Origin: an uncultured Acidimicrobiaceae bacterium
GTDB taxonomy: Bacteria; Actinomycetota; Acidimicrobiia; Acidimicrobiales; SZUA-35
Reading direction: 5' to 3'
DNA: 53,788 bases
Assembly: GCA_947259095.1 (NCBI GenBank)
Contig: CAMYLA010000019.1
Span: 1 to 53,788, forward strand
Shown here: one piece after another, positions 1 through 53,788 of the stretch
Layout of the letters: every line of letters begins with the position of its first letter
Numbering within the stretch: position 1 is the stretch's first letter
Position numbers and translations under genes: made by a program
The notes under the pieces: generated by a model
The model's database searches: none
What the model was told of the DNA's origin: nothing
What the model saw: only the letters and a program-made list of their open reading frames with translations

Positions 1-540
1 CCGCCGCCTGGCCCACCAACGACACCGTCGACATCCGCAGCGTGCCGAACCGGTCCGGCAGCTTGGACCCGACGATCCGCATCACCAGGACCAGTAGGCC
101 GTAGACCAGCAGGACCGGGCCGGCAGATCCGAGGCCGAATTCCTCGACATAGAGTGGCATGAACCCGTTCAGCGCGGTGAAGGTGAACAGCCCACCCATC
201 AGGATCAGCCCCGGGGTCACCGCAGCGCGATAGAGAAACGAGCCGGCGCCCCCCGACCGCGACCCGGCGCCCGACGGTGGCCCCGCTCCGGCAGAACTCG
301 GGCGGCGGCCGGGTCGGTTCGACGCCTGGCCGATCGGCTGGGCCGGCCGGCGATCATCGGCCGGGAGGGCGAGAGCCAGCACTGCGGCCACGGCCAGGGC
401 CAGGCCACCGGCAACGAACGCGGCGGCGAACCCGGCCGCACGCTGGACCACCTCGCCCATCAGCGGGCCGAGAGCCATGCCGCCGTAGATGCCCTGCCAC
501 GGGCCCGGCGGGACCGGCCCCCGTCCGGTTTGGAGGTCCG
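1..540 (-). pseudogene. 5'-truncated MFS transporter remnant, continues past the window start
   Basis: Read on the minus strand, the frame encodes a typical MFS half: QGIYGGMALGPLMGE (helix 5 with the GP motif), FVAGGLALAVAAVLALALP (helix 6), a basic Pro-rich central loop, then FLYRAAVTPGLILMGGLFTF and PLYVEEFGLGSAGPVLLVYG, as in drug or metabolite exporters. The first four helices are missing. Upstream the frame becomes non-MFS sequence, reaches a TGA inside the next gene, and has no good start; the ATG at 478 would begin inside helix 5. The quinone oxidoreductase starts divergently at 589, so there is no room for the missing part. I read this as a gene cut by a rearrangement at about 490-560. 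The rest lies outside the window, so its other end cannot be judged. Confidence 0.6.
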
Positions 541-588
541 GGCCGACACGAGTTTCCCGGTCGAAGATGCAGCGGTCATGATGGGGCG

Positions 589-1614
589 ATGGGCCCCATC
601 CAGACCGTCCGTTGTCATGCGATCGACGACGACATCTCGACCATCACCGTCGATACCGTCGACCTCGAACCACCGGCGCCCGGAGAGGTGCAGGTGACGC
701 TGAAGGCCTGCGCCGTCAACTTCCCCGACATCCTCATGATCCAGGGCAAGTACCAGTTCAAGCCTCCGTTGCCGTTCGCCCCCGGCGGTGAGGCGGCGGG
801 CGACGTTGTGACGGTCGGCGAGGGGGTTGACGATTTCCAGCCTGGCGACAGGGTGATCATCGCCAGCCGGTACGGGGGTTTCGCCGAGGCCATCAATGTG
901 CCGGCCGAGGCGGTGCGGCCCCTGCCCGCTTCGATGAGCTACGCCGCCGGGGCGTCGTTCCAGACCGCCTACCTGACGGCCTGGGTGGCCCTGGTGTGCC
1001 GGGGCCATCTTCAACCGGGGGAGACGCTCCTGGTCCACGGCGCCACCGGCGGGGTCGGGATGGCCGCCGTCGACCTCGGCAAGCATCTGGGGGCGACGGT
1101 GATCGCCACCGGTGGCCGGGACGACAAGCTGGCCGTGGTGGCCGAGCGGGGAGCCGACCACGTCATCAACTACACCATGGACGACGGTGGCCTCGGCGGG
1201 TTCCGGGATGAGGTGAAGGCGCTGACCGATGGTCGGGGGGCCGACGTGGTCTACGATCCGGTCGGCGGCGACGTGTTCGATGAGTCGATGCGGTGCGTGA
1301 ACGTCGACGGCCGGTTGCTCACCATCGGTTTCACCAGTGGGCGCTGGCCGCTGGCGGCGGTGAACCTGATCCTCATCAAACAACTCTCGGTTATCGGGGT
1401 CCGGGCCGGCGAGTACGGCAGGGTGTACCCCGATCGGGGGGTGGAGAACCAGCGGGCGATCTACGAGCTGGCCGCAGATGGGATCGTCAGCCCCTACGTC
1501 TGCCAGGCCTTTCCGCTTCCAGATGCGTTGCACGCCCTCCGCATGCTCGAGTCGAGGAACGTCATCGGCAAGTGTGTGGTGACGATGAACGGCTACGAGT
1601 TCGAAGGATCCTGA
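589..1614 (+). CDS. NADPH:quinone oxidoreductase-like MDR family protein
   Basis: 341 aa, the usual length for quinone-oxidoreductase-type medium-chain dehydrogenases. The N-terminal GroES-like half has VNFPDILMIQGKYQ and FAPGGEAAGDV; the Rossmann half has HGATGGVGMAAVDLGKHLGA and then ADVVYDPVGGDVF, the normal order. No cysteine cluster for structural zinc is seen, consistent with the zinc-free QOR branch that reduces quinones or enones with NADPH in the cytoplasm. The ATG at 589 gives the usual short N-terminus; a longer frame upstream reads through low-complexity sequence overlapping the MFS remnant and is not convincing. The gene converges on the selenoprotein-like gene, with a stem-loop joining both stop codons. 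The substrate is unknown. Confidence 0.85.
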   Translation: MGPIQTVRCHAIDDDISTITVDTVDLEPPAPGEVQVTLKACAVNFPDILMIQGKYQFKPPLPFAPGGEAAGDVVTVGEGVDDFQPGDRVIIASRYGGFAEAINVPAEAVRPLPASMSYAAGASFQTAYLTAWVALVCRGHLQPGETLLVHGATGGVGMAAVDLGKHLGATVIATGGRDDKLAVVAERGADHVINYTMDDGGLGGFRDEVKALTDGRGADVVYDPVGGDVFDESMRCVNVDGRLLTIGFTSGRWPLAAVNLILIKQLSVIGVRAGEYGRVYPDRGVENQRAIYELAADGIVSPYVCQAFPLPDALHALRMLESRNVIGKCVVTMNGYEFEGS

Positions 1615-1633
1615 TCGGACCTCGGCCGATCAG
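1611..1633. terminator. Stem-loop joining two convergent stop codons
   Basis: CTGATCGG (1611-1618) and CCGATCAG (1626-1633) form a perfect 8-bp stem with the 7-nt loop ACCTCGG. It contains the TGA of the oxidoreductase and the TGA of the minus-strand Ldi-like gene. There is no T-tract, so an intrinsic bidirectional terminator is plausible but unproven. Confidence 0.5.
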
Positions 1634-3186
1634 TAGCTCCCAGGGGTGAATTCGAGATCCCCGGCCACCAGCGGCACCCGAACCAGCACCGAATCCGGTC
1701 TTACGTCCATGGTCGCCCCGTCGATGCCGGTGAGATACCACAGCCTCGGTTCGACGTTTGCGATGCGGAACGTCGTCCACCTCGCCGGGTCCTCCACCAA
1801 GGGGGCCAGGGTGAGGTGCAGCGCCCCCTTCCGCCATTCGGCCGTGGTGAGGGCCACGGTCGGGAAGTCGACGTCGACCACCTGAGGGCAGGGCTCCAGC
1901 GGTGCGGCAGACAACCGCTCCCACAGGCCGGGCCCGGCCGCCTCGGCTGCGGCCAGGAATGCGTTGAACTGACCGCGGGGGTGTGCCTCGTCGAGCCCCA
2001 TGCCCCAGGTGAACTCGCCGGTCCCACGATCCCAGGTCGGCTGGTAGGAGGCTTCGATGGCGGCCGCCAGCCGCTGGTCCAGCTCGTCCAATTCCCACTC
2101 CCTGGCCAGGATCAGGGCCGATGGATAGCCCCGGCCCGCCCGCAGCGGCAGCGGGGGATCGGCGTCGAGGCCCAGCGACCGGCAGGCGGCATCGAACAGC
2201 CGACGGGCGTCGTCGGCGACCTGGGGTGCGGCGTAGTACGAAGTGGTGATGGCCGAGGACACCGGGAGCCGGTGGTGAACGTCGAGCTGCGGGTCGTAGT
2301 ACAGGGTGGTGGTCTCTGGGCCGGACTCACCGGCCAGATCGAGGTAGTGGTTGCGGGCGTAGCGCCACCACGGCTCGAAGGCCTGGCGGTGGTGGTCGGT
2401 GCCGTGTCGGTTGTCGTGCAGCCTCAGACCGAGGCCCGCTCCGGCCAGTCAAAACGGCCAGATCTTCGTGTTCTCTCAATGACAGCCGATGGGGGCGGCA
2501 AGCCACTGCCGGCGGAGATGTTCTGCGATCTCCGAGTGGGTCCAGGTGAAGGAGTTGTCACCGTCGCGGATCATGTCGAACGGCCGATTCCATCGGTCGT
2601 CGGGATCGATCATCGACCGGATACCCAACAGCACCAGGAAGAACCCTTTGTAGAAGAGCATCCCGTCGGCGGCGATGGGATCCATCTGGACCCCCCACGG
2701 CTCGATCCCGTTTGCCGTCCAGCCGGGGACGTCGTAGTCGCCCCACAGCTCCTCCGGTATCAACAGACGATACCGGTCGGGGTAGTCGCCCCGATCGGGG
2801 TCGTTGCCGAATTGGGTGAGCCAGTCGGCGGCCGACCACCAGCCGGTATGGCGCTCGATCAGCTGGTCGAGGATGGCGACGTAGCGTTCGGTCCAGGCCG
2901 GGGTCCGGTGGGCCATCAGCCCGAGGGCATAGGAGGAGTCGACGAGGTCGAAGCGATGCCAGCTGGCCATCGGCGGGTCGGAGCGGTCGTCCCAGTGAGG
3001 GTGGGGTCGCCCATCACGATTCCAGTTGTCAGCCGTGTTGGCTTTGCGATCGAGGTAGCGAAGCCAACCGAGTGACCGATCCGACAGGTGCACGGGTCGA
3101 ACCATAGCCTGCGCCACCGGCCCGCTCACACCGGGCGGTCGCCCACCCGTTGCCGCAGGCGGCTGCGCTTCGGGGCCGACCGTCAC
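1630..3186 (-). CDS. Predicted double-selenocysteine linalool dehydratase/isomerase (Ldi)-superfamily protein
   Basis: A single frame runs from GTG 3186 to TGA 1632-1630 (about 518 aa), with in-frame TGA codons at 2478-2476 and 2451-2449 (residues 237 and 246). Both sides are coherent Ldi-like sequence. Before the codons: SSYALGLMAHRTP, WWSAADWLTQFG, ADGMLFYKGFF. Across them: GCH-U-ENTKIWPF-U-LAGAGL, then HDNRHGTDHH. After them: FEPWWRYARNHYL, EFTWGMGLDEAHPRGQ. From memory, Castellaniella Ldi has C171-EPDNYFVQ-C180 followed by HGTD, and both cysteines are catalytic; the TGA codons fall on exactly those two positions. A SECIS-like hairpin follows the second TGA. Ldi's catalytic His129 (KGH) appears as Phe here (KGF), so the substrate or reaction may differ. 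No signal peptide is evident, unlike Castellaniella Ldi. GTG 3186 overlaps the CoA-transferase stop (GTGA); ATG 3105 is the alternative start. TGA is the ordinary stop of neighbouring genes, so recoding must be local. A conventional annotation would split this into two genes (3186-2476 and 2262-1630). Confidence 0.85.
2421..2451 (-). promoter_or_regulatory. Candidate bacterial SECIS element for the second UGA
   Basis: Immediately 3' of TGA 2451-2449, stem GCCTC (2435-2431), loop GGTCT (2430-2426) and stem GAGGC (2425-2421) form a perfect hairpin, extendable by a G-T pair and further pairs with a bulge. The loop lies at +19 to +23 after the UGA. In E. coli fdhF, from memory, GGUCU is the SelB-binding loop at the same +19 to +23 spacing. 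It lies inside the coding region, as bacterial SECIS elements do. Confidence 0.8.
2440..2462 (-). promoter_or_regulatory. Possible second SECIS-like hairpin for the first UGA
   Basis: From +14 to +36 after TGA 2478-2476, TCTGGCC can pair with GGCCGGA (one G-T pair), leaving a 9-nt loop GTTTTGACT. The loop starts with G about 21 nt after the UGA, which fits published rules for bacterial SECIS elements (loop G, 16-37 nt spacing). It lacks the canonical GGT. The second UGA lies in its loop, and its 3' arm lies between that UGA and the better SECIS. Weaker than the downstream hairpin. Confidence 0.4.
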
Positions 3187-5324
3187 CGAGTCGAATCGGC
3201 CGCGCTCTCGGCCGCCGTCTCGGGCCGGATCTCCCCTGCGATCTCGGCGCTGATCTCATCGCTGTGAGCGCCGAGATCGGGGGCCGGTCCCGGGTGGGGG
3301 CCGGCGCCGCCCACCAGCTGGCCGAACACCAGCAGTGGTCCGAACCGGGTGGAATCCTGGTGGGTCGACAGGCCGTTGGCTGCGGCCAGGGGGGAAGCGG
3401 TCAGGCCGTGGGTCTCGACGTCGGTCGACAGTTTGCCGTCGCGCCAAAGCAACCTCCCCCCGGTCTCCTCCCAGGTGTTGTCGGCCGATCCCGGGTGGTC
3501 GAAGCCACCGAGCTCGGCTTGCGGCCGGCCGTGGTGGCGGGTGTACTCCGCGGCCTGGGCGGCCATGGTGCTCTGGGCCAGCGAGGTGAGCACGTGCTGG
3601 CCGCCGCCGCCACCCTGCTCGCTCGGGCGTCCCCGTTGCCACCAGCCGGCCACCACGCCGAACGCACCGATCAGCGGGGTCATCACGTCGTGCACCGGCA
3701 CGGTGAGGAACACCGGCTCGAACCCCTCACCGCCTTCGCCGAGACCGCCCTGGGCCGCCATGAGACCGCCAATGGCCTGGACCAGGGGATCGAAAGCCGG
3801 TCGTTCGGCCATCGATTCATCGAGGCCGTACCCCGGCGAGGAGAGGAACACCAGGTCGGGGTTGACGGCCTGGAGGGTCGGGCGGTCGCAGCCGAGGCGT
3901 TCGCTGACCCCCGGTCGGAAGTTCTCGACCACCGCGTCGGCGGTGGCCACCAGGCGGTGGAGGGCGAGCCGACCTTCCTCGGTCTGCAGGTCGAGGATGG
4001 TGCTCCGCTTCGCCTGGTTCCAGGACTGGAACATCGGGCCGATGGCCCGAAACGGATCGCCGGTCGGCGGTTCGACCTTGATCACGTCGGCACCCAGCAT
4101 GCCGAGATGGCGGCTGACCACCGGTCCCGCGATGAACGAAGCCAGGTCGATGACCCGCAGGCCGGCCAGGGGCCGCTCCGCAGACGCCGATTCGCCGGTG
4201 CCGGACCCGCTCGGGTTCCGGGGCGGCGGCGGTGCCTCATCGACCGCCCGCGACCACTCGGCCAGCACCTCGTCGGTGTGTTGCCCGAGCAGGGGAGCGG
4301 GGCGGACCACGGCCCCCGGGGCGGCGGCCACGGTGACGGGAAGACCCATCATCGCAACCTCGCCCAACGCCGGGTGTTCCACCGTCACGTCCATGTTGTT
4401 GGCCGCAACCACCGAGGTCCGGAGGAACTCGTCCCTGGTCAGCACCGGTTGGGCCGGAACATCGGCCTCGGCCAGCAATTCCAACCACTCGTGGCGGGGG
4501 CGGGTGGCGAACACCTCGTCGAGAATGGGGGTGATCCGTTCGATCGCCTCGTCCAACAGCAAACCCCACGGCGGGTTGGCGAGCTGCGGGTCGTCGATCA
4601 GTTCCGGGTGGCCGATCACGTCAAGCATCCGGGTGTAGAACCGCTGGGTGCCACAGGCCAGGAAGAACCACTTGCCGTCGCCGGCTTCGATCAGCCGGTA
4701 GCAGGCCACTCGGCCCTTTGAGCCCAGCGCCGAGGCGACGGCTCTCGGCTCGTCATCACCGTCGAGTCTGAACTCACCGAGCTGCATTGCCGCCGCACCG
4801 GCGACCTGTGACACCTCGTAGGTGGGCGCAACCCCCCGCTCCCGGCGGACAAGCAAGCCGGTGGCAGCGGCCAATGCGGCGAGGACCCCCGTGCCGTATG
4901 CGGCAACCGGGACCACAACGTCGACCGGTACCTCCCCGTAGGATTGCTGATTCCAGGCGATCCCGGTGGCAGCATGGAGCAGGGTTCGGCTGACCGGATC
5001 GTGCACCTTCGGGCCGTGCTCGCCCCACGGCGGCATGGTGATGATCACCGCCGCCGGGTTGAGGCCGCGGATGTCTGCGGCCCGCCCCGGTTGATCGACG
5101 AAGACGACATCGGCGGCGGGGATCAACCGCTGAGGATCGGCGACCACCGAACGCTTGTTGCGATTCACGGTCTGGAAGCCCGGATCGGCTCGGTAAGGGT
5201 CGCCGGCGGCCGCTTCGATCTTGACCACGTCGGCCCCCTGGTCGGCCAGGAACATGGCGGCATACGGGGCGGCGATGCCGGTGCCGAGATCGAGAACCCG
5301 GATCCCCTCGAACGGACCGCTCAA
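3183..5324 (-). CDS. Two-domain family III (CaiB/BaiF) CoA-transferase
   Basis: 713 aa, about twice a normal CaiB/BaiF subunit (about 400 aa). Domain 1 starts GIRVLDLGTGIAAPYAAMFLADQGADVVKIE; domain 2, near residue 385, restarts with LAGLRVIDLASFIAGPVVSRHLGMLGADVIKVE and contains VENFRPGVSERLG and AFDPLVQAIGGLM. The C-terminal 70 residues are Gly/Ala-rich and divergent. Family members move CoA from a donor thioester to a carboxylic acid; the fusion supplies both halves of the interlocked dimer. Asp in VPVHDVMTP (domain 2) is in the region of the catalytic Asp, while domain 1 is less clear. The start is TTG 5324 with GGAGGGA upstream. Its stop overlaps the GTG start of the Ldi-like selenoprotein, so the two are probably translationally coupled and act in one pathway. 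Confidence 0.85.
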   Translation of the reverse strand: MSGPFEGIRVLDLGTGIAAPYAAMFLADQGADVVKIEAAAGDPYRADPGFQTVNRNKRSVVADPQRLIPAADVVFVDQPGRAADIRGLNPAAVIITMPPWGEHGPKVHDPVSRTLLHAATGIAWNQQSYGEVPVDVVVPVAAYGTGVLAALAAATGLLVRRERGVAPTYEVSQVAGAAAMQLGEFRLDGDDEPRAVASALGSKGRVACYRLIEAGDGKWFFLACGTQRFYTRMLDVIGHPELIDDPQLANPPWGLLLDEAIERITPILDEVFATRPRHEWLELLAEADVPAQPVLTRDEFLRTSVVAANNMDVTVEHPALGEVAMMGLPVTVAAAPGAVVRPAPLLGQHTDEVLAEWSRAVDEAPPPPRNPSGSGTGESASAERPLAGLRVIDLASFIAGPVVSRHLGMLGADVIKVEPPTGDPFRAIGPMFQSWNQAKRSTILDLQTEEGRLALHRLVATADAVVENFRPGVSERLGCDRPTLQAVNPDLVFLSSPGYGLDESMAERPAFDPLVQAIGGLMAAQGGLGEGGEGFEPVFLTVPVHDVMTPLIGAFGVVAGWWQRGRPSEQGGGGGQHVLTSLAQSTMAAQAAEYTRHHGRPQAELGGFDHPGSADNTWEETGGRLLWRDGKLSTDVETHGLTASPLAAANGLSTHQDSTRFGPLLVFGQLVGGAGPHPGPAPDLGAHSDEISAEIAGEIRPETAAESAADSTR

Positions 5325-5499
5325 CGCCGATCCCTCCGCCGAGCCCGGCGGCGCCGCCGGTCGGTCATTGGGTCGAGGCCGATACCGGCGACAGTGATCT
5401 CACCCATCGGGCCGAGCGTACATCGCAGTGCAGGTGGCGGTCGATTGCCGGGGTTCCCGGCGCAGTGGATCGGCCGCCGTTCGACGGTGCCACCGGCCG

Positions 5500-6726
5500 T
5501 CAGCCGAGCATCTGGAGTGCGGTTCGGAGGTAGAGGTGGGTGGCCACGCTGAGTTGGCCGATGTCCAGCCACTCGTCGGTGGTGTGGGCCTGGGCCAGCG
5601 AACCTGGCCCCCAGATGATCGCCGACCCGCCGAGGTTGGGGGCATCGGTCGCACCGGTGAACGCCACCGGCTCGGCCGAGAGCACGACGCCTGGTTTCGG
5701 GGTGGCAGGTCCTGCCGCCAGTGGTTCTCGGGCGGCGACTGCGGCGAAGGCCTCGCCTGCGGCGGTGACGATCGGTGCGCCGCGATCGGTGTCCAGCGGG
5801 GCGGCGTCGATGATGGTCGGGCCGAGGCGCCAACGGAACTCCGGCCGCCCCTCGGCCAACGAGGCGATCCGCTGCCGGATCTCCTCCGCCACCAGCGTCG
5901 CGTCCTCGCCCGGGAGGAGCCGGCGGTCGACCTGCAACTGGCAATGGTCGGGGACGATGGACGGAACCCGACCACCTTCGATCACCCCGGGGCTGACCGT
6001 GGCCACCCCGCACAGCCCGTGCCCCGGGCCGTCGGCCAGCTCGATCCGGTACGCCCGCAGCATCTCGACGATCTCCATCATGTGCTCGATGGCGTTCACC
6101 CCCCGATCGGCGATGCTGGAGTGCACCGCACGACCGAAGGTCTGGATGGAGAAGGCGAACTGGCCCTTGTGACCGGAGCAGATCCGAAGCTCCGTCGGTT
6201 CCCCAACGATCACGTGGTCGGCGATCGGACCGGCCGCACCAAGGGCTCGGGACCCGATCATGGCATGCTCCTCATCGGCGGTACCGACGATCATCAGCCG
6301 TCCCCGGAGCCGATCACGGCTGGAGGCCAACACCTCGGCCACCTCGATGAACGCGGCCAGCGCCCCCTTCATGTCGCAGGCCCCCCGACCATGGATCCTT
6401 CCCCGCTCCACCACGGCCCGGAACGGGCGGTCGTAGCCGTCGACCCCGACGGTGTCGGTGTGTCCGGCCAGCGCCAACACCGGACCGTCGCCACCCGGGC
6501 CGAGGCCGACCACATTGGCACGGCCCGGCTCCGGCTCGGTGATCGCCGGCTCGAAACCCAGACGATCGAGGTGGTCGGCCAGCCACCGAGCAACGGCTTG
6601 CTCACCGGTGGTGTCGTTGCCGTGGGTTCCGAACGGGTTCACACTGGGAATGCCGATCAGCTCAACGGTTCGGTCGACCAGACGGTCGGGATCGATCAGC
6701 CGATGGAGGTCTTCGGGGGTCCTCAT
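5500..6726 (-). CDS. M20 family metallopeptidase (ArgE/DapE-type deacylase)
   Basis: 408 aa, normal for the ArgE/DapE/CPG2 family of two-zinc amidohydrolases. Metal ligands and catalytic residues appear in order: GHTDTV, GRGACDMKGALAA (bridging Asp), TADEEHA (catalytic Glu pair), GEPTE, the lid-domain AVHSS, and near the C-terminus QAHTTDEW (last His). It would hydrolyse an N-acyl amino acid or similar amide in the cytoplasm; the substrate cannot be read from sequence. ATG 6726 is preceded by TACCCT at 8 nt, suggesting a leaderless message. It lies 175 nt upstream of the CoA-transferase on the same strand and could start the transcription unit that ends with the selenoprotein. Confidence 0.88.
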   Translation of the reverse strand: MRTPEDLHRLIDPDRLVDRTVELIGIPSVNPFGTHGNDTTGEQAVARWLADHLDRLGFEPAITEPEPGRANVVGLGPGGDGPVLALAGHTDTVGVDGYDRPFRAVVERGRIHGRGACDMKGALAAFIEVAEVLASSRDRLRGRLMIVGTADEEHAMIGSRALGAAGPIADHVIVGEPTELRICSGHKGQFAFSIQTFGRAVHSSIADRGVNAIEHMMEIVEMLRAYRIELADGPGHGLCGVATVSPGVIEGGRVPSIVPDHCQLQVDRRLLPGEDATLVAEEIRQRIASLAEGRPEFRWRLGPTIIDAAPLDTDRGAPIVTAAGEAFAAVAAREPLAAGPATPKPGVVLSAEPVAFTGATDAPNLGGSAIIWGPGSLAQAHTTDEWLDIGQLSVATHLYLRTALQMLG

Positions 6727-6734
6727 CGCAGCGG

Positions 6735-6740
6735 AGGGTA
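6735..6740 (-). promoter_or_regulatory. -10 element for the M20 gene (leaderless type)
   Basis: TACCCT on the minus strand, 8 nt before ATG 6726, with no Shine-Dalgarno sequence between. Matches the TANNNT pattern seen before many genes here. Confidence 0.5.
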
Positions 6741-6808
6741 GACCGGACCGTCCCCGATGTCAGCCACCACTCGAGATGGTGACCGGTCCGGCGGCGGGAC
6801 CGAGGATC

Positions 6809-6949
6809 AGGTGGGCAGTCTTCTGGGACAACCGGGCCGTCCAGCACTTCGCAATCTGGGACCATCACCCGCACATCCGGCGTGGCGAGCGGGTCTCGAT
6901 CTGTGGCACCGAGCCACCGCGGCGGGCGTTCCCCGCCGGCGTAGGCTAG
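6809..6949 (+). pseudogene. C-terminal remnant of a TauD/TfdA-type dioxygenase
   Basis: In the gap between two minus-strand genes the plus strand reads WAVFWDNRAVQHFAIWDHHP then RRGERVSICGTEPP and stops at TAG 6949. This is the C-terminal block of Fe(II)/2-oxoglutarate TauD enzymes (distal His in VQH, 2-oxoglutarate-binding Arg in RRGERV), as in the intact genes at 22.2 and 47.7 kb. The first five sixths of the gene are absent and no start is evident. Confidence 0.7.
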
Positions 6950-8049
6950 CGGTCTACCGGCGGGCGGCGCTGCCGCCGCGGCGATGAGCCGACCCGCAGC
7001 GCCGCTTCCAGCGGGCCGGTTCGGAAACGTAGCTGCCAGATCGTGGCGAAGGCCATGAAGCCGAGGTAGATCGCCAGTGCGGTGACGAACTCCTGAGCCA
7101 GCGGGGTGGTCTCGGGGTGGGGGGTGAAGCGGACCAGCACCGCTTGGAACACGTAGAAGCTCAACGCCAGTTGACCAAGCGCCACCAGTGGCCGGACCGA
7201 TCCGGCCATTCGGGGGGCGACCAGCAGGCAGATACCCAGGACCGCCACCGAGGTGCCGGTGGCGCTGAGCACCCAGGCCGGCATTTCGGAGTGGCCGGTG
7301 GTGTCGAGGAGGCGGGTCCAGGAGAATTCGCTCCCGGCCGGTCTGGTTCCGAATTCGAAGCCCCGTCCTTCGCCAAACCGGTTGGCCAGCCACGCCGTCG
7401 TGACACCGACCACCGTGCCCCCGGCGGCAAGCCAAACCTGGAGCCGGGTCGATCGCAGATCCAATCGTCCCAGGACCATGCCGACCAGGAAGAACGAAGC
7501 CATGGGGAACAGGGGATAGCTGCCGTTGAACAGCAACGACCACAGGGCGGCCGGTGGATTTTCGATCAGGTCGAGCGGGCCCTCGAAACGATCGAGTTGG
7601 GGGCCGACCACCTGGTAGGTCCAGGCGCCGATCACGGTGAACAAAACGGCCAGGGCAACCAGCGTCTTGCGGCCGAGCCGCCGGAACAGGATCGCCAGCA
7701 CGAACAACAGCGCATAGTACTGAAGGATGATGGCGATGAAGGTGGTCACCTCCTGCAGCACCACACCCACCGGGTAGAGGATCGCAGCCCGGATCAGCAA
7801 CGCCCGATCCGGATGGGCCGACCGACTGCTCAGGATGGTCACACCGACCCCGCCGAGCAGGACGAACAGTGGCATGGCTCGGCCGCTGACCCCGGTGGCA
7901 ACGCCGTTCAACAGGCCGGCGGAGCCGTCCGGCCAGGCGTAGTGGGCGATCACCATGCCCAGCATGGCAAACGCCCGGGCCAGATCGATCCCGATGATCC
8001 TCGACGATGCGACCGCCGAGGACATCTCGACCGGATGGGCTACAACCAC
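6946..8049 (-). CDS. Multi-spanning membrane protein, DUF418/DUF1624 acyltransferase-like
   Basis: About 367 aa with eight to ten hydrophobic segments. The N-terminus GIDLARAFAMLGMVIAHY and the following FVLLGGVGVTIL resemble DUF418/heparan-alpha-glucosaminide N-acetyltransferase-like proteins (GxDxxRGxA.LGxxxVH). Near the C-terminus LVALGQLALSFYVFQAVLV matches their conserved GxxxLTxY block. Likely function: transmembrane acyl transfer to an unknown acceptor. I chose GTG 8049 because TACGGT lies 7 nt upstream; GTG 8055 and ATG 8025 are alternatives. The C-terminus is Arg/Pro-rich and overlaps the end of the TauD remnant on the other strand by 4 nt. Confidence 0.7.
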   Translation of the reverse strand: MVVAHPVEMSSAVASSRIIGIDLARAFAMLGMVIAHYAWPDGSAGLLNGVATGVSGRAMPLFVLLGGVGVTILSSRSAHPDRALLIRAAILYPVGVVLQEVTTFIAIILQYYALLFVLAILFRRLGRKTLVALAVLFTVIGAWTYQVVGPQLDRFEGPLDLIENPPAALWSLLFNGSYPLFPMASFFLVGMVLGRLDLRSTRLQVWLAAGGTVVGVTTAWLANRFGEGRGFEFGTRPAGSEFSWTRLLDTTGHSEMPAWVLSATGTSVAVLGICLLVAPRMAGSVRPLVALGQLALSFYVFQAVLVRFTPHPETTPLAQEFVTALAIYLGFMAFATIWQLRFRTGPLEAALRVGSSPRRQRRPPVDR

Positions 8050-8206
8050 ACCCACAACCGTAGCGATGCATCGATAAAGACGAGGTCAAGCCGAGGTCGA
8101 GTCGTCGTCGAGACGAAGACCGGGCGGGAATCGAGTTCGGTGGCCGGCCGAGGCTCGATGCTGCCGACGGCCAGAATCGCCTCGATCCGCCGGTAGAAAG
8201 GTCCCC

Positions 8207-8848
8207 ATGGCCGCCGACGATGACCGGAAGGCAGACCGGAAGGGCGGGTCTGCATCTTCGACCGGAACCGCCTCGTCGGATCGGCCGGCCGGCCGGCTCG
8301 TCCTGGCCGAGCCGCCCGCTGGATTGCTGCTCACCCCCGGGGCCAGTGCCGATCGTGACCACAAGACCCTGGTGGCGATCGACGACGGGCTGCCCGAGAT
8401 CGCCGTCGAGCGGCTGACCCTGGCGACCACCAGCATCAAGAACGCAGTGGGCAAGGTACGGACCGCAGCCGAGGCGTTGGCCGACCGTCTCGGGGTGGCT
8501 CCCGATCGGATCGCCCTCGGCGGTCGGAGCTTCGGCGGCCGGGCGTGCTCGGTGGCGGTGGCCGACGGGCTCGCTGCTGCGGCCCTGGTGCTGCTCAGCT
8601 ACCCGCTCCACCCGCCGGGAAAGCCGGACAACCTGCGGGTGGAGCACTTCGAACGGCTGGTGACACCGACGCTGTTCGTCTCCGGAACCAAGGATCCGTT
8701 CGGCACCGCAGCCGAGTTCGAGGCAAACGCCGAGGCCATCGCCGGTTCGGTCCGGCTCGAGTGGGTTCCCGGGAACCATGCCCCGAAAGGTCAGGACGAC
8801 GCCATCATCGCCCTGATCCGACACTTCCTCGCCATCGACCAGACCTGA
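8207..8848 (+). CDS. Alpha/beta hydrolase, KANL3/TEX30-like
   Basis: 213 aa. After a disordered 30-residue head it shows the small dienelactone-hydrolase-like fold of KANL3/TEX30 proteins: LLLTPGASADRDH near the N-terminus, nucleophile elbow GGRSFGGR (Ser), VSGTKDPFG (Asp) and PGNHAPKG (His), so the triad is complete. The cytoplasmic substrate is unknown; related proteins are annotated only as hydrolases. It stands alone on the plus strand and converges on the phosphoesterase gene through a long stem-loop. Confidence 0.8.
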   Translation: MAADDDRKADRKGGSASSTGTASSDRPAGRLVLAEPPAGLLLTPGASADRDHKTLVAIDDGLPEIAVERLTLATTSIKNAVGKVRTAAEALADRLGVAPDRIALGGRSFGGRACSVAVADGLAAAALVLLSYPLHPPGKPDNLRVEHFERLVTPTLFVSGTKDPFGTAAEFEANAEAIAGSVRLEWVPGNHAPKGQDDAIIALIRHFLAIDQT

Positions 8849-8883
8849 CCCGGCCCGACGATCCCCGCACCTCAGGCCGGGTC
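8847..8883. terminator. Stem-loop between convergent genes
   Basis: GACCCGGCC (8847-8855) pairs perfectly with GGCCGGGTC (8875-8883), a 9-bp GC stem with a 19-nt loop. It overlaps the TGA of the hydrolase and reaches the first base of the TAG of the phosphoesterase. No T-tract on either side. Confidence 0.5.
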
Positions 8884-9461
8884 TACCAGGGTCGACCCCA
8901 GGTCTCCCAGTCGAACGGTTCCATGCCGGACTCGTTCAACCTCCAGATGGAGGCCATCGGACCGTCGTCGCCGATGTCGATGAAACCGATCGTCCCATAC
9001 TGGACGTCGAGGTTGTGGGGGTAGGTAGGCGACCCCGGATTCACGCACAGGGTGCCGTCGATGGTGGTGATGTGCTCGACATGGGTGTCGCCGTAGACGA
9101 TCACGTCGAGATCGGCGCCCTGGAAGTGACGGTCGACCGCCTTGGCCACGGTGTAGAAGCCGAGTTCGGGGATCGGCATATGGTGGGTCAGACCGATCTT
9201 CAGCCCCTTGCGTTCGATGATCCAGGTCGGCCGCAGCCGCTCGTCGTCGGGCTGACTGCTGCGGCCGCCCGAGCCGTCGTCGCCGTTGCCTCGGGCGGCG
9301 AAGGTCGGGGCAACCTCGCTCAGGCCATCGATGACCGACAGATCGTAGATATCGCCGGCGTGGAGGATCGAATCGCAGCCGTCGAACAAGTCGAACACGT
9401 GGGGCCACAACCGTGGCATGGCCTCGGGGATGTGGGTGTCGGAGATCAACCCGATCCTCAT
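8883..9461 (-). CDS. YfcE/MJ0936-type metallophosphoesterase
   Basis: 192 aa. Starts MRIGLISDTHIPE (DxH metal ligands), then ILHAGDIYD (GD), ARGNGDDGS (GNGD in place of GNHD, as in the YfcE branch), LTHHMPIPE and VYGDTHVEH (terminal GxxH block). These form the two-metal centre of calcineurin-like phosphodiesterases. Likely a cytoplasmic phosphodiesterase of unknown physiological substrate. Length and motif order are normal. Confidence 0.85.
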   Translation of the reverse strand: MRIGLISDTHIPEAMPRLWPHVFDLFDGCDSILHAGDIYDLSVIDGLSEVAPTFAARGNGDDGSGGRSSQPDDERLRPTWIIERKGLKIGLTHHMPIPELGFYTVAKAVDRHFQGADLDVIVYGDTHVEHITTIDGTLCVNPGSPTYPHNLDVQYGTIGFIDIGDDGPMASIWRLNESGMEPFDWETWGRPW

Positions 9462-9510
9462 GACCGGGGCCGGGGGTCGAGGTCGGCGGGACGGCCGGCG
9501 CCGGTCGAGG

Positions 9511-10644
9511 TCAGGCCGGGAGCTTGCTGACGTCGATGTCGTACAGGTCGATCACGTTGCCCCACACCATCTGCTCCTTCTCGTCGTCTGGCACCCCGGC
9601 CAGCACATCGTCGAGGACGCGCATCGAGTTCGGCCAGATCGAATCATGATGGGGGTAGTCGTTGCCCCAGACCAGGTTCTCGATGCCGATGTCGTAGCGG
9701 GTGTCGATGCCTTGGCGGTCATCCTCGAACGTCACCCAGAAGTTCCGATCGAAATACTCCGAGGGCTTCATGGTCAGCGAATCCGACAGCTCCCATGGTG
9801 TCCGGTAGGCGGCGTGATCGAACCGCTGCTTGAAGTGCGCCACCCACCCTGTCTCGAACTCGGCGATCACGAACTTCAGCCGGGGGAACTTCTCGACAAC
9901 GCCCCCGATGATGAGGTCGATCACCGAGTTGACGATGGAGATGTGGGACATCGTGTATCCCTTGACCGTGCCCCCCGGCGTCCCGAAGTGGGCCGGCAGA
10001 CCGCAGTCGAAGGAGGTGCCGGTGAAGATGTGCATCGTGACCGGCAGATCCATCTCCTGCAGCAGGGCCCACAGCGGGTCGTAGCGGGGGTCGGCGTAGT
10101 TCTGATCGACCGGGGCGTGCGAGGGGATGGAGAACCCCCGGACCCCCTTCTCGCCGGCCCGCTTCACCTCCCGGACCGAGGCCTCAACGTCGGGGATCGG
10201 CAGGCAGCCGATCCCGATGAGACGATCGGGGTTCGGCGTGCAGTAGTCGAACACCCAGTCGTTGTGTCGTTCGAACGCCGCGGCCTTGATCTTCGCGTCC
10301 TGGACCGCAAACGTGAACATCGACAGGCTGGGGTACATCACCTCGCCGCAGATCCCGTCGGTCTCCTGTTCGGCCAATCGGAGCTCAGGGTTGAGCACCC
10401 CCGGATTCAGGCCCTCATAGCCCATGGCGATCAACTCGTCGGTAGCTGGATCGTCGAGCCGTTTGCCGGCGATACCGAGCCTGCCGACCGGGACGGGTCG
10501 GGTGTCACCGATGACCAGAAACTCGCCCCGCTTGCCGTCGAGGTCCTTGACGATCCGGGGTGCCTTGGAACCGAACCGTTCCTCCAGTCCGGCAAAGGCA
10601 CCCCGGCCCTCGACGACATGTGAATCGCATGAGTAGTAGCGCAT
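9511..10644 (-). CDS. Amidohydrolase family protein (ACMSD-like amidohydrolase 2)
   Basis: 377 aa. CDSHVVEG at the N-terminus supplies the DxH ligands, PVTMHIFTG the next His, VIAEFETGW and WGNDYPHHDS the later ligands of this TIM-barrel family, which includes aminocarboxymuconate-semialdehyde decarboxylase and gamma-resorcylate decarboxylase-like enzymes. Paralogues are common in actinobacterial degradation clusters and act on aromatic or cyclic acids; the actual reaction (hydrolysis or non-oxidative decarboxylation) cannot be decided. ATG 10644 is preceded by GGGGGAAA, a fair ribosome-binding site. Confidence 0.85.
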   Translation of the reverse strand: MRYYSCDSHVVEGRGAFAGLEERFGSKAPRIVKDLDGKRGEFLVIGDTRPVPVGRLGIAGKRLDDPATDELIAMGYEGLNPGVLNPELRLAEQETDGICGEVMYPSLSMFTFAVQDAKIKAAAFERHNDWVFDYCTPNPDRLIGIGCLPIPDVEASVREVKRAGEKGVRGFSIPSHAPVDQNYADPRYDPLWALLQEMDLPVTMHIFTGTSFDCGLPAHFGTPGGTVKGYTMSHISIVNSVIDLIIGGVVEKFPRLKFVIAEFETGWVAHFKQRFDHAAYRTPWELSDSLTMKPSEYFDRNFWVTFEDDRQGIDTRYDIGIENLVWGNDYPHHDSIWPNSMRVLDDVLAGVPDDEKEQMVWGNVIDLYDIDVSKLPA

Positions 10645-10810
10645 GGTGTTTCCCCCGTCTCACAGGTTGCTCACCTCCAGCTCAGCAGATTTCGTCACCG
10701 ACTGGCGAACTGACCGCAGGCGATCCCGATCCGCCGACCGTCCCGATCGATCGGACATCGACCCCATCGCCGACTACAACTGGCTCCATGGCTGAGCGCC
10801 GACACAGGTT

Positions 10811-10858
10811 CACGATCCGAACAGGGTCTGGAGTCACGACCCGAACCGAGTCCGGAGC
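10811..10858. repeat. Imperfect 24-bp tandem direct repeat upstream of the dioxygenase
   Basis: CACGATCCGAAC.. and CACGACCCGAAC.. follow each other directly, 24 bp each with 19 identical positions, ending 42 bp before GTG 10901. The remaining 10645-10900 gap shows no convincing gene. The repeat could be a regulator-binding site or chance in GC-rich DNA. Confidence 0.35.
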
Positions 10859-10900
10859 GGTTCGAACCAGAGGGCCACATGGCGGGGGGCGGGGCTAGCG

Positions 10901-11821
10901 GTGCGGATCCCCGATGCCGCTCTCGACCGGGTCCGGACCGACGGCTTTGCGGTGATCGAGGGGTTCCTCACCGACGAGGAGGTGGCGCTGGCCCAGGATG
11001 GCCTCTTCCGTGAGTTCCCCCGGCCGGACGACTACTTCGCCGACCCGGCCGCCAACGCCGAGCTGGTCGACACCCAGTTCTCCGGTATCAGGTTGCCGCC
11101 ATACCACTCGTGGGATCTCAATCGGCTGGCGTTCCATCCCGACCTGGTGGATGCCGCCGAACGGTTCTGCGGCTCGACCGATCTCCAGCTCTACAAGGTC
11201 GAGCTGTGGCCGAAGTACTCCGGTGCCGTCGACTACGACCAGCCGCTCCATCGAGACTACGGGAACCACAGCCTGGTGGTACCTCGGGCGGACCGGCGAT
11301 GGCCACAACTGACCACGTTCCTGCTGCTGTCGGATGTGACCGAGGCCGACGGACCGACCAGGGTCGTCCCCCGGTCGGTCGGCGACCAGGAACCGCTGTG
11401 GCCGGCCAAATTGCCGCCGGGCCGGCTGGCCGAGGCCGAGTTGTCGGTGACCGGATCGGCCGGCACGCTCCTGCTGTACACCACCGATGTGCTCCATCGG
11501 GGCTCGGCCATGGTCGGCGATCGTCGGAGCCGATTCATGCTCCTGGCCGACTACTCGGTTCGGGGCAATCCCTGGATGGGGATGATCAGCTGGCCTCGGC
11601 TGGCCAACCACCCGGGGTGGGCACCGATGATGGCAAGGGCCGGCGTTCGGGAGCGGGAGTTGTTCGGCTTCCCGCCGCCGGGCCATGTCTACTGGAACCG
11701 ACAGACGTTGCGTGACGTCGGCCTGCGATACCCGGAGATGGACATGAGCCCCTACCTCGCCGCCGCCCGAGACGAGGCGACCGGCGACGGTGATGCAGGC
11801 GCAGGCGCAGGCGCCCGATGA
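10901..11821 (+). CDS. Phytanoyl-CoA dioxygenase (PhyH) family protein
   Basis: 306 aa. The N-terminus has DGFAVIEGFLTDEEV, typical of PhyH. LHRDYGN gives the HxD iron ligands, TDVLHRGSAM the distal His, and DRRSRFML follows with the 2-oxoglutarate-binding Arg. It would hydroxylate a small molecule or acyl-CoA using Fe(II), O2 and 2-oxoglutarate. The start is GTG; the C-terminal 15 residues are Gly/Ala-rich. Its TGA lies 3 nt from the stop of the converging dehydrogenase gene. The substrate is unknown. Confidence 0.85.
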   Translation: MRIPDAALDRVRTDGFAVIEGFLTDEEVALAQDGLFREFPRPDDYFADPAANAELVDTQFSGIRLPPYHSWDLNRLAFHPDLVDAAERFCGSTDLQLYKVELWPKYSGAVDYDQPLHRDYGNHSLVVPRADRRWPQLTTFLLLSDVTEADGPTRVVPRSVGDQEPLWPAKLPPGRLAEAELSVTGSAGTLLLYTTDVLHRGSAMVGDRRSRFMLLADYSVRGNPWMGMISWPRLANHPGWAPMMARAGVRERELFGFPPPGHVYWNRQTLRDVGLRYPEMDMSPYLAAARDEATGDGDAGAGAGAR

Positions 11822-11824
11822 TCG

Positions 11825-12883
11825 TCAGCCAAGCCGATCGATGACCGCCTGGCAGAACTCGCCGGTGGTGGCGGTGCCGCCCTGGTCGACGGTCAGTGAT
11901 CGTCCCTGCTCGTACACCGCACCGACCGCCCGGTCGAGCCGGTCGGCCTGGCCCTGTTCCCCGAGCCAGGCCAGCATCATGGTGGCCGACAGCAGGGTGG
12001 CGGTGGGGTTGATCCGGTCCTGGCCCGCGATGTCCGGCGCAGTGCCGTGGGCCGATTCGAAGTAGGCGAAGTCGTCGCCGTAACAGCCGGACGGTGCGAG
12101 GCCCATGCCGCCGATCGTTGCCGCCCCCTGGTCGGAGAGAAGATCGCCGTACAGGTTGGGCAACAACAGCACGTCGACCTCCTCGGGATGGAGCACCAAG
12201 CGGTGGGCCATGTCGTCGACGATGTAGCGGGTGAGGTCCACATCCGGGTACTCGGCGCCGACCTCCTCGACGATATCGCAGAACCAGCGATCGGTTGCCG
12301 GCAACATGTTGGTCTTGGCCGAGACTGTCAGCCTCGGTCGACGCCCGGCCGCGGCCGCCCGTTCGATGGCCAGCTCGTAGCTGAACCTGGCGGCCTTCTC
12401 GGTGCCCTGACGGGTGATGATCTTGACTGCGAACCGGCCCTCACCGCTCCAGGCCAGCCTTGATCTCGGGCCGATCAGATCGGTGGCCCGCAGGTCGTCG
12501 GCGTCCCCCATGATGCCGACGTAGGCATCCTCCAAGTTCTCCCGGACGATCACGTAGTCGAGCTTGGTCGGGTCGGCCATGGGGGAGCGATAGCCGGGCC
12601 GCCACCGTACCGGACGGACGTTGGCGAACGTGCCCCGACCCCACCGGAGATGGGCGATACCCGGCGTCGTGCCGTTGCTGGCGCCGAACAGTACGGTGTC
12701 GGCCCGATCCAGCCGCTCGACGACCATCGCCTCCCGCTGGTCCGGGGGCGAGGACGACATCTCGGCTCCATCCGGCAGGACGTCGAACTCGACGCCGAGA
12801 TCCATGGCCTCCAACACCGCCAGTGAGGCCAGGACCGCCTCCGGCGCGGCATCGTCACCGGGGACGACGGCAATCAGGGTCAT
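11825..12883 (-). CDS. Isocitrate/isopropylmalate dehydrogenase-family beta-decarboxylating dehydrogenase
   Basis: 352 aa, family-typical length. Conserved blocks: VIVRENLEDAYVG (substrate loop, closer to isocitrate dehydrogenase RENTED than to isopropylmalate dehydrogenase), SAKTNMLPATDRWF (catalytic Lys), VLLLPNLYGDLLSDQGA (metal-binding Asp), and SAHGTAPDIAGQDRINP (cofactor loop). It oxidatively decarboxylates a 2-hydroxyacid such as isocitrate, homoisocitrate, 3-isopropylmalate or tartrate; no leucine-biosynthesis neighbours are present, so a catabolic role is more likely. ATG 12883 follows TAGGTT by 6 nt (leaderless type). Confidence 0.85.
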   Translation of the reverse strand: MTLIAVVPGDDAAPEAVLASLAVLEAMDLGVEFDVLPDGAEMSSSPPDQREAMVVERLDRADTVLFGASNGTTPGIAHLRWGRGTFANVRPVRWRPGYRSPMADPTKLDYVIVRENLEDAYVGIMGDADDLRATDLIGPRSRLAWSGEGRFAVKIITRQGTEKAARFSYELAIERAAAAGRRPRLTVSAKTNMLPATDRWFCDIVEEVGAEYPDVDLTRYIVDDMAHRLVLHPEEVDVLLLPNLYGDLLSDQGAATIGGMGLAPSGCYGDDFAYFESAHGTAPDIAGQDRINPTATLLSATMMLAWLGEQGQADRLDRAVGAVYEQGRSLTVDQGGTATTGEFCQAVIDRLG

Positions 12884-12889
12884 GCCCGA

Positions 12890-12895
12890 AACCTA
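12890..12895 (-). promoter_or_regulatory. -10 element of the dehydrogenase gene
   Basis: TAGGTT on the minus strand, 6 nt before ATG 12883, no ribosome-binding site between; leaderless arrangement. Confidence 0.5.
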
Positions 12896-12974
12896 GCGCC
12901 GCGGCGGCCACCGGGCCCAGTTGTCGGCGCCGAGCCCTGGCACGGGCCTCGGGGGAGTCTCGATCGACGTTGAC

Positions 12975-12980
12975 TAACCT
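12975..12980 (+). promoter_or_regulatory. -10 element of the DisA_N-like gene
   Basis: TAACCT, 7 nt before GTG 12988, supporting that start over ATG 12994. Divergent from the promoter at 12890-12895. Confidence 0.5.
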
Positions 12981-12987
12981 GGAACCG

Positions 12988-14013
12988 GTGGAGATGAGTC
13001 GTCGAGTATCGCCCGGTCGCCTCGGCCGCCTGCGGGGAGAGGTGGAGGAGGAGCTCCCCGGCATCCTCGAATCGATCCCGGCCGCCGAGGCGGTGCTGGA
13101 CGAGATGACCTACGTGTTGTGGCCACCGGTCCACGAGGGCCGGGTGGCGACCTACGGGGCGATCGTCGATCCTCGCTCGGAACCGGAGAGCTGGAACCGG
13201 CAGACCGGCCTGTCGGTTCACCACCGGCTCGGCCGTGGCCTCAGCAACGACGCCACCCGCCGGTTCGCCGATGGGATGGCCAGTTGGGCGCTGCGGCGCC
13301 CCGATGACACCACCGAGCTCGTGGTGTTCGACCGGCTGGCCAGCTCGGAACGCGATCTGGTGGTCCTGTCCGAGGTATCGGGGGGCATTCTCGTCCAACG
13401 ACACCCCACCGGACGGGTCCGCGTCGTCGGACCGTTCGGAGTGGCCAGGCTGACCCCGAACGGTTGGCATCACCAGCCGCCGGTCGAAGGCTGGCTCGAT
13501 GCGGTGAGTGCCTGTCACAGCCCGGGGCAACGCCTGGTCCTCAAGCGGCTGCTCCGGTTCGCGGTCCACGACCTCGGGTCCCGCAGGATCGGGGCACTGC
13601 TGGTCTACCGCATGGGCGAACACAGCGGCAGCATGGAGACGCCGTGGCCGACGCCGCCCCCGATCGGCATCGCCGCGCCGGTCGACCTGGCGCCCATGCA
13701 GCACGTGCTGAGCCAGATGGACGGGGCCGCGGTGTTCGACAACGATGGCACCCTGGTCGGGTTGGGGGTCCGTCTCGTGCCGAGCAGGGCGGCCGAGGAA
13801 ACCGTGGCTCCGTTCGGGGGTACCCGCCACACCAACGGCAGGCGGTTCAGCTTCGACGAGCCGGCAACGATCGTGATCGCCGTCAGCGAAGACGGGCCGG
13901 TCACGGTGTTCAGGGGTGGGGAGATCCTGGGACACTCCGGTGAGGGCGAGCACGTCGATCCGTCCCGCCCCGGCGATCGGTCCGACCAGAGCACGGCGAT
14001 CAACGCAGACTGA
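12988..14013 (+). CDS. Protein with a DisA_N (diadenylate cyclase-like) domain
   Basis: 341 aa. The C-terminal third matches the DAC/DisA_N nucleotide-binding fold: LAPMQHVLSQMDGAAVFDN (DGA motif near residue 245), then FGGTRHTNGRRFSFDE (GTRH near 280) and IVIAVSEDGPVTVFRGG, in the order seen in DisA, CdaA and CdaS. Canonical cyclases have RHR; here it is RHT, so ATP binding or catalysis may be altered. The first 220 residues match no domain I recognise, and there are no membrane helices (unlike CdaA) and no HhH domain (unlike DisA). Role inferred: c-di-AMP synthesis or nucleotide sensing, uncertain. GTG 12988 fits the leaderless promoter. The stop is directly adjacent to the convergent stop at 14014. 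Confidence 0.7.
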   Translation: MEMSRRVSPGRLGRLRGEVEEELPGILESIPAAEAVLDEMTYVLWPPVHEGRVATYGAIVDPRSEPESWNRQTGLSVHHRLGRGLSNDATRRFADGMASWALRRPDDTTELVVFDRLASSERDLVVLSEVSGGILVQRHPTGRVRVVGPFGVARLTPNGWHHQPPVEGWLDAVSACHSPGQRLVLKRLLRFAVHDLGSRRIGALLVYRMGEHSGSMETPWPTPPPIGIAAPVDLAPMQHVLSQMDGAAVFDNDGTLVGLGVRLVPSRAAEETVAPFGGTRHTNGRRFSFDEPATIVIAVSEDGPVTVFRGGEILGHSGEGEHVDPSRPGDRSDQSTAINAD

Positions 14014-14018
14014 TCAGT
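14009..14018. terminator. Palindrome across adjacent convergent stop codons
   Basis: ACTGATCAGT is a perfect 10-bp palindrome containing TGA (14011-14013) and the opposite-strand TGA (14016-14014). Too short to be a strong terminator; recorded because other convergent junctions here show the same design. Confidence 0.25.
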
Positions 14019-15063
14019 AGCCGAGCTGCTTATCGACGACACCCTCCAACGGTTCACCCCGCGTGGCCAGGCCGAGGTTGCGGACGAACCGGGCCACGTT
14101 CTTCGGGGCCCGGAGCTGGCTCGCCCCTGCGGTGTGGGGGGTCATGGCCACATTGTCGAGGCTGAACAGCCGGTGATCAGCAGGCAGCGGCTCGCCGGGG
14201 ACCACATCGAGCGCCGCCCCGGCCAGATGACCGGACTCCAGGGCGGCCACCAGCGGCTCGTCGTCGATGATCTCGCCCCGTGTCACGTTGACGATGTAGC
14301 TGCCGGACCGCATCTTGGCGAAGGTCTCGGTGTCGAACAGCTTGTCGGTGCTGTCGGTCAGCGGGCAGCAGACCGCCACCACATCGGACTGGGCCAGCAG
14401 ATCGTCGAAGCGGTCGATCGGCCAGACCTCGGAGACGCCACACTCGGGGGGTAGCGAGGCGGCGGGGGCCGGGAACTCGTCGACGGCGATCGTCTCCATG
14501 CCGAATGCCACCGCCCGCCGGGCCATGGCCCGCCCGGTGCCCCCGAAACCGACGATGCCCATCGTCAGGCCCTCCAATTCGATTTCCTTGGACCGCATCT
14601 CGACCCGGTGGGCCCACGCCTCAGGGCCGAGTTTCACCGCAGTGTGGATCTGCCGGGTCAGGGCCAGCAACAGGCCCATGCCGGTATCGGCGAGGTGGCC
14701 ACCGACCAGCCCCTTCTCGCCGGTCAGCACCACCTCGGAATCGATGAACTCGTCGAACATGAACATGTCGACCCCCGAGGCGGTGGCGTGGACCCACCGC
14801 AGCTTCGGGGCGTCAGCCAGCAACCGCCGATTGAGGATGCCGAGGATCACCTCGACGTCGGCGGCGTGTGCCGCCGCATCCTTCAACGAACCGACCACGT
14901 TGATTTCGCTGCCGTCCGGAGCGGCGGCGGCGATATCGGCAAGGTACCGGTCGGTGACCTTGGCCATGGTCAGGCCCTCGACCAACAGGATGTTGGTCGG
15001 TCCGTCGATGGCGACCGTGGTTCCGGCGGTGCCGGCGAGCGATTTCCCGGAGTTGGCATTCAT
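14014..15063 (-). CDS. D-2-hydroxyacid dehydrogenase family protein
   Basis: 349 aa. The NAD-binding domain has GIVGFGGTGRAMARRAVAFG (GxGxxG) with DEF after beta-2, so NAD is more likely than NADP. Catalytic residues: Arg in VNVTRGEIID, Glu in the ALDVVPGEPLP block, His in MTPHTAGAS. The N-terminal substrate domain has VHATASGVDMF. It interconverts a 2-ketoacid and a D-2-hydroxyacid; similar genes act in glyoxylate, hydroxypyruvate or catabolic contexts. GAGAGGA precedes ATG 15063 at a normal distance. Confidence 0.85.
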   Translation of the reverse strand: MNANSGKSLAGTAGTTVAIDGPTNILLVEGLTMAKVTDRYLADIAAAAPDGSEINVVGSLKDAAAHAADVEVILGILNRRLLADAPKLRWVHATASGVDMFMFDEFIDSEVVLTGEKGLVGGHLADTGMGLLLALTRQIHTAVKLGPEAWAHRVEMRSKEIELEGLTMGIVGFGGTGRAMARRAVAFGMETIAVDEFPAPAASLPPECGVSEVWPIDRFDDLLAQSDVVAVCCPLTDSTDKLFDTETFAKMRSGSYIVNVTRGEIIDDEPLVAALESGHLAGAALDVVPGEPLPADHRLFSLDNVAMTPHTAGASQLRAPKNVARFVRNLGLATRGEPLEGVVDKQLGY

Positions 15064-15268
15064 GTGAGTCGAATCCTCTCAGACGATGGCTGTGTCGACC
15101 GGCGACGGTTGGCCACTGCCCGCCGACCGGAGCGACGACCGGAGCGACGAGCCCAACAGACGCATGGCCGGACACTACCGGCCACGATGGTCGAGGGCGA
15201 GCCGGCGTGAGCCTGCTGGAGGCCGGCCCGATCGGCCCACCGTTGGCAACCGCCGGTACCTTGCCAAC

Positions 15269-15666
15269 ATGACCGATCGAGGTGGCGACCACGCCGGCGA
15301 GACGACCGTCGACCAGGTTGCTACCCCCGGGGTATCACCGTCCCGGCCGTCGTCGAGGTTGCGACCACCCGGGTGGTCACCAACGACTTCCCTCAGATCG
15401 AATTCGACCTGTCCACCGAGTGGACGGCCCAGAAGCTGAGCGAGATGCCGGTGCTGTGGGCGTATGCCCGGGACCTGTGGCAACTGCCAGGATTCGGCGA
15501 GACCATCGATTTCGATCAGATCAAGTCGCACGACTACGAGGTCCACACCGGCGTCAACCCGACCGGGGTGGTGCCGAAGGGTCCGGCCGACGCCGGCTGG
15601 AACACGCCCCACGACCGCGAGCATCTCGGCGGCCGACCCTGGGGAGACGGTACCCCACCGTTGTGA
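15269..15666 (+). pseudogene. Decayed glutathionyl-hydroquinone reductase (ECM4/YqjG-like)
   Basis: The frame ending at TGA 15666 reads GITVPAVVEVAT, VVTNDFPQIEFDLSTEWTA, then directly KLSEMPVLWAYARDLWQL, PGFGETIDFDQIK, GVNPTGVVPKGP and REHLGGRPWGDGTPP. In intact ECM4/Xi-class GST-like proteins about 100 residues (helical domain, RAGFA and YLVGD segments) lie between STEWTA and KLAEMPVLWAYARDL; here they are cleanly missing. The thioredoxin-fold part with the catalytic Cys upstream is also not found. ATG 15373 could yield a 97-aa fragment. This is a pseudogene with an internal deletion and a lost 5' end. The rest of the gap 15064-15268 holds nothing recognisable except a doubled GACCGGAGCGAC. 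Confidence 0.7.
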
Positions 15667-15752
15667 GCCGAGAGGTCCCTCATAGCATTCGGCCCGCTCC
15701 CGCCGACCACGGCCGGCCACTCCTCGGCATGCCGCCGAACCGGCGCGCGGGC

Positions 15753-15758
15753 TAACAT
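15753..15758 (+). promoter_or_regulatory. -10 element of the VOC gene
   Basis: TAACAT, 5 nt before ATG 15764; leaderless arrangement. Confidence 0.45.
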
Positions 15759-15763
15759 TACCC

Positions 15764-16159
15764 ATGGCCATCCACGGCATCGACCACATCAACATCGACA
15801 CCACGAAGCCCGAGGAGACCATCGAGTTTTACGGGCACGTTCTCGGCCTGGAGAACCGGCCGGAGGACCGACCGGACGGCATCGGCCCCGGTGCCTGGCT
15901 GTTCAAGAACGACCAGGCGATGATCCACCTCAATTTCCACGAGCCCGGCAGTGACGCCGCAGCCAAGCTGGCCGACGCCGCCAAGTCGGGGGCCTTCAAC
16001 CATGTGGCCTTCGCCGGCTCGGACTTCGAAGGAACCTGCGAAACGCTCGACGAGCTCTCGATCGCCTATCGCGTGAACGAGCTGCCGTCGATCAACCTGA
16101 AGCAGATCTTCGTTCGCGACCCCAACAACGTGGCACTGGAGATCAACATCCGGAGCTGA
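15764..16159 (+). CDS. VOC (glyoxalase/dioxygenase) family protein
   Basis: 131 aa, a single VOC unit. HGIDHINIDT supplies the first metal His, MIHLNFHEPG the second, and NNVALEINIRS the terminal Glu. RDPNNVALEIN is the typical closing strand. Such proteins act as dimers in isomerase, lyase or ring-cleavage reactions; the specific reaction is unknown. It sits just upstream of the 918-aa fusion gene, but that gene has its own promoter-like box. Confidence 0.85.
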   Translation: MAIHGIDHINIDTTKPEETIEFYGHVLGLENRPEDRPDGIGPGAWLFKNDQAMIHLNFHEPGSDAAAKLADAAKSGAFNHVAFAGSDFEGTCETLDELSIAYRVNELPSINLKQIFVRDPNNVALEINIRS

Positions 16160-16205
16160 TCGGTCACCGGATCAAGCGAACTCCATGCCGGCGGCGAGGC
16201 TGGGT

Positions 16206-16211
16206 TAGCCT
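16206..16211 (+). promoter_or_regulatory. -10 element of the dehydrogenase/crotonase fusion gene
   Basis: TAGCCT, 8 nt before ATG 16220; leaderless arrangement. Confidence 0.45.
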
Positions 16212-16219
16212 CTCGGACC

Positions 16220-18976
16220 ATGTCTTCTCCCAGCGGCAACCGACCAGACCTGTGGGATCGGGGGAAGCCACCGACCCTGGCCGATCCACTACCACGTCGG
16301 ATGATGGCGCTGACCCTCCACCGCGATCGCTACGGCCCTCCAGCCGACGTGCTGGCCTGCGAACCGGTGCCGCTGCCGGACCTCACCCCGGCCGATGCCG
16401 GTCGGGTGCTGGTGTCGATCCTGGCCACCGGACCCAACTTCAACACCAATTTCGCCGCACTCGGTCTGCCGGTCCCGGTCTTCGGCCGTGGCGACTCGGC
16501 AACGATCCACATCCCCGGAAGCGACGCCTTGGGGCTGGTCGTCGACGCCGGACCGGCGGTGGGTTCACTGGCGGTCGGCCAGGCCGTCATCCTCGATTCC
16601 TGGACCGGCCACAACATCAGAGGCTACGAGACCCACGACGGCTTCAACGGCCAGTTCGCCGTCGTCGACGAGGAGCGGGCCATCCCCGTTCCCCCCGAGC
16701 TGGTCGACAATTCGCCCGAGCGGCTGGCGGCCATGCTCTTGACCTACGGCACCGCCTATCGGGCGGTGGTCGAGCGGCTCAACGTGCAACCGGGCCAGTC
16801 GATGCTGGTCATGGGGGGTGGCAAGGGAACGAGCTACGCCGGCGCCCAGATCGCCAAGGCGATGGGGGCGAGGGTGATCCTGGTCGGATCGAACCAGGCC
16901 CTGGCCGACGAGCTCATCGAACGGGGCATCGCCGATGCCTTCGTCAACCGTCGACTCGTCCCAGCAGCGGTCTACGGTGTGCTGCAGGACGGCGAGGAGA
17001 GGGCCACGTGGTGGGAGCGGACCGAGCCGTTCCGCCAGTCGGTCTACGGGGCCAACCATGGCCGGCCGGTCGACGCGGTGTTCGAGCACACCGGAGGGGA
17101 GAACTTCCCCCTGCTGGCCTCGGTGCTGGCCGACGGTGGTTCACTGGCGTTCTTCGGCGCCACCGGCCACGGACTGAAGGGCGAGTACAAGGAGACCTTC
17201 TTCGTCGGCGATCGACGCCAGGTGCTCGATGCCCGGTGGGTGTGGATGCGCCAGAAGCAGGTGCTGTTCCGCCGGGCACCGGCGGAACAGATCTTCGCCG
17301 AGATCGGCCTGCCACCGGGCCGCCGGGGATTGATCTGGGGGGCCGACGACTCGGCCCTCGAGTTCGTGCGGGCGGCATTGGAACGCCGAGCCGATCTGGT
17401 GGTCATCGCATCGCGTTCGACCGAAGCCGACGGGATCGCGGCGCTGGCCGGGCTGGGGATCGGTGACGACCGCATCATCGACCGGGACCTGTTCACCCTC
17501 AGCGACGACATGCCGGATCCGCTGCTCGGCAACGGCACGCCGAACCCGGCGTACAACGAGGAGTTTCAGACGACCGCCCGCGCCCTCGGCCGGGCGGTCT
17601 GGGGCGTTTTCGGACCGAGGATCAGCCCCGACTTCGTGGTCGAAAGCCGCAGGCAATCGACGCTCCACTACAGCACCTTCCTGGCCAGGGACTTCGATGA
17701 GAACGATGCCATGGCGACCGGGTACGTGCTCTCCCGCGGTGACACCGATCTCGGCGTGCTCGGCTCCCACATGTATCACGACACCCAGGCCCGGGAGGTG
17801 GTCCGGCTCCTGGCCGAGCGCCGCATCGTGATGGAACAGGACGACCTGGAGATCGTGGCCCTCGACGAGCTGGCCGCCATCCAGCAGAGGATGCTGGATG
17901 GAACGATGGTGAAGCCGAAAGGGGTGGCCCTTGTCCAGGCCGATGGTCCGGGCAGGGCGATCGCCGACTACGAGCGGGGGTTCTGGGGCACGACGGTGCA
18001 ATCCTCGGATCCCGGCGGTGGCCGCTTCGTCGAGGTCAGCCTTCTCGACGGTGTTGCCATCGTCACCATCGACCGACCAGACGCCCTCAACGCCCTCAGC
18101 GAGGAGCTGCTCGGTCAGCTCGCAGCGGTGGTCGACGAGGTGGGAAACAGCGGTGGGCTGGCCGGCGACGAGGTCGAGGCGCTCATCGTTCGGGGTGGGG
18201 GTCGGGCGTTCGTGGCCGGGGCCGACATCGGCGTGTTCATCGGCCGGTCAGCCGACGAGTTGGAGCGGCTGGCGGCCGACAACATGGCGGTCTTCACCGC
18301 CATGGAGAACCTGCCGGTCCCCGTCGTGTCGGTGATCGACGGCTTCGCCCTCGGCGGCGGCAACGAACTGGCCATGAGCACCCATCACCGGATCGTGACC
18401 GAGAATGCGGCGCTCGGTCAGCCCGAGGTCAAGCTGGGGATCATGCCCGGGTACGGCGGGATGCAGCGCCTTCCCAGATTGGTGGGGCCTCGCAAAGCGG
18501 CAGAGCTTTCGGTCAATGGCGAACCGATCGGGCCGCTGGAGGCGGTCCGGATCGGGCTGGCCCACGAGCACCGGCCGGCCGCCTCGGCCATGGCTCGGGC
18601 GTTCCGCGTGGCCAAGGCGATGGCCGACGGCGGGCGCCGATCCCGGCGACCGAACTGGGAGGCGATGGCCCGGTCGCAGGCCGACGAGCTGGCTGACCTC
18701 ATAACCGATCCGATGGTCACGTCGCTCCTCGAGGCTGAAGCTCCCGACGGGGCCGCGGCCGCCGATCTGGTGGTGGCCCGCCGCTATGCGGCCCGGATTG
18801 CCCTCGAAGGGCTCCGGCAGGGCTATGAACTCGACTTCGATGCGGGCCTGGCCAACGATGCCAGACTGTTCGGCGAGCTGGTCGCCTCACCCTCGGGCCA
18901 GGTCTGGTCCGGCCGGTTCCTGGCCAAGGATCCCGACCAGTCCTCGTTCCTGACCCAGCTTCCGCCGGCGACGTGA
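16220..18976 (+). CDS. MDR reductase/dehydrogenase fused to an enoyl-CoA hydratase (crotonase)
   Basis: 918 aa in three parts. Residues 30-370 form a crotonyl-CoA reductase-like medium-chain dehydrogenase (GPNFNTNFAALGLPVPVFG, IPGSDALGLVVDAG, VMGGGKGTSYAGAQIAKAMG). Residues 370-590 look like a second, partial Rossmann-containing segment (RRGLIWGADDSALEFV, then ARALGRAVWGVFG and STLHYSTFLARDFDENDA). Residues 600-900 are a crotonase: VTIDRPDALNAL, oxyanion-hole AFVAGADIGVF, GFALGGGNELAMSTH and LGQPEVKLGIMPGYGGMQR with both catalytic Glu positions. The fusion suggests consecutive steps on one CoA ester, for example hydration plus enoyl reduction or ring opening. The exact substrate cannot be stated. 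Confidence 0.8.
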   Translation: MSSPSGNRPDLWDRGKPPTLADPLPRRMMALTLHRDRYGPPADVLACEPVPLPDLTPADAGRVLVSILATGPNFNTNFAALGLPVPVFGRGDSATIHIPGSDALGLVVDAGPAVGSLAVGQAVILDSWTGHNIRGYETHDGFNGQFAVVDEERAIPVPPELVDNSPERLAAMLLTYGTAYRAVVERLNVQPGQSMLVMGGGKGTSYAGAQIAKAMGARVILVGSNQALADELIERGIADAFVNRRLVPAAVYGVLQDGEERATWWERTEPFRQSVYGANHGRPVDAVFEHTGGENFPLLASVLADGGSLAFFGATGHGLKGEYKETFFVGDRRQVLDARWVWMRQKQVLFRRAPAEQIFAEIGLPPGRRGLIWGADDSALEFVRAALERRADLVVIASRSTEADGIAALAGLGIGDDRIIDRDLFTLSDDMPDPLLGNGTPNPAYNEEFQTTARALGRAVWGVFGPRISPDFVVESRRQSTLHYSTFLARDFDENDAMATGYVLSRGDTDLGVLGSHMYHDTQAREVVRLLAERRIVMEQDDLEIVALDELAAIQQRMLDGTMVKPKGVALVQADGPGRAIADYERGFWGTTVQSSDPGGGRFVEVSLLDGVAIVTIDRPDALNALSEELLGQLAAVVDEVGNSGGLAGDEVEALIVRGGGRAFVAGADIGVFIGRSADELERLAADNMAVFTAMENLPVPVVSVIDGFALGGGNELAMSTHHRIVTENAALGQPEVKLGIMPGYGGMQRLPRLVGPRKAAELSVNGEPIGPLEAVRIGLAHEHRPAASAMARAFRVAKAMADGGRRSRRPNWEAMARSQADELADLITDPMVTSLLEAEAPDGAAAADLVVARRYAARIALEGLRQGYELDFDAGLANDARLFGELVASPSGQVWSGRFLAKDPDQSSFLTQLPPAT

Positions 18977-18978
18977 CG

Positions 18979-20217
18979 TTACCGGCCGTAGTTCAAGAAG
19001 TCCGCCTGCTCCCAAACCCGATTGCGGAGGAGCTCCTTGACCGCAGCGATATAGGGTCCGGCAGCCGGGGTGTACCATCGACCGGTGAACCAGACCCCGA
19101 GGCACCCCTCGAGGTCGCCGGCGACGTAGGTTGCACCCCGATCGACGTTGTTCAGCCAGCCCAAGTTGCCGTTGTAGCACTCACGCCAGGACGCATAGGC
19201 GTAGTCGATGTTGTAGGCGCTGGATCGAATGGAGTTGGCGTCCTCGAACGCCTCCAGGTGGTAGATATAGCGGACCTGCATCAGACCAACCGACTCCGGG
19301 CAATCCGGGCCGGAGGTGCGGAGCTGGGGATGGCAGGTGCTCTGATCGGTGTTGCGATCACCGGCCACCGTCATGTCCCACCACGACTCCTTGGCGACCT
19401 GGGCCCTGGCAACGTCCTCGTCGATACCCCACTTGCAGGCGGCCCACTGGATGATCTCGTCGGTCGTGCCGACGAAGTTGCCGTCGACCCGCGGATAACG
19501 CCCGTTGCTCTTGGTGCCACGGGTGTTGTTGTAGTTGGCGTTGCGAGGCCGGGTCTCGGCCGCCGACTTCACCCGTGCTGCGCACGAATCGCCACTCGGC
19601 AGTGTGGCGCCGGGGGCCAGGGTTGCGAAGTAGGAGTTGCCGCCACCTGATCGGGCGGTTGTGGTGGGTGGTCTGGTGGTCGGCGCTTGGGTGGTGGGCG
19701 GGCGTGTGCTCGGCGGTCTGGTGGTAGGTGGCCTGGTGCTGGGCGGCCGAGTGGTCGGGGCCACAGTCGACGACGGCCGGGTGGCGGCCGGGCGGGTCGA
19801 CGGTGGCTGTGTGGTCTGGGCCACGGTCGACGACGGCCCGGCGGTCGGCCGGGTGGCCGGCGGTTCGGTGGTCGGTGTCTTCGCCGCCGGCCTCGGGGCC
19901 TGTGCCGTGGCCGGCGGCGTTGCCGGGGCCTTCGGTCGCGGCGCCTTCGTCGTCGAGGATTTCCTGGCGCCGGTTGGCGCCGTCGTCACGGTGTCAGGGG
20001 TCGATTCGCCGGGGGCGCCGGTCGAGCTCGTGGTCGGCTCACCATCGGTTGGCTCCGTCTGCCCGCTCGTCGGGGTTTCGCCGGCTGCGGGGAGGGCGCC
20101 GACGGTCGGTTCGGGTTTGTCTTCACCGCCGCCACCACCTCCACCGCGTGGAAAGCATGCCGAGGCAAAAAGCGCCACGGCGAGCAGTGTGATCGAAGAA
20201 CGGAGCAGTAACTTCAC
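18979..20217 (-). CDS. Secreted lipoprotein with Pro/Thr-rich stalk and lytic transglycosylase-like domain
   Basis: 412 aa. A hydrophobic signal of about 20 residues ends in LFASAC, a lipobox-like site with Cys21. Residues 22-200 are Gly, Pro, Thr and Ser-rich (RPPTTRPPSTRPPTT type), a cell-wall-spanning linker. The C-terminal 200 residues resemble lysozyme-like/SLT domains: WGIDEDVARAQVAKESWWDM (Glu in KES as candidate catalytic acid) and SVGLMQVRYIYH (GLMQV), plus several Cys pairs expected in an exported domain. Likely cleaves or remodels peptidoglycan. The start is GTG 20217 with GAGG upstream. It is convergent with the fusion gene, stops 2 nt apart. Confidence 0.8.
   Translation of the reverse strand: MKLLLRSSITLLAVALFASACFPRGGGGGGGEDKPEPTVGALPAAGETPTSGQTEPTDGEPTTSSTGAPGESTPDTVTTAPTGARKSSTTKAPRPKAPATPPATAQAPRPAAKTPTTEPPATRPTAGPSSTVAQTTQPPSTRPAATRPSSTVAPTTRPPSTRPPTTRPPSTRPPTTQAPTTRPPTTTARSGGGNSYFATLAPGATLPSGDSCAARVKSAAETRPRNANYNNTRGTKSNGRYPRVDGNFVGTTDEIIQWAACKWGIDEDVARAQVAKESWWDMTVAGDRNTDQSTCHPQLRTSGPDCPESVGLMQVRYIYHLEAFEDANSIRSSAYNIDYAYASWRECYNGNLGWLNNVDRGATYVAGDLEGCLGVWFTGRWYTPAAGPYIAAVKELLRNRVWEQADFLNYGR
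19641..19872. repeat. Degenerate repeats coding the Pro/Thr stalk
   Basis: Short degenerate units of the GGTGGTCGGG type encode repeated T-T-R-P-P-S/T-T within the lipoprotein linker. Length variation by slippage is likely. Not a separate element. Confidence 0.6.
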
Positions 20218-20444
20218 GTTGTATTTACCTCAGTGCTGGTCGATGCCCAGCCCACGCCATTGAGGTCGGAATCGGCTCGACGGCATCGCGCCGGAAAACC
20301 TCACCCAAACCCGCCATTTTCATCTCACTGCCACGTCGACCTCGGTGGTAGGCGGTGCAATGACCCGAAACAGAGTGTAGGCGCGTCATGGAGTCGTAAC
20401 ACGGCAATCGTCGAACAAGTCCCCCCATCTGCGATCTGGCCGGC

Positions 20445-20883
20445 TCAGCGGGTGTCGAGGAAGCGCCTGGGATTATCGATGAGCATGGTGTCGATCTGTT
20501 CCTCGGTGACCCCGGACCGCCGCAGCGCAGGAAGATGGCCTGCTGCTCCAGCCCACGCCTCGTCTCGGCGTTGGTGTGGGTGGTGATCGGGCAGCCGGTC
20601 TCGAGGTGGGTCCTGGCGAGGCCCGCAGCACTCGTTCCACGTCAGGGGTGACGCCGGGTCTGTCGGTGGCACATTTGATCACACCGGCCTTGATCCCGGT
20701 ATCGGCGATGCCGTGGTCGATGTCGCTGACGAACATGTCGTCGACCCGTTCCTACTCGTCACCCCAGTCCTCGGGGTAGTTCTGCTGGATCTCCGGCGAG
20801 ATCACGAACACATGCTCGTGCATCAGGACCCGGCCGAGGTCCTCGGCCGGGATCGGACCACGGGCGGTTTCGACAGCGGCCAT
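20445..20883 (-). pseudogene. Phosphotriesterase-family pseudogene
   Basis: Pieces of a PTE-like lactonase appear in order but broken. ATG 20883 begins ETARGPIPAEDLGRVLMHEH (HxH metal motif), ending at an in-frame TAG (20754-20752). The same frame continues with MFVSDIDHGIADTGIKAGVI, KCATDRPGVTPDVERVLRA after loss of about 70 residues. A second frame carries THLETGCPITTHTNAETRRG, LEQQAIFL. A third frame carries LRRSGVTEEQIDTMLIDNP and stops at 20445. About 130 residues with later metal ligands are missing. One nonsense codon, two frameshifts and two large deletions make it non-functional. The gap 20218-20444 shows no gene. Confidence 0.85.
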
Positions 20884-20897
20884 GACCGGCCCTCCGA

Positions 20898-21980
20898 TCA
20901 GGGGTAGGTGCCGGCCAGCGCTTCCACCTGGTCGGGGACCGGGGCGATGCCGCCACGGCCGGAGACGCCGGCCTGCGTGCCCCGGCCGAAGTCTGCCGGT
21001 ACGGGGCGACCGTCTTTCAGGGTCAGCCACAATCGCAGCAGATGCCGCTTGCGATCCGGGTCCTCGTGGTCCTCGTAGGCGGTGCGGGAATGGAAGGTGG
21101 AGTAGTTGCAGACGAACTGGATGTCTCCGGGGCGGAAGTCCATGTTCAGGGCGAATCCAGGCTCGTTCGCGATCTCGTCGACCAGGTCGAGGAACTCGGT
21201 CTCTTCCTCGGTCCGCCTCGGCACCGCCTCGTGGCGCTGGGCCGAGTCGAGGAAGTTGCGAACGTAGCGGATCGACAGCAGGCCGTCGTTCCAGGTCGCC
21301 AGCGGCGTGCGGAAGAACGGATCTTCGCCCGGTCGCTCCTCGTTGCGGCGGTCGTAGCACCACTCCCGGAACCAGAGGTGGGCCAGATCGGGTCGGCGAC
21401 GTACCACCTCGTTGTAGGCCGAGGTCGTCGATGCCACCGAACTGAGCCCGCCCCGCTTCGACGGCTGCAGGCAGAGCAGGCCGACCACATCGGAGCTGTC
21501 GGTGTGATACGGCAGTCGGAGCCGGGTCTGGTAGCCCCTCGTCCCGTGGTCGTTCAGATCTCGGCCTTCGTCTGTGACGTGACCGAGGAGATGGCCCCTG
21601 GCATTCTGGGACACCGGCGTACCCATGTGCAGCCCAAGTCCCCAATAGGCGAAAGCTGCCTGACGTTCCGTCAGCCGGTCGATCGGCAGCCCTCGGAGCA
21701 GCCAAAAACCTCGGCCCCGGTCGAGCTCGGCGGCCAGTGCCCGTAGACGGGGCGCCAGGGTCGGAAGCGCAAAGTCGTCGGCGCTCAGGTCCAGCATGGC
21801 CAGGTCCCGGGCCTCGACCTGACGCACGGCTGACAGCAGTTCGTCGACCTCGGCCGAGGAGAGCCCTTCGATCCAGCTGTCGTCGTGCTGCAGGTCCCGG
21901 CCGTACCAGGCCGCAGGGCCATCGATCGTCCCGTGGGGCCGGTCGACGATCGGATCCTCGCTGGTTGCGGTGGCGGACAT
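20898..21980 (-). CDS. TauD/gamma-butyrobetaine hydroxylase-like Fe(II)/2-oxoglutarate dioxygenase
   Basis: 360 aa. RLPYHTDSSDVVGLL gives the HxD ligands, VCNYSTFHSRTAYED the distal His and RHLLRLWLTL the 2-oxoglutarate Arg. WLLRGLPIDRLT is the usual early block of the family. The C-terminus LKDGRPVPADFG resembles proteins annotated TauD/TfdA. Probably hydroxylates a small carboxylate or amine. ATG 21980 follows AGGGAGGCC, a good ribosome-binding site. It lies just upstream of the phosphotriesterase pseudogene on the same strand, so it may have lost a partner enzyme. Confidence 0.85.
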   Translation of the reverse strand: MSATATSEDPIVDRPHGTIDGPAAWYGRDLQHDDSWIEGLSSAEVDELLSAVRQVEARDLAMLDLSADDFALPTLAPRLRALAAELDRGRGFWLLRGLPIDRLTERQAAFAYWGLGLHMGTPVSQNARGHLLGHVTDEGRDLNDHGTRGYQTRLRLPYHTDSSDVVGLLCLQPSKRGGLSSVASTTSAYNEVVRRRPDLAHLWFREWCYDRRNEERPGEDPFFRTPLATWNDGLLSIRYVRNFLDSAQRHEAVPRRTEEETEFLDLVDEIANEPGFALNMDFRPGDIQFVCNYSTFHSRTAYEDHEDPDRKRHLLRLWLTLKDGRPVPADFGRGTQAGVSGRGGIAPVPDQVEALAGTYP

Positions 21981-22189
21981 GAGGCCTCCCTGTGGTCGGA
22001 GCGGTGGCGGTCGAATGGGTGGCCGCCGGGGCTTTTCCAGCCTGGCACGCCGGCCGGTGGGAGGCCATTCAACGACCGGGGTCGGCTGGCCTCCGCCACC
22101 ACCCGGGTCTACCGTGGCTGGATGAGACTAATGGTCGACAGCCGCGCCGGGAGCGGCCGAACACCGAGGCCGAGAACGTGACAGACGCG

Positions 22190-23083
22190 ATGACCGAGAC
22201 CACGCAGCCGCCTGCGGGTCGTTCCACCGACCCCGCTTCGGACCTGTCCGGGCCGCTCACCGTCGAGCCGATATCGGGCGTGCTCGGCGCCGAAGTCGGC
22301 GGCGTCGATCTCTCGGCCCCGTTAGGTGACCGCACCGTCGCCGCCATCCGTGCGGCGCTGGTGGCCCATCATGTGCTGGTGTTTCGCAACCAGAGCCTGA
22401 CCGCCGAACAGCAGATGGCGTTCGGTCGACGATTCGGCAACCTCGACACCCATCCGTTCGTTGACGGCAACCAGGAGTATCCAGAGGTACTCGACATCAT
22501 CACCGAACCGGACGATCGCATGAACTTCGGCGGGGGCTGGCATACCGACGTCACCTTTCTGGCCGAGCCGGACCTGGGTTCCATCCTCTACGCAGTCGAG
22601 GTCCCATCGGCGGGGGGCGACACCCTGTTCGCCAACCAGCATGCGGCATACGAGGCCTTCAGCGACACCATGAAGGACATGCTCGACGGTCTGGTCGCCG
22701 TCCACACCGCCGGCATGCAGTACGGCCAGGGCGGGCTGTCGACCCGATCGAACGCCATGGAAACGAAGAACATGGACGCGGCCAACGACACCGTCGAGCA
22801 CCCGGTGATCCGCACCCACCCCGAGTCGGGGCGAAAGAGCCTGTATGTGAACCGGGCGTTCACCTCGCGGATCAAGGGACTGCGGTCAGCGGAGTCTGCG
22901 GCGCTGCTCCAGTTCCTGTTCGACCACGCCACCCGGGAGGATTTCACCTGCAGGCTGTCGTGGCGGCCCGGCACCCTGGCCATGTGGGACAACCGCAGCG
23001 TGCAGCACTATGCCCTGCACGACTATGCCGGTCAGCGGCGGGTGATGCGGAGGATCACCGTCAAGGGAGACCGCCCGTACTGA
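22190..23083 (+). CDS. TauD/TfdA-family dioxygenase
   Basis: 297 aa. PISGVLGAEVGGVDLS and VLVFRNQSLTAEQQ are classic TauD/TfdA opening blocks. WHTDVTFLAEP gives HxD, WDNRSVQHYALHDYAG the distal His, and RRVMRRITVKGDRP the Arg. Family members oxidise taurine, alkyl sulfates, 2,4-D or other acids; the actual substrate is not identifiable. ATG 22190 is chosen; GTG 22178 (four residues longer) is possible. The 210-nt gap to the divergent TauD gene shows no other gene. A perfect stem-loop follows the stop. Confidence 0.87.
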   Translation: MTETTQPPAGRSTDPASDLSGPLTVEPISGVLGAEVGGVDLSAPLGDRTVAAIRAALVAHHVLVFRNQSLTAEQQMAFGRRFGNLDTHPFVDGNQEYPEVLDIITEPDDRMNFGGGWHTDVTFLAEPDLGSILYAVEVPSAGGDTLFANQHAAYEAFSDTMKDMLDGLVAVHTAGMQYGQGGLSTRSNAMETKNMDAANDTVEHPVIRTHPESGRKSLYVNRAFTSRIKGLRSAESAALLQFLFDHATREDFTCRLSWRPGTLAMWDNRSVQHYALHDYAGQRRVMRRITVKGDRPY

Positions 23084-23102
23084 GCCCGCCAGGAGCGGGC
23101 TC
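23082..23102. terminator. Stem-loop after the TauD gene
   Basis: GAGCCCGC (23082-23089), loop CAGGA, GCGGGCTC (23095-23102): a perfect 8-bp GC-rich stem starting inside the TGA. No T-tract. Confidence 0.5.
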
Positions 23103-23165
23103 GGACCGGCCGGATCGGGCACTCGGCCGGCGTGGAAGCGGCGCCCGGGCTGCTAGACAGGCCCG

Positions 23166-24047
23166 ATGACCCACGATCTGAAGTTCGGCTGGCTGTCACC
23201 GGTGATCGGCAACCGATGGAGCGATCACCAGCCGATCGTCGTCCACCAGGCCGAGCACATCCTTCCCACCGCAGTGCCCCACTTCGACAGCCTGTGGATC
23301 GCAGATCACTTCTACGGCTTCGACGCCAAGACCGACCCCTTCATGGAGGGCTGGACCACCCTCACATGGCTGGCCGGCAAGTTCGATGACATCGACCTGT
23401 GCCATCACGTGCTGGGCCACGGCTACCGGCCGCCGGCCCTCACGGCGAAGATGGCGGCCACCCTGCAGGTGCTGAGCGGCGGCCGGTTCATCCTCGGCAT
23501 CGGCGCCGGTTGGCGAGGCGACGAGTACCTGGCATACGGCTACGACTTCCCGAAACCATCGATCCGGTTCGCCCAGCTCGAGGAGGTCATCGAGATCTGC
23601 AGGCTGATGTGGACCGAGGACGAGCCGAGCTACACCGGCGCCCACTTCTCGATCGAGGGTGCCGCGGCGCCGCCCCTCCCGGACCCGGTGCCGCCCATCT
23701 GCATCGGTGCATCGGGCAAGAAGGTGGGTCTGCCGCTGGTCGGCCGCCAGGCCGACATGTGGAACAGCGGCATGCGGGGTGGCGACGAGGACTGGATCGA
23801 GAAGCGGTCGATCGTGTTCCGGTCGGCCGAGGCCGCCGGACGCGACCCCGAGTCGATCGTCATGAGCACCACCGTCGAGCGGGCGCTCCCGGAGAACGAC
23901 GAGGATTCCGAGCAGTATCGTGAGCTCCTGTCCCACTTCCGGGATCTGGGCGTGAGCCACTTCGTTTTGGACTTTGGCCATCCGCAACAGACCGAACCGA
24001 TCCAGCGGTTCGTCGATCAGGTCATGTCGCCGATGCGGGCCGAATGA
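23166..24047 (+). CDS. LLM-class (luciferase-like, probably F420-dependent) oxidoreductase
   Basis: 293 aa. Luciferase-like TIM-barrel blocks: FDSLWIADHFYG, LCHHVLGHGYRPPALTAKMA, LSGGRFILGIGAGWRGDEY, and PPICIGASGKKVGLPLVG. LSGGRFILGIGAGW is the standard cofactor-region signature of actinobacterial LLM oxidoreductases, which use F420 or FMN. Substrate unknown; these enzymes often sit in terpenoid, steroid or sulfonate catabolism. ATG 23166 is preceded by TAGACA at 6 nt. Confidence 0.85.
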   Translation: MTHDLKFGWLSPVIGNRWSDHQPIVVHQAEHILPTAVPHFDSLWIADHFYGFDAKTDPFMEGWTTLTWLAGKFDDIDLCHHVLGHGYRPPALTAKMAATLQVLSGGRFILGIGAGWRGDEYLAYGYDFPKPSIRFAQLEEVIEICRLMWTEDEPSYTGAHFSIEGAAAPPLPDPVPPICIGASGKKVGLPLVGRQADMWNSGMRGGDEDWIEKRSIVFRSAEAAGRDPESIVMSTTVERALPENDEDSEQYRELLSHFRDLGVSHFVLDFGHPQQTEPIQRFVDQVMSPMRAE

Positions 24048-24128
24048 GCGTGGCGGGCCCCGGCCCGGGCGAGTACCGGTGACCTTCGCCCCTGTCTAGC
24101 CGGTGCCGTTCGAGGCCAAGCTGCATCC

Positions 24129-24992
24129 GTGACCAGTACCGAAGCCATGTCCCAGAAAGTCGTCGTCGGGGTGGACGGGTCCGACGGCTCTCGTCTGGCC
24201 CTCCGGTGGGCCACTGACCAGACGGAGCGATTCGGGCCCGTCGTGCCGGCAATCATGTTCCGTACCGGTCCTTTGGTCGACGGCGTCGGCACGCTGGCCG
24301 GGCCCGACGGTTCGGGGCAGCCGTACCGCAACCAGGCCCGCGATCGGATGAAGGTCATCGTCGAGTCGGTCGACCCGACACTGATGGCAGCGGCCCAGGT
24401 CGTGCAACATCGGGCCGGTCCCGGGCTCGTCGAGCTCGCCGCCCGAGGCGCAAGCCTGCTCGTCGTCGGCAGCAGAGGTAGGAGCCCGCTCACCGAGACA
24501 CTGCTCGGTTCCGTCGCCTCCTACTGTGCCAGGCACGCCACCGCTCCGGTGGCGATCATCCCTCCAGGTACCCGACCGTCTGGTCGGTGGTCGAGAATCG
24601 TGGTCGGCATGGACCACTCGGACGACGCAGACGTCGCTTGTCGTTGGGCCATCGACCATGCCGGAGCCGACGAGACCGTTGTGGTCCTGAGCGTGGTCCC
24701 CTTCTCGGCCAACAGCGCAGAGGCGACCGACCCGGACATGAACACCACGCAACGACGCCTCGAAGCGTACGTGGCCAAAGTCGGAGCCAAAAGAGGAGAC
24801 CGTCCGAACCTCGAGGTGATGGTCGAAACCGGTGATCCTCGCCTGACACTGCGCGAAGCGGCTGAGAACGCCGGACTGCTGGTCGTCGGGACTCGGGGTC
24901 ACCGGCGCGTGCCATACCTTCGCATGGGATCGGTTTCCTCTGCACTGGCCCACCATCCGACGGTTCCGACCGTGGTCGTGCCCCACCGGTAG
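24129..24992 (+). CDS. Tandem-domain universal stress protein
   Basis: 287 aa with two UspA units. Unit 1 starts VVVGVDGSDGSRLALRWA and ends VVGSRGRSPLTETLLGSVA; unit 2 starts IVVGMDHSDDADVACRWA and ends VVGTRGHRRVPYLRMGSVS. Both have the Gx2Gx9G(S) ATP-binding signature, so an ATP-binding cytoplasmic stress protein is likely. GTG 24129 gives the full frame; ATG 24147 (MSQKVVVGVDG) is an equally good start. Confidence 0.85.
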   Translation: MTSTEAMSQKVVVGVDGSDGSRLALRWATDQTERFGPVVPAIMFRTGPLVDGVGTLAGPDGSGQPYRNQARDRMKVIVESVDPTLMAAAQVVQHRAGPGLVELAARGASLLVVGSRGRSPLTETLLGSVASYCARHATAPVAIIPPGTRPSGRWSRIVVGMDHSDDADVACRWAIDHAGADETVVVLSVVPFSANSAEATDPDMNTTQRRLEAYVAKVGAKRGDRPNLEVMVETGDPRLTLREAAENAGLLVVGTRGHRRVPYLRMGSVSSALAHHPTVPTVVVPHR

Positions 24993-25011
24993 CCGTTCCG
25001 ACGGTCGACCC

Positions 25012-25029
25012 GTCAGCCTCGGGGCTGAC
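25012..25029. terminator. Stem-loop at a convergent junction
   Basis: GTCAGC, loop CTCGGG, GCTGAC: a perfect 6-bp stem that contains the DedA stop codon, 20 nt after the stress-protein stop. No T-tract. Confidence 0.35.
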
Positions 25030-25660
25030 CTGCGAATCGCCCCCGCAGCCCTGCCACGATCGACACGAGGACCAACATGAGAACGCCGATGTTCGCCCAT
25101 CGATTGAACGCCGCCGTTTCCCCCCAGCGATCCCCGAGCCAGTAGCCGATCGACAGCAGGGTCAGGTTCCACAGAAACGACCCCGCAGCGGTAAGAGCGA
25201 CAAACCGACCGAGCGGCATCCGGCAAATACCAGCCGGGATCGAGATGAGGCTCCGGACCCCCGGGATCAGCCGCCCGAGGAACACCGCCTTCTGGTCCCA
25301 ACGATCGAAGCTCCGCCAGGCCCGATCCACATCATCGACCGACAACAGGGGCAGCCGCTCGACCATCGCCGCGACACGTGCGGGGCCTACCGCCGCACCG
25401 GCGCCATAGAGCAACAAGGCGCCGATCACGCTGCCGATGGTCGCCCAAACCAGAGCCGCCACGAAGTTCAGTCGCCCGACAGTGGCAAGGTACCCCGCCA
25501 AGGGCAGCACGGCCTCGCTCGGAATGGGCGGAGAGAGATTTTCGAGGAGAACCACGAATCCAACGCCGGGCGAGCCGAAACGCTCGATGATGTCGGCGAT
25601 CCAGCCCGCCACTCCGGTCAGTTCCGTGCTCGAAGCGGCGACGCCGAACCAATTTGGCAC
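25013..25660 (-). CDS. DedA/VTT family membrane protein
   Basis: About 215 aa. LENLSPPIPSEAVLPLAGYL is the DedA loop with the Glu-Pro-Pro-Ile-Pro-Ser-Glu motif; FLGRLIPGVRSLISIPAG is the second re-entrant signature (RFIPGxRT/S). Four to five hydrophobic segments follow the family pattern. DedA proteins flip or transport polyprenyl phosphates or phospholipids across the inner membrane. GTG 25660 is preferred because TATGCT lies 7 nt upstream; the longer frame from GTG 25684 would include that box inside the coding region. Confidence 0.85.
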   Translation of the reverse strand: MPNWFGVAASSTELTGVAGWIADIIERFGSPGVGFVVLLENLSPPIPSEAVLPLAGYLATVGRLNFVAALVWATIGSVIGALLLYGAGAAVGPARVAAMVERLPLLSVDDVDRAWRSFDRWDQKAVFLGRLIPGVRSLISIPAGICRMPLGRFVALTAAGSFLWNLTLLSIGYWLGDRWGETAAFNRWANIGVLMLVLVSIVAGLRGRFAGQPRG

Positions 25661-25667
25661 CAGCCAA

Positions 25668-25673
25668 AGCATA
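25668..25673 (-). promoter_or_regulatory. -10 element of the DedA gene
   Basis: TATGCT on the minus strand, 7 nt before GTG 25660; leaderless type, and the reason for choosing the shorter start. Confidence 0.45.
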
Positions 25674-25771
25674 GGCCGATCCACCGGGCGGGGACGCTTC
25701 GGACCCCAGCGCCAGGCACGATCGCGCCACCAAAACCGGGTCGAACGGCGGCAGCGGTTCCCGGCCGCCGG

Positions 25772-27229
25772 TCAATCCGGCAACCAGACCGGATGCAGGG
25801 CACAGAAGTACCCAACCCCGACCAAGGTCTCCAGACCCGAGTTCTCGGCCGTGGCGGCCCGACCGTTGTCTCGACCGGTGGAGCCCGGGGCGGCATCGGC
25901 AGAAGCGAAGGACAGAACTGCGGTCAGCCCCACAACCACCAGCACCGCAGCCAGCCCGCCTGCAGGATTGGGTGCGACTCGAACCGCATCCGGCGGGGCC
26001 GGCTGTGGGCCCTCGTCGATCATCAGGTGCAGCAGGGCCGCCAGCACCCCGAGACCGACCGCAATCCACCACACCGGATCGTACGATCCGGCCCGATCGG
26101 CGAGGGTGCCCCCCATCCAGGCCCCGACGAAGGCGCCGAGCTGGTGGGACAGGAACACGATGCCGAACAGGGTGCCCGAGTGGGCGGTGCCGAATTGGCC
26201 GGCGACGATACCCGATGTCAAGGGAACCGTCGACAACCACAACAGGCCGATCAGCGCACCGAAGACCACGGTGGTGGTGGCGCTGGCCGGGATCAGCACG
26301 TACCCGGTGATGACAACGGCCCGAGCGGCGTAGATCAGCGACAGCAGGCGGCTCTTGGAGTGCCGCCCGCCCAGGATCCCGGCGGTCAGCGAACCGACGA
26401 TGTTGAACAACCCGATCAGGGCCAATGCGGTGGCGGCGACACTTCGCGATTGCCCGACGTCCTCGGCATAGGAGGTCAGGTGGACGGCGATGAAGGTGAC
26501 GTGGAAACCACAGACGAAGAACGCCATGTTGAGCAACCGGTAGGACCTCGAATGGGCGGCCCGCCGCAGCTCGTGGCCCAGGGGTCGGATCTCGGCGTCG
26601 GCACCGGCCTCACGGGTTGCGTGGTCCACAGCGCGGCCCCGCAGGACCGGGGCGCAGGCGATGACGGTCAGGATGATGACGGCCAGGACGACCGCCGCGG
26701 CCTCCCACCCCGATGCGTCAACCAGTTGTTGCACCACCGGCACCAGGATGAACTGGCCGACCGAGCCCATGGCGGTGACGACACCCAGCGCCATCGACCG
26801 CCGGCTCGGCGGGACCATACGCCCCACCGCGGCCAGGACCACTGCGAAGCTGGCTGCGCCGGTGCCAACGCCGATGACGAAGCCCGCGGACAGATAGAGA
26901 GCGCCGGAGGACTCGGCGGTCGACATCAACAGCAGCCCCAGGGCGTACACAACCGCACCGACGCTCAGCACCCTGGCGCTGCCGAAACGATCGGCAACGG
27001 CGCCGGCCAGGGGCTGGCTGAGTCCCCACACCAGATTCTGAATGGCGATGGCCAGGGCGAACGCCCCACGACCGGTCCCGAGGGTGTCGATCACCGGATC
27101 GAGAAAGAGTCCGAACGTGGAGCGAACACCGAGTGACAGTGCGGTGATGACGCTCCCGGCCAACAGCAGCAACCACGGCGGGGGAGTGGCACGGGTGGTC
27201 GGCCCGATGGACGGTGCTGTCATCGACAT
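25772..27229 (-). CDS. MFS transporter
   Basis: 485 aa, about twelve membrane segments plus a C-terminal hydrophobic stretch. GVRSTFGLFLDPVIDTLGTGRG, then WGLSQPLAGAVADRFGSARV (motif A region) and SLTAGILGGRHSKSRLL mark a monocarboxylate/oxalate-formate-type MFS. Probably imports or exports the organic acid metabolised by the neighbouring genes. Ends the minus-strand cluster 27.2-32.9 kb; its ATG lies 8 nt after the acyl-CoA dehydrogenase stop, so co-transcription is likely. Confidence 0.85.
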   Translation of the reverse strand: MSMTAPSIGPTTRATPPPWLLLLAGSVITALSLGVRSTFGLFLDPVIDTLGTGRGAFALAIAIQNLVWGLSQPLAGAVADRFGSARVLSVGAVVYALGLLLMSTAESSGALYLSAGFVIGVGTGAASFAVVLAAVGRMVPPSRRSMALGVVTAMGSVGQFILVPVVQQLVDASGWEAAAVVLAVIILTVIACAPVLRGRAVDHATREAGADAEIRPLGHELRRAAHSRSYRLLNMAFFVCGFHVTFIAVHLTSYAEDVGQSRSVAATALALIGLFNIVGSLTAGILGGRHSKSRLLSLIYAARAVVITGYVLIPASATTTVVFGALIGLLWLSTVPLTSGIVAGQFGTAHSGTLFGIVFLSHQLGAFVGAWMGGTLADRAGSYDPVWWIAVGLGVLAALLHLMIDEGPQPAPPDAVRVAPNPAGGLAAVLVVVGLTAVLSFASADAAPGSTGRDNGRAATAENSGLETLVGVGYFCALHPVWLPD

Positions 27230-27236
27230 CGGCCGG

Positions 27237-28496
27237 TCAGTTCGTCGGCAGCTCGCTGAACGGCGTGTCAGGCGGCGGCCCCGGTTCCCGGGGGAGGCCG
27301 AGGGTCCGCTCGCCGATCACGTTGCGTTGGATCTGATCGCTGCCGGCATAGATCGGCGGGGCGGGCGAGAACAGTGTCATCTCCTGGAACATGCCGGCCG
27401 ACCCCTCGGAGTCGACGAGCTGGCCTTCCGGACCGAGCAACAGGTTCGCCGCATCCCTGGCATTGGCCACCGCCTGGGAATTGAAGATCTTGGCGATGTT
27501 GCCCTCGGCCCCGGTTCTGGTGCCCGGAGCCGCCTTGGCCTTCCAGCCCAGCAGCCGCAGCAGGTCGTAGTCCGAGCGGACCCCGGCGATGGCCTGGCGG
27601 ACCAGCGGGTCGGCGGTGCGGCCCCGATCGGCAGCCAGCTCGGTGAGCGCCTTCAGGTGGCGGCGGCCGACCGCGGCACCGGAGATCGGGCCACTGCCAC
27701 CGACGAAGGACGCAGCCGGCCGATCGAGGTCGCCGGCCCGGCCACCGGGCCTGGCTGCGGCGAACGCCGCACCGCCGTGGCCGGCGCCGGCCCGCTCGAA
27801 GGCCAGGGTGGCATTGGCCACCCGCCAGCCCTCATTCAACTCGCCGACGATGTCGGTGTGGCGGACCCGGGCCTCGTCGAGGAAGACCTCGTTGAACACC
27901 GCCCGTCCGGTCATCTCCCGCAACGGGCGGACCTCGACGCCGGGCTGGTCCATCTCCATCACGAAGTAGGTGATGCCTCTGCGCTTTGGGGCATCGGGGT
28001 CGGTTCTGGCGATCAGCATCGCCAGGTCGGCGGTCCGGGCGGTGGAGCTCCACACCTTTTGGCCGGTGACGATCCACTCGTCACCGTCCCGCTCGGCCCT
28101 GGTCTGCAGCCCGGCCAGGTCTGATCCGGCCTGCGGTTCGGAGAACAGCTGGCACCAGGCCTCGGTGCCGTCGAGAATCGGTCGAACATAGCGGTCGATC
28201 TGATCGGGGCGGCCCAGGGCCGCGATGGTCGGCGCCGCCAGCAGCAGACCGAGTCCGGCCGGGGGTCCGAGCACCCGGGCCTTGGTCAGGGTGGCCATGG
28301 CCGTGGCCGCCAGGTCACCGGGCCAGCCGAGACCACCGACGTCGGGGCTGAGAGCGGGCGACGAGTAGCCGGCGTCGGCCAGGCGACGCCACCAGTCCCG
28401 GACCGTGATCTCCTGGCTCCAGTTGGCCTCGATCCATCGCTCGACCTCGGCTCGGACCTCGTCGGTGGTCGACCGGCTCTTTCCCTGCTTGCCCAT
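27237..28496 (-). CDS. Acyl-CoA dehydrogenase
   Basis: 419 aa, standard length. WCQLFSEPQAGSDLAGLQT and WIVTGQKVWSSTARTADL are the FAD/substrate signature of the family; GRAVFNEVFLDEARV and the C-terminal IYAGSDQIQRNVIGERTLGLP complete it. It oxidises an acyl-CoA to the 2-enoyl-CoA with electron transfer flavoprotein; chain type unknown, and many actinobacterial paralogues act on steroid or branched acyl-CoAs. GGGAAAGG precedes ATG 28496. In line with SnoaL upstream and MFS downstream. Confidence 0.87.
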   Translation of the reverse strand: MGKQGKSRSTTDEVRAEVERWIEANWSQEITVRDWWRRLADAGYSSPALSPDVGGLGWPGDLAATAMATLTKARVLGPPAGLGLLLAAPTIAALGRPDQIDRYVRPILDGTEAWCQLFSEPQAGSDLAGLQTRAERDGDEWIVTGQKVWSSTARTADLAMLIARTDPDAPKRRGITYFVMEMDQPGVEVRPLREMTGRAVFNEVFLDEARVRHTDIVGELNEGWRVANATLAFERAGAGHGGAAFAAARPGGRAGDLDRPAASFVGGSGPISGAAVGRRHLKALTELAADRGRTADPLVRQAIAGVRSDYDLLRLLGWKAKAAPGTRTGAEGNIAKIFNSQAVANARDAANLLLGPEGQLVDSEGSAGMFQEMTLFSPAPPIYAGSDQIQRNVIGERTLGLPREPGPPPDTPFSELPTN

Positions 28497-28514
28497 GCCG
28501 CACCCTTTCCCTGC

Positions 28515-28910
28515 TCAGTGGTCCCGCTTGCGGTCCCGGCGCCGAAGTGTGGTCACCCGGTGCTTGACCCGCCAGCCGTCAGCGGTCTTCACCACGTCGT
28601 CGTAGTACGAGGCGGTTCCGACCCTGCCCTCCGGCAGCAGCGCAACGATACGGAAGTTCAGCTTCACGCCGTCGGCCGTCTCGTCCACGTAGATGTTGGT
28701 CATGGTGTGGGTCCTGGGGTGTTGGGCGTCGACGTCCATGAAGGTCTTGATGGCGTCGAGTCCTTCCAGCAGCGGCACACCGAGGTCGGTAAGATCGAAC
28801 ACCGCATCATCGGTGAAGACCTGATCGAGACGAGCCCAGTCCCGATCGTCGATGGCGTCGCCATAACGTCCCGGCAGTTCGTGCAGTTCGAGTCTGTCAG
28901 CTACATCCAT
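28515..28910 (-). CDS. SnoaL/NTF2-like protein
   Basis: 131 aa. LHELPGRYGDAIDDRDWARL, VFTDDAVFDLTDLGVPLLEG, and HTMTNIYVDET are typical of the SnoaL_4/ring-hydroxylating-beta-like NTF2 fold. Small isomerases, hydratases and dehydratases use it; the function here is unknown. ATG 28910 gives the correct domain start; the frame further upstream is antisense to the next gene and not coding. Part of the minus-strand catabolic cluster. Confidence 0.75.
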   Translation of the reverse strand: MDVADRLELHELPGRYGDAIDDRDWARLDQVFTDDAVFDLTDLGVPLLEGLDAIKTFMDVDAQHPRTHTMTNIYVDETADGVKLNFRIVALLPEGRVGTASYYDDVVKTADGWRVKHRVTTLRRRDRKRDH

Positions 28911-28960
28911 GCCCTCATCCTGGGTCACGAACCGGGGCGGTGGCAATCGGGCAGCCGCTC

Positions 28961-30403
28961 TTACCCGATGGGAACCGTGATCGGCTCGGAACCCTTCGGT
29001 CCGCCGAGCCAACCGCCGAGGATGGCCGAGAACGCCCCGGCGCTGCCACCGGCTCTGGCGATCATCAGCGAGTTCGGTCGGAACTTGGGGATCTTCCGGC
29101 CGGCCGCCGATGGCCCAAGCCCTTCCTCGATCCCGTCGACACCTCGCTGGGCCGCATCGCCGTCGAGCATCAGCAGGGGATCGAGCTCCTGGCGAAACCG
29201 TTCCTTGGACCAGCCGGCGTCGGCCAACACCCGCTGATGCTCGGGGGTCATGATCAGCATGGCCTCGTTCGGCAGCTTGGGATGGCCAACGGCCAGCAGC
29301 TGGGCGGCCAGGGATCGGGTCAGGGACTCCGGGGTCCGAGACACCTGGTCCACGGCCGCGATCGGACCGTGCCCGGCGAACAGGGTCACAGCATCCTGTC
29401 CCGGTGCCAGGCCCCGCTCGACGCTGAGGGGCGGCCAGCCTGCAGGGAGGTGCTCCTCGTCCTCGGCGAAACACCAGCCGACCTTGGACGGTGCTCCCAG
29501 CGCCGAACGGTCGATGCCGTCGACACCGGGCTTCCCACCGCCGACGTTGCGAATGACCAGCTGCAGCGCCCGACCGATGGTGGAGTTGGCCCGGTTGCCC
29601 TGGCCCAGTGCGTTCTTGCCGCTGTTCATCCCGATCCGGTTGCGAATCGGGCCGTTCACGATCAGGACCGGGCCCGAGAACCACAAGGTACAGAGCAGGC
29701 CATGGATGTTGAACCGATCGGTGCAGGCGCCCTCGACTGCGGCCAGCACCACCGGCAGGTACTCGGGCTTGCACCCGGCCAGCACCGCATTGATGGCCAC
29801 CTGCTCGACGGTGACCTCCACCAGGGCCGGTGGAACCACGGCGACGACCTGGCCCGGGTCACGGGAGGTTCCTTGCAGCATCCGCATCACCCTGGCCTCG
29901 GTCGGTGCCACCACCGGCAGGCCGTCGGACCACCCCCGGTCGAACATCGCCTCCGCCTCGTCCTCAAGGTTTGCCAGCTCCACCCGGCGGCTGCGCAACG
30001 ATCCGGAACCGAAGCGAACCGCCAGCTCGTCTGCCAGGTTGGGGTCGACCGACAGCGAGCCGCAGCCCGGCATGTGGTCTGTGGTGGTGGCGGCCAGGTC
30101 GGCAACACCGGTGAAGGTCCGCCACTGCTCCCGGTGCCAGCCGACGATCCGTTCCCGCTCGACTCCGTCGTCGAAGCGCAGCAGCGTCGGCACCGTTTCG
30201 ATGTCGTTGTGCCAGGAGAAGTCGAGCGATCGGTCGTCGATCGTGTCCATGGCGGGCGGGAAGGTCGGGTCGTCCTGGGAGTACACGGTCAGCCCGTGCG
30301 CCTGCAGGCCGGCCAGGACCGGAGCGACCTCCACGCAGGTCGGGCAGTCCTGCTTGACAACGACCACCAGGCCGTCGTGGTTCGCCGTCTCGGGCCCGGT
30401 CAA
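28961..30403 (-). CDS. Thioredoxin-like domain fused to a UGSC-like domain
   Basis: 480 aa. Residues 10-100 are thioredoxin-like: VVVVKQDCPTCVEVAPVL (CPTC) and ETVPTLLRFDDG (cis-Pro). The rest has DHMPGCGSLSVD, MFDRGWSDGLPVVAPTEARV, CKPEYLPVVLAAVEGACTD, and WFSGPVLIVNGPIRNRIGMN. From memory this resembles the UGSC family, whose members may carry selenocysteine in a U-G-S-C motif; here the candidate site reads CGSL and no in-frame TGA occurs, so it would be a Cys version. Function unknown, redox chemistry inferred. The start is probably TTG 30403, overlapping the stop of the dioxygenase gene (TTGA). Confidence 0.6.
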   Translation of the reverse strand: MTGPETANHDGLVVVVKQDCPTCVEVAPVLAGLQAHGLTVYSQDDPTFPPAMDTIDDRSLDFSWHNDIETVPTLLRFDDGVERERIVGWHREQWRTFTGVADLAATTTDHMPGCGSLSVDPNLADELAVRFGSGSLRSRRVELANLEDEAEAMFDRGWSDGLPVVAPTEARVMRMLQGTSRDPGQVVAVVPPALVEVTVEQVAINAVLAGCKPEYLPVVLAAVEGACTDRFNIHGLLCTLWFSGPVLIVNGPIRNRIGMNSGKNALGQGNRANSTIGRALQLVIRNVGGGKPGVDGIDRSALGAPSKVGWCFAEDEEHLPAGWPPLSVERGLAPGQDAVTLFAGHGPIAAVDQVSRTPESLTRSLAAQLLAVGHPKLPNEAMLIMTPEHQRVLADAGWSKERFRQELDPLLMLDGDAAQRGVDGIEEGLGPSAAGRKIPKFRPNSLMIARAGGSAGAFSAILGGWLGGPKGSEPITVPIG

Positions 30404-31566
30404 ATGCCCAGGTCCTGCAGGTTGTAGTCCTTGATCGACGCCCTTGCCGCCGGCGTCCAACGATGGTCGGCCTCCTGGCCGGCGAACGGCTGGTAGCGGT
30501 AGCGCGACTCGTCCGGGAACCGGTGGCTCCGGGCGTCGATGCCGTACATGATCAGCTTGGACCGCTCACGGATGTAGTCCTCGTCGTAGGTGGTGACCGG
30601 GCTGTGGACACCACCGCTGGTCACGTCGAGCACCGAGCGGCGCCGGTGGAAACCAAAGTTGATGGTGACGCGGACCTCTGGGCTGGTGTTGGCGAACGAG
30701 CCGTGGATCGCCTGGCGATTGGTGATGGCCACATCGCCCGGTCCGCAGATCAACGGCACGGCATCGGGCAGGCGGTCCGACCCGGCAGCGGCCACCATGG
30801 CCTTGATGTCGGCCTTGCCGATCCGGTGGGAGCCGGGCACCACCCACAACCCGTTGGCCGCATCACAGCCGTAGAGCTGGCCCATGAAGTTGAAGCCGTG
30901 GGTGCCTTCGTCGAGGTCGGGGCTGTCCCAATGGGTCCAGCCGTCCTGGTGCCAGGCCACCGAGCCGCCCAACCGTGGTTGTTTGATCCACACAGCCTCG
31001 TTGAACGGTGTGAAATCGGGGCCGTTGATGGCCTCGGCCACCGCCAGCAGCTGGGGGTGACCGTAGACCCGGAGGCATGCGTCGGAGAATTGCAGCGAGC
31101 CGAGCACCAACTGCACCACCCAGTCCGGCGCGCCGTCCGGTGCGGTCGGCTCGATCATCTTCGCCGGGTGGCGGCCGTTGGACGCCGACGTTCCCCCCAC
31201 CGGATCCGACAGCGGGCGGACCCAGCTCACGTTCCTGGCCCGACAGTCGGCACCCAGCGCCGGTCGGCCATGGCGGTCGACCGGGGCGTTCTTTGTCACC
31301 GGGGCACGGTCGAGGATGTCGGCGACGTCGACCTCGAGGTCCGCCAGTTCCTCGGTTTCGAGCACACCCTCGAAGATGTAGAACCCGTGCCGGCGGTAGG
31401 CAGCGAGGATGGCCGGATCGAGGTGGCCGTCGTCGTCGAAGCGGATCGGACCCCGGTTGCCGAGAGCGAGCGCCCGTTCGGTGCCCTCCCGGCGGAAGCG
31501 CTCCATCGCCGGCTCGTTCTCGCCGTAGTCGACGGCCGGTGCTTCCATCAGTGGCAGGTTGACCAT
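30400..31566 (-). CDS. Phytanoyl-CoA dioxygenase (PhyH) family protein
   Basis: 388 aa. YRRHGFYIFEGVLETEELADL is the PhyH opening; VAWHQDGWTHWD gives HxD; ITNRQAIHGSFANTSPEVRV gives distal His and Arg. The long N-terminus and WVRPLSDPVG insert are features of larger PhyH paralogues. Probably hydroxylates the cluster's substrate. A strong ribosome-binding site (AAAGGAG) precedes ATG 31566. The downstream UGSC-like gene overlaps its stop, indicating translational coupling. Confidence 0.87.
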   Translation of the reverse strand: MVNLPLMEAPAVDYGENEPAMERFRREGTERALALGNRGPIRFDDDGHLDPAILAAYRRHGFYIFEGVLETEELADLEVDVADILDRAPVTKNAPVDRHGRPALGADCRARNVSWVRPLSDPVGGTSASNGRHPAKMIEPTAPDGAPDWVVQLVLGSLQFSDACLRVYGHPQLLAVAEAINGPDFTPFNEAVWIKQPRLGGSVAWHQDGWTHWDSPDLDEGTHGFNFMGQLYGCDAANGLWVVPGSHRIGKADIKAMVAAAGSDRLPDAVPLICGPGDVAITNRQAIHGSFANTSPEVRVTINFGFHRRRSVLDVTSGGVHSPVTTYDEDYIRERSKLIMYGIDARSHRFPDESRYRYQPFAGQEADHRWTPAARASIKDYNLQDLGI

Positions 31567-31702
31567 GGTGACTCCTTTCGAGCCGGACGGCCCACGAAAG
31601 GGAGATGACCGGCCTCCCAGCGGCCGGTGATCGTCGTCGGAGGTCGATCGTGGGTGCCGGTCACCAGCCTTGCCCGTCGGGCCCGAACGAGCAAACCGAT
31701 GC

Positions 31703-32908
31703 TCAGGTCGGCGCCCCGACCGAGGGCCTCGCCGTGGCGGTGACCGGTGGCGGGTCGAGCAGCCAACTGCTCGTCAGCAGGGCCAGCATCACCGCGGCGG
31801 CGATCAGCCACGCAGGGCCGGGACCGAGACCGTCGAACAACGCCGGTGCGGTGAAGGCTCCGATGGCGGCTGCCGCCGATCCTGCGGCCTCGGCAAGACC
31901 TTGGGCCGAGGCGGTGTCGTCGTCCGAAGCGGCCTCGGCGATGGCGGCCTGCGATCCCGGTGACAGGACCGCCTCCATCAGGCCGTGGGGAACCGCAACG
32001 GCGAAGATGACCCAGACGATTCCGGCGTAGCCGTAGATGGCCATCATCGGCACGGTGGCCAGGGCCGCCAGCAGTGAGGCCCGGCGAGCCCCGTACCGGT
32101 CGGACAGTCGACCGGCGGGCTTCGCCACCAGCAACATGGGCAGGGCGAACGAGGCCAGCGACAACGAGACGACGGCGGTCGACGCTCCGAGGTCGTCGAG
32201 GTGGGTGGCCCACAGCGGTTCGAACACGCCGATCGAGTAACGGAACGACACCACGACCAGCAGTGCGGCGATCATCTGTCGACCGCCAAGCAGCCGCCGC
32301 AGAACCCGCCGATCGGTTGATTCGGCACCCACGGTCGAGCCGCCGTCGGCGATGGCACGGGTGGCCTCCGGTAGTTCGAGTCGCAGAATCGGCACCAGCG
32401 TGGCCAGGACCAGGACGCCGAAGACCGCGAACGGCAGCCGCACGTCGCCGACCACCGTCAGCAGCCCGGCCACGGGGGGTCCGAAGACGAACCCCGCCAG
32501 ATAGGAGGCGTAGAAGGTACCCAGCCGCTCACCCGGGGCGCCGTCAGCGGTCAAGACGATGGCCCGACGGGCCGGCGGGATGATCATCCCGACGCCGGCC
32601 CCGAGCAGCGCTCTGGCCGCCACGAACTGCCAGAGCTCGGTGGAGGCGGCGAACCACAGCAGGCCGACCGCGGCCGCCACCACACCGGTCTTGAGCAACC
32701 GTGCTGCGTAGCCCCGGTCGGCGTAGCGGGACAGCCACAGCTGGGCCACCAGGCTGGCCAGGAACGCACTTCCGGCAATCCAACCGATCGAGGTGGTGGA
32801 CAGTCCATATCGCTTCTCGAGTTCGGCGAAGAGGGCGAACACGGCGCTGACCCCGGCCATGGTCACACCGGCCACCAGGTACAGCTGGGGCATGGTGTCC
32901 CGCTTCAC
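31703..32908 (-). CDS. MFS transporter
   Basis: 401 aa, twelve segments. WLSRYADRGYAARLLKTG is the loop 2-3 motif A region; GAGVGMIIPPARRAIVL motif B/C region; LVAKPAGRLSDRYGARRASLL repeats motif A in the second half. Substrate unknown; first gene of the minus-strand cluster. GTG 32908 follows TAGTTT by 6 nt, so it is likely leaderless; ATG 32893 is the alternative. Confidence 0.85.
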   Translation of the reverse strand: MKRDTMPQLYLVAGVTMAGVSAVFALFAELEKRYGLSTTSIGWIAGSAFLASLVAQLWLSRYADRGYAARLLKTGVVAAAVGLLWFAASTELWQFVAARALLGAGVGMIIPPARRAIVLTADGAPGERLGTFYASYLAGFVFGPPVAGLLTVVGDVRLPFAVFGVLVLATLVPILRLELPEATRAIADGGSTVGAESTDRRVLRRLLGGRQMIAALLVVVSFRYSIGVFEPLWATHLDDLGASTAVVSLSLASFALPMLLVAKPAGRLSDRYGARRASLLAALATVPMMAIYGYAGIVWVIFAVAVPHGLMEAVLSPGSQAAIAEAASDDDTASAQGLAEAAGSAAAAIGAFTAPALFDGLGPGPAWLIAAAVMLALLTSSWLLDPPPVTATARPSVGAPT

Positions 32909-32914
32909 CGTCTC

Positions 32915-32920
32915 AAACTA
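32915..32920 (-). promoter_or_regulatory. -10 element of the MFS-led cluster
   Basis: TAGTTT on the minus strand, 6 nt before GTG 32908. Divergent from the hydantoinase promoter at 32988. Confidence 0.5.
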
Positions 32921-32987
32921 CCTCGGCGCCCGGCTCCGTTGCAGATCCGATCGGGCCCGACGTTCGGCCACCGGGTCGGCTGTTGAC

Positions 32988-32993
32988 TACGCT
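32988..32993 (+). promoter_or_regulatory. -10 element of the hydantoinase operon
   Basis: TACGCT, 7 nt before GTG 33001; supports GTG 33001 over TTG 32983, which would place the box inside the coding region. Confidence 0.45.
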
Positions 32994-33000
32994 CGCCGGG

Positions 33001-35163
33001 GTGGGATCCAACCCTGAACATCGAGCGCCGAGATGGCCGTGCTCGATCGCCGTCGACATCGGCGGAACATTCACCGATCTGGTGCTGATCGACGGCGACG
33101 GCCGGCTGTCGGTGTCCAAGGTCCCGACCGTGCCCACCGACCCGTCGCAGGGAGTGTTGCATGCCATCGACCGGGTGGCCGCCGATCGGGGTGTCGAGCC
33201 GGCGGACATGGTGGCCAACTGCTCCCGTTTCGTTCACGGATCGACCGTGGCCACCAATGCGGTGCTGGAGCGCAAGCTGGCAACCGTGGGGCTGCTCACC
33301 ACCATCGGGTTCCGCGACGCCCTGGAGATTCGCCGGGGCATCCGGGACGACCAGTGGGATCACCGGGCGCCGTGGCCGCCGGTCGTCGTTCCCCGCCACC
33401 GGCGCCTCGGCGTCAGTGGCCGGATCGACCATGCCGGCAACGAGCTCGAACCGCTCGACGAGGCTTCGGTGGTGGCCGCCCTCGACAGCTTCTCCGACCA
33501 GGGGGTGGAAGCGGTGGCCATCTGCCTGCTCCACAGCTATCGGAACCCCGGCCACGAACGGCGCATCGCGGTTCTGGCCCGGCGGCGGTGGCCCGGCGAG
33601 CTGACGGTGGTCTCCAGCGATCTGGTTCCACTGCTCGGCGAGTACGAGCGGACCTCGACCGCGGTGATCAACGCCGGCCTGGTGCCGGTGGTCGGCGGCT
33701 ACCTGACAAGACTGGCCGACGATCTCCAGCGGTTGGGGCTTCGACAGCCGATGCTGTTGATGCAGTCGAACGGCGGCACCGTACCGCTGCAGGCGGTGGC
33801 GGCCCGGCCCGTCGACCTGATCCTCTCCGGCCCCGCCGCGGTCGGCGGTGCCCTCCGTCGCTCACTCGGCGAGCCGACCGGCCGGTCGGGCGATGACGGC
33901 GAGGCGGCCACCCATCAGCCGATCATCAGTATGGAGATCGGTGGCACTTCCTGCGACGTGGCGGTGATGGTCGAGGGGACGGTCTCGGTGATCGACGGGC
34001 TGGAGATCGGCGGCTATCACCTCAACATCCCGGCCGTCGACGTCCACACCATCGGCGCCGGCGGCGGCACCCTGGCCTCGGTCGACGTTGGTGGCATGCT
34101 GCGGGTCGGCCCGCAGGGCGCAGGCGCCGATCCCGGCCCTGCGTCCTACGGTCGCGGTGGCAGCCGGCCGACCGCCACCGACGCCCATCTGCTGCTCGGT
34201 CGGCTTCGTCCCGGACGCTCGGCGGGCGGCGCAATCGACCTCGACGAGCGATTGGCCCGCAAGGCGGTGGAGACCGGGGTCGGTCAGCCTCTGGGGCTCG
34301 GGGCCGAGGAGGCGGCGGTCGGTGTCATCACCATCCTGGAGCAACACCTCCGCCAGGCGGTGGAGACGATCACGATCGAGCGCGGCCGCGACCCGGCCAG
34401 GATGACCCTGGTGGCGGCCGGAGGGGCCGGTGGGTTGCACGGGTCGCCGATCGCCCGATCGCTCGGCTGTGGTCGGCTGGTCATCCCGGCCGAGGCGGGG
34501 GTGTTCTGCGCCGTTGGCATGCTCCACAGCAACCTCCGGCGAGACGTCTCCCGAAGCCTGCCGGGCCGGCTCGACCAACTCGGTGATGGAGGTCTGCGGT
34601 CGGCGCTCGAGCAGGAGCAGGCCAGGGCCGAACGGCTGACCGCCGCCGAATGGCCGCCCGCCACGTCGACCAGCTCCTCGTGGTACGTCGATCTGCGATA
34701 CCCGGGCCAGCTGTGGTCGGTTCGCACCGCGGTCGACGGCAACCCGACAACGGCCGGCGTTCGGGCCGGCTTCGAGGCCGAATACCAGCGGCTGTACGGG
34801 CACATCCAGCCCGACGGGATTCTGGAGGTCACGGCGGTGGGGGTGACGGTGGAAGGCGACCTGGGATCCGCAGCGGCAACCCCTTCGGATCCGGCGGCGA
34901 TCGCCGCCGGAGGGTCCCGGGCCTCGCCGCAGGTCGGCGGCCCGGTACCATCGGCCCCGCCGGAACTCGGCCGTCGCCGGTGTTGGCTGGGGCCGGCCGA
35001 TGGGTGGGGCGATGTACCGGTGTTCGACGGCGCCGAGCTGGCGGTGGGCCAGCGGCTCGCCGGACCGTATCTGATCGAGGCTGCGACCACGACGGTCCTG
35101 GGACTGCCCGGCGATCAGCTCCGGGTTCGGCAAAACGGCGATCTGGAAGTTGCGTTGCCATGA
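33001..35163 (+). CDS. Hydantoinase/oxoprolinase subunit A family protein
   Basis: About 720 aa. SIAVDIGGTFTDLVLIDGDG is the phosphate-1 ATP-binding motif of HyuA/acetone carboxylase beta-type proteins. FVHGSTVATNAVLERK, LMQSNGGTVPLQAV, MEIGGTSCDVAVM and HTIGAGGGTLASVD follow in family order; VAAGGAGGLHGSPIARSLG is the C-terminal block. With subunit B it forms an ATP-dependent enzyme opening a cyclic amide (hydantoin, 5-oxoproline, N-methylhydantoin) or a related ring. Its TGA overlaps the ATG of subunit B (ATGA). Confidence 0.9.
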   Translation: MGSNPEHRAPRWPCSIAVDIGGTFTDLVLIDGDGRLSVSKVPTVPTDPSQGVLHAIDRVAADRGVEPADMVANCSRFVHGSTVATNAVLERKLATVGLLTTIGFRDALEIRRGIRDDQWDHRAPWPPVVVPRHRRLGVSGRIDHAGNELEPLDEASVVAALDSFSDQGVEAVAICLLHSYRNPGHERRIAVLARRRWPGELTVVSSDLVPLLGEYERTSTAVINAGLVPVVGGYLTRLADDLQRLGLRQPMLLMQSNGGTVPLQAVAARPVDLILSGPAAVGGALRRSLGEPTGRSGDDGEAATHQPIISMEIGGTSCDVAVMVEGTVSVIDGLEIGGYHLNIPAVDVHTIGAGGGTLASVDVGGMLRVGPQGAGADPGPASYGRGGSRPTATDAHLLLGRLRPGRSAGGAIDLDERLARKAVETGVGQPLGLGAEEAAVGVITILEQHLRQAVETITIERGRDPARMTLVAAGGAGGLHGSPIARSLGCGRLVIPAEAGVFCAVGMLHSNLRRDVSRSLPGRLDQLGDGGLRSALEQEQARAERLTAAEWPPATSTSSSWYVDLRYPGQLWSVRTAVDGNPTTAGVRAGFEAEYQRLYGHIQPDGILEVTAVGVTVEGDLGSAAATPSDPAAIAAGGSRASPQVGGPVPSAPPELGRRRCWLGPADGWGDVPVFDGAELAVGQRLAGPYLIEAATTTVLGLPGDQLRVRQNGDLEVALP

Positions 35164-36989
35164 CCGACACCCACGGACCACGGTCGGAGCCCCGACCGTC
35201 GCCCCGGCCGGCGGACCGGGATGGCCATGACCCGGTCAGGGTGGCGTTGGTCCAGGCCAGGCTGGACCACATCTCGTTGCAGATGGGTTGGGTCATGACC
35301 AGGACCGCCCGCAGTCCCATCTTCAGTCAGAGTCATGACTTCTCCTGTTTCATCGCAAACGCCGGCGGGACGCTGGTCTCGACCGCCGACGGCATTCCGA
35401 TCCACACCGGCGGCGGCGGGTTCGCGGTCAGGGCGATCCTGGAGACCGAGGGTGACCAGATCAGCGACGGCGATGTGTTCCTGCTCAACGATCCCTACAC
35501 CGCCGGTGGCAACCACCTGCCGGACTGGGTGGTGGCGAGACCGGTCTTCCACCGCGGCGCACTGATCGGGTTCTGCTGCAACCGGGCCCATCAGAGCGAC
35601 ATCGGCGGGGGAGCGGCGGGAACCTACAACCCCGAGGCCAGCGAGATCTACCACGAGGGCATCCGGCTCCCGGTGCTCCGGCTGGTGGAGGGCGGCATCC
35701 TCCGCCAGGATCTGTGGCGGCTGCTGATGCTGAACACCCGGACCCCGGATCTGCTCGACGGTGACCTCCGGGCCATGTTGGGCTCGACCAGTATCGGTGC
35801 CGACCGTGTGATCGAACTGGTGGACGATCTCGTCGAAGACATCGGTATCGATGCGGCCCTGGCGTCGTTCGACGCAGTCTGCGACCACGCCGATCGCCGC
35901 TTCCGGGCGTTGCTGCACCGGCTGGCGGACGGCTCCTGGCAGGCGGTCGAGCATTGGGACGACGACTGCTTCGGACCTGCTGATCTGGAGCTCCGGCTCC
36001 GGGTCACGATCGACGGTGACCGGATCACCGTCGACTTCACCGGCACCGACGATCAGATCCGGGGGTTCAAGAACAGTGGCTGGGTCAACACCTGGTCGGC
36101 GGTTTCGATGGGCCTGGCCTCGTTCTTCGAACCCGATCTGCCACGCAACGAGGGCACCTTCCGAGCGGTGACGATGATCGCCCCGGAGGGATCGATCGTG
36201 AACGCCAGACCGCCGGCCCCGATGACGATGGACACGGTCATCCCGGCCCACGAGATCGTGCACCTTGTGTGGCGCTGTCTCTCCCAGGCCGACCCGTCGC
36301 GGAGCCTGGCCGGGTGGGGCAAGAACATCTTCGGGGTCACCGCCGGCTCCGGCGAGGAGCCCTATGTGCTGTATCACTGGGGAGCGGCCGCCGGTGGCGG
36401 CGCCACCCCCGATCGGGACGGTTTCAACCAGATCGGGCACCTCGTGGCCCTTGGTGGGCTGACGCTGCCGGACGTCGAGTTCGTGGAGCAGCGATATCCG
36501 GTGCGGTACCGCCGCCAGGAGTTCCGCACCGACGGGGGAGGGGCGGGCCGGTACCGGGGCGGGACCGGCATCGAGTACGAGGTCGACATCCTGACCCCGG
36601 CCCGTTGGTCGTTCCGGGGGGAGGGCATCGGCCGGCCGACCGGCCACGGGATCGAGGGCGGCCGGCACGGTGCCGGAGGCGAGATGGTTCTCCGCCCGCT
36701 TGACCCCACCACCGGCGAGGTGGCCGCCGGAGCCGACTTCGTCGCCCCGAAATACGGTCTGGGGGAGTTTGGTCCGGTTCGGATGATCGCCCGATCACCG
36801 GGAGGTGGCGGCTGGGGCGATCCCCGCAGCCGCAATCAGGATCTCGTAGCCCGTGACGTGCTCGACGGCGTGGTGTCGGCCGAGGCGGCTCGGCTGATCC
36901 ACGGCTGGTCACCGCCAACGGTCGACGACGTTGCGATCGGTGGCAACGACGACGCCGGCCAGGATCAGGCCGACCAGCCGCCGTCGTAG
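35160..36989 (+). CDS. Hydantoinase/oxoprolinase subunit B family protein
   Basis: 609 aa, family-typical. MGWVMTRTARSPIFSQSHDF, FLLNDPYTAGGNHLPDW, NRAHQSDIGGGAAGTYN, and NEGTFRAVTMIAPEGSIVNA are HyuB signatures; GRYRGGTGIEYEVD and SPGGGGWGDPRSR close the protein. Partner of subunit A by overlap and co-orientation. The substrate of the pair is unknown. Its last 25 nt overlap, antisense, the 3' end of the SDR gene. Confidence 0.9.
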   Translation: MTDTHGPRSEPRPSPRPADRDGHDPVRVALVQARLDHISLQMGWVMTRTARSPIFSQSHDFSCFIANAGGTLVSTADGIPIHTGGGGFAVRAILETEGDQISDGDVFLLNDPYTAGGNHLPDWVVARPVFHRGALIGFCCNRAHQSDIGGGAAGTYNPEASEIYHEGIRLPVLRLVEGGILRQDLWRLLMLNTRTPDLLDGDLRAMLGSTSIGADRVIELVDDLVEDIGIDAALASFDAVCDHADRRFRALLHRLADGSWQAVEHWDDDCFGPADLELRLRVTIDGDRITVDFTGTDDQIRGFKNSGWVNTWSAVSMGLASFFEPDLPRNEGTFRAVTMIAPEGSIVNARPPAPMTMDTVIPAHEIVHLVWRCLSQADPSRSLAGWGKNIFGVTAGSGEEPYVLYHWGAAAGGGATPDRDGFNQIGHLVALGGLTLPDVEFVEQRYPVRYRRQEFRTDGGGAGRYRGGTGIEYEVDILTPARWSFRGEGIGRPTGHGIEGGRHGAGGEMVLRPLDPTTGEVAAGADFVAPKYGLGEFGPVRMIARSPGGGGWGDPRSRNQDLVARDVLDGVVSAEAARLIHGWSPPTVDDVAIGGNDDAGQDQADQPPS

Positions 36990-37732
36990 CCGACGACCTG
37001 CCCGGTCTGGAAGCCGGTCGAGCCGTCGAGGAACACCGCGCAGAAGCGGGCGAACTCCTCCATCCCACCGAGGCGACGGAGTGGGACCCGACTCTCGATC
37101 TTGGCCCGGACCGCCGGATCCTCGGCGCCGGAGGCGGCGATGAAGCCGGGAAAATCCATGAAGTTGGTGCCGACCGCGTTGACCTGGACCCCCTGTGGCG
37201 CAACCTCGGCCGCCACATTGCGGACCAGCATGTTGGCACCGGCCCGGGTGGCGGAGTACAGGGGAGCGCCAGGGGTGACCCGGAGTCCGCTGGCGCTGGT
37301 GATGGCCAGGACCTGACCGGACCCCGCCTCGACCATGGGAGGCAGGAACACTCGAAGGGCCCGGTACGGGGCCGCCAGGTTGCCGGCCATGACCTCGTCC
37401 AGTTCTTCGGGGCTGCTGGCCAGGAACGGTCCGGTGACGATGGTCCCGCTGAAGAACACGGCGGCGTCGACCCGGCCGTAGGCGTCCATCGCCATGTCGA
37501 GCAGCCGCACTGCGGCGGTGGGATCGGCCAGATTCTTGACCCCATCCACGGTCCAGGACTCTGCGCCGAGCTCGGTGAGCTGCGTCGGCAGCTGCGGCAG
37601 CGGGTCGCCGAGCACCAGATCGCAGCCTCGGGACGCCAGTTCCCGAGCCAGGGCCGGCCCGGCATAGTCGGACGCATTGGCCACGATGGCCACCCGCCGT
37701 ACCGATCCGGACGGTTCGTTGTTGGAGGTCAT
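36965..37732 (-). CDS. Atypical SDR-family protein (YxxxR)
   Basis: 255 aa. SDR order is kept: VAIVANASDYAGPALARELA (degenerate cofactor loop, ANASDYAG instead of TGxxxGxG), AAVFFSGTIVTGPF, LAITSASGLRV (catalytic Ser), LYSATRAGANMLVRNVA (Tyr, but Arg where YxxxK has Lys), and GQVVGYDGGWSA at the end. The altered glycine motif and the missing Lys suggest altered cofactor use or a non-redox role. ATG 37732 follows TACCCT by 6 nt (leaderless). An AT-rich inverted repeat lies 66 nt upstream. Converges with the hydantoinase operon, overlapping by 25 nt. Confidence 0.75.
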   Translation of the reverse strand: MTSNNEPSGSVRRVAIVANASDYAGPALARELASRGCDLVLGDPLPQLPTQLTELGAESWTVDGVKNLADPTAAVRLLDMAMDAYGRVDAAVFFSGTIVTGPFLASSPEELDEVMAGNLAAPYRALRVFLPPMVEAGSGQVLAITSASGLRVTPGAPLYSATRAGANMLVRNVAAEVAPQGVQVNAVGTNFMDFPGFIAASGAEDPAVRAKIESRVPLRRLGGMEEFARFCAVFLDGSTGFQTGQVVGYDGGWSA

Positions 37733-37738
37733 CGGCCC

Positions 37739-37744
37739 AGGGTA
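37739..37744 (-). promoter_or_regulatory. -10 element of the SDR gene
   Basis: TACCCT on the minus strand, 6 nt before ATG 37732; leaderless type. Confidence 0.5.
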
Positions 37745-37797
37745 ACCCACTGATCCCACCACCCCGGCAGCCGTCGGAACACCGTCAGCCAACGCTC

Positions 37798-37826
37798 TGA
37801 CAATAACTAGGCAATAGCTATTGACA
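37798..37826. promoter_or_regulatory. AT-rich inverted repeat, probable operator
   Basis: TGACAATAACTA (37798-37809) and TAGCTATTGACA (37815-37826) are inverted copies matching at 10 of 12 positions around a 5-nt centre, and the right side contains the perfect palindrome CAATAGCTATTG (37812-37823). Such AT-rich symmetry is exceptional in this DNA. It lies between the divergent SDR gene and the membrane-protein gene at 37961, a normal place for a dimeric TetR/GntR/MarR-type repressor site. No regulator gene is adjacent. Confidence 0.6.
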
Positions 37827-37960
37827 GCCGTCGCCGGAGCGCCCATGATCGGCAGTGTCGGCTGCAAGTGGTCGGCGACCTTGGACGGAGATGTTGAACT
37901 AATGGCCCTGCCCCTGGCCGAATGCCCGAGCCGTCACCCGCTGACCAGGATGGCGGCCCG

Positions 37961-38464
37961 ATGACCACGGCGACCGAACCTCAACCACCGGCCCCCTCGA
38001 TGCCACCGCCGCCGAGGCCGGACCGCCGCCTCACCTGGCTCTGGATCACGATCGCCGTCATCGTTGCGGTCCCGGTGCTGCTGATCGGACTGGCCTTCGC
38101 CGCGGTTGTCGTCGGCCGCGGCACCGTCGAGGTCGTGACGTCGCAACAGGAGTCGGCACCGGCCGACGCCGTGATGACCGTCGACGGCGGCTCGTACTGC
38201 CTTGGTCGGGAAGAAGCCGAGCCGAAGGCCGAGCTTTGTATCGTCCGCACCGGCGACAGTGTCGAAGTCCGGGCCACCGGCCTCCAGCCCGGCTCCGTGG
38301 CCACCATCACCGGGGACGTTGGCGACACGTTGAACCTCACCGTCGAGTCCAACGGTCACCTCGATGCCGACGTCGGCGGTGCCATCATCCAGGCGGAGTT
38401 CACCGTCGCAGGGCTCTGGGCCGACGGTGAGTCGGCCTCGTTGTCGTTGGACCGGAGCGAGTAG
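37961..38464 (+). CDS. Single-pass membrane protein of unknown function
   Basis: About 167 aa from ATG 37961, or 180 aa from ATG 37922. The N-terminus is Pro-rich (EPQPPAPSMPPPPRPDRR), followed by one membrane helix (WLWITIAVIVAVPVLLIGLAFAAVVV) and an extracellular beta-rich domain of about 105 residues containing one Cys pair (SYCLG, AELCIV) and SVEVRATGLQPGS, which looks like a small Ig-like fold. No recognised family. It lies between the SDR/operator region and the monooxygenase gene. Confidence 0.6.
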   Translation: MTTATEPQPPAPSMPPPPRPDRRLTWLWITIAVIVAVPVLLIGLAFAAVVVGRGTVEVVTSQQESAPADAVMTVDGGSYCLGREEAEPKAELCIVRTGDSVEVRATGLQPGSVATITGDVGDTLNLTVESNGHLDADVGGAIIQAEFTVAGLWADGESASLSLDRSE

Positions 38465-38558
38465 GAAACCGTCGGCTCAGCGCCATCACCTGTGGCTCGT
38501 GTCGAGCCGCCCTTCTGTGTGAGACTGGGCTGACCTTTCGACCAACAGGGGGATCGAC

Positions 38559-41198
38559 ATGGCAACCGGAAACGGTTCTGACGCCACCACTGACGCTGCG
38601 ACCAGCAACAGCACCACCAGCCCCGATGTGGACGTGGTGGTGGTGGGCGCCGGCTTCGCCGGGATGTATCTGCTCCACCGGCTTCGAGGTTCGGGCTTCT
38701 CGGCCCAGGTTCTCGAAGCGGCCGACGACGTCGGCGGAACCTGGTACTGGAATCGGTACCCGGGGGCCAGATGCGACATCGCCACCATCGACTACTCCTA
38801 CAGCTTCGATCCCGAGCTCGATGCGGAATGGCAGTGGACCGAGAAGTACGCCACCCAGCCCGAGATCCTGCGCTACGCCAACCACGTCGCCGACCGGTTC
38901 GACCTCCGGCCCGACATCCGATTCGGTACCCGGGTGGATGCCGCAGCGTGGGACGACGAGACGAAGCTGTGGCGGATCAAGACCGATCAGGGCGACGAGA
39001 TCTTCTGCCGCTACTACGTCATGGCCACCGGTTGTCTCTCCCAGCCGAAGGCGCCCGACATCGAAGGTCACCAGCGGTTTGCCGGCGACGTCTACTACAC
39101 CAGCAGCTGGCCACACGAAGGTGTGGATCTGACCGGCAAGCGGGTGGGGGTGATCGGCACCGGATCATCGGGCATCCAGTCGATCCCGATCATGGCCCGC
39201 CAGGCCTCGGCCATGACGGTTTTCCAACGAACGCCGAACTTCTCGCTGCCGGCCAACAACGGCGACATCCCGGCCTACAAGGTGGAGGCCATCGAGGCCG
39301 ACCGGGCCGGGTACCGGGAAAGCGCCCGCTGGTCCCGAGGTGGGGTGCCGGGGCCGGCCACCGAGGACCCGGCCATGGCACTCTCTCACGAGGAGCAGCA
39401 ACGGCGGCTGGAGGAGGCGTGGGAAGCCGGCGAGCTTTTTGCCATCCTCGGGACCTTCGCCGATCTGATCGTCAACCCCGACGCCAACGAGATCGCCGCC
39501 GAATTCATTCGGAGCAAGATCCGCTCCATCGTCGACGACCCCGAAACCGCCGAAACGCTGTGCCCGACCGACCATCCATTCGGCACCAAGCGCCCCTGTC
39601 TCGACACCGGCTACTATGAGACCTTCAACCTGGCGCACGTCGATCTGGTGGATCTGCGGACACACCCGATCACCACCATCACCGAGACCGGCCTCGACAC
39701 CGCCGACGGGTCGTATGAATTCGACGTGCTGGTCTACGCCACCGGGTTCGATGCCATGACCGGGGCCATCGTCTCGGTCGACATCACCGGTCGCGACGGT
39801 CTGAAGCTCAAGGACAAGTGGGCCGACGGGCCGAAGACCTACCTCGGTCTGACGGTGAGGGGGTTCCCCAACTTCTTCGCCGTGACCGGCCCCGGCAGTC
39901 CCTCGGTGCTGTCGAACATGATGGTGTCGATCGAGCAACACGTTGACTGGATCTCCGACTGCATCAACGATCTCCGGGCAGAGGGGCTGGCGGTGATCGA
40001 GCCGACCGAGACCGCCGAGGCCGGCTGGAACGTGCATGTCAACGACTGCGCCGACATCACCCTCTACCCCCGGGCCAACTCGTGGTACATGGGCGCGAAC
40101 GTGCCCGGCAAGCCACGGGTGTTCCTGCCATACGTCGGCGGCGTCGACGCCTACCGGCAGGCCTGCGACGAGGTGGTGGAGCAGGAGTATCTTGGCTTCG
40201 CCAGGAGCGGGCTGAACGGTTCCGGCGAGGTTCGCTGTAACGACGGGGTCATCCGGCGGCTGCAGCCCGATGTGGCCATGGTGTTGCAGTTCCTGGCCGA
40301 CTCGGGTGTGCCGCCCGTGGAGTCGATGTCGGTGGAAGACGCACGGGACTTCCTCGAGTCGTTTGCCGAGCAGAGCCCACCAGGGCCCGATGTCGGCGAG
40401 ATCGTCGACGGTGAGCTCCCGGGGCCGGCCGGCAGTCTTCGATACCGGCTCTACCGGCCGGACAGCCCGGGACCCCATCCGATCACCGTCTACTACCACG
40501 GTGGTGGTTGGGTCCTCGGCAGCGAGGTGTCGGACGACCCGCTGTGCCGGGATCTTTGCGTCCGTACCGATTCCATCATCCTGTCGGTCGACTACCGGCA
40601 CGCCCCGGAACACAGGTTCCCGGCCGCACCAGACGATGCGATGGCGGCCCTGCAGTGGGCGGCGGACAATGCCGAGGCACTGGGCGCGATTCCCGGCCGG
40701 CTGGCGGTGGCGGGGTGGAGTGCCGGTGCCAACCTGGCGGCGGTGGTCTGTCAGGTGGCGAAGGACGCCGGTGGGCCGGACATCGCGGGCCAGCTCCTGT
40801 TGACCCCGGTGACCGACTGCGACTTCTCCCGGCCGTCCTACACCGAGAACGCCGACGGGTACTTCCTGACCCGGGGTCTGATGGACTGGTTCTGGGACCA
40901 CTACGCCGACGAGGACCAACGCAGCGACCCTCGGGCGTCGCCGCTGCGGGGAGCAGACCTCAGCGGTTTGCCCCCGGCCATGGTCGTCACCTCCGAGTTC
41001 GACCCGCTGCGCGACGAGGGCAAGGCCTACGCCGACGCCCTGGCTGCGGCCGGCGTCGAGACCACCCACCTGCCGTGCCGGGGCCACACCCACACTTCGC
41101 CCGGGGCGGTCGATGTTGTGATCTCGTCGGTGCCCATCCGGGAGGAGATGGCTACGGCGTTGCGGCGCTTCCTCGCCGTGTCGGTTCCAGCCGGCTGA
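38559..41198 (+). CDS. Baeyer-Villiger-type flavin monooxygenase fused to an HSL-type esterase
   Basis: 879 aa. Residues 25-540 are a flavin monooxygenase: FAD site [37 protein letters not shown] site [15 protein letters not shown], and the fingerprint region [12 protein letters not shown], where the usual His of FxGxxxHxxxWP is Tyr. Residues 610-879 are a hormone-sensitive-lipase-like hydrolase: [12 protein letters not shown] (oxyanion hole), [11 protein letters not shown] (nucleophile Ser), [11 protein letters not shown] (Asp), CRGHTHTS (His). The fusion would turn a ketone into an ester or lactone and hydrolyse it at once. AGGGGGA precedes ATG 38559. Cyclic or terpenoid ketones are plausible, unproven. 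Confidence 0.87.
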
Positions 41199-41243
41199 CC
41201 GCCGGCCAGCCTCTCCGCCGGCAGCGCCCGAGAGTCGAAACCG

Positions 41244-43580
41244 CTACGTCGGCGGTTCGATCCGCAGCACGTCGGCGGCCAACAGCGCCCGGTACTCGGC
41301 TTCGCCGTAGCCGGCGAGGTCGCAGGCGGCATATCGGTTGTGCTCGCCCATGAGGGGTGCCCGGCGGCCCATGGCGGCCGGGGTGGCGGAGAGCCGAGCC
41401 GGAAATCGGGGCCAGGGGTGCCGGCCGGCGTCCGGATGGTCGAGCTCCACGAAGAAGTCGACCGCGGCCAGAGCCGGTTCGGCCATCACGTCAGCGGCGG
41501 CACTGACCGCGGCGGCCGGGACACCGGCTGCCTGGAGGTCGGCCATCAGCGCCCTTTCGTCGTGTTCGACGGTTCGGGCCTCGACGCGTCGATCTAGCTC
41601 GTCGTGGCGGTCCCATCGGGCTCCGGCGTCGAGCTCGACGAGGTCCTCCATGCCGAGCGTTCGACACAGCCCCCGCCAGGCGGCGTCGTCGATGATCGAG
41701 ATGGCGATCCATCGGTCCCGACCTCGGCAGCGGTAGACGCCCTGGGGTGCCCGACCCGGTCGCCGATTGCCCCACCGCCGGGGTACCCCGTCTCGCTGGG
41801 CCGCCACGAGATGGTGGCCGATCATGTGGACGGCCGACTCGACCTGGGCCACCTCGATGGTCTGGCCTCCGCTTCCCGGTTCCACCAACCGATCGAGCAG
41901 GGCCACCAGCGCCGCCGCTGCGCCGTGCAGACCCCCGATCGGATCGGGCCAGGCGATCCCGCACTTCCACGGGCCCTCGTCCCGGTAGCCGGTCAGCGAG
42001 GTGTGGCCGACGTGGCCGTCGATCGTCGGCCCGTAGGCAACCCAATCGGCATGAGGTCCGCTGCGCCCGTATCCGGGCATGGTCACGTACACCAGATCGG
42101 GGTTCAGCCGATGCAGCGATTCGTCGTCGAATCCGAAGCCGGGCATGACCCGTGGCGAGTAGTTCTCCACCAACACGTCGGCGGTCTTGACCAGTTCGGC
42201 CAGCAGTTCCCGCCCGGGCTGCTTGTCGAGATCGATCACCGCCGAGAGCTTGTTGATGGCGTACTTGTTGTGGAAGCCATTTCGATTCCAGGGCCGCTCA
42301 CCAGCCTGATCGTCTGGAAAGAAGTGGGTGCCTTCCACGTAGGTCGGTGAGACGTCCCGGGCTGCCCGGTTCCACGGGACCTCGGTCATCAGCACCTCCG
42401 CGCCGAGGTCGGCCAGGATCCGGGTGGCCAGCGGACCGGCCCAAACCCTGGTCAGATCGATCACCCGGAGGCCGGCGAGCGGACCCGCCGACAGGTCGGC
42501 AGCCGGATCCGAACCCGCCGGCAGATCGACACCATGGCCCGGCCGGGATTTGGGTCCGAGCGACCACCTGTGCCCGCTCATCCGGAACGGCGGGCCGGGA
42601 AACGCAATCTTTTCCTCCACCCCATCGACGGGTGCTCGGTGCCAGAACCGGCGGGCCACCAGGTGCTCGTCGGCCAGTACCTGGTCGAGTTCGGCCACCG
42701 GCGCGCACGGCAGGCGAAGGGCCTGGAACAGCTCGACGGTCTCCTCCCGAGGTTGGCTCTCCAGGTAGGGCACCAGCTCGCTGTCGAGCAGACCGGGGGT
42801 GGTCATCAGGTGCCAGATCGACTCGACGTCGGGGCGCTCCAACATGGCGATCAGCCCCGTCACCTCCAGCATCCGCTCGACCTGATCCTCCTGGGCCAGC
42901 GCCAGTCCGATCCAGCCGTCCCGGCAGCGGTAGGCCCCGATGGGTGAGCCGGGCCCGGCATAACGGTTGCCCATCCGGTTGAGATCTGCGCCGTTGTGGG
43001 TCCAACGACACAGGGTGAACTGGTGGAGCGCGGCCGCCACCTCGAGATGCGAGACCTCGACCACCTGGCCCGCTCCGGAACGGACCTTGGCGATGAGGGC
43101 GGCCACCGCGGCGATGAACGCGGTGGCGCCGGCCGCGTGGGGGATCATGTCCGGCACACCCTGGAGGGGTTCCCGGTTGGGATCGCCGGAGAGTCGAAGA
43201 TGGCCGGACAGGGCGCCGTCGACCAGGTCGCTCGATCGCCAGGTCGCAGCGGGACCGCTGGCCGGAAACGGGGCGATCCTGACCACGACCTGGCCCGGTC
43301 CCGAAGGTCGGTGGGGATCGGCGATGGGGCCGGTGCCGTCGGCTTGGATCACCACATCGGCCGAATCAAGTAGTCGAGCGGTGGCGCCGGTGCCCTCCGC
43401 CCCGGCGTCGACCGATGTCACCGATCGATCGTAGAAGTCCGAGCCGGGCCCCGAGGGTCCATCGCCGACCCGGACCACTTCGGCTCCATGATCCCCGAAC
43501 AGCTTGCTGCAGTAGGCGCCGGCGGCCGATCGGCCGAGCTCGATCACCAGGAGCCGTGAGAATGCCCGGAAGTCGGTCAT
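41244..43580 (-). CDS. Two-domain family III (CaiB/BaiF) CoA-transferase
   Basis: 778 aa, two CaiB/BaiF units in one chain. Domain 1 (FSRLLVIELGRSAAGAYCSK, LFGDHGAEVVRVG) is shorter and has MGNRYAGPGSPIGAYRCRDG. Domain 2, from residue 370 (LAGLRVIDLTRVWAGPLATR), is complete: DVLVENYSPRVMPGFGFDDE, NPDLVYVTMPGYGRSGP, and CGIAWPDPIGGLHGAAAAL, where the Asp of WPDP is the likely catalytic acyl acceptor. It activates an unknown carboxylic acid by CoA transfer. GGGGAAGGG precedes ATG 43580. Convergent with the monooxygenase/esterase gene, whose acid product it could activate (inference). Confidence 0.87.
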   Translation of the reverse strand: MTDFRAFSRLLVIELGRSAAGAYCSKLFGDHGAEVVRVGDGPSGPGSDFYDRSVTSVDAGAEGTGATARLLDSADVVIQADGTGPIADPHRPSGPGQVVVRIAPFPASGPAATWRSSDLVDGALSGHLRLSGDPNREPLQGVPDMIPHAAGATAFIAAVAALIAKVRSGAGQVVEVSHLEVAAALHQFTLCRWTHNGADLNRMGNRYAGPGSPIGAYRCRDGWIGLALAQEDQVERMLEVTGLIAMLERPDVESIWHLMTTPGLLDSELVPYLESQPREETVELFQALRLPCAPVAELDQVLADEHLVARRFWHRAPVDGVEEKIAFPGPPFRMSGHRWSLGPKSRPGHGVDLPAGSDPAADLSAGPLAGLRVIDLTRVWAGPLATRILADLGAEVLMTEVPWNRAARDVSPTYVEGTHFFPDDQAGERPWNRNGFHNKYAINKLSAVIDLDKQPGRELLAELVKTADVLVENYSPRVMPGFGFDDESLHRLNPDLVYVTMPGYGRSGPHADWVAYGPTIDGHVGHTSLTGYRDEGPWKCGIAWPDPIGGLHGAAAALVALLDRLVEPGSGGQTIEVAQVESAVHMIGHHLVAAQRDGVPRRWGNRRPGRAPQGVYRCRGRDRWIAISIIDDAAWRGLCRTLGMEDLVELDAGARWDRHDELDRRVEARTVEHDERALMADLQAAGVPAAAVSAAADVMAEPALAAVDFFVELDHPDAGRHPWPRFPARLSATPAAMGRRAPLMGEHNRYAACDLAGYGEAEYRALLAADVLRIEPPT

Positions 43581-43680
43581 GTCGAAAGCCCTTCCCCCAA
43601 CGTCCGGCCACCCTACAAGTGTGGTGTCCCCGCCGACCAGCCGGCTGGGGTTCGGCGCCGGCCGACCGCTGCCGCCGGTC

Positions 43681-43686
43681 TATGAT
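43681..43686 (+). promoter_or_regulatory. -10 element of the LEH-like gene
   Basis: TATGAT, 6 nt before ATG 43693; leaderless type and close to the consensus TATAAT. Confidence 0.55.
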
Positions 43687-43692
43687 GTGGCG

Positions 43693-44118
43693 ATGGCAAC
43701 AGGTCGAGTCTCGGTCGTCGAAGCGGTGATGGCGGCATGGGCCCGTCACGACATAGATGAACTGCTGACCCACATCTCACCCGACATCGAGTGGCACTAC
43801 CAGGTCGGCTCCCGCCCGATCCTGGGTCGTGACGACATGGCGAAGATGTTGGACCGGCTCAAAGCCCATCAGCTCGACTCGAAGTGGCGGCTGGTCCGCC
43901 ACGCCGAATCGGGGGACTGCGTGTTCATCGAAGCAGTCGACGACTACCGCAACCCGGATGGTCACCGGGTCCAGGCACCGTATATGGGGGTATACGAGTT
44001 CGAGGGGCCCTTGATCAGCGCCTGGCGGGACTACGTCGATATGGGGATCATGATGAAGGGCGAGGCGGGAGAGGAGCTGCCGGAGTGGCTGGCGGCCCTC
44101 GTCGATCAGGGCGGCTGA
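43693..44118 (+). CDS. Limonene-1,2-epoxide hydrolase-like (SnoaL-fold) protein
   Basis: 141 aa. AWARHDIDELLTHISPDIEW, GRDDMAKMLDRL, and PLISAWRDYVDMG match the limonene-epoxide-hydrolase branch of the NTF2/SnoaL fold; WRDY(F/V)D is its C-terminal signature and carries the last catalytic Asp. In Rhodococcus LEH an Arg and an Asp sit in an E-R-V-D block; here the block reads EAVDDY, so Asp is present but Arg is replaced by Ala. Epoxide hydrolase activity is therefore uncertain. ATG 43693 fits the leaderless promoter. Confidence 0.65.
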   Translation: MATGRVSVVEAVMAAWARHDIDELLTHISPDIEWHYQVGSRPILGRDDMAKMLDRLKAHQLDSKWRLVRHAESGDCVFIEAVDDYRNPDGHRVQAPYMGVYEFEGPLISAWRDYVDMGIMMKGEAGEELPEWLAALVDQGG

Positions 44119-44219
44119 GTTCCCGACGGGCGCCGACGCAACCACGGCCCCCACCGCCCAACCGACGGGCGTCTGGTTGCTGGTTGACGATGGCCGAGTG
44201 ATCGACATCGAGGAACAGT

Positions 44220-44942
44220 ATGTTCCCTAGTATCGGATCCCTGCCCGACGATGACGTCCCGTCATCGTTCGGTCCGTTCGTCGGCTGGGCCGTCGCTTCG
44301 TTGTCGGCCACTGCGGTGCTGGTCCTGGCCGGCGAGGACTCCTTCGCCCGGTTCCTCGGCGACTGGCCGCCGCTCCCGGTCATGGTGGTCGTTGTGATCA
44401 TCGGCGGAGCCTGCCTTTGGCTCCTGCTGGCCCGAGGCTGGTCCCAGGCCGACCCCCGGTGGGGTGTCGGACGGCCGCTGAGGAGTTCGGTCGTGGCCGC
44501 ACTGGTCTTTGCCACCTTCGCCGTGTCGTTCGATGTCGTGATCCCGTTCCGCCGGGACATGAACGTGGCGTGGCCCTGGTCGGCGCTGTACTACCCGGCG
44601 ATCGGCTTCATAGCCGAGATCGTGTTCCATGTCCTGCCACTGGCCCTGCTGGCGCTCATCGGCGGCCGCCGCTTCGACACCGTTGGTGGTGGGCGGCGGG
44701 CCTTGATCGCCATCATCATCGTGGCCACGGTCGAGACGGGCTTCCAGGTGGCCGATTCGATCTCGACCGACGCCACCCCGGCGACGACGGTCTTCGTCGC
44801 ACTTCACCTGTTTGCCATCGGCCTCTACGAACTGACGGCCTTCCGCCGAGTCGGTTTCGTTGCACTGTTGGAGTTCCGGATCGGCTACTACCTGCTGTGG
44901 CACGTCGTCTGGGGCCACATCCGGTTGAGCCTGCTGTTCTGA
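44220..44942 (+). CDS. Polytopic membrane protein of unknown family
   Basis: 240 aa with about seven hydrophobic segments (WAVASLSATAVLVLAG, PVMVVVVIIGGACLWLLLA, VVAALVFATFAVSFDVVI and others). FIAEIVFHVLPLALLALIGG and YLLWHVVWGHIRLSLLF place Glu and His residues inside membrane segments, reminiscent of CPBP-type intramembrane proteins, but the full CPBP motifs are not seen. ATG 44220 has GAGGAA upstream. It follows the LEH-like gene on the same strand with a 100-nt gap. Confidence 0.65.
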   Translation: MFPSIGSLPDDDVPSSFGPFVGWAVASLSATAVLVLAGEDSFARFLGDWPPLPVMVVVVIIGGACLWLLLARGWSQADPRWGVGRPLRSSVVAALVFATFAVSFDVVIPFRRDMNVAWPWSALYYPAIGFIAEIVFHVLPLALLALIGGRRFDTVGGGRRALIAIIIVATVETGFQVADSISTDATPATTVFVALHLFAIGLYELTAFRRVGFVALLEFRIGYYLLWHVVWGHIRLSLLF

Positions 44943-45024
44943 GCTCCTGGGTTCTGGTCGGTGACCGGCCGACGCCGGAGTGGAGACCCCGGGTCGGCCG
45001 GTGTTCGACCGTTGCAGTGGCCGA

Positions 45025-45894
45025 TCAGGAGGTCGCAAGGCCGATGTCGGAGAAGGAGTTGTCCGGGGAGCGGGAGTAGACCCGGACCTCGTAGGCGTCG
45101 GTGACCGTCGCCGAGATGTCCCAGTTGCCGACCTCGAGGTCGCCGCAGTAGCCGGCGGGCTGGTCGGTCGGGGCCGAGGTGATCCACGGCAGATCGGTTC
45201 TGACGAAGCAGAGCTCCGAGCTCCCGCTCACCACCCGGATCTGGTTCATGGTGAACGGAATCCGCTCGCCGGTGGCGACGTTTCGGGCGAACACCCTGAC
45301 CCCATAGCCCTCGAGGTGGGGTTGAATGGCTTCCCGGGGCTCGGCCAGCGGGTCGATCTCGCTGCAGGCGCTGACCGGGTTGGAGGGGTCCAACGGCCGA
45401 CCGAAGGTGCCGAGATCCGGACAGAACCGCAGGTCGTCGTCGTTGTAGTTGATGTGATAGTGCTCCATACCGATCGGCTCGATGGAGATGGCGATGTCGG
45501 GCAGCCCTTCGCAGTACTGATTCCAGTACGGCCACTCGACCACTGTATGTATCGCCTGGAAGGGAAGGAACTGGAGCACGGTGTCGTCGTTGAAATCGAC
45601 GTAGCAGTTGCTGATGAATCCCGGTTGGCGCCTACTGGCGGCCACCAAACCCTTTGAGGGGTCGATCGGGGTGGCCAGGAACTCGAAGTCGTCGGCGGGT
45701 CGGAACGCTTTCAGTCCACCGGCCGGCGAGTCTGCGACGTCGTTGCGCTCGATCTGCAGCGAATCGCGGTTCGATGGCTCATCCTGGCGGACCCGACCGG
45801 CGGCAGGGTCGGCGGTGAGCGCCGATGCGGCAAACAGCAGCAGGATGGCGACGGCAACCGTGCCGACGCTGCTTCGGTACTTCGATTCGGTCAT
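45025..45894 (-). CDS. Secreted protein of unknown function
   Basis: About 289 aa. The N-terminus (SSVGTVAVAILLLFAASALT) is a signal peptide with an Ala-rich cleavage region. The mature part has six or more Cys (SNCYVDF, NQYCEGLP, RFCPDLG, SACSEID, ELCFVR, AGYCGD), suggesting disulfides outside the cell, and aromatic/acidic stretches such as EHYHINYNDDDLRF. No family recognised. ATG 45894 is chosen because GAAGGG precedes it; GTG 45903 is 9 nt upstream. Confidence 0.65.
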   Translation of the reverse strand: MTESKYRSSVGTVAVAILLLFAASALTADPAAGRVRQDEPSNRDSLQIERNDVADSPAGGLKAFRPADDFEFLATPIDPSKGLVAASRRQPGFISNCYVDFNDDTVLQFLPFQAIHTVVEWPYWNQYCEGLPDIAISIEPIGMEHYHINYNDDDLRFCPDLGTFGRPLDPSNPVSACSEIDPLAEPREAIQPHLEGYGVRVFARNVATGERIPFTMNQIRVVSGSSELCFVRTDLPWITSAPTDQPAGYCGDLEVGNWDISATVTDAYEVRVYSRSPDNSFSDIGLATS

Positions 45895-46039
45895 GGGACA
45901 CACCCTTCATCTGGTCACGTGGTTGTGATTGCCCGTCCTGACCGTCGAGTGGCCCCGGCCTTACACGTTTCGCCAACAAATTCGGTTCCGGTTAGTGTCC
46001 GGTGCCAACCAATCCAGTCGAAGACAGAAGGGTGTCGAC

Positions 46040-47638
46040 GTGGCAGACCGGATGAGTTTCTGGGCCTGGGGCCTCGAATCGGAGGAACCGACCGAGGCCG
46101 ACCGGCAACGAATGGCGGCCGACATCTCGCAGCGGTACGGCGTTGCGGTGGCACCCAGACCGATCCCCGATCTGGCCGATGCCGAGCTCCGAGAGCCGAG
46201 GATCCTGCCGCCGGACACCATGGCCGATTTCTGTTTCAGCGACACCTACGAGCGGGCCCGCCATGCCGGTGGCGCCCATTTCACCGATCGCACCAGGGCG
46301 TTCAATCTGGACTTCCCGAACCCACCGGACTTCGTGGCCCATCCCCGGACCGAGGCCGAGCTGGAGGCCGTGCTCGACTGGTGCCACGAGGGCGGCCACA
46401 CCGTGGTGCCTTTCGGCGGCGGTTCCTCGGTCGTGTGGGGGGTCTCGCCGCCCGAGGACACCGGGAGCTGCGTCACGATCGCCATGGATCGCTTCGATCG
46501 CGTGCTGGAAATTGACGAAACCTCTCGGGCGGCCAGGATCCAGGCCGGCATCTTCGGCCCGGCGCTCGAGGCCGAGCTCAAACCGTCCGGCCATACCCTG
46601 CGCCACTTCCCCCAGTCGTTTCGCTTCTCCACCGTCGGCGGCTGGATCGCAACCCGGTCCGGCGGTCACTACGCCACCAACCACACCCACATCGATGACT
46701 TCGTGGAATCGGTTCGGATGTTGACCCCCAGCGGCTGGTGGGAGTCGCGTCGGCTGCCCGGGAGCGGGGCCGGGCCGAGCCCGGACCGGATGGTCATCGG
46801 CAGCGAAGGCATTCTGGGGATCATCACCGAGGCGTGGTTGCGGATCCAGGTCCGACCGACGTTCCGGGCCACCGCCGGTGTGGTGTTCGATTCCTGGATG
46901 GCCGGCACCGAGGCGATCCGGTCCATCGTCCAGGCCAAGCTCTGGCCGGCGAACCTCCGTATCCTCGATCCGGCCGAGGCCGGCCGTGCAGCCGGTCTCG
47001 ACGGAACCCAGGCATTGGTCATCATCGCCTTCGAGTCCGCCGAGTGGTCACAGGCGGCCAATATTGCCGCTGCGGTGGAGATCGCCCGTGACGCCGGCGG
47101 CCACATCGACGACGACAACATCGTGATCGACGACGGTACCGGCGCACCGACCGGCCACGAAGGACCGGTCGGGAAGTGGCGCAGCAGCTTCATCGGCGTC
47201 GACCCCGGGACCGCCACCAGCCTCGGCCTCCTGGCCGACACCTTCGAGACCGCCATCACCTGGGACCGCTGGCCGGAATTCGATGCCACCGTCCGGGAGG
47301 AGATGAACCGGGTCTTGGCGGAGGTCTGCACCCATGGCGAGCTGAGCTGTCGTTTCACCCACGTGTACCCCGACGGCCCGGCGCCGTATTACACCTGGAG
47401 CGGCATGGGTCGGCAGGGGTCGGAGATCTCGATGTGGCAGGAGGTCAAGGACGCGGCGAACGAGGTCGTGGTGCGAGCCGGTGGGACCTCAACCCACCAT
47501 CACGCGGTTGGCCGTATGCACCGCCCAAACGCCTACGACATCCAACGGCCCGAGCTGTTCGCCGAGTCACTTCGAGCGGTCAAGCGGACCCTCGACCCAC
47601 ACGGCATCTTGAATCCCGGCGTGCTCATCGACCCCTGA
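46040..47638 (+). CDS. FAD-linked oxidase, alkyldihydroxyacetonephosphate synthase-like
   Basis: 532 aa. VCO-type FAD domain: PPDFVAHPRTEAELEAVLDW, TVVPFGGGSSVVWGVSPP (pyrophosphate loop), FSTVGGWIATRSGGHYATNH and GSEGILGIITEAWLRI. The C-terminal part has SCRFTHVYPDGPAPYYTW and STHHHAVGRMHRP, the HHH region of AGPS/AgpS. AGPS makes ether lipids; bacterial relatives also oxidise hydroxyacids, so the role is not settled. GTG 46040 has GAAGG 8 nt upstream; ATG 46052 is possible. Confidence 0.85.
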   Translation: MADRMSFWAWGLESEEPTEADRQRMAADISQRYGVAVAPRPIPDLADAELREPRILPPDTMADFCFSDTYERARHAGGAHFTDRTRAFNLDFPNPPDFVAHPRTEAELEAVLDWCHEGGHTVVPFGGGSSVVWGVSPPEDTGSCVTIAMDRFDRVLEIDETSRAARIQAGIFGPALEAELKPSGHTLRHFPQSFRFSTVGGWIATRSGGHYATNHTHIDDFVESVRMLTPSGWWESRRLPGSGAGPSPDRMVIGSEGILGIITEAWLRIQVRPTFRATAGVVFDSWMAGTEAIRSIVQAKLWPANLRILDPAEAGRAAGLDGTQALVIIAFESAEWSQAANIAAAVEIARDAGGHIDDDNIVIDDGTGAPTGHEGPVGKWRSSFIGVDPGTATSLGLLADTFETAITWDRWPEFDATVREEMNRVLAEVCTHGELSCRFTHVYPDGPAPYYTWSGMGRQGSEISMWQEVKDAANEVVVRAGGTSTHHHAVGRMHRPNAYDIQRPELFAESLRAVKRTLDPHGILNPGVLIDP

Positions 47639-47674
47639 CCGGGAAGTGGGGGAGCGGGGGAGCGGTGTGCCCGG

Positions 47675-48556
47675 CTACGATGCCGCCGGTGGGTGGTTGG
47701 ATGCCGCCTCGGAGCTGCGCTCCCCGGCGATCCTGGTGTGCCACATCCGCCGTGGCTCGGTCATGTCGAACGGCGTGCCGCGATGCATCAGACAACGGTT
47801 GTCCCAGATCACGGCGTCCCCAGGCTGCCACTGGTGATGATAGACGCGGGGCGGTTGGCAGGCGTCCTCGGCCAACTTGTCCAGGAAGCGCTCGGATTCG
47901 TCGGGATCCATGCCCACGATGTTGTGGGCGTGACGGCCGATGAGGAGGTTCGCTCGGCCGGTTTCGGGGTGGACCTTGACCAGCGGGCGAAGCGACACCT
48001 CCTCGTCGTGGTAGCCGTACATGCCGTAGCTGCCGTCGGGCTTCTGCTTCGGCAGGTAGCCGGCGCGGCCCTGGCTGTAATAGAGCGAGTGGTAGGCCGA
48101 CATGTCCTGGATTCGGCTCCTGGTCGCCTCGTCGAGTGCGTCGTATGCCGCACGCATGTCGGCCCAGCCGGTGGCTCCACCCTGGCTGGGAACGATCTCG
48201 GCGGTGAACACCGCACCTTTGGCCTGGACCGGCATGTAGGTGCTGTCGAAGTGCCAGCCCTCGTTGCCCCTGAGCGACTTGACCACATCGTCGTCGGGGT
48301 CGCTGTGAACCGTGCCATCCCTGCCGATGTTCGAGATGGCCGTTGCGGCAAACTCCATATCACCGAACCGGAGTGCGAACTCGTTCTGCTCATCCCGGGT
48401 CAGGAACTGGTCCGGGAAGACGAGCAGCCCGTACTCCAACCAGGCCTCGTGCACGGCGGCAAAGGTCTCGTCATCGATGTTGCGGAGTTGAACATCTCGG
48501 ACGACGGCACCGAAGGTGGCGTCCAGCGGTTCAATGGAGATCGTTGTGGCTGCCAT
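47675..48556 (-). CDS. TauD/TfdA-family dioxygenase
   Basis: 293 aa. EPLDATFGAVVRDVQL and YGLLVFPDQFLTRDEQ open the fold; EGWHFDSTYMP gives HxD, WDNRCLMHRGTPFDM the distal His and RRMWHTRIAGE the Arg. GRHAHNIVGMDPDESE is shared with TfdA/SdpA-like enzymes acting on aryloxyalkanoates or sulfonates. ATG 48556 follows TAGCCT by 6 nt, favouring it over the start 6 nt upstream. Convergent with the FAD oxidase. Confidence 0.87.
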   Translation of the reverse strand: MAATTISIEPLDATFGAVVRDVQLRNIDDETFAAVHEAWLEYGLLVFPDQFLTRDEQNEFALRFGDMEFAATAISNIGRDGTVHSDPDDDVVKSLRGNEGWHFDSTYMPVQAKGAVFTAEIVPSQGGATGWADMRAAYDALDEATRSRIQDMSAYHSLYYSQGRAGYLPKQKPDGSYGMYGYHDEEVSLRPLVKVHPETGRANLLIGRHAHNIVGMDPDESERFLDKLAEDACQPPRVYHHQWQPGDAVIWDNRCLMHRGTPFDMTEPRRMWHTRIAGERSSEAASNHPPAAS

Positions 48557-48562
48557 GCCCAA

Positions 48563-48568
48563 AGGCTA
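48563..48568 (-). promoter_or_regulatory. -10 element of the TauD gene
   Basis: TAGCCT on the minus strand, 6 nt before ATG 48556; leaderless type. Confidence 0.5.
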
Positions 48569-48691
48569 GGACCGGTCGGCGAGGCGCACAAAGTGGGGTC
48601 CACGCTCGTCGGCCGGTACGTCGAGCGGGCCAGGTTGCTCTCGGCCCAGGCGTTCAACGGACTTCGACCCCACCATGCGATCTGTAACAGA

Positions 48692-48707
48692 CATAAGCGT
48701 CATTATG
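48692..48707. promoter_or_regulatory. Small AT-rich inverted repeat
   Basis: CATAA-GCGTCA-TTATG in the non-coding stretch 48569-48789, about 135 nt upstream of the TauD start. The surrounding AT-rich sequence stands out from the background. Possible operator or promoter of the decayed neighbour; weak evidence. Confidence 0.3.
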
Positions 48708-48789
48708 CAGCACACCCCTCAATCGGTGCGACAGACATCCAGCTCCCCTTCGGTTGCGCTGAGTTGCTCGCCGACAGCGGCGAGGTCGG

Positions 48790-49133
48790 CGCCTTTGGAT
48801 TCGCCTCCTCCGTCGGCGAAAGAGACGGGCTGCTCATTGGTCGGCCCGCCTGTCGGCGTGCCTCCTCAGCGTCCTCTCCTGTGGTCCTCGGGGATCGACG
48901 ACATCTCCTCGCCGTTGGACGATGAGGGTTCCGCCTTCCATTGCTGCTGTTCCGTCGTAGTCGAAGGATGAGGTGGGTGCTGTGATCGTGATGTCTCCCC
49001 CGGTGATGGTGATGGAGCCGTTGGAGTCGAAGGCGTCGGTGTCACCGGAGGCGACGGTGACGTCGGGGTGCGCTCGTTTCACAGGATCGATCGGCGAACC
49101 TCCCGAACCCTCCCCGGCACCGATGGGCTCCAT
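48790..49133 (-). pseudogene. C-terminal remnant of a Cthe_2159-type carbohydrate-binding protein
   Basis: From ATG 49133 the frame reads DTDAFDSNGSITITGGDITI and FDYDGTAAMEGGTLIV, the closing strands of the beta-helical Cthe_2159 family (..GDGIDSNGSI..ITGG..YDG..I.GGTLI). After GGTLIV the expected continuation NGEEMSSIPEDHRRGR is in another frame and ends at TGA, so there is a frameshift. The N-terminal three quarters are absent. Such proteins are exported and often sit near YHYH or CotH-type genes, as here. Confidence 0.65.
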
Positions 49134-49210
49134 GGCCCCATCGGCGGTCTCCCGGTCGCCGCGAGTGGGGATGTGCGGACGCTCTTAGGGTCAGCTCAAC
49201 ATGGTCGTCG

Positions 49211-50314
49211 TCAGGTCGGTAGTTCGACCAGGCGAGAGGCAGTCCAGACCAGGCCGGACGCGGCCGCACCGGTCGCTCCCGCGATCCGGACCCAGGAGCT
49301 ACGTTCAGCGAGCACTTGGGTGCTCAACCAAGGGCGCCGATCACGATCAGCACCACCACGGTCTGGGCGACGTCGACACCGAGGTTGAATGCCGCCAGGG
49401 CCGCGATGCGCTGGGAAGCGGCGACGCCGAGACTGCCGAGGTTCGAGGCGAAACCAAGCCCGTGGACGACCCCGACGAGCCCGGCCAGCCATGGACGGGC
49501 CTCGCCGCCCTGGCCGGCGGATGGCGAGCACGGCGGCGGCGACGATCGACAACGAGATGGCGGGTTCGACGATGGCGGCGGGGATCGAGATCACCTCGAA
49601 GTAGGCGAGGCCGAGGCTGATGGCGTGGCCGACGGTGAAGGCGGTGACCAGCTTGACGGTACGCCACGTTGTAGCTGCGGTGATCGTCGTTCCAACGGCG
49701 GCCAACGTGAGCACGAGGAGGAACAGCAGGTGGTCGGGCCCGTACTGGATGTGCTCGATGCCGAACTCGAAGAACGAACGCGCACTCGACCAGGTGCTGA
49801 GGGAGAAGTTGATCGTGCCGTCGTCGCCGAGGTCGCCGGTGACCACCCCAGCCGCGTTCGACAGCACGACCTTGGTAGATGGACCGTCGAAGGTCCAGGC
49901 TAGTTCGAAGTCGTCGACCTCACCGTGGTGGGCGCCAGATGCCAGGACGAGCATCACGTAGGCCGATGTCTCGGACTCGGTTCCATCGGCGCTGAGCGAT
50001 GGCACGCCGGCACCGATGATCTCGACGCTGTCGCCATCGATCGTCAGGCCAGCGTGATCCCGGACGCGTTCGACGAGCGATGGAGCCACGATCGCCTGCT
50101 GGGCCGAGAGTTCGTCGCCGTCGAGCAGGCCGTCGCCGGAGGTGTCGGTGAAGCCGAGTTGGTCGAAGGCGACGGCAGCCGTGATGACCACCATGTTGTC
50201 GTCGACGACGGCGACGATGCCCTCGTCGGCCTCGTGCGCCGCCGCCGGCCCGGTGCTGGCGAGGATCACGAGCACCGAAGCCAGCAGCGCAACGATCGGC
50301 GCCCGCACGATCAC
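49211..50314 (-). CDS. HupE/UreJ-type membrane protein with two compensating frameshifts
   Basis: 367 aa as it reads. Signal or first helix, then AAAHEADEG; a periplasmic domain of about 150 residues with an EF-like DTSGDGLLDGDEL; then HIQYGPDHLLFLLVLTLAAVG and VTAFTVGHAISLGLAY, the HupE/UreJ_2 signature with His residues thought to bind metal. From about 49515 to 49330 this frame gives Arg-rich nonsense, while the neighbouring frame gives ARPWLAGLVGVVHGLGFASN and IAALAAFNLGVDVAQTVVVL, clearly the missing helices; the original frame then resumes with SSWVRIAGATGAAASGLVW. Two 1-nt indels, natural or from sequencing. GTG 50314 overlaps the preceding stop (GTGA). Confidence 0.8.
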   Translation of the reverse strand: MIVRAPIVALLASVLVILASTGPAAAHEADEGIVAVVDDNMVVITAAVAFDQLGFTDTSGDGLLDGDELSAQQAIVAPSLVERVRDHAGLTIDGDSVEIIGAGVPSLSADGTESETSAYVMLVLASGAHHGEVDDFELAWTFDGPSTKVVLSNAAGVVTGDLGDDGTINFSLSTWSSARSFFEFGIEHIQYGPDHLLFLLVLTLAAVGTTITAATTWRTVKLVTAFTVGHAISLGLAYFEVISIPAAIVEPAISLSIVAAAVLAIRRPGRRGPSMAGRARRGRPRAWFRLEPRQSRRRRFPAHRGPGGIQPRCRRRPDRGGADRDRRPWLSTQVLAERSSWVRIAGATGAAASGLVWTASRLVELPT

Positions 50315-51420
50315 CGGCCGGGCCCTTCACCGCTCGGCAGCGAGGCGTTCGGGTTGTCGGGGCTCGACAGGGTGCCGACCGCACTCGCACCGACCCGGCA
50401 GGCCGGCAGGTTCGGCGAGTCGTAGCTGAGGTGATAGTGGTAGGTCTCGCCGAACTCATCGGTGTCGGACACATGACCGGAGCACTCATCGAGATCCGAC
50501 GGGACCGCCCCATCCTCCTCGGGGCCATAGATGGCGTAGCCGTCGTAGGCGAACCCGACCAGGGCTTCGACGTCTTGGGCGACCTCGCAGGTCACCGCAG
50601 CGCCGGCCTCGTCGAGGTTGGTCTGGATCGACTCGGCCCCAAAGTGCCAGTGGTAGTAGCCGGACGGGTCGATGTGACCGCCACAGGCGTCCAGCGCCGG
50701 GAGACCACCCCGATCGGCCACCGAGGGCGCATCACCGAAGATCGTCACCCCATCGAGGGCCAGGCCGACCTGGGAGATGGTCGACAGGCTGGTCGGCTCA
50801 TCGAGGTCCTCGGGGACCGTCGGTAGCAGTACCTCCAGGTGGAACGAACCGTCCGCTGTCGCCTCCAGGCACGAGTTGGCGGTTCCGCTCGAGCCCGCTC
50901 CGACGGCGGCGGGGTCGGTGATCGAGATGTTGCCGTCTCCGTCGACGAACTCGTAACCCTGTTCCGACATCATCGCCCAGAAGTCGGCATCGAGGGCATA
51001 CAAACCGGGATCGTTGCCGTCCCAGACCCAGATCCCGGCCTCGTCGCCAACGGTTTCGGGGCAGTAGGGCCCGTCGGTGGTGACGGTCGAGGGCAGGCTG
51101 GAGGCCTGGAGCTGGTAGCACGTGGTCTCGCTGCCGTTCTCCAGGGTGCAATCGACGACTTCTGCATCGGCGGTGAGGGCACCGTCGACGAACCACAACC
51201 CCAGGTCGCCGACGGTCCCTGTCGTGGTGTCGGTATCGGTGTCGGACGAGTCGGTCTCCGATTCGGCGGCGGTCGATGTCGCATCGGTCGATGACGTGTC
51301 GGTCGAGGCCTCATCGGTCGAAACCTCATCGGTCGAAACATTGTCCGACGAGCCGCAGGCGGCGGTGATCAGCACGAGCGGCAGTGCTGCGGTGAGAAGG
51401 AGGCGAGTGAACTGGTTCAT
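50311..51420 (-). CDS. YHYH-domain lipoprotein (paralogue 1)
   Basis: 369 aa. Signal peptide RLLLTAALPLVLITAACGSS with lipid-attachment Cys, an Asp/Thr/Ser-rich linker, then an exported domain with CTLENGSETTCYQLQ, DACGGHIDPSGYYHWHFGAE and, at the end, LDECSGHVSDTDEF followed by ETYHYHLSYDSPNLPACRV (YHYH motif). The conserved Cys/His/Asp content suggests metal binding or disulfide-stabilised extracellular function; the YHYH family has no settled role. Last of three tandem paralogues; its stop overlaps the start of the HupE-like gene. Confidence 0.8.
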   Translation of the reverse strand: MNQFTRLLLTAALPLVLITAACGSSDNVSTDEVSTDEASTDTSSTDATSTAAESETDSSDTDTDTTTGTVGDLGLWFVDGALTADAEVVDCTLENGSETTCYQLQASSLPSTVTTDGPYCPETVGDEAGIWVWDGNDPGLYALDADFWAMMSEQGYEFVDGDGNISITDPAAVGAGSSGTANSCLEATADGSFHLEVLLPTVPEDLDEPTSLSTISQVGLALDGVTIFGDAPSVADRGGLPALDACGGHIDPSGYYHWHFGAESIQTNLDEAGAAVTCEVAQDVEALVGFAYDGYAIYGPEEDGAVPSDLDECSGHVSDTDEFGETYHYHLSYDSPNLPACRVGASAVGTLSSPDNPNASLPSGEGPGR

Positions 51421-51458
51421 GCTGGGTCTCCGGCTTTGGCGGCGGTGTCGCTCGGTCC

Positions 51459-52502
51459 TCATCGGCCGCCGCCGTCGACGGTTTGGCCGATCAGGCATTC
51501 GATGACCAGGTTCTGCTCGGCGCTGTTGGCGTGGTAGTGGTAGCCGTCGGCCTCGGTGGTGTGGCCGTTGCACTCGTCGAGATCGGCCGAGTCCGGGTCG
51601 TCGAGAGGACTGTGGACCGCGAAGCCGTCCATGGCGTAGGCGAACATGGCAGTCTCGCCGTCGGACACCTCATCGACCTCCGAGCAGCCGACGGCGCCGT
51701 GGAGGTGGTAACCGTCGAACGGGTTGTAGTGGCCGCCGCAGTCGTCGAAGGCGGCGATCGTGTAGGCGCCGAGGATGGCGTCGACCGGGGCCGACTCGGC
51801 GATCACGACGCCGTCCAAGGTGACGCCGAGGTTGCCCCGTGTGGCGGCTGCCGCGTCGGCGAGGACGGGCTCGACCGGGATCAGGACCGTGGACGTGACC
51901 GGCTCGCCGTTCTCGAGCCACTCGGCCCGGCCTTCGACGCAGTGGTTCTGTAGCGATGGGTCGACGTCGGGGCGGGCCGCCGCCTCGAACTCCTCGGCTG
52001 TCTCGGTGACCAGGACGTTGCCGTCCTCGTCGTACATCATCCAGTTGTCGTCGCCGTACAGCTCGGCCAGGTTGGCGATGAACTCGCCGTCGAGGTCATA
52101 TACGCCGGTGCCGTCGAACCAGATCCCGCCGGCCTCCGCGCTGTCGGTGATCGTGGCCGGACAGAACGGGCCGGTGTCGTAGCTCACCGGATCGCCGGCG
52201 ACCGTGATGCTATAGCAGGTCGTCTCCGTCCCGCCGCTGAGGGTGCAGTCCTCGGTGGTGACCTCCTGGGCCAGTGCGCCGTCGAAGAACAGGCCGACGT
52301 CGACGGCACCGGCCGCTGCGGTGTCGCTGTCTGAGGAGGTGTCGTCCGACGAGACGTCATTGGACGTTGTGGCGTCGGTCTCGCTCGTCGCGTCGGTATC
52401 GGTTGCCGCGCTGTCACCGCTGTCATCGGAACCGCAGGCCCCGGCGATCAGCAGCACGGCGAGACTCATGGCCAGGAGGCGGAGTCGGGGGTTGGTGAGC
52501 AT
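51459..52502 (-). CDS. YHYH-domain lipoprotein (paralogue 2)
   Basis: 347 aa. LLAMSLAVLLIAGACGSDDS (lipobox-like, Cys), Asp/Thr-rich linker (TDATSETDATTSND), then CTLSGGTETTCYSITVAGDP, NWMMYDEDGNVLVTET, DDCGGHYNPFDGYHLHGAVG and DECNGHTTEADGYHYHANSA. Closest in sequence to paralogue 3 (shared YDEDGNVL, NLGVTLDGVVIA, ETAMFAYAMDGFAVH). AGAAGGA precedes ATG 52502. The upstream paralogue's frame overlaps this gene's first 80 nt. Confidence 0.82.
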   Translation of the reverse strand: MLTNPRLRLLAMSLAVLLIAGACGSDDSGDSAATDTDATSETDATTSNDVSSDDTSSDSDTAAAGAVDVGLFFDGALAQEVTTEDCTLSGGTETTCYSITVAGDPVSYDTGPFCPATITDSAEAGGIWFDGTGVYDLDGEFIANLAELYGDDNWMMYDEDGNVLVTETAEEFEAAARPDVDPSLQNHCVEGRAEWLENGEPVTSTVLIPVEPVLADAAAATRGNLGVTLDGVVIAESAPVDAILGAYTIAAFDDCGGHYNPFDGYHLHGAVGCSEVDEVSDGETAMFAYAMDGFAVHSPLDDPDSADLDECNGHTTEADGYHYHANSAEQNLVIECLIGQTVDGGGR

Positions 52503-53691
52503 GATTCTGGTTCCTTCTGTCTTTCGTTGGGGAGTTGGGAGGGACTATGCCGACGGCTGCTGTGAGCACCCTGTGAATGTGTAAGGCGTCATCGCCGGGA
52601 GGCGGGCCGGCACCGCCTCCCGGACGCCCGCCACCGCCACCACCAGCGGCTCCGGCTTGGCTGGTTTCGCCGTTGAAGCAGGTGAGCACGGCATTCTCCT
52701 CGGGCTGGTTGGCGTGGTAGTGGTAGCCGAGCTCGTCGGTCTCGTGGCCGTTGCACCCATCCAACGCCACGTCGGGCTCGACACCGTCGTAGGGGGCGTG
52801 GATCGCATACCCGTCGAGGGCGTAGCCGAACATCGCCGTCTCCCCGTCACCGACAGCGGTGTCGGTATCCGAACACCCGGTCGTGGCGTGCATGTGATAG
52901 CCCTCTTGTGGGTTGACGTGGCCACCGCAGGGGTCGAAGGCGCCGATGGTGTAGTTGCCCAGGGTGAGATCGATCGGTGCGCTGTTGGCGATGACCACGC
53001 CGTCGAGGGTGACGCCGAGGTTGCCGCCGGCTTGGGTCGGGCTGTCGGCCATGACGGGGATCGCGGGGATCTCGACGGTGGAGGGAATCGGCCCGCCGCC
53101 GTCGGCCCATTCGATCTCGCCGTAGACGCAGAGGTTCACCGGGCCGGCATCGGCGTCGTCCTGGGGTGCGCCGGTGACGAGTTCGTTGAACGCCTCGGAG
53201 GTGTCGGTCGACAAGACGTTGCCGTCTTCGTCGTAGAGCTGCCAGGTGGGGTCGTTGTAGATCTCGGCCAGATCCATGATGAACTGGCCGTTGATGTCGT
53301 AGACCGCGTCGCCGTCGAACCAGATCCCGGCCGCGCCATCGGAGGTGGTGTCGGGGCACCAGGGTCCGATGGCGTCCCGGTTGGCGGGGAAGCCGGCGAC
53401 CGTCAACTCGTAGCACGACGTCTCGGTGCCACCCGACAGCACACAATCGATCGTCACGACGTCGGTGGTCAACGCTCCGTCAACGAACGCCGTCGGATCG
53501 ACACCCACCGTCTCGCCGTCGTCCGCGGCGGGCTCCGCGTTCGCGTCGGTCTGATCCGTCGCGTCGGTCTGTTCGGTCGCGCTGTCCGATGTGGCCTCAG
53601 CGGTGGGCTCGTCGCTCCCGCACGCCGACGCGACCAGCGCCAGGGCGAGTGCGAGGCCGATCAGGCGTCGTGTTGGGTTGGATGTGGTCAT
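52423..53691 (-). CDS. YHYH-domain lipoprotein (paralogue 3)
   Basis: 422 aa. LIGLALALALVASACGSDEP with lipid Cys, acidic linker, then CVLSGGTETSCYELTVAGFP, WQLYDEDGNVLSTDT, CGGHVNPQEGYHMHATTG and DGCNGHETDELGYHYHANQP. After the YHYH block comes Gly-rich GGGGGGRPGGGAGPPPGDD and then about 50 residues (HIHRVLTAAVG..) that overlap the next gene in another frame and look like read-through, so a 1-nt frameshift near the Gly tract may have removed the original stop. ATG 53691 is chosen for the signal peptide; a longer frame begins at 53757. Confidence 0.8.
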   Translation of the reverse strand: MTTSNPTRRLIGLALALALVASACGSDEPTAEATSDSATEQTDATDQTDANAEPAADDGETVGVDPTAFVDGALTTDVVTIDCVLSGGTETSCYELTVAGFPANRDAIGPWCPDTTSDGAAGIWFDGDAVYDINGQFIMDLAEIYNDPTWQLYDEDGNVLSTDTSEAFNELVTGAPQDDADAGPVNLCVYGEIEWADGGGPIPSTVEIPAIPVMADSPTQAGGNLGVTLDGVVIANSAPIDLTLGNYTIGAFDPCGGHVNPQEGYHMHATTGCSDTDTAVGDGETAMFGYALDGYAIHAPYDGVEPDVALDGCNGHETDELGYHYHANQPEENAVLTCFNGETSQAGAAGGGGGGRPGGGAGPPPGDDALHIHRVLTAAVGIVPPNSPTKDRRNQNHAHQPPTPPPGHESRRAADRRGLRFR

Positions 53692-53788
53692 TGGCGCATC
53701 GTCGGCGACCGACCTGTGTCCAGCCTGTGAGCGGCGCCCGGTTGAGACCGATGTCACGTCCTGGACGACCAGCGGTCTCGGACTCGGC

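Follow-up and report, generated by a model that had tools for sequence, protein, structure and literature searches.

A gene on the minus strand of the window (the whole 53,788-nucleotide stretch of contig CAMYLA010000019.1, from an uncultured Acidimicrobiaceae bacterium, that was analysed) quite likely encodes an enzyme of the linalool dehydratase/isomerase (Ldi) superfamily with predicted selenocysteine (Sec) at both catalytic-cysteine columns and with a separate conserved hairpin behind each UGA codon. A two-selenium enzyme is predicted because UGA stands at both cysteine columns and because relatives occur with none, one or two UGA codons and with matching hairpins. A double-selenocysteine enzyme of this superfamily had been proposed in an earlier sequence-only reading of this DNA, and the proposal is now supported, at the level of sequence comparison, by the Cys/Sec series among homologues, by the sel genes of the genome and by the hairpin that accompanies each TGA. 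Recoding at both UGA sites is regarded as nearly certain.

Reading frame, neighbourhood and match to Ldi

Read with TGA as U, the gene comprises 518 codons and a terminal TGA (Table 1). As the sequence-only reading had described, without stating the strand, exactly two internal stops interrupt this frame; both are TGA, they lie 27 nt apart, and the read-through sequence around them is ...GCH-U-ENTKIWPF-U-LAGAG...NRHGTD. A mechanical ORF list splits the gene into two pieces, 2476-3186 (236 aa) and 1630-2262 (210 aa). The stop codon of the gene upstream overlaps the GTG start candidate at 3186. This GTG is probably not the true start, which would rather lie at or after residue 28, since pLDDT is below 50 for residues 1-20 and 22-25 of the read-through protein and since four relatives (L020, L034, L075 and L111) carry a stop codon in frame between aligned positions 24 and 28. 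No tandem repeats were found within positions 1500-3300 of the window.

Table 1. Positions of the predicted double-Sec gene, its recoding features and the adjacent genes in the window
Feature	Position	Strand	Remarks
Zinc-binding alcohol dehydrogenase family	277..1614	plus	convergent downstream gene
Predicted double-Sec Ldi-superfamily gene	1630..3186	minus	518 codons + stop; more likely start ATG 3105-3103
SECIS2, predicted for UGA2	2421..2435	minus	GCCUC-GGUCU-GAGGC; loop 2426-2430, 18 nt after UGA2
SECIS1 candidate for UGA1	2440..2462	minus	7-bp stem UCUGGCC/GGCCGGA; 9-nt loop containing UGA2
UGA2, codon 246	2449..2451	minus	column of Ldi catalytic Cys179/180
UGA1, codon 237	2476..2478	minus	column of Ldi catalytic Cys170/171
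CoA-transferase family III (CaiB/BaiF type)	3183..5324	minus	upstream gene; overlaps the double-Sec gene by 4 nt

The Pfam Ldi family (PF18566) matches residues 167-336 of the read-through protein with 51.7 bits (cut-off 26.1), and this match crosses both TGA codons. An NCBIfam search of the window protein gave no match. Searching the PDB with the single sequence returned nothing relevant; a profile search of the PDB then found Ldi, and in a profile of 56 family members both UGA columns are aligned with two cysteines of the solved Ldi chains (...AGIVCEPDNYFVQC...), which bears out the earlier assignment of these columns to the catalytic cysteines of Ldi. PDB titles number these cysteines 171 and 180, and the available text of PMC6600392 numbers them 170 and 179. 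According to the same text, both must be reduced, forms with Cys-to-Ser or Cys-to-Ala changes are inactive, and a Cys48-Cys101 disulfide has a capping role in Ldi.

The window protein has no cysteine before residue 235, so a partner for a capping disulfide of the Ldi type is absent. In the family profile, FKGF stands opposite the YKGH stretch of Ldi, and the window protein has YKGF. The histidine of YKGH is His129 of Ldi. The sequence-only reading had noted Phe in its place, and Phe is indeed the consensus at this column in the 56-row alignment, which is made mostly of Cys forms. Since the histidine has given way to Phe and the capping disulfide is absent, the reaction may differ from that of Ldi. 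The modelled window protein forms an (alpha/alpha)6 barrel like that of Ldi, with 17-18% identity in the structural alignment, and the model has an extra C-terminal beta domain at about residues 435-515 that Ldi does not cover.

No conserved operon was detected among the ORFs around 12 loci, with Pfam run on 30 ORFs (10 from the window and 20 from other loci), and a relative of the upstream CoA-transferase lies near only two other loci. Neighbours that recur loosely include CoA-transferase III (window and L017), zinc dehydrogenases (window and L111), luciferase-like monooxygenases (L023, L024 and L109) and molybdenum hydroxylase-type proteins (L021 and L023). Judged by gene content, these neighbours fit catabolism and point to no particular substrate.

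Relatives, their descent and the selenocysteine machinery

Relatives were collected in a genome-contig scan with six peptide patterns, from which 80 of 175 loci were kept, and in a scan of 298 genomes of the window's order (E <= 1e-30). The order scan found the gene in 25 of the 298 genomes, and in 13 of the 226 with completeness of at least 90% and contamination of at most 5%. The codons at both sites were read directly from the DNA. With eight duplicate segments and five loci that do not cover both sites left out, the set holds 93 genes, including that of the window: 55 are C/U (site 1/site 2), 21 C/C, 15 U/U and two S/H. These are counts of related genes rather than of independent events, and they favour C/U and C/C over U/U because Cys at site 1 is written into one of the six contig-scan patterns. 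In the order scan, the 25 genomes with the gene comprise nine U/U (with six genus codes among them), seven C/U, two C/C, two S/H and five partial cases. The sequence-only reading had expected C/C, U/C and U/U homologues; C/C, C/U and U/U forms do occur at the same columns, and the U/C form is absent among the 93 genes. U/U genes come from records of Acidimicrobiia or its subgroups (one from Actinomycetes) and from genomes of the window's own order, and C/U genes are also found in records of Gammaproteobacteria, Alphaproteobacteria, Chloroflexi and Entotheonella. Three alphaproteobacterial MAGs (DEBC01, JAGWAU01 and OY282368.1) carry three or four C/U copies each (L063, L064, L069, L070, L072, L087 and L060, L071, L076). 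A plasmid search returned only two records, both from Streptomyces, at 42% identity.

Among the best 120 of 574 database proteins, 115 are C/C, two are S/H, and R/C, C/Q and G/R occur once each; no UGA form appears there, which would be explained by the probable truncation of UGA-bearing genes in databases of this kind. The proteins with C/Q, R/C and G/R (P0004, P0005 and P0045; 60-69% identical) possibly reflect decay of former UGA codons, to judge from their residues. The Arg codon CGA and the Gly codon GGA are one step from TGA. The S/H branch (GPHSENTKVWPEH), which consists of L113 and L114 (genomes G090 and G202) and the database proteins P0025 and P0085, clusters with the U/U genes in the tree although both genomes have tRNA-Sec and SelB; it perhaps represents a functional switch or an inactive form. 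A distant partial locus (L127, 32% identity) carries Ala at column 246, and its column 237 is gapped. Unrelated residues at the two columns, which the sequence-only reading had named as evidence against its proposal, do thus occur in a few relatives, namely two of the 93 genes (S/H), five of the best 120 database proteins and L127, so that this counter-evidence is present in part.

Trees were built with both sites masked, in versions of 82 and 93 rows, and the root was not inferred, so that the direction of change rests on the distant C/C homologues and on Ldi. In the 82-row tree, all C/U and U/U genes and one C/C gene (L028) lie on one branch, apart from the other 20 C/C genes (SH-aLRT 98). 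The 93-row tree requires at least four changes at site 1 and three at site 2, and contains a well-supported group of 19 made up of the U/U genes, two C/U genes (L017 and L018) and the S/H pair. As drawn, the trees nest L017, L018 and the S/H pair inside the U/U genes, on weak inner branches that do not force this placement. The most economical course suggested by these sequences would run from C/C through C/U to U/U, with later losses. Two C/C genes inside the Sec clade (L028 and L115) belong to genomes (G012 and G333) in which SelB over the cut-off and tRNA-Sec are both lacking, as would be expected of reversion to Cys after loss of Sec; the absences weigh less for L115 because its genome is 77% complete. 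In L028, from Candidatus Microthrix parvicella, the GGUCU loop persists although its stem is broken, perhaps as a fossil SECIS; but GGUCU without the stem also occurs in L085, a C/C gene that lies outside the Sec clade, so the loop in L028 need not be a relic.

The sequence-only reading had advised a check for the sel genes, and tRNA-Sec, SelA, SelB and SelD are all encoded in the window's genome. The tRNA-Sec has the anticodon tca (contig C99), selA and selB are adjacent (C168), and there are two selD genes (L100 and L101, on C27 and C83), each with an in-frame TGA, which in one of them lies in the motif GAGUACK; one of these two copies may be a contaminant. The MAG has 7.1% contamination, and selAB and tRNA-Sec lie on contigs other than that of the gene. 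It was judged unlikely that the Sec machinery comes from a contaminant, because the SelB of this genome, when set against those of 13 others, was most similar to the SelB of genomes with U/U genes or with the nearest C/U gene (identities of 74% over 346 aa with G001, 70% with G024 and 66% with G003).

A survey of SelA and SelB covered 50 genomes from among the 80 loci. SelB scored over the cut-off in 7/7 U/U, 19/22 C/U and 13/21 C/C genomes, and SelA in 7/7, 20/22 and 15/21, respectively. With all surveys combined, SelB is present in all 15 U/U genomes; among the genomes chosen for the tRNA search, tRNA-Sec is present in 15/15 U/U, 3/5 C/U, 0/2 C/C and 2/2 S/H. SelB was also found in all nine genomes of the same genus or family that lack the gene. 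Taken alone, the finding of SelB in the U/U genomes says little, because SelB is common in the order and occurs in 13 of the 21 C/C genomes. To judge from these gene searches, the telling observation is instead the excess of C/C among the genomes with neither SelA nor SelB over the cut-off, which number eight of the 50: six C/C and two C/U. The two C/U cases (L030 and L036, in G014 and G020) have an intact SECIS2, and no tRNA-Sec was found in their genomes; these are MAGs of unstated completeness and may be incomplete bins or a puzzle.

Hairpins, constraint and the reading of the UGA codons

A 5-bp hairpin with a GGUCU loop 18 nt past UGA2 (SECIS2) is present in all 70 genes with TGA at site 2. 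Loop and stem together occur in none of the 21 C/C genes (two have the loop alone) and in neither S/H gene, and resampling of synonymous codons predicts the hairpin in 0.6-1% per gene (59/61 such genes among the first 82 rows). One of its pairs appears as CG, UA and GC, and 23 cells are changed on both sides; none of 500 shuffles reaches this number or the covariation score, and slid registers pair in only 17-58% of cells. Two of the five covariation measures are not outstanding, with 44 of 500 shuffles as high for pairs changed and 356 of 500 for pair types. The same region of the C/C genes pairs in 48% of cells, and some shuffle measures are low there too (4 and 31 of 500), so that relatedness alone can mimic a covariation signal. 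An Rfam search over positions 2300-2600 gave no SECIS match. Judged by eye, SECIS2 is part of the lowest-energy fold in six of the eight U/U stretches folded (of 15); the SECIS2 of the window folds in a 52-nt stretch and is absent in stretches of 71 and 44 nt.

The candidate hairpin for UGA1 (SECIS1) has a loop that begins 20 nt after that codon. All 15 U/U genes can form its 7-bp stem, UCUGGCC/GGCYGGA (one with U-G at the second pair), against an expectation from synonymous codons of 8.8% per gene. Codon choice keeps the 3' arm constant: Leu is CTG in 15/15 (35% elsewhere) and Gly is GGA in 15/15 (12% elsewhere). Outside the U/U genes, the stem is found in only two of the 55 C/U genes (L017 and L018) and in one S/H gene (L114, 7 pairs). 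No compensatory changes were seen among the 15 U/U genes, in which five of the seven pairs are invariant and two vary on one side; the loop lacks GGUCU, and the 15 genes share ancestry. When eight of the 15 U/U stretches were compared with shuffles, their folding energies mostly did not stand out (z -2.2 to +0.2), and SECIS1 appears by eye in the lowest-energy fold of five of these eight.

The apical loop of a bacterial SECIS lies 16-37 nt from its UGA according to the available text of PMC10778597. SECIS2 and SECIS1 both fall within this range of their own codons, and the loop of SECIS2, at 45 nt from UGA1, is too far away to serve both. A separate SECIS for each UGA is considered very likely. 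It is improbable that only UGA2 is efficiently read as Sec while UGA1 is a leaky stop or weakly served by SECIS2, with full-length protein scarce. Covariation is far stronger for SECIS2 than for SECIS1, and C/U is the commonest form, as such a situation might give; that distance, the retention of UGA1 in 15 genes with six genus codes among nine of the genomes, the universal SECIS1 stem and the purifying selection downstream of the codons all speak against it.

This selection is seen in 28 pairs of eight U/U genes, for which the median Ka/Ks is 0.09 before UGA1 and 0.25 after UGA2; the latter value indicates that the stretch past the stops is under constraint at the protein level. For the C/U genes, pN/pS goes from 0.31 before UGA2 to 0.59 behind it, at large distances and with repeated changes uncorrected. 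The same constraint, together with the compensated SECIS2 hairpin, makes it exceedingly improbable that the gene is a decaying pseudogene or an assembly error whose TGA codons are nonsense mutations or sequencing errors. The data do come from a MAG, and the R, G, Q, S or H that some database relatives show at the columns is what decay might give. Both codons, however, are found together in 15 assemblies (15 non-duplicate genes, counting that of the window), and a further 55 genes have only the second. Pseudogene and sequencing error were ruled out by this recurrence, in agreement with the earlier argument that random nonsense mutations would not produce the pair. Genome-wide reassignment of UGA to Trp or Gly in the lineage would also account for in-frame TGA, and for nothing further; it has next to no likelihood, as TGA terminates both this gene and its upstream neighbour, a tRNA-Sec with anticodon tca is present, and most relatives without TGA have Cys, with Trp never among those seen. 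The Cys homologues and the TGA stops rule this reading out.

Predicted chemistry and comparison with known systems

In the proposed mechanism, each downstream hairpin likely recruits SelB with Sec-tRNA. The ribosome would decode UGA1 with the aid of SECIS1, whose loop holds UGA2, and would then unwind SECIS1 and decode UGA2 with SECIS2. The protein would fold as an Ldi-like barrel with the added beta domain, and the two selenols would flank the substrate pocket. There they would take the part of acid/base or nucleophile while an alkenol-like substrate, terpenoid or lipid-like, undergoes a non-redox addition/elimination or isomerisation. A selenol has a lower pKa and is a stronger nucleophile, which would offset the Ldi groups that are absent here. 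Non-redox chemistry as such is an evenly balanced proposition. The fuller proposal, which falls a little short of even, is of a selenium-dependent acid/base or covalent (seleno-terpenoid) hydro-lyase/isomerase in which thiols were replaced by selenols one by one and in which UGA2, placed in the SECIS1 loop, couples both recodings in order.

A redox pair is a rather unlikely alternative, in which the two selenocysteines would form a diselenide (a selenylsulfide in C/U forms) and the barrel would now serve as an oxidoreductase or a peroxide-reducing enzyme. Such bonds form in many selenoproteins, the available text of PMC13188914 regards a redox role as likely for the majority of prokaryotic selenoproteins still uncharacterised, and Ldi chemistry need not persist where the Ldi histidine and capping disulfide are absent.

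The sequence-only reading knew of no selenoprotein in the Ldi family, and none was encountered here. Table 1 of PMC13188914, the most complete listing of prokaryotic selenoproteins that was found, gives 119 families or subfamilies, with neither Ldi nor PF18566 among them, and the terms linalool and dehydratase were not found in the available text of PMC12013277 and PMC9312934. The full-text literature, a scope that leaves out subscription papers and preprints and so leaves absence unproven, gave no report of selenium in the Ldi family among the papers listed, judged mostly by title, and no relevant report for PF18566 or for acidimicrobial selenoproteins. The gene probably represents a new selenoprotein family with a non-thioredoxin, probably non-redox fold.

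The selenoproteome would thereby gain an enzyme class unlike thioredoxin, with a fold that does not obviously point to redox function. If the selenols carry out acid/base or covalent catalysis on alkenes, the usual account of Sec in terms of redox function or protection from oxidation would have to be broadened. The series of C/C, C/U and U/U forms, which includes likely reversions, offers natural variants for the value of each selenium in one scaffold, and the overlapping SECIS layout is a test case for decoding by SelB of two neighbouring UGA codons. Ordinary gene calls split at UGA, and Sec forms of this family are probably recorded as fragments.

The closest known enzyme is the Ldi of Castellaniella defragrans (PDB 5g1u, 5i3t and 5hlr; PF18566). 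The window protein differs from it in the predicted Sec at both cysteines, in Phe for His, in the lack of an N-terminal cysteine for the capping disulfide and in the added C-terminal beta domain, and its activity is a prediction from sequence and fold. SECIS2 shares its GGUCU loop and 18-nt spacing with the SECIS of E. coli fdhF, which belongs to a different enzyme and has another stem sequence; the U/U genes add to this arrangement an upstream hairpin with UGA2 in its loop. Two Sec residues in one bacterial protein are not new, since Table 1 of PMC13188914 includes other two-Sec families (UxxU Prx-like, TsoB UxxxxU, MbdU, selenobacteriocin and others). As in the window protein, these have two Sec per chain, in some cases only a few residues apart, but many of them are of thioredoxin- or peroxiredoxin-like, metal-binding or methyltransferase types, unlike the Ldi-type protein predicted here.
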